Below, one piece after another: positions 1 through 38,593 of a stretch of 38,593 nt of DNA. The translations under genes and the position numbers were made by a program. Origin of the DNA: Bacteroidota bacterium (GTDB lineage: Bacteria > Bacteroidota > Bacteroidia > Chitinophagales > BACL12); assembly GCA_029571985.1 (NCBI GenBank), contig JAKQVC010000102.1, positions 1-38,593 on the forward strand, given 5' to 3'. How positions within the stretch are numbered: position 1 is the stretch's first letter; every line of letters begins with the position of its first letter. Below the pieces are notes generated by a model. That model made no database searches, had not been told where the DNA came from, and saw only the letters and a list, made by a program, of their open reading frames with translations.

Positions 1-122
1 GCTATGAAGTGAATTTTTGCGCAGCGAAGCGGAGAAAAGATTCTACTTCATAGGTGAGTGCCTGCTATGAAGTGAATTTTTGCGCAGCGCAGCGGAGAAA
101 AGATTCTACTTCATAGGTGAGT
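1..122. repeat. Two tandem palindromic (hairpin) repeat units
   Basis: Two copies of a 59-base unit lie at 1-59 and 64-122, separated by 4 bases and differing at one base (27 versus 90). Each unit starts with GCTATGAAGT and its right part carries ACTTCATAG. The 9-base arms are perfect inverted repeats and continue inward with one bulge and one mismatch, giving a stem of roughly 17 pairs around a GC-rich loop (GCGCAGCG...). No T-run follows, so these do not look like simple terminators. The first unit begins at the window edge, so more copies may lie upstream. Confidence 0.8.
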
Positions 123-162
123 TGTGAACGATGAATGCTTCAATACTGGACTTACCGCAGTC

Positions 163-190
163 TTACCGCCTCACCGACTTACCGGCCTCG
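163..190 (+). repeat. Dispersed intergenic repeat, distal copy
   Basis: This 28-base stretch begins TTACCGCCT and ends CCGGCCTCG. It matches the repeats at 29111-29138 and 29443-29470 with about 5 differences in 28. The 22 bases from 162 to 183 match the reverse complement of 29262-29283 with one difference. The bases just after it (GTGCATTAA) also match the inverted copy near 29620-29630. It is therefore a member of the same repeat family about 29 kb away. No gene covers it. Confidence 0.7.
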
Positions 191-257
191 TGCATTAAAG
201 CAACACGCTGATGCGGATGCAAAGGGAACAAAATATACACCACTAAAAATCTTCTTA

Positions 258-360
258 AAAAGAAGACGGGTGATTTTTAGCGTTTTAGACGAGGCGCACG
301 AGGACGAGAGTTGTGAGCATGCTGGTGCATGTGATTAACTCGAGATTGAAGTGTAGCGAT
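258..360. repeat. Direct repeat copy 1 of the porP-end element
   Basis: Positions 258-344 match 415-501 almost base for base (offset 157), and similarity decays over 345-360. This copy lacks the right inverted arm found at 521-543. Instead its left flank (243-256) pairs with 261-280, making a local hairpin: CTAAAAAT and CTTCTT against AGAAG and ATTTTTAG. Apparent reading frames here encode the same short peptide twice, which is a by-product of the duplication rather than a gene. Confidence 0.75.
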
Positions 361-414
361 ACACATCACTTATTTACTTTCGCGCACAAAGTGCTGCTAA
401 AAAAAAGCCAATTG

Positions 415-543
415 AAAAGAAGACGGGTGATTTTTAGCGTTTTAGACGAGGCGCACGAGGACGAGAGTTGTGAGCATGCTGGTGCATGTGATCAACTCGA
501 GGCCGAAGTGCAACGAAGTATAAAACGCTAAAAATCGCCCGTC
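415..543. repeat. Direct repeat copy 2 with 23-base inverted arms
   Basis: This copy carries near-perfect 23-base inverted arms at 422-444 and 521-543. The one mismatched position would be a G-U pair in RNA. The 76 bases between them are partly self-complementary (the GTTG...CATGC side against GCATG...CAAC), so the whole 120 bases can fold into a long imperfect hairpin. The right arm touches the stop codon of the PorP/SprF gene (TGA read from 544 to 542). On the minus strand the element would form the 3' end of that mRNA, so it could act as a terminator or stability element. No transposase is nearby. Confidence 0.75.
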
Positions 544-1570
544 AGAAGCGAGGGCAATCGATTGGCTTTTGTTTTGGAGATGACTCCAAACAACCCCAAT
601 AGATAAACGACAATTCAATACCGCCACGATAATTAGTAACCGTAGACAGTCCTGAAATATTGATATCATAACTCAGGCCAAAATTCACATTTCCATAATC
701 CAGTCCGATGTTTACGATCATAGCATCAGCCACATCGATATTATCAACCGAACGGTAATGTAATCCGGCGTAAGCCATACTTACACCTTTTTCCAATTGA
801 AAGCCAACGTCAACACCTGAATTCATTTGCACGTTAGAACCTTCTGTTTGTTCCATGTAGAGGAAAGAAGGAATTAACACTGTGTTTTTACCCATGCCTA
901 TTTTAAACGAAGCATATCCGATATAATGTGCATTCAGTCGGTTAACGTTATAGTTATAGAAAGTTTCAATAGGTTCAGTAACGTGGAAATAAGCACCGCC
1001 CATTTGCAAAGCAAATTTGTCGCTAAAACGGCTTCGCCAGTTAATACCGGCATTCATGTCGAAATAAGATAAGTTGTCAGCACCGTACTCACCACTTGGT
1101 AAGGTTGGATCAACACCATTGGTACCAATTTGCGATTCGAAAATCAGCTTGGTATAATCCACACGTTTTTGAACGATACCCAATTGTGTACCTATAGAAA
1201 TAAAATGGTCTTCACTTCCCAGATTTTGGTGGTAGGCAAAGGAACCCATTATGGTCATATTTGAGAGTGATCCATCTCCGGACACGTCATTATAAATCAT
1301 ACCACCGACGCCGATGATATTACCATCCAGTTTATTTCTCCAAAGACCGGCGTCAAAGGAACCGCTGAAGGTTTGATAGGATGCTGGTCCTAAGGCACTT
1401 GCCCACTGATTACGGTAGTTCAGAACGCCACGGTACGTACAAGGGGTAAGTCCTGTAAGGGCTGGATTGAGCGTTAAGGGCGACTGCGCGTATTGGGAAA
1501 AGTGTATATCCTGCGCGTTTGCCATCAGCGCAGAGCCTAGGAGGAGGAATATGGCGAGGGCTCTTTTCAT
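542..1570 (-). CDS. PorP/SprF family type IX secretion outer-membrane protein
   Basis: This 342-residue protein has a clear signal peptide (about 1-20, ending MANAQ) followed by the usual PorP/SprF opening, with DIHFSQYAQSPLTLNPALTG visible at about 21-40. The rest is beta-strand-rich with alternating aromatic residues, as expected for an outer-membrane barrel. It ends in CPRF, an ending I recall as common in this family. Family members work with the T9SS; the founding SprF is needed to export the gliding adhesin SprB, and genomes often carry many paralogues. Here no sprB-like gene is adjacent and its downstream neighbour is a repeat element. A consensus promoter lies just upstream. The family call is firm; the specific partner is unknown. 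Confidence 0.9.
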   Translation of the reverse strand: MKRALAIFLLLGSALMANAQDIHFSQYAQSPLTLNPALTGLTPCTYRGVLNYRNQWASALGPASYQTFSGSFDAGLWRNKLDGNIIGVGGMIYNDVSGDGSLSNMTIMGSFAYHQNLGSEDHFISIGTQLGIVQKRVDYTKLIFESQIGTNGVDPTLPSGEYGADNLSYFDMNAGINWRSRFSDKFALQMGGAYFHVTEPIETFYNYNVNRLNAHYIGYASFKIGMGKNTVLIPSFLYMEQTEGSNVQMNSGVDVGFQLEKGVSMAYAGLHYRSVDNIDVADAMIVNIGLDYGNVNFGLSYDINISGLSTVTNYRGGIELSFIYWGCLESSPKQKPIDCPRF

Positions 1571-1593
1571 ACTTTGTTACAGATATAACCTCC

Positions 1594-1624
1594 CAAAAAT
1601 AACATATTCCCGTAATCCACCCAA
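1594..1624 (-). promoter_or_regulatory. Bacteroidota-type promoter of the PorP/SprF gene
   Basis: On the minus strand the sequence reads TTG (1624-1622), 20 bases, then TATTTTTG (1601-1594). This matches the Bacteroidota primary sigma factor consensus TTG-N19-21-TAnnTTTG. The -7 box ends about 23 bases before the ATG, implying a short leader. Confidence 0.5.
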
Positions 1625-1699
1625 AATTAACACCGGGTTTTGTCAATGAGAGGTCATGTTTTTGACCTAAATGGTCAACAATGACGCATATTTAACAAT

Positions 1700-4240
1700 T
1701 CAATGCATAACGACCATACTACAGGAATAATTGCCCTGATCGGTAAAAACCCTTGCCATATACATGCCAGGCTTGAGTTCTGAGGTATCGAGGGTTAGGA
1801 AAAGCGGGTCGTTTCCACTGATAAAGCGCAAACCATCCACTTTTTTTCCTGCCAGGTCAAATATTTCCACGGCAGAATAGGTCGAGACGGTCGAAATAAA
1901 GAAATTGACATACTGATCGGCCGGATTGGGGAAGGCAAATATGGATACGTCGGTATTCGTGAGGTTGGTATCGAGGGTGATGGTTTGTGAGGCAAATTTG
2001 CTGCAGGGTCCGTTACCATAGGTATAGTGACGGGTGATTTCATAGTCACCTTCCGACGCATAGGTATGCGGTCCGGGAGACACCTCATAGCTTAAGGTGC
2101 CATCACCAAAATCCCACCAGGCATCCTGATAAAATCCTGTTTCTACAATATCCCCGATAAATACAGTTAAGGCATCCAGCTGATTCACCGTAAAAGCAAT
2201 TTCAGGTTCATTCAACACATCCGCGTAAGCGTATTGCAAATCAAAACCCTGAATAATGGTTGTATCTGTGCCGAACAATTCTACATAAATGATCAATTGC
2301 GGATCTTCAGCAAATGCATCATCCGGCAAGTCGCTTAAATCGATGGTGATATCATTGCCATAAAAATAGGTGTCAGATTTATTGGTATACCATTTGAGGT
2401 TGAGTGAGTCAGGTAATGCGATTGCATTACCAAGTGTATCTGTAAAATCAGCATGTACAAACAAGCCATCATTTACATCAACGAAACAATCCAAATCACC
2501 CAAATCCATATACGTACCGAAAGTTTTTTTCAAATACATTACGCTATCTAACATCCATTGCTCCAAAAAATTCACGACCGGCTGATAATCCGGATTCCCG
2601 GCAAGGTTATTCCATTCGTAAGGATCAGTTTGTCTGTTTTCACCAACTTCATATAATTCTGATTCGTATCCGATAAATGTTGAATCACATTCACCTACTG
2701 CCAGTGTGCCATCATTATTTTGTCTATATTGAATCAAATGCCAACGCTCACTGCGAATGCTGTATAACGGAAAACAGCGTCCGGCAGATCCCGTTTGTTT
2801 ATAAGATGTAAGTGCGGGATACTCATATTTGATAGACGGATTATCCAACAAATTAACTATGGAATGGCCGTCGAGATAAGGCAAGCCTTCAGGAGTAACC
2901 GGGTAATTCACGTCGGCTAAATCGCAGAATGTCGGATATAAATCCAACAGCGAAACTGTTTTATTTACAACCTGACCACCGGGGCGCGCAGGATCTGCAA
3001 TAATCAGGGGCACCCGAATATCTGGCTCCCACAGCGACCATTTGGTCCAATGCTTTTTTTCGCCAAAGGAATATCCATTATCACCTATAAGTACAATAAT
3101 GGTATTCTCACGTAGTTCGGGATACTCATTTAATTTATCGAGCACACGGCCAATTTGCGCATCAATATATTGCACGGCTGCCATGTACGTCATTTGATAA
3201 TTGGCAGCAACAGATTGGCGCAAAATTTCTTTTCTTTCGGCATCTGTCAATAATTCATTCACAACCGGAAGGGGATCAAGGCTTGATAAATATTCATCAA
3301 TTTGTTCGTATACCTTTCCATTATCCGCTAAAGCACGTGCAATGCCATCTTCAGGAAGGGCATCAAAATCTGCATACATCGGATCAGGCTGAGGCGGCAT
3401 TACGATGCCATTATAAGGCACTGTGCCGACAGGGAAATTATATGGAAATACAAAAGGTTCTGCATATATATCCTGCATATAAAATTCACTAAAATATTTT
3501 TCAGGTATATATCGCTGCACATGTGGTTTATAAAATCCAATTGACAGGAAGAATGGGTTACCGCAGGTATTGGCTGTTCCTGATCCCACAGAATCAATAA
3601 AATCAACCACGTAACCGGCGCCAATATAGTCTTCCAGTTTCGTTTCTAAAGAATCCGGAATCATCCCCCAATCAAAAAATCCACCGAAATCGTACATGCT
3701 TAAAGTATCCAAAAAGCCCTCTGAATCTTCAATCTGTATCATACGGTTAAAGGATAAGGACTTTTCACACATCTCCGTCCCAACCGTTTTGTCGAAGTCG
3801 TTATTATTAGGATTATGAAACACTTTATTAATACCGTAGGTAAAATAACCGGCGCTATCTTTCAGAATTTGGGGAAGGGTATACACAAGTTCATTATCGG
3901 TGGTAACGGAAAACACATCTCTGAATTTTCCGGGATAGTCATCATTGTTATAAATTCTTGTGTAAGCAATATCCTTACCACTTAAAAAACTGGTTCTGGA
4001 TGGTGCGCAGCCGGGTGCATTGGCATAATTATTCAGAAAAACGGTGCCGCTGTCAATAAGACTTTTAATATTTGGTGATATCACCTGAGGCATATCCGTG
4101 AATCCTTCAACATAATCATTGAGGTCATCCACGATAATGAATAAAAAATTGGGTTGTGTTGCCTGCGCAGAGGCGTACCTGTTACCACATACGGTCATGC
4201 ACAAACTCAGTACTATCAAATGCACTATATCATTTCGCAT
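1700..4240 (-). CDS. Secreted sulfatase, iduronate-2-sulfatase-like, with PKD-like domain and T9SS sorting tail
   Basis: This 846-residue protein has a signal peptide (1-26). The sulfatase domain (about 30-570) shows the metal-binding Asp pair at 38-39 and the sulfatase signature C78-A-P-S-R82, where Cys becomes the catalytic formylglycine. It also has KVFH near 139-142, YKPH at 237-240, GDNG at 386-389 and the H397/K400 region. The order resembles iduronate-2-sulfatases rather than choline sulfatases. A PKD-like domain follows (about 676-756, WWDFGDG at 708-714), then a T9SS type A tail (about 764-846, starting at FPNP). The enzyme is therefore predicted to leave the cell and sit on the surface or be released, acting on a sulfated glycan. 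It overlaps the upstream sulfatase by one base (TAATG). The substrate is unknown, and no formylglycine-generating enzyme is in the window. Confidence 0.9.
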   Translation of the reverse strand: MRNDIVHLIVLSLCMTVCGNRYASAQATQPNFLFIIVDDLNDYVEGFTDMPQVISPNIKSLIDSGTVFLNNYANAPGCAPSRTSFLSGKDIAYTRIYNNDDYPGKFRDVFSVTTDNELVYTLPQILKDSAGYFTYGINKVFHNPNNNDFDKTVGTEMCEKSLSFNRMIQIEDSEGFLDTLSMYDFGGFFDWGMIPDSLETKLEDYIGAGYVVDFIDSVGSGTANTCGNPFFLSIGFYKPHVQRYIPEKYFSEFYMQDIYAEPFVFPYNFPVGTVPYNGIVMPPQPDPMYADFDALPEDGIARALADNGKVYEQIDEYLSSLDPLPVVNELLTDAERKEILRQSVAANYQMTYMAAVQYIDAQIGRVLDKLNEYPELRENTIIVLIGDNGYSFGEKKHWTKWSLWEPDIRVPLIIADPARPGGQVVNKTVSLLDLYPTFCDLADVNYPVTPEGLPYLDGHSIVNLLDNPSIKYEYPALTSYKQTGSAGRCFPLYSIRSERWHLIQYRQNNDGTLAVGECDSTFIGYESELYEVGENRQTDPYEWNNLAGNPDYQPVVNFLEQWMLDSVMYLKKTFGTYMDLGDLDCFVDVNDGLFVHADFTDTLGNAIALPDSLNLKWYTNKSDTYFYGNDITIDLSDLPDDAFAEDPQLIIYVELFGTDTTIIQGFDLQYAYADVLNEPEIAFTVNQLDALTVFIGDIVETGFYQDAWWDFGDGTLSYEVSPGPHTYASEGDYEITRHYTYGNGPCSKFASQTITLDTNLTNTDVSIFAFPNPADQYVNFFISTVSTYSAVEIFDLAGKKVDGLRFISGNDPLFLTLDTSELKPGMYMARVFTDQGNYSCSMVVMH

Positions 4241-6780
4241 TATTTCACAATTATAAATTTTCCAAACAAATTTACCCGTTCATCGTCAATAGTTATATAA
4301 TAAAGCCCTTCAGGCAATCCGGAAACATCCAATTTACAGAGTGTGGATTTTTCATCGAAACTAAAACGTGCAACTGGTTGTCCGGTAGCTGAATAAATCG
4401 TACCACAATTACTGTTTATTTGCCCATGCCAGGAGAATTGAATAAATGTACTGGTCGGGTTTGGCCAAATAGTGAGGTAGGTGCTTTGCATCTCCAAAAA
4501 ATCCGCCGGTAATATGGACACGATATACTGAGTTATACAGGAGGTATCATTACCAAATTCGGCGTAACATTCAATTGAATAAGGCTCCGGGTTATCATAG
4601 GTATAAGGGCCTGGTATTTGATTATCGAACTGCTTACCAAAACCAAAATCCCACCAATAATGGAGGTAATTACCGGTAATAGAAAAGGAGTCGACGATTA
4701 CCGTATTGACACCATAAGGTTCAATAGTAAAAAATATTTCCGGAGCATTTTCCGGGTTCACATAAACGTAAACCAGGTCCAATGCATGAATTTGACCAAG
4801 GCTATCTGTTAATGTCGCATAAAAGATAATTCGAGATTGGACACTAAATAAATCCTCAGGAATATCTGACATCGGAATTTCAGGTGCCAGTCCGCTATAT
4901 ATATCTGCTGTCACATTATTTGACCATTGCAAAGTAAACCCGTCAGGCACATCAATGAGTGCGCCATCCACGCTATATAGTAAAGCCAGCGGGTGCAATG
5001 TATCCACATGCGATAATAGGCACTCAGTTGCCTGATCTTCAGCATGGAGCGTGTATGTTTCGGCTAAATACAAAGGTTCGCCTGGAAGAAATTGGGAAAG
5101 AAAATCAATCACCGGTAAATAGGCCGAGTCATTTGCCAGATTATGCCATTCATAAGGATCAACTTCCCGATGTAAACCTAATTCGTATAACTCCCATTGA
5201 TTTGTACTGAGTGCCGTGTCACAATCACCTCCATTTGTTTCATATCTGATTAAATGAAATCGTTCATCACGTACACTATACTGAGGAAAACAGTTGGCTT
5301 CACCGCCGGCACCTTGTTTAAGTGTGGCCGATATCACAGGTCGATTCCAGACTGTATCAGCCTGTTGGATCAGAGGGCGCAAGGAATAGCCATCTAAATA
5401 AGCGTCACCATCCTCAAACAGAGGTAAACTTGTGTCACCAGCGAGTTCAATTAGAGTAGGAAATAAATCAAGCAAGCTTACTGTGCGATTACATACTTGC
5501 TTCTTCGGATCACGTAAATCGGCAATAATCATTGGGATGCGCACATCTGTATCCCATAAGGCATACTTACCCCAATGTCGCTTTTCGCCCAATCCATATC
5601 CATTATCACCGATAAATACCACTACTGTATTTTCCATGATGTCGGGATGCGCAAGCAATTCAGTGTATACGCGACCAAATTGTGCATCTATATATTTGAC
5701 TGCTGCCAGATAAGCCATAGTTGCATTTGCACGCTTTGACCAGGTAAGTAAATCTATCCGTTCAGAATCAGACAGCGCAGGGTCTATTTCAGGTAGATCC
5801 ACAATTGCCTCAGCCCACTCTACAATCTGGGTATCTATATTCTTTACCATAAGTGCAGAAATCGAATTCATCATTAATGCATCTAAATCTGCAAAAGGGG
5901 TGTCAGGCTGAGGTGGCAAAATCATGCCATTTGGCGGATAGGTGTTTTCAGGATAATTATATGGCGGATTAAAAGGTGTGGCATACATATCCATCATATA
6001 ATCATCTAAAAAATATTTTTCCGGTATAAACTGTTCTTTATGTGGTTTGTGATAGCCCAACATAATCATGAAGGGTTTATTACAGGTATAATCAGGGGAT
6101 GCCGCAAATTGTTGAATGAAGTCTATAACTGAATCTGTAGCTACATAATCTGTCATATGGTATTCTAGCGAATCAGGTATGGCAGCCCAGGCATAACCAT
6201 TAACACCCTGATCAAGTGCATAACCAGGTTCATCGATATAGGCAGAATCGTAATAGTACATATATCGGTTCCATGCACCAGATTTCCCACAGGGATCTAT
6301 GGTTTCATCATCATATTCAATATAATTCTTGTGGCAATGAAAAACTTTATTGATATTAAAAGTGTAATACCCTAGAGAATCCTTAAAATATTGCGGTATC
6401 GTATAATACTCTTCGTTTCCTGACGCTTCAGTAAAATTGTTGCCAAAATCTTTGCATTTGTAATCACCATCTGTATTTCGATAAACACCTGTATATAATA
6501 AATCCTTTCCTGTAAGGAACGAAGTACGCGACGGAGCACAAATAGGTGCACTGGCATATGCATTTAAAAAAGTTGTACCTTGTTCCTGCAGTATTGCCAG
6601 ATTTGGTGTCAGGGTATTTGGATGAGATGCGTAGCCTTCCAGATAATCATTTAAATCGTCTGCTATTATAAACAAGATATTCGGGCGCACTGGTGTTTGA
6701 GCATTCATGACACGAGATGTCACACTACATAGCTCAAGCATAATTAAAAGCGCAAATAAACAACGCCTATTTGTATACAT
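4240..6780 (-). CDS. Second secreted sulfatase, iduronate-2-sulfatase-like, with degenerate PKD-like domain and T9SS tail
   Basis: This protein is also 846 residues long and has the same architecture as its downstream neighbour but a clearly divergent sequence, so it is an old tandem duplicate rather than an assembly artefact. A signal peptide (about 1-28, ending MNAQ) is followed by the metal Asp pair at 41-42 and the signature C81-A-P-S-R85. KVFH, YHKPH, GDNGYGLGEKRHW and related blocks are all present, so both copies look catalytically competent. The PKD-like domain has WWDFGFG where the other copy has WWDFGDG. The C-terminal tail begins WPNP and ends in a beta-rich T9SS sorting domain. 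Its stop overlaps the next start by one base, implying co-translation and co-export. The two enzymes may act on different positions of the same sulfated polysaccharide; this is inference. Confidence 0.9.
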   Translation of the reverse strand: MYTNRRCLFALLIMLELCSVTSRVMNAQTPVRPNILFIIADDLNDYLEGYASHPNTLTPNLAILQEQGTTFLNAYASAPICAPSRTSFLTGKDLLYTGVYRNTDGDYKCKDFGNNFTEASGNEEYYTIPQYFKDSLGYYTFNINKVFHCHKNYIEYDDETIDPCGKSGAWNRYMYYYDSAYIDEPGYALDQGVNGYAWAAIPDSLEYHMTDYVATDSVIDFIQQFAASPDYTCNKPFMIMLGYHKPHKEQFIPEKYFLDDYMMDMYATPFNPPYNYPENTYPPNGMILPPQPDTPFADLDALMMNSISALMVKNIDTQIVEWAEAIVDLPEIDPALSDSERIDLLTWSKRANATMAYLAAVKYIDAQFGRVYTELLAHPDIMENTVVVFIGDNGYGLGEKRHWGKYALWDTDVRIPMIIADLRDPKKQVCNRTVSLLDLFPTLIELAGDTSLPLFEDGDAYLDGYSLRPLIQQADTVWNRPVISATLKQGAGGEANCFPQYSVRDERFHLIRYETNGGDCDTALSTNQWELYELGLHREVDPYEWHNLANDSAYLPVIDFLSQFLPGEPLYLAETYTLHAEDQATECLLSHVDTLHPLALLYSVDGALIDVPDGFTLQWSNNVTADIYSGLAPEIPMSDIPEDLFSVQSRIIFYATLTDSLGQIHALDLVYVYVNPENAPEIFFTIEPYGVNTVIVDSFSITGNYLHYWWDFGFGKQFDNQIPGPYTYDNPEPYSIECYAEFGNDTSCITQYIVSILPADFLEMQSTYLTIWPNPTSTFIQFSWHGQINSNCGTIYSATGQPVARFSFDEKSTLCKLDVSGLPEGLYYITIDDERVNLFGKFIIVK

Positions 6781-6824
6781 GGGGAGTTAAAGTTACAAAA
6801 AACAATTGTAACAGCTGACTGCTA

Positions 6825-6856
6825 TTGCTATTTCTTCTATGAGAGACTTACCTTTG
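6825..6856 (+). promoter_or_regulatory. Promoter of the exonuclease III gene
   Basis: TTG at 6825-6827, a 21-base spacer and TACCTTTG at 6849-6856 match the Bacteroidota consensus. The -7 box ends 17 bases before the ATG at 6874, implying a very short leader. Confidence 0.5.
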
Positions 6857-6873
6857 GGTATTAAAATCATCCT

Positions 6874-7638
6874 ATGCGCATTATTACCTATAATGTTAAC
6901 GGCATTCGCAGCGCAATGAATAAGGGTTGGCTCGACTGGGTTGCAGAAAACGGATTTGATATCATTTGTCTGCAGGAGCTCAAAGCCGAACCTAACCAAT
7001 TTGACCTGAAGCCATTTGAAGATATGGGTTATCACCATTATTGGTTTCCTGCTCAAAAGAAGGGTTACAGTGGTGTTGCCATCCTGAGTAAAACGAAACC
7101 AGACCATGTAGCCTTTGGGTGTGGTCATGAGGAATTTGATGCGGAAGGCAGAGTGATTCGGGCTGATTTTGGGGATTTATCTGTTTTTTCCATTTATTTT
7201 CCGTCAGGCACAACAGGCGATATCCGACAACAGGTGAAGTATCAGTTTCTGGATTTTATCTACGATTATTTGCAGGGCTTTTTGAAAAAGAAAAGAAAAC
7301 TGATTGTGTGTGGCGACTACAACATTGCACACAAACCAATTGACATTCACGATCCAAAAGGCAATAAAGATTCCAGCGGTTTTTTGCCGGAGGAGCGTGC
7401 CTGGCTGGATAAATATTATGATAACGGATTTACGGATAGCTTACGTGTGACAAATCCAGAACCTCATCAATACACCTGGTGGAGTTTCAGAGCTAATGCA
7501 CGTGCTAATAATAAAGGATGGCGCATTGATTATATTGCTGTTTCAAACAATATGAAAGACAAAATTGTAAGCGCGCACATTTTACCGGAGGCTAGGCACA
7601 GCGACCATTGTCCGCAGGTTTTAGACATACAAATCTAA
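6874..7638 (+). CDS. xth: Exodeoxyribonuclease III (AP endonuclease)
   Basis: This 254-residue protein is a full-length member of the exonuclease III/AP endonuclease family (endonuclease/exonuclease/phosphatase fold). Visible motifs are the start TYNVNGIRSA, the metal-binding Glu in CLQELKAE (E35), GDYNIAHKPIDIHDP in the middle, and the catalytic SDH near the end (D244-H245). It cleaves DNA 5' to abasic sites and trims 3' ends during base-excision repair in the cytoplasm. It is a single-gene unit, divergent from the sulfatases, with its own promoter. Nothing is missing from the active site. Confidence 0.95.
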   Translation: MRIITYNVNGIRSAMNKGWLDWVAENGFDIICLQELKAEPNQFDLKPFEDMGYHHYWFPAQKKGYSGVAILSKTKPDHVAFGCGHEEFDAEGRVIRADFGDLSVFSIYFPSGTTGDIRQQVKYQFLDFIYDYLQGFLKKKRKLIVCGDYNIAHKPIDIHDPKGNKDSSGFLPEERAWLDKYYDNGFTDSLRVTNPEPHQYTWWSFRANARANNKGWRIDYIAVSNNMKDKIVSAHILPEARHSDHCPQVLDIQI

Positions 7639-7688
7639 ATCCGCTAGATAGTACGGTCACATTAAACACATGCATGCGGCAGTAGCAA

Positions 7689-8171
7689 TTATTCTCTTAC
7701 CGGTATAAATTTTTCAACCCGGATACCAACATCCAGCAAGCCGGTCATTGGGTTCATGCGCATATCCTGTTCAAGTGTGAACACATATTTTCCCGTTGCG
7801 GGAAAGCGAAAGTTTTTTTGCACTAATACGGAATTATAGCAGATACCATCAATACAATCTCCTGTCCAAATCCCGTCAGGCTCTGACAATTGCACATCGA
7901 TTTTGGAAGTTTTTTGAACGTTGTCGGGCAGGGTTGTGGTCAAATTCATCCACATATTGTTATAGGGAAATTCATCTGTATGTCGCACATTGACAAACAT
8001 ATTATAACTATAACTGGTATCGTTGATGTACACTTCAAACTGAAGCGGTTCGCCATAAAACCAGCCGTCTTTTCCGATGGCAATATTTTTATCAAACACG
8101 CGCGATTGCTCGCATCCGGAAGTGATAGCTGCGACACACAAAACGATAATCAAAATGCCAGATCTGTTCAC
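7689..8171 (-). CDS. gldH: Gliding motility lipoprotein GldH
   Basis: This 160-residue protein has a lipoprotein signal ending TSGC with Cys20 as the lipidation site. The mature part matches GldH: a block with FEVYINDTSYSYN, then NVRHTDEFPYNNMW and a TTTLPD segment, and near the middle LSEPDGIWTGD. GldH is a lipoprotein required for gliding in Flavobacterium; the other Gld proteins belong to the T9SS-linked motor. The start is GTG (8171-8169), overlapping the ricT stop (GTGA), so the two are translationally coupled. The strain may or may not glide, since gldH also occurs in non-gliding members. The gene ends 50 bases from the converging xth gene, without an obvious terminator. Confidence 0.85.
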   Translation of the reverse strand: MNRSGILIIVLCVAAITSGCEQSRVFDKNIAIGKDGWFYGEPLQFEVYINDTSYSYNMFVNVRHTDEFPYNNMWMNLTTTLPDNVQKTSKIDVQLSEPDGIWTGDCIDGICYNSVLVQKNFRFPATGKYVFTLEQDMRMNPMTGLLDVGIRVEKFIPVRE

Positions 8172-9622
8172 GCCGGTGGTTGTTGATTCGGGTCTTTAGG
8201 ACCTTCAGGTTTTGGTGGACGGTTTTGATTATTTGGCCTTGGGCCTCTTCTGGAATCTCTGTTCCTGTTCTGATTTGAATTATCGCGGCGCTGATTTTGC
8301 TGGCGATTATCCTGTTGATTGCGATCGCGATTTTGTTGTTGGTCGCGATTTTGATTCTGGTCGCGATTTTGTTGTTGATCGCGATTCTGATTCTGGTCGC
8401 GGCGCTGATTCTGATTATCGCGTCGTTGATTTTGCTGGCGATTATCTTGCTGGTTGCGATCGGTATTCGGACGACGGTCGTCGCGACGATTTTGATTTTG
8501 CGGTCTGTTTTTTTGTTTGCGTTTTTTATCATTCTTCTCCAGAGTACGCAAACTCACGTGTTCAATCACGGTAGCATATTCAACTTCTTTAGGAGCAGGT
8601 TCTTCTTCATACTGCATGGCATCCAAATGCTCCGGTTTTTGTCCGTTTGCATTCATGGCCAATATTTCGCGAACGGTTTCGAGGGTCATGGCGTATTGTT
8701 TTCCGCCATCCTTATATTCGTAAACCATTAACTTTTTGAAAATATCCGTTTTAATTAATCGGGCATCACCGGCTTCCGTGCGCAGATAATCTGCATGTCG
8801 CGGAAAATCCTGCAAGGCGTCCATGTAGGTATCCAACTCGTAATTCAGACAACATTTTAAACGACCGCACTGTCCGGATAATTTCGACTGATTGATACTC
8901 AGATTCTGGTAACGGGCGGCATGCGTGCTTACAGATTTAAAATCAGTTAGCCAGGTAGAGCAGCACAATTCGCGACCACAACTTCCTAAACCTCCGATTT
9001 TACCAGCTTCCTGACGGGCGCCGATTTGACGCATTTCTATTTTCACCCGGAATTCACGGGCATAAATCTTGATTAATTCGCGAAAATCTACGCGTTCGTC
9101 GGCAATATAATAGAAGGTGGCTTTGCGTTTATCGCCCTGGAATTCCACCTCACCAATTTTCATATTTAAGTTCAATTCACGGGCATACGTGCGGGCTTTC
9201 AGCATGATGGCTCCTTCCATGGAACGGCCTTCCATCATACGTTCTAAATCGGCATCGGAGGCTTTGCGCAAAATTGGACTGAAATTTCCATTGAGCGGCA
9301 CCTTGCGTTTTTTCATCTGGAGTTTCACCAGCTCGCCGCTTAATGAAATCCTGCCTACATCATATCCGGAGTCAGTTTCTACGCAAACCATATCGCCGGT
9401 CATGACATCCAGACCCTTGCTATTGATGTAAAAACCTTTTCGAACGCCGTTTTTGAAACTAATTTCGTGAATAGTAAATCGTTGAGAAACAGGCACAGGC
9501 ATGGCCCTGAGCCAATCATACGTATTGAGCTTATTGCAACCGCCGGTGGCGCAGTGCCCATTACTTTTGCATCCGGCAGGCGACCCATTTTGGGTACCTG
9601 TAGCACATCCTGCACAACTCAT
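8168..9622 (-). CDS. ricT: PSP1-domain protein RicT with long N/Q/R/D-rich tail
   Basis: This 484-residue protein has a PSP1 core (about 40-300). Conserved cysteines occur at the N-terminus (C3, C6, C18, C24, C29) and in the centre (C215, C220-C221, C252, C257-C258, within CGRELCC and CGRLKCC). The family member RicT/YaaT of Bacillus joins an Fe-S-containing complex that affects RNase Y and mRNA processing; its role in Bacteroidota is less clear. Residues from about 364 to 484 form a low-complexity tail made of repeated N, Q, R and D runs (for example NQNRDQQQNRD) and end in a proline-rich segment. The tail is probably disordered and positively charged, and could bind RNA. The gene is 16 bases downstream of holB and overlaps gldH. 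Confidence 0.85.
   Translation of the reverse strand: MSCAGCATGTQNGSPAGCKSNGHCATGGCNKLNTYDWLRAMPVPVSQRFTIHEISFKNGVRKGFYINSKGLDVMTGDMVCVETDSGYDVGRISLSGELVKLQMKKRKVPLNGNFSPILRKASDADLERMMEGRSMEGAIMLKARTYARELNLNMKIGEVEFQGDKRKATFYYIADERVDFRELIKIYAREFRVKIEMRQIGARQEAGKIGGLGSCGRELCCSTWLTDFKSVSTHAARYQNLSINQSKLSGQCGRLKCCLNYELDTYMDALQDFPRHADYLRTEAGDARLIKTDIFKKLMVYEYKDGGKQYAMTLETVREILAMNANGQKPEHLDAMQYEEEPAPKEVEYATVIEHVSLRTLEKNDKKRKQKNRPQNQNRRDDRRPNTDRNQQDNRQQNQRRDNQNQRRDQNQNRDQQQNRDQNQNRDQQQNRDRNQQDNRQQNQRRDNSNQNRNRDSRRGPRPNNQNRPPKPEGPKDPNQQPPA
8200..8520. repeat. Low-complexity in-frame repeats in the ricT tail
   Basis: Imperfect short repeats, with plus-strand runs such as TTGGTCGCGATTTTG and TGATTCTGGTCGCG, recur across this stretch. 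They encode the N/Q/R/D-rich tail of RicT. The reading frame stays open, so unit-number changes have preserved the frame. The repeats also create long but spurious open frames on the other strand and in the other minus-strand frame. Confidence 0.7.
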
Positions 9623-9638
9623 TTCCGCTCAAATTTAT

Positions 9639-10817
9639 TTATAGAGCCCATCGATCATAGAAAGGCTGCGTTGTCTGAATTTGTTTATTGAACTGCCTGA
9701 GCAGCACAACCGAAACGTACGACATCATGATCTTACCGTTAACGTTACGTTCTACAAAGTAAATGCATTTATCAAACAATTCAAGCATAGCCATCAGTCG
9801 CTCAACGCCCAACACCTTACCGAGGCCTTCTGCCGTGCGACGTTCTGCCTCTGTGAGGCGGGTCAATTGCGGCGCCCCGGTTTCCAGCAGGAGCACCTCC
9901 CTGAAAAAGTGCAGGCAATATCGAAAGAAGTTCTTTTGTTGTTCGCGCGAAAGCTTTAAAAACTGGTCATTCCAGGCAAAAATTTGCTTGACGTGCTGCC
10001 TGAAACACGGTTCCATCCACTCCCTGATCATCACAGCGTTGGCATTTTCATGCGCATCTATGAGGTCAATTGCCTCCTGCAGATTTCCACCGGCAAGCGC
10101 CGCCAAACTCGTTGCAGCATTGGGCGCTACCTCCCATACTTCCTGCAAATAGTGAGCCACATCGGCATCCGGAAGGCGCGGAAATTTGACGATTTGCACC
10201 CTCGACAGAATCGTATTGATAATGCGTTCTGCGTCGTGGGCTACCAAAATGAACAGGGTGTTATCGGGCGGTTCTTCCAGGAGTTTGAGGAGGCGGTTAC
10301 CCTCTTCCCGCAAGTATTCCGGCAGCCACAGGATTTGAATTTTATAGATGCCCTCATAGTTTTTGAGCGAAAGTCGCCGCAAAATATCCTGACATTCCTT
10401 GCTGGTGATATTACCCTGTTTATTGGTTTCGGTAAGTGAGTTTATCCAGTAATTATAATTGGCATAAGGCGTTTCCTCAGCAAATACGCGCCATTCAGGC
10501 ATCCAATCGGCACACAGCTCATGGTCATCATCTTTGATAAACGGGAAGGTGAAATGCAAATCCGGATGAATCAGCTTCTTGGTTTTGATACAGCTCGGAC
10601 ATTTCCCGCAGGAATCAGCAGAGGTGGTGCCATCGTCGAGGGTAATGTCCTGCTTATCCTCACAGTTTACATACTGGGCAAAAGCCAGCGCCATCGCCAG
10701 GTTACCGCACCCTTCAGGGCCCAGAAACAGCAGAGCGTGGCTCACACGGTTTTCCGCAACCGAGCGTATCAGCTGGTTTTTAATGAGCGATTGCCCTATG
10801 ACTTCACGAAAAAACAC
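9639..10817 (-). CDS. holB: DNA polymerase III subunit delta'
   Basis: This 392-residue protein is a clamp-loader subunit. Its AAA+ fold opens with VIGQ near residue 7 and HALLFLGPEGCGNLA, where the P-loop lysine is replaced by Asn39, as expected for delta', which does not hydrolyse ATP. The zinc-binding cysteines are visible at C52 and C70-x2-C73-x2-C76, and LLKLLEEPP together with the region around SRVQ (an SRC-like sensor motif) follow. It loads the beta clamp with delta and the DnaX subunits. It lies 30 bases downstream of the peroxidase gene and 16 bases upstream of ricT, so holB-ricT-gldH probably form one operon. Confidence 0.92.
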   Translation of the reverse strand: MFFREVIGQSLIKNQLIRSVAENRVSHALLFLGPEGCGNLAMALAFAQYVNCEDKQDITLDDGTTSADSCGKCPSCIKTKKLIHPDLHFTFPFIKDDDHELCADWMPEWRVFAEETPYANYNYWINSLTETNKQGNITSKECQDILRRLSLKNYEGIYKIQILWLPEYLREEGNRLLKLLEEPPDNTLFILVAHDAERIINTILSRVQIVKFPRLPDADVAHYLQEVWEVAPNAATSLAALAGGNLQEAIDLIDAHENANAVMIREWMEPCFRQHVKQIFAWNDQFLKLSREQQKNFFRYCLHFFREVLLLETGAPQLTRLTEAERRTAEGLGKVLGVERLMAMLELFDKCIYFVERNVNGKIMMSYVSVVLLRQFNKQIQTTQPFYDRWAL

Positions 10818-10847
10818 CCGGTTACGATAAGGTTATGTTTGGATAGA

Positions 10848-11342
10848 TTACTGAACACCAAGATACTTCAACAAAGCGTCATTGATAGGATCGGCTGCCG
10901 GTGTAAACACATCGATAAGTTTGCCTTCTTCATTACACAAGAATTTTTGGAAATTCCATGCGATATGGGCATTAGCGCCGCTTTCGAGTGGTTGACCGGT
11001 AAGCCATTTAAATACAGGGTTGGCCTGAGCACCTATCACCTCACTTTTTGAGGCCAGCGGAAAAGTGACACCATATTTATAGGAACAAAAATTCCTGATT
11101 TCTTTATCTGTTCCCGGTTCCTGTTCGCCAAAGTCGTTGCTCGGGAAGCCTACAATGGCAAGTTTATCGGCATATAATTCGTGTAATTCCTGCAATTGCT
11201 TGTATTGATCTGTATACATGCAATCACTGGCTGTATTTACAATCAGTACTTTTTTTCCGGCATATTGAGAGAAGTCAATTACACCACCATCAATAGCAGG
11301 ATACCGGAAATCGTGTAGTGTTGAACCATTCGTCGTCATCAT
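10848..11342 (-). CDS. Glutathione peroxidase family thiol peroxidase
   Basis: This 164-residue protein has the glutathione-peroxidase fold signature: NTASDC with peroxidatic Cys41, GFPSNDFGEQEPG containing Gln74, and WNFQKF near residue 128. The middle Cys usual in GFPCNQF is Ser68 here, while Cys86 in NFCSYKYGV sits where the resolving Cys of thioredoxin-dependent members lies. The protein is therefore more likely a thioredoxin-dependent peroxidase than a glutathione-using one. It has no signal peptide and should be cytoplasmic. It may head the operon with holB. It is divergent from the pterin synthase gene, 59 bases away. Confidence 0.88.
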   Translation of the reverse strand: MMTTNGSTLHDFRYPAIDGGVIDFSQYAGKKVLIVNTASDCMYTDQYKQLQELHELYADKLAIVGFPSNDFGEQEPGTDKEIRNFCSYKYGVTFPLASKSEVIGAQANPVFKWLTGQPLESGANAHIAWNFQKFLCNEEGKLIDVFTPAADPINDALLKYLGVQ

Positions 11343-11401
11343 CCGAGGTAAAATTACAGGTTTTTAACAACCTTTGTATGAAATATCGTGTTATGTCAGG
11401 T

Positions 11402-11812
11402 ATGAAGGCAACAGTTATTCGCAGAGCCACTTTTAATGCAGCGCATCGTTTACATAATCCCGCCTGGAGTGAGGAAAAAAATGCCGCCGTTTTTGGGTTG
11501 TGTAATAATCCGAAATATCACGGACATAATTATACCTTATTCGTTCACATCACCGGCGAGATAAATCCGGATACCGGTTATGTAATGGATTTAAAAGTGG
11601 TTCAGGATATGATTAAAGAATTGGTCATTGAACCCTTCGACCATCAGAATCTGAATTTAGATGTGCCTGCATTTGCCAACCTGATTCCTTCTGCTGAAAA
11701 TATTGCGCGCATTATTTACGACAGGTTCAGGGCGGCGCTGGATGATCAATTTGTTGTAAAAATAGTGTTGCACGAAACAGAAAATAATTTTGTTTCGTAT
11801 CCCGCTGAGTAA
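11402..11812 (+). CDS. 6-pyruvoyl-tetrahydropterin / 6-carboxy-tetrahydropterin synthase family protein
   Basis: From the ATG at 11402 this is 136 residues, the normal size for the family. The zinc-binding histidines are visible as FNAAH (His15) and YHGHNY (His40, His42), with catalytic Cys34 in GLCNNPKYHGH, the Asp-His pair in PFDHQNLNLD, and Glu in HETENN. The Cys-x5-His-x-His spacing is like eukaryotic-type pyruvoyl-tetrahydropterin synthases; E. coli QueD has a shorter spacing. It may make 6-carboxy-tetrahydropterin for queuosine or a tetrahydropterin. No queC, queE or folE is adjacent to decide. Upstream in-frame ATGs at 11378 and 11393 exist, but the family homology begins at 11402. Confidence 0.88.
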   Translation: MKATVIRRATFNAAHRLHNPAWSEEKNAAVFGLCNNPKYHGHNYTLFVHITGEINPDTGYVMDLKVVQDMIKELVIEPFDHQNLNLDVPAFANLIPSAENIARIIYDRFRAALDDQFVVKIVLHETENNFVSYPAE

Positions 11813-11820
11813 CTTTCCAT

Positions 11821-12234
11821 TTATTGTATTCCCGTATTTCCCTGAGCCAAAGGTATGCCCAGTTTGTGTTGCATCAATCCTGCAATACCGTCGGCACGTT
11901 GTTTCATCAAATCCGCACGTGGACCGCGATACAGCTGATCTACAACCGTATGAAAATGCAATAACCAACGCGAAAAATGTTGTGCCGTTAAAGGCGATTT
12001 TTCATGCAAACCGAAATGCGGTGCCATGGCATTTCGGGTATAGGTGATGGTGCCTAAAACCGTAGCTTCCCAAAAATCAATAATTAAAGGCGTGTGTGTT
12101 TCCCAATTGATACGGGCCACTTCATCAAATATATAACCGAGCTCAGGGTCCTTTCTTACCAGATCATAAAATGTGGTAATGATTTGAGTAATATCAGACC
12201 GGTCGCGAATATCCGTTTTTGCAATACAAGCCAT
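11821..12234 (-). CDS. Group III truncated haemoglobin
   Basis: This 137-residue protein matches the group III truncated globins (the family to which the Campylobacter Ctb protein belongs). It has the FYDLVRKDPELGYIF region near the N-terminus, a Trp-rich helix (FWEATVLGT), and the block PHFGLHEKSPLTAQHFSRWL, in which the His of AQHF is the likely proximal haem ligand. The protein is cytoplasmic. The group is associated with oxygen or nitrosative chemistry, but physiological roles are poorly fixed. It converges with the pterin synthase gene, leaving 8 bases between them. A TACCTTTG box on the minus strand at 12303-12296 is a possible -7 element; no good -33 TTG accompanies it. Confidence 0.88.
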   Translation of the reverse strand: MACIAKTDIRDRSDITQIITTFYDLVRKDPELGYIFDEVARINWETHTPLIIDFWEATVLGTITYTRNAMAPHFGLHEKSPLTAQHFSRWLLHFHTVVDQLYRGPRADLMKQRADGIAGLMQHKLGIPLAQGNTGIQ

Positions 12235-12652
12235 ATGTCAGTGCTGTTTATGGTTAAACGAGAAAGATTGCTGCAAGTGCAACCACTGCCTGTTACAAAG
12301 GTACCCCAATTCGCCTGAAGAGATGTATTTATTTTTGGGAATAGCAGCAATGGTAGGGATGTTGTAAATCACTTGCGTGTATCCATCACCACAAGATGCC
12401 TCTGCACAGAGCAAATAAACAAATTAGGACATTGTCCAGGCGTCCGGATGACTGTTTTGTATTGGATAGATTTTACCGAAATAATCAGAGTGACTAATAA
12501 TATATGCAATCGTCGCGAAACATGCGGTTAACGAAGCTTATATACACCTTAACCTTTTTTAACTTTGACGCTCAAATTTACTTGCAGCAACCTGTGTTAA
12601 GTATGTAAATTTGTAGCCCTTTTTAGTGCGATAAGACCAAACCTTAAGAATT
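12235..12652. other. Intergenic region with divergent promoters
   Basis: This gap of about 420 bases separates the haemoglobin gene from the bat operon. It contains a possible -7 box for each direction: 12296-12303 on minus and 12606-12613 on plus, with a second plus-strand match, TAACTTTG, at 12560-12567. I see no RNA gene, repeat or convincing small gene in it. The only tidy open frame, from 12323, is 14 codons long. Confidence 0.5.
12582..12613 (+). promoter_or_regulatory. Promoter of the moxR-bat operon
   Basis: TTG at 12582-12584, 21 bases, then TAAATTTG at 12606-12613 match the Bacteroidota consensus. The -7 box lies 39 bases before the ATG of the MoxR gene. Confidence 0.5.
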
Positions 12653-13654
12653 ATGGATGCAGCGATATCTACCGATATCAGGGAATTAAATGAACGGATT
12701 CATCAGGAGAGTGCCTTTATAGATTTATTGCGATTAGAAACCTCAAAGGCTATTGTTGGTCAGAAATACATGATTGACAGGCTATTGCTGGGATTATTGT
12801 CGCAGGGGCATATTTTATTGGAAGGCGTTCCCGGACTGGCAAAAACCTTAGCTATCAAAACACTGGCCTCTGCCATTGATGCCAAATTTGCCCGGATACA
12901 GTTTACACCAGATTTATTGCCGGCAGATTTAATAGGCACGATGATTTACAATCAGAAGGATAACAACTTCAGTGTGCGCAAAGGACCAATTTTTGCGAAT
13001 TTCATTTTAGCGGATGAAATTAACCGCGCCCCTGCCAAAGTGCAAAGCGCCCTTCTGGAAGCGATGCAAGAAAAGCAGGTAACAATTGGCGAAACAACCT
13101 TTAAACTGGAAGAACCATTTCTGGTATTGGCCACACAAAATCCGATAGAACAGGAAGGTACTTATCCGTTGCCGGAAGCACAGATCGACCGATTTATGCT
13201 GAAGGTTGTTATCAGCTATCCGGAGAAGGAAGAAGAAAAACAAATTATTCGTCAAAACGTTAGCGGTACACTTCAGGCTATTTCTCAGATAATTAAACCG
13301 GAAGAAATTTTACGTGCGCGCAATTTGGTTCGTGAAGTTTACATGGATGAGAAGATAGAAAACTATATTCTGGATATTGTTTCCGCCACGCGTAATCCGG
13401 AGTTACACAAACTCGCCAAATTAAAACATCTCATTGCATATGGCGGCTCACCGCGTGCATCTATAAATCTGGCACTTGCAGGCAAAGCCTATGCATTTAT
13501 TAAACGCAGAGGTTATGTTATTCCGGAGGATATCCGTTCTGTTTGTCAGGATGTTTTACGCCACCGCATTGGATTAACATACGAAGCTGAAGCTGAAAAT
13601 ATCACCGCTGAAGATATTATTGCAGAGATACTGAATGTTGTAGAAGTGCCATAA
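12653..13654 (+). CDS. MoxR-family AAA+ ATPase
   Basis: This 333-residue protein has Walker A GVPGLAKT (58-65), Walker B ILADEIN (118-124) and the sensor-1 region ATQNPIEQEGTYPLPEAQIDRF shortened here to its start ATQNP and end DRF. The C-terminal lid contains GGSPRA, typical of MoxR proteins. MoxR ATPases act as chaperones for the VWA-domain proteins encoded beside them, here DUF58, BatA and BatB. The gene is first in an eight-gene plus-strand operon and is 16 bases before the DUF58 gene. The protein is soluble, with no signal peptide. Confidence 0.93.
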   Translation: MDAAISTDIRELNERIHQESAFIDLLRLETSKAIVGQKYMIDRLLLGLLSQGHILLEGVPGLAKTLAIKTLASAIDAKFARIQFTPDLLPADLIGTMIYNQKDNNFSVRKGPIFANFILADEINRAPAKVQSALLEAMQEKQVTIGETTFKLEEPFLVLATQNPIEQEGTYPLPEAQIDRFMLKVVISYPEKEEEKQIIRQNVSGTLQAISQIIKPEEILRARNLVREVYMDEKIENYILDIVSATRNPELHKLAKLKHLIAYGGSPRASINLALAGKAYAFIKRRGYVIPEDIRSVCQDVLRHRIGLTYEAEAENITAEDIIAEILNVVEVP

Positions 13655-13670
13655 ACACCACACGTGTCCT

Positions 13671-14546
13671 ATGGATAAAGCGACCTTGCTGAAGAAAGTC
13701 CGGCTCATAGAGATCAAAACAAAAGGGATCTCACAAAATATTTTTTCTGGCGAATATCATTCTGCCTTCAAAGGCCGTGGTATGAGTTTCAGTGAGGTTC
13801 GTGAATATACGTATGGTGATGATGTGCGGAATATCGAGTGGAATGTTACAGCCCGCATGAATCATCCGTTTGTGAAGGTGTATGAAGAGGAGCGGGAATT
13901 AACGGTGATGCTGTTAATTGATATTAGTCGCTCCGCCTTTTTCGGCACACAGGTGCAAACAAAAAATGCACTGATTACAGAAATTGCGGCCGTGTTGAGT
14001 TTTTCCGCAATTAATAATAATGATAAGGTGGGTGTTATTTTATTTACTGACCGTATAGAAAAATTCATTCCGCCCAAAAAAGGGAAAACGCATATTCTGC
14101 GTATCATCAGCGATTTATTAGAAACAGAACCAAAAGGCAAAGGCACAGATATTGCCGCTGCGTTGGATTATTTTAATCACGTCGTGAAAAAGCGCAGTAT
14201 TGCATTTGTATTCAGCGATTTTTTTGACCGCCAATACGAGAAGCCCCTGCAAATAGCTGCGCGTAAGCATGATGTAATCGGGGTACATATTCACGACAAG
14301 CGGGAAGAAGAAATGCCTCGTGCAGGCATTATACGCATGTATGATGCCGAAACCGAAACCTTGCAATGGGTGGATACCCACGATGCAAAAACGCGTCAGG
14401 CTTATGCGTCGTATTTCAGAGAAAGTGTGCAGTATTTCCGCCAAACCTTTTTGAAAAGCGGTGCAGATACCATCAGCATTCACAGCCAAAAACCATATAT
14501 CAACGAGTTACACGGTTTTTTTAGAAAACGGATGATGTTGAGATAA
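13671..14546 (+). CDS. DUF58 protein (VWA-like), bat operon
   Basis: This 291-residue protein contains the DUF58 core. Visible blocks are GRGMSFSEVREYTYGDDVR (about 40-60), then IEWNVTARM, and DISRSAFFG, a MIDAS-like Asp-x-Ser-x-Ser element of a von Willebrand A-like fold. Members of this family are almost always encoded next to a MoxR ATPase and are thought to be its client or partner. There is no signal peptide or membrane segment. It ends one base before the next ATG, so the genes are tightly coupled. Confidence 0.9.
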   Translation: MDKATLLKKVRLIEIKTKGISQNIFSGEYHSAFKGRGMSFSEVREYTYGDDVRNIEWNVTARMNHPFVKVYEEERELTVMLLIDISRSAFFGTQVQTKNALITEIAAVLSFSAINNNDKVGVILFTDRIEKFIPPKKGKTHILRIISDLLETEPKGKGTDIAAALDYFNHVVKKRSIAFVFSDFFDRQYEKPLQIAARKHDVIGVHIHDKREEEMPRAGIIRMYDAETETLQWVDTHDAKTRQAYASYFRESVQYFRQTFLKSGADTISIHSQKPYINELHGFFRKRMMLR

Positions 14547-14547
14547 G

Positions 14548-15471
14548 ATGAAGAAACTGGTAACATATTGCTGTGCATGTTTGGCAACAACAAGTTTGTT
14601 TGCGCAAGCTCAATTGCAGGTTAAAACAGACAAGGATCAATATTTAATAGGCGATTATATTCATGTTACCATCACGATTACCGGCAACCAGAAGTCAACT
14701 TTCTTTTGGCCTGAAGCTGAGTCGGTAATGCCATTTGAATTAGTATCAGAAAATCCCATCGATACCGTAATAAACGGCAGCAACGTGATCCTGACCAAAA
14801 GTATGGTTGTGAGCATGTATGAGCCGGGTGATGCTTATTTCCCACAAATACAAATACCCTATCAACAAAAAAATGACACTACCCGATATGTGTTACAATC
14901 TGATTCAATCGGATTACGCATACAGGGTATTGATGTGGATACTACACAAAATATCAAACCGATTTTGGATGTTTTAGATGTTTCGGTTAAAAAGAATATT
15001 TGGTTGTGGATAGCTATTTGCCTGGGCGCACTTGCGCTCATAGGTTTGGCGATATGGTACTTTGTCTTACGCAAAAAGCCTGAAGTGCAAGTGGTGAAAC
15101 CAGAACGTAAAGTAACCATTACAGAAAAGTATTTAGTGCAGTTGCAGGCTTTGGAAGAGAGAAAACTCTGGCAACAGAATCAACGCAAATTATATTATTC
15201 AGAATTGACAGCTATTTTGCGTCAATATATTGAAGAAAGGTTTTCTGTTTCCACTATGGAACATACCAGCGATGAAATTATCAGTCAGGCATCGCGTCAT
15301 CCGGAATTGCGCCATTTTATCGCAGACCTTGAATATGTTTTATCGCTGGCTGATATGGCGAAATTTGCGAAATCACATCCATTAGCTGATGAAAATATCA
15401 GAGCAATGGAAATGGTGCGCAGTTTTGTGCAGCAAACACCTGTTATTGAATCCGTAAATCCTGAGGCATAA
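14548..15471 (+). CDS. BatD-like membrane-anchored protein of the bat operon
   Basis: This 307-residue protein has a signal peptide (about 1-20, ending SLFAQ), an immunoglobulin-like periplasmic part (about 22-145) resembling the repeated domains of BatD, one membrane helix (about 150-170, starting WLWIAICLG), and a cytoplasmic helical tail. Proteins with this layout commonly sit between DUF58 and BatA in Bacteroidota and are usually labelled as unknown or DUF4381-like. It shares its stop/start base with batA (TAATG). It probably belongs to the same membrane complex; no enzymatic motif is visible. Confidence 0.8.
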   Translation: MKKLVTYCCACLATTSLFAQAQLQVKTDKDQYLIGDYIHVTITITGNQKSTFFWPEAESVMPFELVSENPIDTVINGSNVILTKSMVVSMYEPGDAYFPQIQIPYQQKNDTTRYVLQSDSIGLRIQGIDVDTTQNIKPILDVLDVSVKKNIWLWIAICLGALALIGLAIWYFVLRKKPEVQVVKPERKVTITEKYLVQLQALEERKLWQQNQRKLYYSELTAILRQYIEERFSVSTMEHTSDEIISQASRHPELRHFIADLEYVLSLADMAKFAKSHPLADENIRAMEMVRSFVQQTPVIESVNPEA

Positions 15472-16478
15472 TGGATTGGATTACTGACATACAATTTGCT
15501 GACCCCTGGTTCTTTTTATTGCTGTTGGGCATACCCCTTTACCTGTATCTGCGCAAACGCATAGAGCGCAATCGATTTGTAAGATTGCGCATGAGCACTT
15601 TAGAAGGTGTCTCAAAAAAACCAACGGGCCGGGTAAGGTTTATGTTTTTACTGCCTGTTTTTCGCTTACTTACTTATATCTGTATTGTTATTGCCCTTGC
15701 GCGTCCACAAACGCATTTTTCGAATTCAAGGTTATATTCGGAAGGCATTGATATTATGTTGTCGCTGGATGTATCACCGAGTATGTACGCCATAGATTTT
15801 AAGCCAAATCGCATGGAGGCGGCAAAGGTGGCTGCACAGTCATTTATTGATGCGCGTCCGAACGACCGTATTGGATTAGTTGTATTTGCCGGAGAAGCTT
15901 TTACACAATGCCCTGCTACGCTTGATCATAATTTATTGAAGGCCCAGGTTGAACAGGCCGATAACTGGTATTTAAAAGATGGCACTGCCATTGGTGATGG
16001 CTTATTTATGGCGGTAAACCGTTTAGCAGATAGTACCAATCCCGGGCAAAAAGTCATTATTTTATTAACTGACGGGGTACGTATTGGCGGTAAATTTTCG
16101 CCTCTGGATGCCGCACAGGCTGCTAAGCAATTAAATATTCGGGTGTATACGATTGGAGTGGGTTCAAAAAGCAATTCACCTATTCCGGTGGTTGATAAAA
16201 ATGGACGCAGAATTTTCGAATTAGATCCACGCATTTCCTATGATGAACCCATGATGCAGGAAATTGCCCAAATGACAGGCGGAACACATTTCAAAGCCAG
16301 TTCTCCTGAATCACTTATTGACGTTTATCAGGAAATTGACAAAATAGAAAAACAAAAAATAGCCGTAGATATAACTAGGAGAAACGAAGAACACTACTTT
16401 TATTTCGCACTCGTTGCGGTTATTTTATTATTTGCAGAAATGTTGCTTTCACACACTTTATTTCGTTCGCTGACATAA
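15471..16478 (+). CDS. batA: BatA, VWA-domain membrane protein
   Basis: This 335-residue protein has two N-terminal membrane helices (about 13-28 and 57-77) and a von Willebrand A domain with an intact MIDAS (D100-V-S-P-S104, then KDGTAIGDG and LLTDG). A C-terminal helix (about 312-330) re-enters the membrane. BatA belongs to the Bat set first linked to aerotolerance in Bacteroides; the proteins form inner-membrane complexes whose molecular job is still unclear. One-base overlaps at both ends (TAATG) show translational coupling with its neighbours. Confidence 0.92.
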   Translation: MDWITDIQFADPWFFLLLLGIPLYLYLRKRIERNRFVRLRMSTLEGVSKKPTGRVRFMFLLPVFRLLTYICIVIALARPQTHFSNSRLYSEGIDIMLSLDVSPSMYAIDFKPNRMEAAKVAAQSFIDARPNDRIGLVVFAGEAFTQCPATLDHNLLKAQVEQADNWYLKDGTAIGDGLFMAVNRLADSTNPGQKVIILLTDGVRIGGKFSPLDAAQAAKQLNIRVYTIGVGSKSNSPIPVVDKNGRRIFELDPRISYDEPMMQEIAQMTGGTHFKASSPESLIDVYQEIDKIEKQKIAVDITRRNEEHYFYFALVAVILLFAEMLLSHTLFRSLT

Positions 16479-17527
16479 TGGCTTTTGAACATCCATACAT
16501 ATTATACTTGCTCGGAGCCATTCCTGTGTTGATATTAAGCTTCTTATTATATCTGCGCTGGCGTAAGCTTACCATGCAGAAATTCGGTGATCCTGAGATA
16601 GTTAAACAATTGATGGACAGCCCATCGCCTGTACGTAAGTGGATTAAGTTTTCTTTGCTATTAAGTGCGCTGATTTGTTTTATAATTGGTTTAGCCAATC
16701 TGCGTGTAGGTTCAAAAAAAGAAAAGGTAACCGGAGAAAGTGCTGAAATCATCATTTGTTTTGATGTGTCCAACAGTATGTTGGCTGAGGATGTCAAGCC
16801 AAATCGTTTAGCGCAATCCAAGTTTATGGTAGCGCAGTTAATCGATAAACTCGCCGCTAATAAAATCGGACTTATCGTATTTGCCGGTAACAGTTATGTG
16901 CAAATGCCACTTACCCATGATGCGAGAGCCGCGCTGATGTATTTAGATGGTATTACTACCGGCAGTGTGCCAACACAGGGCACGGCTATTGGCAGTGCTA
17001 TCGAAACAGCATTACAGGAATTTAAGGAAGGCGGCACAGATGACGAACGCAAGGGCCGGGCAATCATTATCGTTACCGACGGCGAGAGTCATGATGAAAA
17101 TGCGGTAGAGATGGCAAAACAGGCTGCCGCCATGCAAATCAAAATTATCACCCTGGGCGTTGGCACATCGGAAGGCGCACCTATTCCTATACGGAGAAAC
17201 GGAATGATTGACGGATTTAAAAAAGACCGCGCAGGTAATGTTGTATTGACCCGGTTAAACGAACCACTAATGTCAAATCTGGCCGCTGAAGCTGATGGTG
17301 AATATCGTAATATTGCACAAGGGAAACAGGTGATATCGGATGTAGCGGAGATTATTGATGGTTTAGACAAAACAAAAGACGGAGAATATGCCTACAGCGA
17401 TTACGCCAATCATTTCCAGCTGTTTTTAGGCATTGGACTGCTTCTTTTAATAATTGAATATTTACTGAGTGACCGCAAACCTGATTGGGTGAAAAAAATA
17501 AACCTGTTTGAGCAACATGAAAACTAA
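16478..17527 (+). CDS. batB: BatB, VWA-domain membrane protein
   Basis: This 349-residue paralogue of BatA has membrane helices at about 8-27 and 56-75 and a VWA domain with MIDAS D96-V-S-N-S100, followed by TQGTAIGSA and VTDGESHDE. A C-terminal helix (near 313-330) is followed by a short tail. The MIDAS motifs of both paralogues are complete, so both should bind a metal ion. The gene's last 11 bases overlap the ATG of batC. Confidence 0.92.
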   Translation: MAFEHPYILYLLGAIPVLILSFLLYLRWRKLTMQKFGDPEIVKQLMDSPSPVRKWIKFSLLLSALICFIIGLANLRVGSKKEKVTGESAEIIICFDVSNSMLAEDVKPNRLAQSKFMVAQLIDKLAANKIGLIVFAGNSYVQMPLTHDARAALMYLDGITTGSVPTQGTAIGSAIETALQEFKEGGTDDERKGRAIIIVTDGESHDENAVEMAKQAAAMQIKIITLGVGTSEGAPIPIRRNGMIDGFKKDRAGNVVLTRLNEPLMSNLAAEADGEYRNIAQGKQVISDVAEIIDGLDKTKDGEYAYSDYANHFQLFLGIGLLLLIIEYLLSDRKPDWVKKINLFEQHEN

Positions 17528-18188
17528 AGTATTATTTACAGGCATATGCTGGATGTTTTTATTGCCGCTAAGTGCACAAACGGCTCAACAAAATATTGCA
17601 GCAGGTAATGAAAAATACCGTCAGCAGGACTACACAGGTGCGCAATCGCACTACGAGCAGGCTACCAGCACGGTTGAAGGCACCTACAACCTGGGAAATG
17701 CATTATATAATCAACAAAAGTATGAGCAGGCTGCCGAAAAATTTTCACAGGCAGCACAAATGGCAACAGACAGCAAAACCAGAGGCGGTGCTTACCACAA
17801 TTTAGGTAACGCCATGTTACAACAAAAAAAATATCAGGAAAGTATAGATGCTTATAAAAAAGCTTTGCGCGATAATCCCGAAAATGCTGATACCAAATAC
17901 AACTTGTCATATGCCCAGCAAATGTTGAAAAAGCAGCAGCAGGAACAACAGCAGCAACAAGACAAAAAGAAAAAAGACGAGCAAAAGCAGGACCAGCAGA
18001 AAAAACAACAACAAGACCCTCAACAGCCAGACAATAACAAACAAAATGAACCTAATCCGAAAGACATGTCGAAAGACGAGTTAGACCGGGTATTAAAATC
18101 ATTAAATGAAGATGACAAAGCTGTTCAGGATAAAATCAACAAACAGAAATCAAAACCGGTTAGCGGCGATCCGGAAAAAGATTGGTAA
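17517..18188 (+). CDS. batC: BatC, periplasmic TPR protein
   Basis: I start this at the ATG at 17517 (223 residues, MKTKVLFTG...), because the frame upstream offers only a TTG at 17508 and the signal peptide begins with the ATG. It has a signal peptide (about 1-21), then TPR units at about 25-130, with YNLGNALYNQQKYEQAAEKF and YKKALRDNPENADTKYNL recognisable. A very glutamine- and lysine-rich coiled or disordered segment follows (about 140-180). It is the adaptor of the Bat complex. It ends one base before the batD start. Confidence 0.88.
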   Translation: MKTKVLFTGICWMFLLPLSAQTAQQNIAAGNEKYRQQDYTGAQSHYEQATSTVEGTYNLGNALYNQQKYEQAAEKFSQAAQMATDSKTRGGAYHNLGNAMLQQKKYQESIDAYKKALRDNPENADTKYNLSYAQQMLKKQQQEQQQQQDKKKKDEQKQDQQKKQQQDPQQPDNNKQNEPNPKDMSKDELDRVLKSLNEDDKAVQDKINKQKSKPVSGDPEKDW

Positions 18189-18189
18189 T

Positions 18190-20016
18190 ATGCGTATTAC
18201 AGGTATTTGGCTTATTTTATTCTTTCTGACTGCGCATGTATCTGCACAAACCAGTTTCAAGGCGACAGTCAGCAAGCAGTCGTTAGGTGTATCAGAGCGT
18301 TTCCAATTACAGTTTACCATTACCGGAGGAAATAACCTGGCAGATTTCAGGCCACCTTCATTATCAGATTTTATAGTGCTGGGCGGGCCTAATCAGTCAA
18401 ATAAAACAAGTGTATCCACCAGCGGCGTTGTGCAAACATTTACCCTGAGTTACATTCTCCAACCTAAAACTACAGGTACATTTACCATTGGTGCTGCTTA
18501 TATTAAGTCTGATAATAAAACATATAGTACGCAGCCGCTTAAAGTTGAAGTAACAAATGCGCCCGCACCTACATCCAAAGGCAATCAAAATACAACAGGC
18601 AATTCTGGAAATGAAGATATCACTACTTTCCTGCGCGACAATATCCTGATCAAAACAGAAATCAGCGATAATGAGGTGTATGTGGGCGAATCGTTTAATG
18701 TTTCGCTAAAACTTTGCATTCCCGACGATGGCCGCATTTATAGTTTTAAAGGATTTCAAAATATTAAATCCTCGGCCTATGATGGCTTTTACAGCGAGGA
18801 TGTGAGTTTTCAGGAAGAGTCATTGAAACGGGAAGTAATTAATGGAAAAACATATAACACCACTATTTTCAAACGCGATGTTTTAACGCCTCAACGCAGT
18901 GGCAATTTAATACTGGACCCGTTTACGGCTGATGGTGTGTTCACGGTAAAAGTAAAATCTCAAAAGAAAAGCACGGGCGATCCATTTCAGGACATGCTCA
19001 ATGAATATTTTGGAAATCCATTTGTAAATACGCAGGATTTTTATGTGCCATTAGCTTCCAAAACACTTGCCGTTCAGGTAAAAGAATTGCCCTCAGGCGC
19101 GCCAGCTGATTTTAATGGTGCGGTAGGAAAATTCAGTATGAAAACCCAAATCAGCAGCACGCATCCCCTTACAGATGAGCCGCTTACTTACCGCATTACG
19201 ATATCCGGTTCAGGAAACCTGCAACTTTTTCCTGCGCCTACTTTAAATCTGCCACCAGGCTGGGAAACGTATGACCCTAAAGTCATCGAATCGCCGGGAC
19301 AAAAAACTTTTGAATTTCCGCTGATTGCACGATCTCCGGGAAAATTCACTTTGTCGCCATACAGCTGGTCGTATTTTGATCCTGCAGGAAAAAAGTATGT
19401 TACCATACAAGCTGAAACCTATCCGGTTGAAGTAACACCCGGACCGGGATATAATCCGAATGCCAACACATTTACCGGTAATAAAGAAAAAGTTGAAACA
19501 TTAGGTGAAGACATTCGGTTTATTCAAAAAGATGCGCCTGCCTATGGCGACACCCGAAAAAATATATCCAGCATAACCTTGTTTCTGCTTACCTGCATTC
19601 CGGTTTTTGGAGGCATTGCATTAACCGTATTTACTTCGAAGCAAAGAAAAATGAACCGCGATGTAAAGGCAGTTCGTGCAGCAGGTGCTAATTCCGCAGC
19701 CAAAAAGCGACTGAATCAGGCTTCGATGTATTTACAGCAAAAACAATCCCGTGCCTTCTACGACGAAACCATTCGTGCTTTGTGGGGATACCTGAGCGAT
19801 AAGTTGCATATTCCGCAACATAATTTATCGAAGGAAACGATGCATACCGTTTTACTGGAAAAAAACATTTCGGAGTCCACTATCCAATTGTTTCTGAAAA
19901 CAATTGACACATGCGAGATGTCTGTATTTTCTCCGCAGGTGCAGGAAGAACAAATGCAGGAAGTATATCAGGCTGCAACACATTGTATTGAATCACTCGA
20001 AAAAGAATTGCGATGA
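18190..20016 (+). CDS. batD: BatD, large membrane-anchored periplasmic protein
   Basis: From the ATG at 18190 this is 608 residues. Upstream in-frame codons lie inside batC and lack a signal peptide, so this start is preferred. The signal peptide (about 1-21, ending VSAQ) precedes several immunoglobulin-like BatD/oxygen-tolerance domains (to about 430). A membrane helix near 458-478 (starting ITLFLLTCI) and a cytoplasmic helical domain follow. The recurring pattern VGESFNVSLKL and DEPLTYRITISG marks the repeats. It overlaps batE by four bases (ATGA). Confidence 0.9.
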   Translation: MRITGIWLILFFLTAHVSAQTSFKATVSKQSLGVSERFQLQFTITGGNNLADFRPPSLSDFIVLGGPNQSNKTSVSTSGVVQTFTLSYILQPKTTGTFTIGAAYIKSDNKTYSTQPLKVEVTNAPAPTSKGNQNTTGNSGNEDITTFLRDNILIKTEISDNEVYVGESFNVSLKLCIPDDGRIYSFKGFQNIKSSAYDGFYSEDVSFQEESLKREVINGKTYNTTIFKRDVLTPQRSGNLILDPFTADGVFTVKVKSQKKSTGDPFQDMLNEYFGNPFVNTQDFYVPLASKTLAVQVKELPSGAPADFNGAVGKFSMKTQISSTHPLTDEPLTYRITISGSGNLQLFPAPTLNLPPGWETYDPKVIESPGQKTFEFPLIARSPGKFTLSPYSWSYFDPAGKKYVTIQAETYPVEVTPGPGYNPNANTFTGNKEKVETLGEDIRFIQKDAPAYGDTRKNISSITLFLLTCIPVFGGIALTVFTSKQRKMNRDVKAVRAAGANSAAKKRLNQASMYLQQKQSRAFYDETIRALWGYLSDKLHIPQHNLSKETMHTVLLEKNISESTIQLFLKTIDTCEMSVFSPQVQEEQMQEVYQAATHCIESLEKELR

Positions 20017-20801
20017 AAGGCGTTATTATAGCATTATGCATATGGTGCCTGCAACTACCTTTGCACGCAGCCGATGAACAACCTCAGGTTACTGAAATTG
20101 ATACTACGTCATTTGCCTATGCCAATGTGATGTATGAAAAAGGTGAATTCAAAAAAGCAGCAAGCACCTACGCCTCTTTGATTGAACGCAATGGCAACAG
20201 CGCAACCCTCTATTACAACCTGGGTAATTGTTATTATCGCCTGCAAATGACCGGACCGGCAATTCTGGCTTATGAACGCGCCTTATTACTTCAACCCGGA
20301 AACCACGATGCTTCGTATAATTTAGAATTAGCTAACCGCAGAACGCGTGATGAAATTAATAGTAAACCCGAATCCCTATTTCGCATAGGCTGGAGAAATT
20401 TTACTACCATAACACATGCAAGAGCATGGGGCATTTGTGCGATTATTTTCTTTTGGATAGCCTTTGCGGGATGGGCTGTTTATCAGCTGCCAAAATTCCG
20501 TGCCTGGCAACGGTATGGATTTTTTAGTGCACTTACCGCAGTGCTTCTGGGCCTCATATGCTTAAGCGCAGCGCTTGGCCGAAATGCATACGATGCCGGT
20601 AATTCTTATGGCATAGTGATGAGCCCGAGTGCTATCATTAAAAGTGAGCCATCAGAAACCAGCACTAACCTTGCTTTAATTCACGAAGGATTTAAACTGG
20701 CCATATTGAAAGCAAATCAAGACTGGACAGAAGTGAGTATGCCTGATGGCACCAGAGGCTGGGTGCACAACAATGATTACGAGCGCATAGATCCTTTTTA
20801 A
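20013..20801 (+). CDS. batE: BatE, TPR and SH3-domain membrane protein
   Basis: This 262-residue protein has a signal peptide (about 1-20, ending LHAA), TPR units at about 33-112 (YYNLGNCYYRLQMTGPAILA), two membrane helices (about 145-162 and 172-190), and a C-terminal bacterial SH3 domain (about 203-260, with a final GWVHNNDYERI). The combination is the usual BatE layout. Its stop overlaps the stop of the converging PAP2-like gene by four bases, so this ends the operon. No terminator hairpin is obvious at the junction. Confidence 0.88.
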   Translation: MKGVIIALCIWCLQLPLHAADEQPQVTEIDTTSFAYANVMYEKGEFKKAASTYASLIERNGNSATLYYNLGNCYYRLQMTGPAILAYERALLLQPGNHDASYNLELANRRTRDEINSKPESLFRIGWRNFTTITHARAWGICAIIFFWIAFAGWAVYQLPKFRAWQRYGFFSALTAVLLGLICLSAALGRNAYDAGNSYGIVMSPSAIIKSEPSETSTNLALIHEGFKLAILKANQDWTEVSMPDGTRGWVHNNDYERIDPF

Positions 20802-21415
20802 ACCGGGATAATATTTGCAGCCAACATAAAGCTGAAAAATCCGGTCAGATAGCCCAAATACACTTCACGTTCGCTATGTGCCTTCAGCGCAAGTCTGGCA
20901 GTGCCTACGCAACCGGCAATCAAAACCGCGCCGAGCAAAACCGGAAAGGCGTTCACCATCGAATAGGGAAATAATACCAAAACAAGTGCAATCAAACCAC
21001 CTGCACCTGTTGTGTGCATGCTCACCTTGATCACTAAAATATTGATGAGAAAATCTACAAAAAGGGCAATCGTTGAACCGAGTAAAATATAGGTGAGTTG
21101 CGTATTAAATCCTTCCTTAAAAAACACTACAGTTGCCCATATATAGAAAAAGCCACTCGTGATATAGGGTATAATGCGTTCCTGACGGTCATATACATTT
21201 ACGGTATTGACAAATTTTAATCTGATTAACAGAAAAATAGTGAATGCAGGAAAGCCGAAAGTAAGCACCGCTATTCTGATAAGGGTAAGTTCATTTACAT
21301 GCGGATCAGAAAATGCATACGGATTTGCCCACATGGCAAATAAGGTACCGTATAATGGCATCAACAGTGGCACAAACACAATACTGAAAAAATGCCCGAA
21401 TATCTTTTTTATCAT
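20798..21415 (-). CDS. PAP2-like integral membrane protein
   Basis: This 205-residue, strongly hydrophobic protein has about five to six membrane helices. Three elements recall a PAP2 phosphatase in reduced form: R80-x2-P83 after YDRQE, SMH (132-134) followed by TTGAGG, and R174-x5-H180-x3-E184. The usual PSGH is therefore SMHT and the final Asp is Glu. It may still hydrolyse lipid phosphates such as undecaprenyl or phosphatidate species, or may be a non-catalytic relative. It overlaps rpoN by four bases (ATGA), so the two are co-transcribed. Confidence 0.65.
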   Translation of the reverse strand: MIKKIFGHFFSIVFVPLLMPLYGTLFAMWANPYAFSDPHVNELTLIRIAVLTFGFPAFTIFLLIRLKFVNTVNVYDRQERIIPYITSGFFYIWATVVFFKEGFNTQLTYILLGSTIALFVDFLINILVIKVSMHTTGAGGLIALVLVLFPYSMVNAFPVLLGAVLIAGCVGTARLALKAHSEREVYLGYLTGFFSFMLAANIIPV

Positions 21416-22899
21416 AATTCCTTTCTTAACCTCGCCACCGGTATGTCGAGTTGTTCGCGATACTTGGCTACGGTACGACGGGCGATGTTATAACCGCGTT
21501 TGCGCAAATCATCCATTAACTCCTGATCGCTCAGCGGATTCTTTTTGTCTTCACCCTCAATGAGTTCGGATAATATTTTTTTCACTTCGCGGGTACTCAC
21601 CTCTTCACCCGATTCGGTGGAAAGCGATTCGCTGAAGAAATATTTCAATGCATATGTACCAAATTCGGTTTGCACGTATTTGCTGTTGGCTACGCGACTT
21701 ACTGTAGAAATATCCAGTCCGGTTTTTTCGGCAATATCCTTTAAAATCATCGGATTTAATTGCGTTTCATCACCGGTCAGGAAGAAATCATATTGATGCA
21801 CCATGATTTCGTACATTGTGCTAAACAAGGTATGCTGACGTTGTTTAATCGCATCAATAAACCATTTTGCCGCGTCTATTTTCTGTTTGATAAACAGTAT
21901 CGCTTCTTTTTGTTTCTTGTCTTTATCCTTGCTGCGCTTGTAGTCCACCATCATATCTACAAAATCCCGGCTTACGCGCAGTTCAGGAGCATTACGTGCA
22001 TTTAATTTGAGTTCAAGCTGGCCGTTATTATTCACAATGGTGAAATCCGGAATGATATAGGTATACATCGAACCGGCATCTTCGCGCGCACTGCCACCCG
22101 GTTTTGGGTTCAGGCGGGTGATTTCGGTAATAACCGGTTTTAAATCATCATCATCGATGCGCAGGTGCTTCGATAATTTTTCGTAATGTTTTTTAGTAAA
22201 CTCATCAAAATAATTTTCCAGCACATGAATGGCCAGTTTAATTACTTTGGTTTGCGTTTTGCGTTCCAGTTGTAATAACAAACATTCACGCAAATCTCGC
22301 GCAGCTACTCCCGGCGGGTCGAATCCCTGAATTAAATCCAGTAAATCTAAAATCTCCGGTTCTTCCGTTATCACATTTTGTGAAAACGCTAAATCATCTA
22401 CAATGGCAGAAATTTCGCGACGCAAATAGCCATCGTCATCAATGCTGCCTAATATTTGTTGTGCAATTTTTTCCTGACGTTCATCCAACTCGCACATGCC
22501 GAGTTGCTTGGATAAATTCTCATGAAAAGTATCCGTTACCGCATAAGGCACGGTTTTGTTTTCATCCTCATCATCGCCATAACTATCGTCGCGGGTTTTG
22601 TAATCGGCCACATCATCTTCTCCGATATAATCATCCAAATCCAATTCTTCGCTATCGCGGGTTTCTTCACCTTCGCCGCCGCTGTCATCATCACCCTTTT
22701 CTTCATCTCTGAACACATCATCCAAAGAGGATGCGTCCTGATCTTCGCGTTCACCCTCTTCCAGCGCCGGATTTGCCTCCAACTCTTCCTTGATGCGTTG
22801 CTCAAGCTGGTCGGTAGGCACCTGCAGCAGTTTCATGAGCTGAATCTGCTGCGGCGATAACTTCTGCAGGAGTTTTTGACTTAAACGCTGATTTAACAT
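21412..22899 (-). CDS. rpoN: RNA polymerase sigma-54 factor
   Basis: This 495-residue protein has region I at 1-46, glutamine- and leucine-rich (QKLSPQQIQLMKLLQ), which contacts activators. An unusually acidic region II follows (about 47-114, rich in E, D and G), then the core-binding domain, and the DNA-binding domain ending in the RpoN box ARRTVAKYRE (473-482). It directs transcription from -24/-12 promoters with an AAA+ activator; none is encoded in the window. A minus-strand TAAATTTG box lies at 22914-22907, with a TTG at 22939-22937 after a 22-base spacer. The start matches the family. Confidence 0.95.
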   Translation of the reverse strand: MLNQRLSQKLLQKLSPQQIQLMKLLQVPTDQLEQRIKEELEANPALEEGEREDQDASSLDDVFRDEEKGDDDSGGEGEETRDSEELDLDDYIGEDDVADYKTRDDSYGDDEDENKTVPYAVTDTFHENLSKQLGMCELDERQEKIAQQILGSIDDDGYLRREISAIVDDLAFSQNVITEEPEILDLLDLIQGFDPPGVAARDLRECLLLQLERKTQTKVIKLAIHVLENYFDEFTKKHYEKLSKHLRIDDDDLKPVITEITRLNPKPGGSAREDAGSMYTYIIPDFTIVNNNGQLELKLNARNAPELRVSRDFVDMMVDYKRSKDKDKKQKEAILFIKQKIDAAKWFIDAIKQRQHTLFSTMYEIMVHQYDFFLTGDETQLNPMILKDIAEKTGLDISTVSRVANSKYVQTEFGTYALKYFFSESLSTESGEEVSTREVKKILSELIEGEDKKNPLSDQELMDDLRKRGYNIARRTVAKYREQLDIPVARLRKEL

Positions 22900-22906
22900 A
22901 AGGCCT

Positions 22907-22939
22907 CAAATTTACGGTGATTTTTGATGCGGTGACCAA
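22907..22939 (-). promoter_or_regulatory. Possible promoter of rpoN
   Basis: On the minus strand TTG (22939-22937) precedes TAAATTTG (22914-22907) by 22 bases. The -7 box is a perfect match; the spacer is slightly long. It lies 7 bases before the rpoN start codon, so the message would be nearly leaderless. Confidence 0.35.
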
Positions 22940-23017
22940 CTTTTTGCCATTGTATGAATGCTAATTATTTGCTATCGGAAAAGCGCCATAGGGCCTGTAA
23001 ACCAGCAAAATTCATCG

Positions 23018-23025
23018 TAATTTTG
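23018..23025 (+). promoter_or_regulatory. Possible -7 box of asnS
   Basis: TAATTTTG matches TAnnTTTG and lies 22 bases before the asnS ATG at 23048. I find no TTG at the expected distance upstream, so only the -7 element is supported. Confidence 0.35.
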
Positions 23026-23047
23026 CCCTTCGTTACAAATTTTAGGT

Positions 23048-24583
23048 ATGTCGATAGAGAAATTTCAATATATCCGGTCCTTACAGGCTCATGAGGGGCA
23101 GATGGTAACCATCAAAGGCTGGGTGAGCAACAAACGCGATAGTAAGGGATTGGTGTTTCTGATTATGCGCGATGGCAGTGGATTTGCCCAGTGTGTGGTG
23201 GATGCCGCCCAGGTGAGTGAAGAAATCTTCGAGCGCGCAAAACGCCTGACGATGGAAAGCTCCTTGTCGCTGCAGGGCACTGTTGTAAAAGATGAGAAGC
23301 AAATTGGCGGCTACGAAATCCGCGTAACCGATCTGGAAATTATCCAGGTAGCACAGGAATATCCCATCGCTAAAAAAGAGCATGGCGTCGAGTTTTTGGT
23401 TGAAAACCGTCACCTCTGGCTGCGCAGTCGCAAGCAATGGGCGATGATGCGTGTGCGCAACCGGGTCATTTTTGCCATTCATACCTTTTTTCAGCAAAAT
23501 GATTTTTTGCAGATGGATGCGCCTATTTTCACCGGAAATGCTTGTGAGGGCACCTCAACGTTATTTGAAACCGATTTTTATGGCCGTCCTGCTTATTTGA
23601 GTCAGAGCGGACAATTATATGGTGAAGCCCTGGCGATGGCGCATGGCAAGATTTATACCTTCGGGCCTACTTTCCGTGCAGAAAAATCAAAAACACGCCG
23701 TCACCTGTCAGAATTCTGGATGATAGAACCGGAAATGGCTTTTTACGACCTCGATATGAATATGGATTTAATTGAGGCGTTTTTAAAATACGTAGTGCAG
23801 GATGTTACCGCACATTGTAAAGAGGAATTAGAAATTCTGGAACGCAATACCGCTTTCCTCGAAAATGCGGTTGCGTTAAAATTCCCACGCATACACTATG
23901 ATGATGCCGTGGCGATGATACGTGGAGAAAAAGATGTAGATGGCAAAAACAGTATCAAACTGTTAGAACAAGATTTAGCCGACATCAAAGCACGCATTGC
24001 AGAAATTGAAAAAGAAATAGCAGACCGCGAAGCGAAAATCAGCGGTGGCAGTTTAAAGCAAGGTGAAATCAATTTTAACCGCAATAAAATTGACACCCTG
24101 AAAAATGAAGTAAAAGAATTGGAAGAGAAAGCCAATAATATTCCGCAATGGTTAAACAGTGCGCTCAACTTCGAGCATGGAAATGATTTTGGAGGAAGTG
24201 ATGAAACCGTGCTCACCCGGATGTTTAACTGTCCGGTGATGGTTTACAACTGGCCGGCTGCCGTAAAAGCCTTTTATATGAAGCGCGACCCGAAAGATCC
24301 GCGTTATGTAAAAGGTGTTGACGTATTAGCTCCCGAAGGTTATGGCGAAATTGTGGGTGGTGCTGAGCGCGAAGACAATTACGAGCTCTTATTAGAACGC
24401 ATCAACCACGAGCAATTACCGGTGGAAGCATTTGACTGGTATCTCGACTTACGCAAATACGGCACAGTTCCACATGCAGGATTCGGGCTAGGTTTGGAGC
24501 GTATGGTGATGTGGATCAGCGGCGGTCAGCATATCCGCGAAGCGATTCCGTTTCCGCGTTTTTATGGACGTTTGGAACCATAA
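23048..24583 (+). CDS. asnS: Asparaginyl-tRNA synthetase with coiled-coil insertion
   Basis: This 511-residue class II synthetase has an N-terminal OB-fold anticodon domain (about 18-100, with VTIKGWVSNKRDSKG), a motif 2 region around FGPTFRAEKS (205-214) and motif 3 GFGLGLERM near the C-terminus. It charges tRNA-Asn with asparagine. Residues about 294-374 form a lysine- and glutamate-rich heptad-like segment, predicted to be a coiled coil, inserted in the catalytic domain between motifs 2 and 3. The protein is therefore longer than typical bacterial AsnRS proteins of roughly 460-480 residues. It is divergent from rpoN and followed by a strong terminator. Confidence 0.93.
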   Translation: MSIEKFQYIRSLQAHEGQMVTIKGWVSNKRDSKGLVFLIMRDGSGFAQCVVDAAQVSEEIFERAKRLTMESSLSLQGTVVKDEKQIGGYEIRVTDLEIIQVAQEYPIAKKEHGVEFLVENRHLWLRSRKQWAMMRVRNRVIFAIHTFFQQNDFLQMDAPIFTGNACEGTSTLFETDFYGRPAYLSQSGQLYGEALAMAHGKIYTFGPTFRAEKSKTRRHLSEFWMIEPEMAFYDLDMNMDLIEAFLKYVVQDVTAHCKEELEILERNTAFLENAVALKFPRIHYDDAVAMIRGEKDVDGKNSIKLLEQDLADIKARIAEIEKEIADREAKISGGSLKQGEINFNRNKIDTLKNEVKELEEKANNIPQWLNSALNFEHGNDFGGSDETVLTRMFNCPVMVYNWPAAVKAFYMKRDPKDPRYVKGVDVLAPEGYGEIVGGAEREDNYELLLERINHEQLPVEAFDWYLDLRKYGTVPHAGFGLGLERMVMWISGGQHIREAIPFPRFYGRLEP

Positions 24584-24606
24584 ATTCAACTTGCAAATAT
24601 TTTTTG

Positions 24607-24636
24607 AAATCCGCAGCGAGAGTTGCGGATTTTTTT
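24607..24636 (+). terminator. Rho-independent terminator of asnS
   Basis: A perfect 9-pair stem, AAATCCGCA (24607-24615) with TGCGGATTT (24624-24632), encloses an 8-base loop and runs into a T tract to 24636. It starts 24 bases after the asnS stop. Confidence 0.85.
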
Positions 24637-24890
24637 ATCTGCCACTTCAACCGGGCAACAACAAAATGGGTGCTAACGCATCGACTCTAAATTGCAAAGG
24701 TGCCAAAGTCGATGATGTTTGATCTCCTGTCATGTCCGAAATTGACATGGACGGTCTCCAAACTGCCCAAATTCACCAAATAATCTGTATCTTAGACATA
24801 CCATGAAATGATAAAAAGGGCTTCTATGCCCTGAATCAGACCAACACACGCATCAGTTAGCGAATATGTATCAACTATAAATACAACCAC
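24637..24890. other. Intergenic region without a recognised gene
   Basis: This gap of about 250 bases after the asnS terminator contains one short inverted repeat, CATGTC (24731-24736) with GACATG (24744-24749), around a 7-base loop. I see no RNA gene and no exact TAnnTTTG box before the next coding sequence, so the promoter of the next gene is not identified. Confidence 0.4.
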
Positions 24891-25811
24891 ATGAAACAAA
24901 TCTACCTGATTACTGTAATGATTTTATTTAGCCTTCAAGCCAGGGCACAGTATTTTGAACAATATTTTGACGGAGCTGATACATCAGACTATAATTCTGT
25001 TAAAGTTGAGATTGAGCCTGATAGTCAAAATATTTGGCAAATCGGACCACCGCAAAAAACATTGTTTTATAGTGCCTCTACGGTTCCGAATGCCATTATT
25101 ACAGACACGCTAAATACCTATCCGACAAATGACACTTCCAGATTTATTACAAAGGTCGCTATTTGGGAAACCTGGGGGATCTTCGCCTTACAATGGAATC
25201 AAAAAATTGATATGGATGCTGGTCTTGACGGCGGTATGATAGAATTTTCGATTGACGCAGGAAGCACATGGGAGAATTGTATAAATAACCCATACGTATA
25301 TAATTTTTATGGATTCGACCCTGAAAATATCGACACTTTACCCGGTGGGGAATTTGTCTTTAGTGGCACAGATACCACATGGAGAAACATCTGGCTGTGT
25401 TTTGACTATTCCTGGCTATGGGATTTTATGGGAGGTGACACAGTTATGTTCAGGTACACATTTATTTCGGATTCTGTTGACAATACCCGGGATGGATGGA
25501 TGATTGATAATTTAATCAATCAAATGACTTTTGCGCATACCATCGCTACACCGGAGTTACATGCTTATTTAAATGTATTCCCAAATCCAAGCAATGACAT
25601 TATCACAGTGCAATTGGCAAAACGGAATGAATACCATATCATTGAAAATATGGAGCTCATCGATCAAACCGGAAAAGTAGTGGCCACTTGGTCCCATATA
25701 CCTACTAAATTCTGGTTTGATACGCGTCAATTTCCGGGTGGTATGTATCTCTTGAAAGTAAAATCCAATATTAAAACCGAAACCATTCCTATAGTTATTG
25801 CAGGTAAATAG
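24891..25811 (+). CDS. Secreted protein with T9SS type A sorting domain
   Basis: This 306-residue protein is exported: a signal peptide (about 1-19, ending ARAQ) is followed by a beta-rich domain (about 20-220) with many Trp, Asp and Thr residues. The C-terminal T9SS tail (about 226-306) opens with VFPNPSND and ends near GGMYLLKVKSN. The central domain contains WMIDNLINQM (near 203-213), a phrase typical of jelly-roll-like domains (DNI/DNL) in Bacteroidota secreted proteins, but I cannot assign a function. It ends two bases before the cytochrome c peroxidase gene starts, so the two probably form one transcription unit. Confidence 0.75.
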   Translation: MKQIYLITVMILFSLQARAQYFEQYFDGADTSDYNSVKVEIEPDSQNIWQIGPPQKTLFYSASTVPNAIITDTLNTYPTNDTSRFITKVAIWETWGIFALQWNQKIDMDAGLDGGMIEFSIDAGSTWENCINNPYVYNFYGFDPENIDTLPGGEFVFSGTDTTWRNIWLCFDYSWLWDFMGGDTVMFRYTFISDSVDNTRDGWMIDNLINQMTFAHTIATPELHAYLNVFPNPSNDIITVQLAKRNEYHIIENMELIDQTGKVVATWSHIPTKFWFDTRQFPGGMYLLKVKSNIKTETIPIVIAGK

Positions 25812-25813
25812 TC

Positions 25814-26881
25814 ATGCGTAAAATCGGGTATTTAACCGTTTTCATTTCTATTTTTTTACTCGGATTTCTATACAAATCCGATACAACACCCTACCCATTT
25901 ACTGAACTGCCCTTATTTCCGGAGATGCCTGTAGCCAAACATAATCCGGTAACGATAGAAGGTGCACTACTCGGAAAGTATTTGTTTTACGACCCCATCC
26001 TCAGTAGCGACAGCACCATTTCATGCGCCAGTTGTCATAAGCAGCAATATGCATTTAGCGATGCACCAAATTCGTTTAGCACAGGTAGAAACGGGGTGCT
26101 TATGCGTCGAAATACAATGCCTCTGTTCAATTTGGCCTGGTATCCTGCATTTTTCTGGGATGGTCGGGCTGGTGACATAGAAGAACAAGTATTTCATCCG
26201 GTAAGGGCTTACGATGAAATGAATCTTGATTGGGAAATAGCCTCGAAAAGGCTGAAACAGAATAGCTTTTATACACCTTTATTCAAACAGGCATTTGGCA
26301 CCACTAAAATTGATAGCACACATATTGCATATGCCATCGCGCAATTTATGCGCACATTACTATCGTATCAATCAAAATATGATCGAGTGCTGGCAGGACA
26401 AGAATATTTATCTCCTGATGAATATGCGGGATTTGTCTTGATGAATGATCAATCTAAAGGCGACTGTTTGCATTGTCATAGTACTGATGGCAGCGTGCTA
26501 GGTACAGACCTACGATTTAGTAACAATGGACTGGATGCAATCAGCAATCCTTTGTCTTATTCTGATCCGGGCAGAGGGGCAATAACAGGAAAAGCTTCTG
26601 ATTATGGCACCTTCATTATTCCATCTTTGAGAAATGTGGTGCTTACCGCACCCTATATGCACGATGGTCGTTTTAGCACATTGGAGGATGTATTGGATTT
26701 TTATTCTGAGGGTATCCAAATGAGTGTAAATATTGATTCAAAAATGCAATACGCACATCAAGGTGGCGTTAACTTGACACATTTGGAAAAACAGCAGATT
26801 ATATCATTTTTATATACACTAACTGATAGCAGCTTTATAAATAATCCGGAGTTTAGTAATCCGTTTGAAAAACTTCATTAA
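25814..26881 (+). CDS. Di-haem cytochrome c peroxidase (MauG/CcpA family)
   Basis: This 355-residue protein has an N-terminal hydrophobic anchor or signal (about 4-20) and two c-type haem sites: C71-A-S-C-H75 and C218-L-H-C-H222. The surrounding blocks are family hallmarks: LGKYLFYDPILSSD, RRNTMPLFNLAW, FFWDGRAG (114-120) and, late in the protein, YMHDGRFSTLEDVLDFY. Such enzymes reduce hydrogen peroxide in the periplasm with electrons from small cytochromes; MauG-type relatives oxidise protein side chains instead. The gene follows the T9SS-tailed secreted protein by two bases. A role on that protein is possible but only inferred. Confidence 0.88.
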   Translation: MRKIGYLTVFISIFLLGFLYKSDTTPYPFTELPLFPEMPVAKHNPVTIEGALLGKYLFYDPILSSDSTISCASCHKQQYAFSDAPNSFSTGRNGVLMRRNTMPLFNLAWYPAFFWDGRAGDIEEQVFHPVRAYDEMNLDWEIASKRLKQNSFYTPLFKQAFGTTKIDSTHIAYAIAQFMRTLLSYQSKYDRVLAGQEYLSPDEYAGFVLMNDQSKGDCLHCHSTDGSVLGTDLRFSNNGLDAISNPLSYSDPGRGAITGKASDYGTFIIPSLRNVVLTAPYMHDGRFSTLEDVLDFYSEGIQMSVNIDSKMQYAHQGGVNLTHLEKQQIISFLYTLTDSSFINNPEFSNPFEKLH

Positions 26882-27027
26882 TTTGTATGCATAATATACA
26901 TTCTATACAACCGCAAAATTTTCAACTCACCACATATTGAAATTTAGCGCGCAAGTCACCCCCTACCCGGCAAAACGAGGCACATTTCCCTTCAACATCG
27001 TATCTTAGTTGCACAAAAGACCAGCAC

Positions 27028-27975
27028 ATGAATACCATACCTACGGTAAATTTTGCCGATTTTGTTTCCGGTGATCCGGCGCGTAAAGCACATTTTGTTC
27101 AGGCCCTGGGAAAAGCCTACCAGGAAGTAGGTTTTGTTGCCGTGCAGAATCACGGTATCGACCAGCAATTGGTTGATGGCTTCTATCAGGCTGTTGAGCA
27201 GTTTTTTGCATTGCCTGACGACATTAAAAGTAAATATGAAATACAAGGATTAGCCGGACAGCGCGGGTTTACTTCCTTCGGAAAAGAACACGCCAAACAA
27301 AGCAGCGCCGGCGATTTGAAAGAATTCTGGCAAACCGGTCAAACCGTGGAAGACGGGGAGGTAATCAGCGAATACTATCCGCCCAATGTGCAGGTTGATG
27401 AATTGCCTGCATTTAATACGCTCGGCTTTCAATTGTATCGCAATTTTGAGCATACGGGAAAATATCTGTTGCGGTCGCTCGCTTTGTTTCTGGATTTGGA
27501 AGAAACCTATTTCGACGATAAAATCCACAACGGGAATTCCATTTTACGTGCCATTTATTACCCGCCCATTACATCAGAACCGGCTTCTGCCATCAGGGCC
27601 GAACAGCATGAGGATATTAATTTGATTACCCTGCTCGTGGGCGCCTCTGCTGACGGATTGGAAGTAATGGACACCAACGGTCAATGGGTTCCGGTAAAAA
27701 CTGCCCCCACCGAAATCGTGGTAAACGTGGGTGATATGCTCCAGCGACTGACCAATAACGTATTGCGGTCGACCACCCACCGGGTGGTAAATCCGCCACG
27801 TGAAAGATGGCATACGGCCCGTTATTCCATCCCGTTTTTCCTGCATCCGAAATCGGAAGTGCGCCTCGATTGCCTGCCGGGCTGCGTGTCTGACAGCAAC
27901 CCGTTACAATTTGCACCGATTTCTGCCGGCGAATATCTCGACGAACGCCTGCGCGAAATCGGACTAAAAAAATAA
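27028..27975 (+). CDS. Fe(II)/2-oxoglutarate-type oxygenase, isopenicillin N synthase-like
   Basis: This 315-residue soluble protein belongs to the isopenicillin N synthase-like branch. It has the N-terminal DIOX-N pattern (PTVNFADF, then GFVAVQNHGI at about 35-44). The iron ligands are visible as H194-x-D196 (EQHEDINLITLL) and H251 (STTHRVVNPP), and the co-substrate-binding R265-x-S267 (ARYSIPFF) follows. The catalytic set is complete. The substrate is unknown, and no biosynthetic neighbours suggest one. The gene stands alone between the peroxidase gene and an outer-membrane protein gene, with 146 bases upstream that hold no clear promoter. Confidence 0.88.
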   Translation: MNTIPTVNFADFVSGDPARKAHFVQALGKAYQEVGFVAVQNHGIDQQLVDGFYQAVEQFFALPDDIKSKYEIQGLAGQRGFTSFGKEHAKQSSAGDLKEFWQTGQTVEDGEVISEYYPPNVQVDELPAFNTLGFQLYRNFEHTGKYLLRSLALFLDLEETYFDDKIHNGNSILRAIYYPPITSEPASAIRAEQHEDINLITLLVGASADGLEVMDTNGQWVPVKTAPTEIVVNVGDMLQRLTNNVLRSTTHRVVNPPRERWHTARYSIPFFLHPKSEVRLDCLPGCVSDSNPLQFAPISAGEYLDERLREIGLKK

Positions 27976-27987
27976 TATCAACGGGAA

Positions 27988-28017
27988 TTGGGTAGCCGAA
28001 AAAACAGTTTACCTTTG
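27988..28017 (+). promoter_or_regulatory. Promoter of the outer-membrane beta-barrel gene
   Basis: TTG at 27988-27990, a 19-base spacer and TACCTTTG at 28010-28017 are the best match in the window to the Bacteroidota consensus. The -7 box ends 42 bases before the ATG at 28060. This supports 28060 as the start rather than the TTG inside the promoter. Confidence 0.55.
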
Positions 28018-28059
28018 TCAGCACACCGCAATCGGTTAACACAATTGAACCTTTATCTT

Positions 28060-28872
28060 ATGCAAAAAGTTTTCGTTTTCATCTGCGCGATTATTATCGC
28101 TTCCACCACATCACACGCACAAACCGGATTACATATTGGCGCTCAGGGCGGATTCAACAGCGTTTGGATTCTGAACCAAAATAATTACGGATTTCAGGAA
28201 CTGGACTACAGTCGGAAATTCGGTTTTTTGGCAGGCGCTTCTGTGGGGTATAATTTTGAAGAAACCTTAGGATTTCAGGTAGATCTGAATTACGCCACCA
28301 TGGGTCAGGATTATTTCGATTTATCCAAAGATTTCTGCAACATCGACAACGATGGCGATAACAAACCGGATAAAGTTGAAACATTCCGCTATGTTGATTT
28401 AAGCTACATCCAGGTTCCGATGATGTTTAAATACACCTCTCCGCGCAAGAAAAAACAAATTGTTTCTGTACATATCCTGGCGGGTCCGACGATTGGTATT
28501 TTGTCGGGTGCTGAAATGTATTATGAAGCAGATACTTTAGCTTTATTTAACGACACGTATTTCACCATTCCGGGAGATAGTATTGATTATATGGTGCCTG
28601 AGTTTTATCAAACGGAAGCTACTGAAGCTGCGAAGGATTATTTTTCTAAAGTTGATTTAGGATTAACTGTTGATTTTGGTGCGGATATATTCGTTACTAA
28701 GAATTTATATATCAGTCCGGCATTGCGTTTTTACGCTGCTGCTACTGACCTCAACAGCAAACCAACACGCGAACGTCGCAAGGATATTGAAACAGGTTCA
28801 TATGAAGGCGCTTCCCGGAATGCTTATGGTGGGTTGACAGTGGGGGTGCATTATATGCTTAATTCGAAGTAA
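28060..28872 (+). CDS. Outer-membrane beta-barrel protein (PorT-like family)
   Basis: From the ATG at 28060 this is 270 residues, with a signal peptide (about 1-20, ending SHAQ) and an eight-stranded-type beta-barrel pattern. Visible features are an opening TGLHIGAQGGFNS, LAGASVGYNFEETLGFQVDLNYATMG, and a terminal GGLTVGVHYML that suits a barrel's last strand. A segment near 90-101 (DNDGDNKPDKVE) looks like a calcium-binding Asp-rich loop. It matches the generic Bacteroidota barrel family (PF13568-like). No substrate can be named. It has its own promoter and terminator. Confidence 0.8.
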   Translation: MQKVFVFICAIIIASTTSHAQTGLHIGAQGGFNSVWILNQNNYGFQELDYSRKFGFLAGASVGYNFEETLGFQVDLNYATMGQDYFDLSKDFCNIDNDGDNKPDKVETFRYVDLSYIQVPMMFKYTSPRKKKQIVSVHILAGPTIGILSGAEMYYEADTLALFNDTYFTIPGDSIDYMVPEFYQTEATEAAKDYFSKVDLGLTVDFGADIFVTKNLYISPALRFYAAATDLNSKPTRERRKDIETGSYEGASRNAYGGLTVGVHYMLNSK

Positions 28873-28896
28873 AATTACTTAGCTTAATTAGGATGG

Positions 28897-28930
28897 GCCG
28901 CTTCTTTTTTTAGAGGCGGCTATTTTTTTT
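28897..28930 (+). terminator. Rho-independent terminator of the beta-barrel gene
   Basis: GCCGCTTC (28897-28904) pairs with GAGGCGGC (28913-28920), with one G-U pair, around an 8-base loop, and is followed by a run of T from 28923 to 28930. It begins 25 bases after the stop codon. Confidence 0.8.
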
Positions 28931-29041
28931 ATCGGCTTTTTTTCGAGGCCGGGGAGGCTGGAAGACGGGGAGTTTTAATGTTGGTTGGAATATTCTGCTG
29001 GTTTGCGTGAAAAAAAATTACGACAGAAAATCGCAGTTAGC

Positions 29042-29225
29042 GAACCTCACCCCCTGGCCCCCTCTCCATGAATGGTAGAGGGGGAATTGTTTTTGATAAA
29101 AAAATAATTCTTACCGCCTTCCAGTCTTCCCGGCCTCGAAAAAAAATCTAATTAAAACGAAAAAGCAGTTTCATTTAAAAGTACTTGAATTAATTCTGCG
29201 CGCATCTGCGTAAATCTGCGGGACA
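29042..29225 (+). repeat. Long intergenic direct repeat, copy 1
   Basis: This unit of about 184 bases resembles 29371-29556. It starts with GAACCTCACCCCCTGG, contains a palindrome with CCCCCTCT...AGAGGGGG arms around CCAT/ATGG, then the CCGGCCTCG motif followed by a run of A, and ends with three spaced CTGCG blocks. Confidence 0.75.
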
Positions 29226-29370
29226 CCTGGGTTCGGGTTTGTGTAGAGTGTTTGTTGAACAGGTAAGACGGTGAGGCGGTAAGGTTCGGGAAGTTTACAC
29301 GGGCAGTGTTACTCTGCGGCTCTGCGGCTCTGCGTGAAATGAATTGGGATGATTTGTAGATGCTTGTGTT

Positions 29371-29556
29371 GAACCTCACCCCCTGGCCCCCTCTCCATGA
29401 ATGGTAGAGGGGGAATTAATTTTTGATAAGAAAATATAATTCTTACCGCCTTCCAGCCTCCCCGGCCTCGAAAAAAAATCTGATTAAACAAAAAAGCTAT
29501 TTCAAGTGCAAACACCTGCATTAAATCTGCGATATCTGCGTACATCTGCGGGAGAC
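29371..29556 (+). repeat. Long intergenic direct repeat, copy 2
   Basis: This is the second unit, about 186 bases, with the same order of parts as 29042-29225: the palindromic CCCCCTCT/AGAGGGGG hairpin, TTACCGCCT...CCGGCCTCG, an A run and spaced CTGCG blocks. The first 100 bases are nearly identical between copies; the later part is more diverged. Confidence 0.75.
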
Positions 29557-29665
29557 ACGGTTAGTATTTTTAAAATAAATACTTCATTACTACACATTCC
29601 TTTATCGAAGCGTAGTGGTTAATGCACGAGGCCGGGGAGGCTGGAAGACGGGAAGTATAATGCAA

Positions 29666-29686
29666 TTATTCCTTATTCCTTATTCC
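29666..29686 (+). repeat. TTATTCC heptamer tandem repeat
   Basis: Three perfect TTATTCC units plus a partial fourth lie 12 bases beyond the stop of the membrane-protein gene. This is a simple sequence repeat. Confidence 0.7.
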
Positions 29687-29697
29687 TTATTGCTTTT

Positions 29698-30759
29698 CTA
29701 GGTCGCTGTACGTGCTGAGCGCATTAAGCGTGAGCGGATTTGTTCGCCGATTTGTTTGAAGGATTGGAAGTTTAGTGGGAACTCGAGTACTACGTGTAAA
29801 AAGCTCAGGAAATATAAACACATTAATCCTGTTTCGTAATTTGTGTAATACAAGGCCACTGAGGCTACCCATAATACAAAGATCATTACCAGCCATGGTT
29901 TTGGCACGTCATGCCATTTAATTACGGATGTTTTGCTGAACCAGTTTAAATAATGATAGGTATAGGCATAGGCAATAAAGCGTGTAATTAAAATACCTGT
30001 ACTACTGCCGTAAATCATATCGGCAGATGGGCTATCAATATGCAGGAACGATCTGAAAATCTGATCGTTGAGGGTGAAGAAGGATACATCATACGAGTTC
30101 TTTGCATATTCGCTGATTGCATATCCTCCGCCGTCAGGTGCGATGAGAAAAAAGCTGAAGGCGCAGCCAAGAAAAACTAAAATTGACAAATACCCGGAGG
30201 TGCTTTTACTTTTCAAGGCCCCAACTAATATAAATGCCCCTGTAAACAAGAATACATGAATAAGTGTTGGCAAAAACATAGCAAAAACCACTTCTGTAAA
30301 TGCATTCATCCGAATCAGAATACCAATTATTACAGCTACGATCACTGCAATCAGTCGCCGTGTATTATCTTTTATTAAAACAAATATTAAGGAAACAGCA
30401 AAGGCAATAAAAATCAATGCGGTTGCCGGATTTTCGTTTGATAAAAACATGATAAAATCATACTGCCCCGATTTCAGGACAATTTGTCCGCTTCCATTCA
30501 CCACTGCTGTATGTGTAATGATATATGTTGCAATGGCCGGGATGGCAATTAACAAGGTAATGGCAACCAGCGGCAGGTAATCCATTTTTTTGGGACTGAA
30601 ATAATTACGCTTATGCAGCCAGCCGATTTCGGTGAGATAATGTAATGGTCCGAGAACGGCGTATGAAAAAAGAAACAATTCGAAAGGAATGATAAAGGCA
30701 ACAATCGCCGAAAAAATCATTAATCCGATATTGACATAGTTAACCTGTGCTGTCGTCAT
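29698..30759 (-). CDS. Multispanning membrane protein with histidines near helices
   Basis: I do not recognise this 353-residue protein with certainty. It has about eight to nine hydrophobic helices (roughly 10-35, 62-82, 112-130, 134-150, 157-182, 189-206, 253-272, 287-305 and 309-328) and no signal peptide. Histidines lie in or beside helices: H40 and H49 in GPLHYLTEIGWLH, H168 in LPTLIHVFLF, H269 in YAYTYHYLNWF, H283 and H322 in SFLHVVLEF. This pattern recalls membrane metalloenzymes such as the Brp/Blh carotenoid cleavage or fatty-acid hydroxylase types, but no exact motif is matched. It has a minus-strand TACATTTG box at 30772-30765 just before the ATG, suggesting a nearly leaderless transcript. 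Confidence 0.7.
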   Translation of the reverse strand: MTTAQVNYVNIGLMIFSAIVAFIIPFELFLFSYAVLGPLHYLTEIGWLHKRNYFSPKKMDYLPLVAITLLIAIPAIATYIITHTAVVNGSGQIVLKSGQYDFIMFLSNENPATALIFIAFAVSLIFVLIKDNTRRLIAVIVAVIIGILIRMNAFTEVVFAMFLPTLIHVFLFTGAFILVGALKSKSTSGYLSILVFLGCAFSFFLIAPDGGGYAISEYAKNSYDVSFFTLNDQIFRSFLHIDSPSADMIYGSSTGILITRFIAYAYTYHYLNWFSKTSVIKWHDVPKPWLVMIFVLWVASVALYYTNYETGLMCLYFLSFLHVVLEFPLNFQSFKQIGEQIRSRLMRSARTAT

Positions 30760-30777
30760 AGCAACAAATGTACACGA

Positions 30778-30831
30778 TAAAGGGCATCTCCGGAAAAAAA
30801 CAAGGAATGAATTCCGAAAATGCCCTTTTTG
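30778..30831. terminator. Inverted repeat downstream of ferritin, possible terminator
   Basis: AAAGGGCA (30779-30786) pairs with TGCCCTTT (30821-30828), with an inner CGGA/TCCG pair. Five T bases end the plus-strand side, and three T bases follow on the minus strand, where ferritin transcription would stop. It lies 16 bases after the ferritin stop on that strand. The long interior loop makes it a weak terminator. Confidence 0.4.
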
Positions 30832-30846
30832 CGCGTTAAAAAAAGA

Positions 30847-31368
30847 TTAACCTTGAGCACCTGATTCGCCGCCTGCGGTGCTCAGAGAACCCAGTTCGCG
30901 GTCGATCCAATACAAGCCACGCTTGTCTTCAGGGCCCAGAAGCTCAATTTTTTCCAAAACGGTGCGGAACAGCTTTTCTTCTTCATGCTGCTCAGCCACA
31001 TACCATTGGAGGAAATTATAGGATGAATGATCTTTTTCGTTCATGCACAGGTCAACCAGGTTGTTGATGGCCGTGGTAACAGCCACTTCATGGTCGAATA
31101 CGGATTGAAAGAGGTCCTTCAGGTTTTTAAATTTCAATGGCGGTTGTTTCACATTTGGTGCCAGGGCATGGCCGCCGGCATCGTTGATATAGTGAAATAA
31201 CTTCATCATATGCATGCGCTCCTCGTCGGCATGACCATATAAAAACTGCGCACATCCGGGCAAACCTTTAGAATCGCACCAGGATGCCGCCGACAGGTAA
31301 TAATTAGAAGCATAACCTTCCATTTCAACCTGCTTATTTAATGCGGTTTCTACTTTTTTAGTCAACAT
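30847..31368 (-). CDS. Ferritin (non-haem, FtnA-type)
   Basis: This 173-residue protein is a full-length four-helix-bundle ferritin. Ferroxidase ligands are visible: E17 in EMEGYASNYY, E50 and H53 in HADEERMHMM, and later Glu residues in VAVTT and AEQHEEEKLF. It lacks the haem-binding Met of bacterioferritin in the usual position, so it is of the FtnA type. It oxidises Fe(II) and stores iron as a 24-subunit shell in the cytoplasm. It is a single gene; a small lipoprotein gene lies upstream on the same strand, ending 68 bases before the ferritin start. Confidence 0.93.
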   Translation of the reverse strand: MLTKKVETALNKQVEMEGYASNYYLSAASWCDSKGLPGCAQFLYGHADEERMHMMKLFHYINDAGGHALAPNVKQPPLKFKNLKDLFQSVFDHEVAVTTAINNLVDLCMNEKDHSSYNFLQWYVAEQHEEEKLFRTVLEKIELLGPEDKRGLYWIDRELGSLSTAGGESGAQG

Positions 31369-31436
31369 AATCGTTCGGTTTATGCAATGATAAACATTGC
31401 AGGATATTACTAGTTCGTAAAGCCTGAAATTTATAC

Positions 31437-31610
31437 TCAGTCTAAAGTACCGGCAGCAGCGGCTGAGGCTACTGCATCATTTCCGGAGCTGTTTACCTGT
31501 CCGAATTTGGGGCAATCACATTTTTTGTTGCCTCCTTCGCAGGAAGCGGCAGTTGAAGTAAGCATAACAGCGATTATGCCAATCCACATAAGTTGTTTAC
31601 CGATTTTCAT
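31437..31610 (-). CDS. Small cysteine-rich lipoprotein
   Basis: This 57-codon reading frame starts at the ATG read from 31610 and ends at a TGA (31439-31437). The N-terminus MKIGKQLMWIGIIAVMLTST is a clear signal sequence, and AASC gives a lipobox-like site with Cys24. The mature part carries a CDCPKFG motif (31-37) and an Ala-rich tail. It would be a tiny outer-membrane or periplasmic lipoprotein; the paired cysteines could bind metal or form a disulphide. I do not recognise the family. It is divergent from the glycosyltransferase gene, 72 bases away, and could share a transcript with ferritin downstream. Confidence 0.6.
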   Translation of the reverse strand: MKIGKQLMWIGIIAVMLTSTAASCEGGNKKCDCPKFGQVNSSGNDAVASAAAAGTLD

Positions 31611-31682
31611 AGCTTTGCGGCTCTAATTTACAGCATTCAGGTTATCCGAAGGCTTAACGATGCTAATTTAACGTTTATTGTC

Positions 31683-32795
31683 GTGAATTCCGCTCCTCTG
31701 AACATTCTGGTTGCCCCTCTTGACTGGGGGTTGGGACACGCCACGCGCAGCATACCCATTATCAGGGCCTGTTTAGACAGAGGGCATCGGGTCATCATTG
31801 CCTCCAGCGGTCGCGCGTTAGCCTTGTTGCAAAAAGAATTTCCGCAGGTAACCTGCATTGAAGTGCCGGCTTATGATATTCAGTATCAGGAAAAAGGAAG
31901 CTTCGTTTTTAAAATCATCGGCCAATTAGGTAAGATTTTTTCAGGCATCCGGAGGGAGTATCGCACTACGCAGAAAATTGTGCGCGAGCATAATATTCAA
32001 TTGATTATTTCCGATAACCGGTACGGTTTTTACCATAAGCATGTGCACAGTGTCATCATCACCCATCAAATGATGGTTAAGCTGCCACAATTTAAATTAG
32101 GAGAGCCATTTATTTATTTGTGGTTACAGCGTCAGCACCTGCGTTTTGATACCGTTTGGATTCCGGATGTGCAGGGCGAACCCAATATCAGTGGCGATTT
32201 ATCGCATGCCTATCCCATTTTAAAACGCGCTCAATATATTGGTATACTCACCCGATTTATGGCCCAACCTGAAAATACACCTGTACAAGATCAGGTACTC
32301 GCCATTATTTCCGGACCGGAGCCGCAACGCACACTTTTTGAAGAAGCGATTATCGAACAGGCGAAACACATAAACCGTTCGTTTATCATCGTGCGCGGTT
32401 TATCTGAACAAAACGAAGACCGGATGCTCACGCCCAATATTCGTTTAATTTCACATATGCCGGGAGATGCCTTGTTTACTTTAATTCAACAAAGCAGTGT
32501 CATAATTTCGAGAGGTGGGTACAGCACTTTAATGGATTTAGCTGTGCTGCATAAAAAATGCATTTTCGTGCCAACGCCCGGTCAAACGGAGCAGGAATAT
32601 CTGGTGCGTGCATTAGCGGCAAAAAAATTAGTGGTAGGCTGTGCACAACCGTCTTTTGAACTCAGCCGCGCGCTTGCTGATGTAGCTGATACGCAAGGGT
32701 TCCATGTGTACTCGAAGGCGGACGCATTTACCGTTTATCTCGACAAGGCCATCGCGCTAGCGCAAACAACTAAAAACGTAACGGCTTCCTCCTGA
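31683..32795 (+). CDS. Glycosyltransferase, MurG-like GT-B fold
   Basis: I choose the GTG at 31683 as the start (370 residues, reading NSAPLNILVAPLDWGLGHATR). The frame upstream has only a TTG at 31593 and overlaps the small lipoprotein gene. The N-terminal GT-B block NILVAPLDWGLGHATRSIPI is typical of GT28/MurG-like proteins, and the C-terminal half has SRGGYSTLMDLAVLHKKCIFVPTPGQTEQE with the sugar-nucleotide-binding Glu of GQTEQEY. It probably transfers a sugar from a nucleotide donor in an envelope pathway. There is no membrane helix, and the acceptor is unknown. It converges on murI, with 11 bases between. Confidence 0.82.
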   Translation: MNSAPLNILVAPLDWGLGHATRSIPIIRACLDRGHRVIIASSGRALALLQKEFPQVTCIEVPAYDIQYQEKGSFVFKIIGQLGKIFSGIRREYRTTQKIVREHNIQLIISDNRYGFYHKHVHSVIITHQMMVKLPQFKLGEPFIYLWLQRQHLRFDTVWIPDVQGEPNISGDLSHAYPILKRAQYIGILTRFMAQPENTPVQDQVLAIISGPEPQRTLFEEAIIEQAKHINRSFIIVRGLSEQNEDRMLTPNIRLISHMPGDALFTLIQQSSVIISRGGYSTLMDLAVLHKKCIFVPTPGQTEQEYLVRALAAKKLVVGCAQPSFELSRALADVADTQGFHVYSKADAFTVYLDKAIALAQTTKNVTASS

Positions 32796-32806
32796 AGACA
32801 GATGCG

Positions 32807-33637
32807 TTATAAAGCGTTCAATTCTACAAATGCGGATTGAATTTTTTCTCCAAAAAAATAGGAGGCATGCGCATCGAAATTCTGCGTATCGTCAGTTGTA
32901 TAAAAAGTGCGTTTTCCCTGTTTACTGCAACGCGCTTCCATTTCGGGATGACGCATTAAATAATCAGCGAGACTATCGGCCACAATTTCACCCTGGGCAA
33001 TAATGCGCATATGCGGACCCACAAACTGCCTGATTTTATCCATGATGAGCGGATAATGTGTGCATCCCAATAAAATGGTATCCATATCCGCAGCTTTACT
33101 GAGCAGATTTTTTGTGTGTTGCGCAACAAAATAATCAGCGCCCGGATGTGTATGTTCGTTATTTTCTATGAGCGGCACCCACATCGGACAAGCTTCCTGC
33201 ACCACGCGAATTTCAGGCCAGGCTTTTTCAATTTCGATGATATAACTTTCTGATACCACTGTGCCGGTTGTGGCGAAAACACCTACGCTGCCGGTTTGGG
33301 TAATATTGCCAATCATTTCCGCCGTTGGTCTGATCACACCAAGCACGCGTTTATCGGGCGCTATGCGGGGTAAATCCTGTTGCTGAATGGTGCGCAACGC
33401 TTTTGCAGATGCCGTGTTACAGGCGAGGATAACCAGCGGACATCCCTGATTAAATAAATGCTGTACACATTCGAGGGTATACTGATATACGGCTTCAAAA
33501 CTCCGGTTGCCATATGGAGCACGCGCATTGTCGCCCAAATACATAAAATCATATTGAGGCAACACACGCACCATCTCGCGCAATACGGTTAATCCACCGT
33601 AGCCGGAATCAAACACACCAATTGGAAAAGACTGCAC
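32807..33637 (-). CDS. murI: Glutamate racemase
   Basis: This 276-residue protein is a full-length glutamate racemase, making D-glutamate for peptidoglycan. The two catalytic cysteines are visible as ACNTASA (C73) and LLGCTHYPL (C192, with H194 beside it). The substrate-binding FDSGYGGLTV (D10-S11) is near the start and NARAPYG is at about 37-43. The active site is complete. A CAAAATTA box on the plus strand at 33642-33649 is a possible minus-strand -7 element (TAATTTTG) 5 bases before the start codon, implying a very short leader. No murA-like neighbour is in the window. Confidence 0.95.
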   Translation of the reverse strand: MQSFPIGVFDSGYGGLTVLREMVRVLPQYDFMYLGDNARAPYGNRSFEAVYQYTLECVQHLFNQGCPLVILACNTASAKALRTIQQQDLPRIAPDKRVLGVIRPTAEMIGNITQTGSVGVFATTGTVVSESYIIEIEKAWPEIRVVQEACPMWVPLIENNEHTHPGADYFVAQHTKNLLSKAADMDTILLGCTHYPLIMDKIRQFVGPHMRIIAQGEIVADSLADYLMRHPEMEARCSKQGKRTFYTTDDTQNFDAHASYFFGEKIQSAFVELNAL

Positions 33638-33680
33638 GATGCAAAATTAGTATAAATTGTGTGCAGGCCTATGGAGGCGA

Positions 33681-34766
33681 TTATCTGTAATCAGATGCAT
33701 GAAATGCCTCTTTATTTGAAAACTCAAACGGGTGAGGATTAAAATAATTGGCAAAACTATCAAAGATGGACTGGTTTCTGCTTACCCAGGCATCAAATCC
33801 ATCCGGATCGCCCATCATAAACAGCCAATAATTATAAGCATCATAGTGCCCCAGATCTTTTAATTCTTTTTGAAATTTAATCAAGGCAATATCATGATGT
33901 TTTGCAAAATCACCTTGAAACCAGTAATCGAGCACACTAGCTCTCAAACGAACCAAACTGGCCAGCGTAAGTGTATCGGTCATGGCAACCGCCACGCTGT
34001 GCGCTGCACCATATTCAAAGCAGAATGGCATAATGCCTTTTTTCATCTCTTTAATTCCTTTATCATCGAGATACAAGGTGTTTGAACATAGATTTACGGA
34101 TACACTGGTATCACCAAAAACAATAGCCTCCTGGTACGCATTAAACATGCGCTCGCTGATTTCTCTGGTGCGGTCTGAATTGCGTTCGAGGTTCATGAAT
34201 ATTTCGCCATACATCAATCCCCAGATAATATTATTTGACGAGCAATATAAAATTGCCGCGCGATAATAATTACTTGGAAACTGCGGATCCACTTCTATCC
34301 CCACCTCATAATATGGCAGGGCATCACTATACCGTTCAAGGCCCCAATACACGTTGCCGTATTCGAGGTATAGTTTGCCACTTTCCGGAAATTTATCAAT
34401 TCCCTCGGCATAGGTAGCAAAGGCGTTTGTGGTATCTCCCAAAATATCATACGCATTTCCGATCAGCTGATAACACTGGTCGGTTACATCTTTATGGTTT
34501 TTTAGCTTTTCGAGTGTTCGAATGGCTGTATTGTAATCGCGTTTGCTGTAGTAGGCATATCCGATTTCATAAGGATAATCGTAATTATCCGGATCGAGTT
34601 TGATACATTCCCTCAGCATCTCGATGCTCTGATCGTAATAACCGCTATCCATCAATGTGATAGCTTTCAGCGCTTTCTCAACCGCGATATCTTTGTTCGA
34701 CTGAGCAAATAGCCCGGAAGAGGTTAACAAAGCAACTCCAAGAAGTAGTGTGTACAGGTTACGCAT
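33681..34766 (-). CDS. Secreted TPR-repeat protein
   Basis: This 361-residue protein has a signal peptide (about 1-22, ending GLFAQ) followed by at least four TPR units to about 190. Recognisable units are YPYEIGYAYYSKRDYNTAIR, YQLIGNAYDILGDTTNAFA and LYLEYGNVYWGLERYSDALP. The C-terminal 150 residues are not obviously TPR and hold no recognised domain. It is probably a periplasmic or outer-membrane-associated scaffold; the partner is unknown. It lies 43 bases upstream of murI on the same strand, and its own start is preceded by a CAAATATA box at 34783-34790. Confidence 0.75.
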   Translation of the reverse strand: MRNLYTLLLGVALLTSSGLFAQSNKDIAVEKALKAITLMDSGYYDQSIEMLRECIKLDPDNYDYPYEIGYAYYSKRDYNTAIRTLEKLKNHKDVTDQCYQLIGNAYDILGDTTNAFATYAEGIDKFPESGKLYLEYGNVYWGLERYSDALPYYEVGIEVDPQFPSNYYRAAILYCSSNNIIWGLMYGEIFMNLERNSDRTREISERMFNAYQEAIVFGDTSVSVNLCSNTLYLDDKGIKEMKKGIMPFCFEYGAAHSVAVAMTDTLTLASLVRLRASVLDYWFQGDFAKHHDIALIKFQKELKDLGHYDAYNYWLFMMGDPDGFDAWVSRNQSIFDSFANYFNPHPFEFSNKEAFHASDYR

Positions 34767-34801
34767 GGGCGTTTATTTTTTTCAAATATAATAAAAACAA
34801 T

Positions 34802-34833
34802 AAAAAAAGTCCTGCCGCACCCGACAGGACTTT
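34802..34833 (-). terminator. Terminator of the bamA-ompH-ompH operon
   Basis: On the minus strand the stem AAAGTCCTG (34833-34825) with CAGGACTTT (34814-34806) is followed by a T run (34808-34802). The stem continues with one mismatched pair. It begins 19 bases after the stop codon of the downstream OmpH gene and is a convincing intrinsic terminator. Confidence 0.8.
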
Positions 34834-34852
34834 CCATGATTTCATAGTGGTA

Positions 34853-35353
34853 TTATTGTATACCGAGTTTCTTTTTCATGAGTGGCATTACATCCACACA
34901 ATCGGCACCGATATATAACATGGCACTGGCATCGAGAATAGTTGTGAACTTTCCCTCAGCACCTACTTCTTTTACCTTGGCTTGAATATTATCCAAAATC
35001 GGTGTGTAGAGCTCCTGTTTGCGCGCAGCAAGTTTATCATTCGACTTTGCTTCAAAATCGTTTAAGCGAATCTGCATATTGCCCAAATCAGTTTCAACTG
35101 TTTCTACTTTGATATCGCTCCAGGTTTTTGCATTGGCGGTATAGTCACCCAGCAAATTGTTGTATTCGCGCAAATAACCATCGTAAATTGCCTGTGCTTC
35201 TGTGGCAAATGCGGTTAACAGAGAGTCGGCCCTTTTTACTTCAGGCATCACCTTAAGCAGGTCGCTGGTGTTGAGGTAGCCAATTTTTTGAGCATCTGCG
35301 TGTGTTATGGCTACCGATAGCATAGCCAATAAAAGGAAAAGTCTGGTTTTCAT
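34853..35353 (-). CDS. Skp/OmpH-family periplasmic chaperone (second copy)
   Basis: This 166-residue protein has a signal peptide (about 1-21, ending ADAQ), KIGYLNTSDLLKVMPEVK at the start of the mature part, and a long alpha-helical coiled-coil middle. These are the features of Skp/OmpH chaperones, which carry unfolded outer-membrane proteins to the BAM complex in the periplasm. It is the last gene of the operon, 22 bases after its paralogue. Its sequence is clearly diverged from that copy, so the two may hold different clients. Confidence 0.85.
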   Translation of the reverse strand: MKTRLFLLLAMLSVAITHADAQKIGYLNTSDLLKVMPEVKRADSLLTAFATEAQAIYDGYLREYNNLLGDYTANAKTWSDIKVETVETDLGNMQIRLNDFEAKSNDKLAARKQELYTPILDNIQAKVKEVGAEGKFTTILDASAMLYIGADCVDVMPLMKKKLGIQ

Positions 35354-35375
35354 TTATTTAGTAAACTTAGTATGA

Positions 35376-35903
35376 TTAATTAGATTTAGTTGGCGTGTAA
35401 CCCAGTTTTTTAATGATCTCATCACTCTTATCATTTTCCGGATTGGCATATAATAAAGTTGTAGAGCTGGATTTATCAAATATAAAATCGTATCCGCGTT
35501 CGCGGGCATATTTTTCGATGGCTTCGAACACTTTATCCTGAATAGGCTTTACGAGTTCCTGACGTTTCTGGAAGAGTTCGCCTTCATAGCCGAATTTTGC
35601 TTTTTGAAAATCCTTAATGGCTTTTTCCTTCGCCTCAATTTCTCCAATTTTAGCTTTCTTCTGGTCTTCAGTCAGCAGGTATTGTTCATTCTGGAAGTTG
35701 CGATACATTTCGTCTACTTCCTTTTGTTTCTTTTCCACCTCAGTGCGCCATTCCTGAGTCAGTTTATCGATATCCTCCTGCGCTTTTTTGTATTCAGGTA
35801 TGTTGTCGAGGATATAATCCGTATTTACGTAGGCAAATCGTTGTGCCTGAGCGGTTAAAGTTGCTCCCATGATGATGGTAGCGATAAGCAGCATTTTTTT
35901 CAT
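35376..35903 (-). CDS. Skp/OmpH-family periplasmic chaperone (first copy)
   Basis: The real start is the ATG read from 35903 (175 residues, MKKMLLIATI...), because the longer frame runs into the end of bamA and lacks a signal peptide. The signal peptide is about 1-20 (ending AQAQ). The mature protein opens with RFAYVNTDYILDNIPEYKKA and continues as a charged coiled coil (about 40-115) before the beta-rich end. It should act with BamA in outer-membrane biogenesis. It lies 16 bases downstream of bamA. Confidence 0.88.
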   Translation of the reverse strand: MKKMLLIATIIMGATLTAQAQRFAYVNTDYILDNIPEYKKAQEDIDKLTQEWRTEVEKKQKEVDEMYRNFQNEQYLLTEDQKKAKIGEIEAKEKAIKDFQKAKFGYEGELFQKRQELVKPIQDKVFEAIEKYARERGYDFIFDKSSSTTLLYANPENDKSDEIIKKLGYTPTKSN

Positions 35904-35919
35904 AATCTGAGTGTTTTTT

Positions 35920-38593
35920 TTATTCTGGTTCGAAGCCCAATACAACCGTGAATTTGCCATTACGTGTCAGGTAATCGAAAAATCCGTCGGCCTGTTGGAG
36001 GTCTCCTGGTACCAGATCGTCAAACCTTATGCCATAATCTACACCGAGGAGTCCGAACATTGGCAGCCAGGCCCTAACACCCAAGCCAGCCGTGCGTTTG
36101 ATGTTAAATGGATTATATGCAGAAATATCCGGATACAGGTTTCCACCCTCCGCAAAAGCCAGTGCATAGATGTTGGCGGTCTGACTTCTGACAATCGGAT
36201 AACGCAATTCTACGGTATACTTATTGAAGATAGCCTCATTCCGTGCGGACGTGCTGTTTGTTTGCGGGAACACATCATAACCACGCATGGAGATGATATC
36301 GGTACCCACAAAAGTATTATTAAATCCACCCGATAAACCATCGCCACCTAACTGGAAGCGTTCGAAAGGCGGAATGCCCACGTCATTGTTGTAGGCACCT
36401 AACCAGCCAAATTTCACGGCTGTGCGCAATACCAATTTACCTACAACAGGCGTATACCAATCGGCATTGAAGCGAATTTTATAATACTCGATAAATTTAT
36501 ATTTCTCTTCTGTGTCTAATTCACCATAATTCTTCTGGTTGAACAAACTGTATGGTGGTGTAAGTTGCAGAGAGAGCATGATATTACTTCCTGATCTTGG
36601 GAACTGTGCATCGTCAACCGACAAGCGGGAAATAGATTCCTTAATGCTGAAGTTATTATAATCGCCATTGGTAGCAATAAAATAAGGATAGTCGCGGAGG
36701 CGATAATTAAAATAGCTGGCGGTGCTCGACAAATAAAAATAATCATCCGGCCATTTTAAACGGATGCTATATCCCAATGAAGCACCATTAGCAACGAATT
36801 TACCTTCCAGTGAATCGTATGTGGTGAGCGGAATATTATATCCAAGCTGCGTACGTGTCAACGACACACTTAAAGCATTTGGTTTTTTTCCGAGGAACCA
36901 TGGTTCAACAAATCCGATATTAAAGGCCTGATATAAACGACCGGTTGTATTTACGCGGAACGACAATTTCTGTCCATCACCCATCGGCACCGGTTGCCAG
37001 CCTTCTTTTTTAAACATCTGACTGGTGCTCCAGTTATTCAGGATAATACCAACCGTTGCCAGTACGCCAAAACCCTGACCTCCATAACCGGCTGATAATT
37101 CGAGCTGATCGGAAGGTTTTTCTACCACCGTATATTCAATATCAACTGTTCCGGATTCGGGATGCGGAATTGGGTTAATACCGATTTGTTCCTGATCAAA
37201 TAATCCAAGCGCAATAATTTCTCGTTGCGAACGAATTACCTGCGAGCGGTTAAATTTCTGTCCGGGATACGTTCTGAGTTCGCGACGAATTACGTGCTCA
37301 CTTGTTTTGGTATTTCCGGTAATAATAATTTTGTCGATAATTGCCTGCGGACCTTCCACAATGCGAATTTCGAGGTCAATGCTATCATCCTGCGCCCAGA
37401 TTTCAACAGGCGTAATACGGAAGAATAAATAGCCGTCATCCATATATAAGGATGTAATATCCGGACGGGTCAAGTCAAATGAAATACGTTGTTCCAGGTA
37501 CACCTGATCATAAATATCACCCTTGTCAATACCTAATACCGAATCCAGATAAGTGGTTCTGTATTTGGTGTTGCCTTTCCAGGTAATATTGCGGAAATAA
37601 TAAATATCGCCTTCATCAATCACATAACGCAAACCAATATTGCGGTCGTCCATATCATACACTGTATCCAACCGCACTTGTGCATCGCGATAGCCTAGTG
37701 ATTTATAATAAGTTACCACATTTTGAGCATCGGTGCGCGCTTTATCTGCATCAAACTTTGACTGATTGAAAATGCGAATCTGCACGCGGTCCGACACAAA
37801 ATCCAAAATACTGTTTACGCTGATTGACGATAAGATATTCGCAATGCCACCCACCGTAAAATTCTCTTTCGTAATTGGTTTTTCCGGATTGTTATAGAAC
37901 GGATCTATTTTCGTGCGCACCTTCGTATCCTTCATTTGCTTCTGCACCATCCGGTCGCTCACTTCTGCATTGCCATCCAACACAATTTCGCCAATCCGCA
38001 CTTTCGGACCTTTAATAACATCGATATATACAATGACACTATTCATGCGCGCCGTGTCAGGTTTTCCATATACATCCACCTCCGCATTTAAATATCCTTT
38101 TTCTGCAAAATATTCTTTTACGGTATTGGTGATATGCACTTTAGTATAATCAGCGTACGGCGTAACGTTGCCGATAATATCCAGTAAAGGACGCAAATCT
38201 TCATCCTGCGATTTAGTAGTTCCGGTGAAGGCAAACAAACCGATTTTCGGTAATTCGGTTACTTCCACTACTAACCAAATCTGATCGCCGAGAATTTTTT
38301 CGATGCGCACCTGCACATCCGAAAAAAGGCGCATTTTCCACAAGCTTTTAATCGCGAGTGCGAAATCCTCTCCAGGAACAGTTAATTGCAAACCAGGTGT
38401 TAAACCCGTGCGCACGATTAAACTATTTAAGTCGAGGTTAGCCGAAGTAACCCCGCGAATTTCCGTACCCGCAATGGTATACTTTTTCGGATTACCGTAA
38501 TCAATCGCATTTGAATCAGCGCCGAAAGTTTGGGCAAATGACATGCCTGACAGCAGCATCAACATTCCACACAGCATCAGGCTGTACACAGAT
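35920..38593 (-). CDS. bamA: BamA/Omp85-family outer-membrane assembly factor (5' end at the window edge)
   Basis: About 890 residues are visible. The hydrophobic stretch SLMLCGMLMLLSGMSFAQ is the end of a signal peptide, but its charged N-terminus is missing and the only in-frame start before it is a GTG at 38589. The true start therefore probably lies past the right edge. Multiple POTRA domains (about 30-480) carry YTIAGTEIRGVTSANLD, KVRIGEIVLDGNAEVSD and IDKIIITGNTKTSEHVIRRE, followed by a C-terminal 16-strand barrel with MRGYDVF as the Omp85 lid element and a final FTVVLGFEPE. It inserts barrel proteins into the outer membrane. The gene leads an operon with two OmpH genes. Confidence 0.9.
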   Translation of the reverse strand, partial: SVYSLMLCGMLMLLSGMSFAQTFGADSNAIDYGNPKKYTIAGTEIRGVTSANLDLNSLIVRTGLTPGLQLTVPGEDFALAIKSLWKMRLFSDVQVRIEKILGDQIWLVVEVTELPKIGLFAFTGTTKSQDEDLRPLLDIIGNVTPYADYTKVHITNTVKEYFAEKGYLNAEVDVYGKPDTARMNSVIVYIDVIKGPKVRIGEIVLDGNAEVSDRMVQKQMKDTKVRTKIDPFYNNPEKPITKENFTVGGIANILSSISVNSILDFVSDRVQIRIFNQSKFDADKARTDAQNVVTYYKSLGYRDAQVRLDTVYDMDDRNIGLRYVIDEGDIYYFRNITWKGNTKYRTTYLDSVLGIDKGDIYDQVYLEQRISFDLTRPDITSLYMDDGYLFFRITPVEIWAQDDSIDLEIRIVEGPQAIIDKIIITGNTKTSEHVIRRELRTYPGQKFNRSQVIRSQREIIALGLFDQEQIGINPIPHPESGTVDIEYTVVEKPSDQLELSAGYGGQGFGVLATVGIILNNWSTSQMFKKEGWQPVPMGDGQKLSFRVNTTGRLYQAFNIGFVEPWFLGKKPNALSVSLTRTQLGYNIPLTTYDSLEGKFVANGASLGYSIRLKWPDDYFYLSSTASYFNYRLRDYPYFIATNGDYNNFSIKESISRLSVDDAQFPRSGSNIMLSLQLTPPYSLFNQKNYGELDTEEKYKFIEYYKIRFNADWYTPVVGKLVLRTAVKFGWLGAYNNDVGIPPFERFQLGGDGLSGGFNNTFVGTDIISMRGYDVFPQTNSTSARNEAIFNKYTVELRYPIVRSQTANIYALAFAEGGNLYPDISAYNPFNIKRTAGLGVRAWLPMFGLLGVDYGIRFDDLVPGDLQQADGFFDYLTRNGKFTVVLGFEPE

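Follow-up and report, generated by a model that had tools for sequence, protein, structure and literature searches.

ERIC (enterobacterial repetitive intergenic consensus) elements have served as a fingerprinting target for gut bacteria for decades, and both their origin and their role are open questions. Also designated IRU or RU-1, they are intergenic elements of 127 bp that fold into a single long stem-loop, lie at gene ends and occur in Enterobacteriaceae and Vibrionaceae. In the reviews and surveys consulted, this is the range given (PMC10969869, PMC2229807, PMC3696847, PMC3091717, PMC2267715, PMC2759123), ERIC being named for E. coli, Y. pestis and V. cholerae in one of these papers (PMC2267715). 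The same sources describe TA at the ends of ERIC and a TA target duplication (PMC2229807, PMC2759123) and, for Yersinia, an orientation-dependent change in transcript levels via an RNase E site where ERIC lies at a gene's 3' end (PMC10969869, PMC2229807). Our literature search, which covered few subscription papers, retrieved no paper that recognisably describes an ERIC-type element from a host outside these two families.

Two other groups of repeats invite comparison. GTAG- and CGTC-tagged REPs are palindromic, lie at gene 3' ends and between convergent genes, and the ends of GTAG REPs are reported to supply a stop codon in many cases (PMC3733652); they measure 20–40 bp and carry an unpaired tag (PMC3733652), whereas the element studied here spans 122 nt and its terminal CGTC is paired to GACG, so that it was not assigned to either REP class. 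Dispersed intergenic stem-loop repeats are also described in Bacillota and other groups, for example Bcr1 and Bhal-1 in Bacillus species (PMC2267715), and are alike as dispersed intergenic repeats, a likeness taken from their description.

ERIC itself has long been known; what appears to be new is the occurrence of ERIC-type elements in unrelated bacterial phyla, often on gene ends.

A tandem pair of palindromic elements at the end of a porP/sprF gene

The stretch of DNA analysed here (the window, 38,593 nt) is the whole of contig C189 of a 4.0-Mb, 282-contig genome (MAG). Close to its left end, a porP/sprF gene (positions 542 to 1570, minus strand) encodes a 342-aa product of the type IX secretion membrane protein family (Pfam PF11751, E 8.2e-39). 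An earlier note, made from the sequence of the window, had described next to this gene two copies of a palindromic element offset by 157 bases (258–344 and 415–501), and this description was borne out: a direct repeat of 115 nt, 90% identical and slightly longer than claimed, was located at positions 245–359 and 402–516. The inverted arms noted for the second copy (422–444 and 521–543) turned out to be the unbroken inner part of arms of 26 nt that are 92% complementary (left arm, 422–447; right arm, 518–543; plus strand). The intact second copy thereby comprises a single 122-nt hairpin (422–543), which covariance model R3 places at 420–543 on the plus strand, with its apical core TGAGCATGCTGGTGCATGTGAT at 471–492. 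The first copy (263–384, plus strand) has indeed lost its right arm, as the earlier note had proposed, and retains the left arm and the core; it is a decayed element that R3 recognises with 34.0 bits (E 1.2e-5). The element also ends on the porP/sprF stop codon, the right arm of the second copy overlapping the TGA (542–544) by two bases.

The alternative wording of the earlier note, a structured 3' untranslated region, proved apt as well, since the region is highly structured. The RNA fold of positions 422–543 has a z score of -10.8, none of 200 shuffles being equally stable, and the DNA fold a z score of -8.7; among 2498 intergenic fold windows covering both strands of 439 kb of this genome, the hairpin is the second most stable place. 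Very stable intergenic folds were considered as a peculiarity of this genome and were ruled out as such: folds below -60 kcal/mol were found in 48 of 508 windows from relatives, two of which are G+C-rich, versus 139 of 2498 here. Around the hairpin lies an outer stem (394–415 and 558–579, plus strand), the right half of which falls within the final codons of porP. When the flanks were shuffled, 7 of 5000 shuffles paired equally well and 14 of 300 gave an equally stable fold. In the porP sense this outer stem is followed by U8, corresponding to the A8 run at 399–406 in its left half.

The sequence AGAA flanks the hairpin on both sides (418–421 and 544–547) and is the only possible target duplication, 4 bp long, although it may be due to chance. 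If AGAA were a target duplication, the element may have completed the stop codon of porP.

Integron attC sites carry terminal RYYYAAC and GTTRRRY boxes. The terminal 7-mers of the window element are GACGGGT and GCCCGTC, and an attC identity was rejected.

The interval between porP and its convergent neighbour

In G001, a genome of the same genus, the porP ortholog is 84% identical and abuts a convergent gene stop to stop, the two stop codons being separated by 0 bases. In the window genome, contig C232 opens with the counterpart of this convergent gene, whose protein is 76% identical to that of G001 and belongs to the nitroreductase family (Pfam). The first ~240 bases of C232 consist of the same 63-bp palindromic repeat that fills positions 1–122 of the window. 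C189 and C232 are thus very likely neighbours, given the presence of this repeat at both contig ends and the gene order in G001. The tandem pair accordingly sits between convergent porP and nitroreductase-family genes, in a gap that was very likely filled with palindromic repeats on the lineage of the window.

The 63-bp palindromic tandem repeat, CTATGAAGT...ACTTCATAG, of which two units occupy positions 1–122 (plus strand), breaks the contig at that point. It gave 33 matches at E <= 0.001 in this genome and 0 in 19 relatives, further sites in the window genome (G000) being C232:1-229, C4:93228-93548, C245:78816-79094 and C282:5443-5630. No relation of this repeat to the element was shown (9.0 bits, E 4.8, with the ERIC model R2).

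Structure-aware searches reveal relatives of the element

In this genome BLAST returned only the two adjacent copies, an outcome that the earlier note had listed among those that would refute its reading. In 59 relatives BLAST found no copy of the element, the sole match (G038, E 0.007) being the coding end of porP. Likewise, an exact 23-mer of the window core had no match in GTDB genomes, and the 22-base family core had none in viral contigs. Rfam reported nothing in the window at gathering scores; at E up to 1, positions 1–600 gave one sub-threshold match, which lies outside the element, and five loci of G005, a genome of another genus of the same family, gave two matches, both far below the gathering scores of their families.

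R1, a covariance model whose sole input was the window hairpin, entered twice, nevertheless found relatives in another genome, so that the absence of a third copy by BLAST is too weak a test for refuting a dispersed element. In G005, R1 detected five full-length hairpins (E 2.0e-15, 3.2e-14, 1.5e-10, 3.2e-10 and 1.1e-8) and one partial hairpin, with a best whole-genome match of 73.7 bits. Including further nearby ones, the G005 hairpins measure 120–125 nt. A weak R1 match in G001 (E 0.025) was taken as chance and was absent with R3. Tandem copies recur, for example on G005 contig C371, where a tandem array of ERIC-type units lies within 800 bases (loci L109 and L111, C371:943-1736).

The G005 hairpins have in common the core GGAGCGTACNNNNGTACGTGAC, the counterpart of the window's apical core, and this is the core of ERIC. 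It occurs in at least 118 stretches of GTDB genomes, against an estimate of ~7 expected by chance. Our analyses used 80 listed loci of these at least 118 stretches; among the 80, 15 belong to Enterobacteriaceae as read from their titles, and the others listed include Porphyromonas, further Bacteroidales, Lysinibacillus, Sporosarcina, Shouchella and further Bacillales, together with clostridia, Verrucomicrobia, Vampirovibrio and a Coriobacteriales MAG. Several of the non-enterobacterial carriers are isolates. Selection by the exact core adds ~19 bits (L158) and therefore inflates the E-values of loci chosen in this way; the window and the R1 matches in G005 were not selected by the core pattern.

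A further covariance model, R3, was built from 37 diverse members, and its score for the intact window element (81.7 bits) is that of a model trained with the window. Within the same family, R3 at E <= 0.01 returned 26 matches in G005, two each in G003 and the window genome, and none in the three remaining genomes. Of 296 genomes sampled from the phylum, 36 had a match at E <= 1e-4, the window's own included, and 29 of these 36 belong to one other family. Taken as a claim about kind, the suggestion of a small non-autonomous palindromic element in the earlier note is thus supported, the window hairpin being one of a family of small, dispersed palindromes.

Relationship of the window element to ERIC

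The enterobacterial copies among the core loci are ERIC: the element at locus L190 has matches in 5376 of the 5426 complete E. coli genomes, with a median of 11 places per genome, and the consensus of 12 enterobacterial copies fits the published ERIC primers at 21/22 and 20/22 positions. A covariance model from these 12 copies (R2) scored positions 421–543 of the window, plus strand, at 43.0 bits (E 3.4e-9) with filters off; with default filters the window was missed, and the first copy was not found by R2. The same hairpin reversed scored 13.6 bits. An unrelated 122-bp hairpin of equal geometry, with 26-nt arms and a 70-nt loop, which was observed behind another gene of this genome (L084:10566-10687, contig C245 of G000) and served as a geometry control, scored 18.1 bits. 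The difference between 43.0 bits and these two values therefore stems from orientation-specific sequence and not from the shape of the hairpin. In the opposite direction, R1 gave 26–33 bits on enterobacterial ERIC, which is no better than its 29.6 bits on the unrelated hairpin; R1 does not reach ERIC, and this seemingly significant match was discarded as geometry.

In comparisons by sequence alone, none of 5000 structure-preserving shuffles equalled the window in its fit to the non-enterobacterial members, and none of 5000 in its fit to the G005 members; for ERIC alone, 93 of 5000 did. When the apical stem columns were retained, 47, 0 and 1212 of 3000 shuffles did so for non-enterobacterial members, G005 and ERIC alone, respectively; the first profile test, on ERIC alone with those columns kept, accordingly failed. 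A plain alignment between ERIC and the core of the window element was not significant, 4729 and 2288 of 20000 shuffles being as good, and the ERIC primers fit the window at 11/22 and 10/22 positions. Because these sequence-only links to ERIC are weak, we refer to the window feature as an ERIC-type element and not as ERIC.

The window element could be a terminator of porP of an ordinary kind that had grown by local inverted duplication through template switching, with no mobile family behind it and with a likeness to ERIC residing in hairpin shape. An outer stem that uses porP codons and leads into U8, the lack of BLAST copies elsewhere and the score that hairpin shape alone earns from R1 would all suit such an origin. 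We nonetheless regard it as very unlikely, in view of the strength of the R1 matches in G005, the strand specificity of R2, the failure of every structure-preserving shuffle to match the non-enterobacterial members as well, and the presence of a second tandem copy of the core without a right arm.

Measured against ERIC in the strict sense, the window hairpin of 122–124 nt is like it in size (~127 bp) and in forming one long stem-loop, in lying between genes at a gene end, and in the position and orientation of a core that an ERIC-only covariance model recognises with filters off. It differs in that its host belongs to another phylum, in that the primary sequence and primer sites of ERIC are not conserved, and in its ends, which are GACGGG and CCCGTC flanked by AGAA on each side in place of TA ends and a TA target duplication. 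The many dispersed copies typical of ERIC in E. coli contrast with two adjacent copies in the window genome, although G005 does have many (26 matches). With the non-enterobacterial members, on the other hand, the window hairpin has in common the core, the size and the paired arms. The link from the window to the G005 type is firm, that from the G005 type to ERIC is made through the common core and R2, and the direct link from the window to ERIC through R2. Overall, the window hairpin is with high probability a member of the ERIC-type family.

Arms differ from site to site and remain paired

Among 93 core sites, the window included, there are 71 different left arms. Pairing of left arms with their own right arms averaged 13.4, versus 5.9 for swapped arms, and the window scored 21; 39 of the 71 distinct arms exceeded the 99th percentile of swapped pairs, in a test that left out sites less than 75 nt from a locus end as well as L111, which is from the same stretch as L109. 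Within G005, where 18 of the 26 matches were taken, 14 of 18 arms were above the 99th percentile of swaps. In the alignment of 37 members, 23 of 29 predicted pairs showed changes on both sides. The arms of enterobacterial ERIC are conserved from copy to copy, unlike the site-specific arms found elsewhere in the ERIC-type family.

One orthologous element, at the L262 site, was present in 3 of 20 genomes of a genus, from three species. Between these genomes the element was 92.4 and 88.6% identical, and the adjacent gene end 85.8 and 79.6%. The fold of the element comprises 49 pairs, of which 4 had changed on both sides and 0 on one side only, and 2 of 147 cells were broken. This is the pattern that selection on the fold leaves, observed here for a single site in three sequences.

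A further G005 element, at L113, lies on the stop codon of a ribosome-recycling-factor gene and has arms like those of the window (CGGG..ATTTTTAGCGT / CGCTAAAAA..CCCG), as well as the same TC|A junction. Either the arms travelled with the element or the likeness is due to chance.

Element 3' ends are biased towards opposite-strand stop codons

The position of the window element on the stop codon of an opposite-strand gene is shared by many relatives. A stop codon on the opposite strand was located at -6 to +10 of the element 3' end in 36 of 147 full-length elements (TGA 14, TAA 13, TAG 9), the window among them, compared with 6 of 147 for the mirror case of a sense stop at the element 5' end (binomial p 3e-6, relatedness ignored). 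The 147 elements, from 122 loci, are those kept after 11 of 158 matches shorter than 111 nt had been dropped, and genes were taken as the longest ORFs of at least 100 aa, not from annotation; since related strains and tandem copies are included, the counts are not independent events. Runs of A were found at 39 of 125 5' ends, versus 16.0 after shuffling and 25 in windows 60 nt outside, and runs of T at 31 of 125 3' ends, versus 11.4 and 10, respectively, once elements less than 90 nt from a locus end and identical left ends had been dropped. These runs resemble terminators that work both ways, although A-runs are also common near the 3' end (25/125, vs 31/125 for T-runs).

Site-specific arms, A/T runs at the ends, location at gene ends and the outer stem of the window would also be explained if the element inserted into the loops of existing terminators, the arms being old terminator stems. 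This we consider quite unlikely. Of the 20 genomes with the L262 gene, 17 are without the element, and no palindrome with those arms was seen by eye in the upstream 200 bases, so that the single site examined lends no support to such an insertion, although traces of old stems may have been lost there because the relatives are distant (75–87% at the gene); at the site of the window, moreover, G001 has no room for a terminator. The spaces upstream of the L262 gene in the same genus (L291–L309) that have no element often hold repeats, such as runs of GTGGAC/GTCCAC, as judged by eye; this gene end thus gathers repeats, others filling the same space where the element is absent.

A neutral, selfish MITE-like passenger, found at gene ends since insertions elsewhere were lost and having no role for the host, is a less probable reading that nonetheless deserves real weight. 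Repeats of this sort usually occur in tandem copies and at gene ends, the copies of ERIC in Enterobacteriaceae have conserved arms, the L113 arms suggest that arms may travel, and the interval at the window is filled with unrelated palindromic repeats. Against it stand the compensatory changes at one orthologous site, with an identity above that of the adjacent gene, and the polarity towards opposite-strand stops, which mere avoidance of genes does not lead one to expect.

Proposed origin and role

The explanation that we favour, and hold to be probable, is that the window feature belongs to a widespread family of ~120–127 nt palindromes, of which ERIC is the enterobacterial branch, that it arrived as a mobile element and now forms a 3'-end hairpin. 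In this scheme a non-autonomous mobile palindrome would have arrived and settled at a gene end, as such elements appear to do, and would now serve the abutting gene as a 3'-end hairpin, possibly as an intrinsic terminator, as a determinant of mRNA stability, or as both, by analogy with ERIC in Yersinia. The chances that the element has a working role at the 3' end appear about even.

A more far-reaching reading, at evenly balanced odds, is that ERIC did not originate in enterobacteria and is a branch of an ancient family of structured elements found throughout bacteria, with a conserved core, site-specific paired arms and a fixed polarity on opposite-strand stops; its members would be working 3'-end structures, or elements whose arms are rebuilt at each site, and not inert repeats. 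If so, the working structures might be two-way terminators or switches of mRNA stability. Since one core hairpin recurs in several phyla, with arms that covary and a set position on stop codons, the origin and role of ERIC become a comparative question: orthologous ERIC-type sites from different species can be set side by side, and a role at the 3' end is open to tests in carriers that can be cultured, among them Lysinibacillus, Sporosarcina and Porphyromonas.

Other palindromic repeats in the genome

Long gapless inverted repeats numbered 3 in the window, 9 in 400 kb of this genome and 0 in 152 kb of relatives. A second palindrome-rich interval of the window, at positions 28937–29661, contains inverted repeats of 30–46 nt (CGAGGCCGGGGAGGCTGGAAGACGGG...), one unit of which recurs at positions 161–190. 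Elsewhere in the window genome, L080:215-378 and L085:13921-14350 contain long palindromes with TCATTGCGAGC...GAAGCAATCT, which resemble dimers of CGTC-type REPs.
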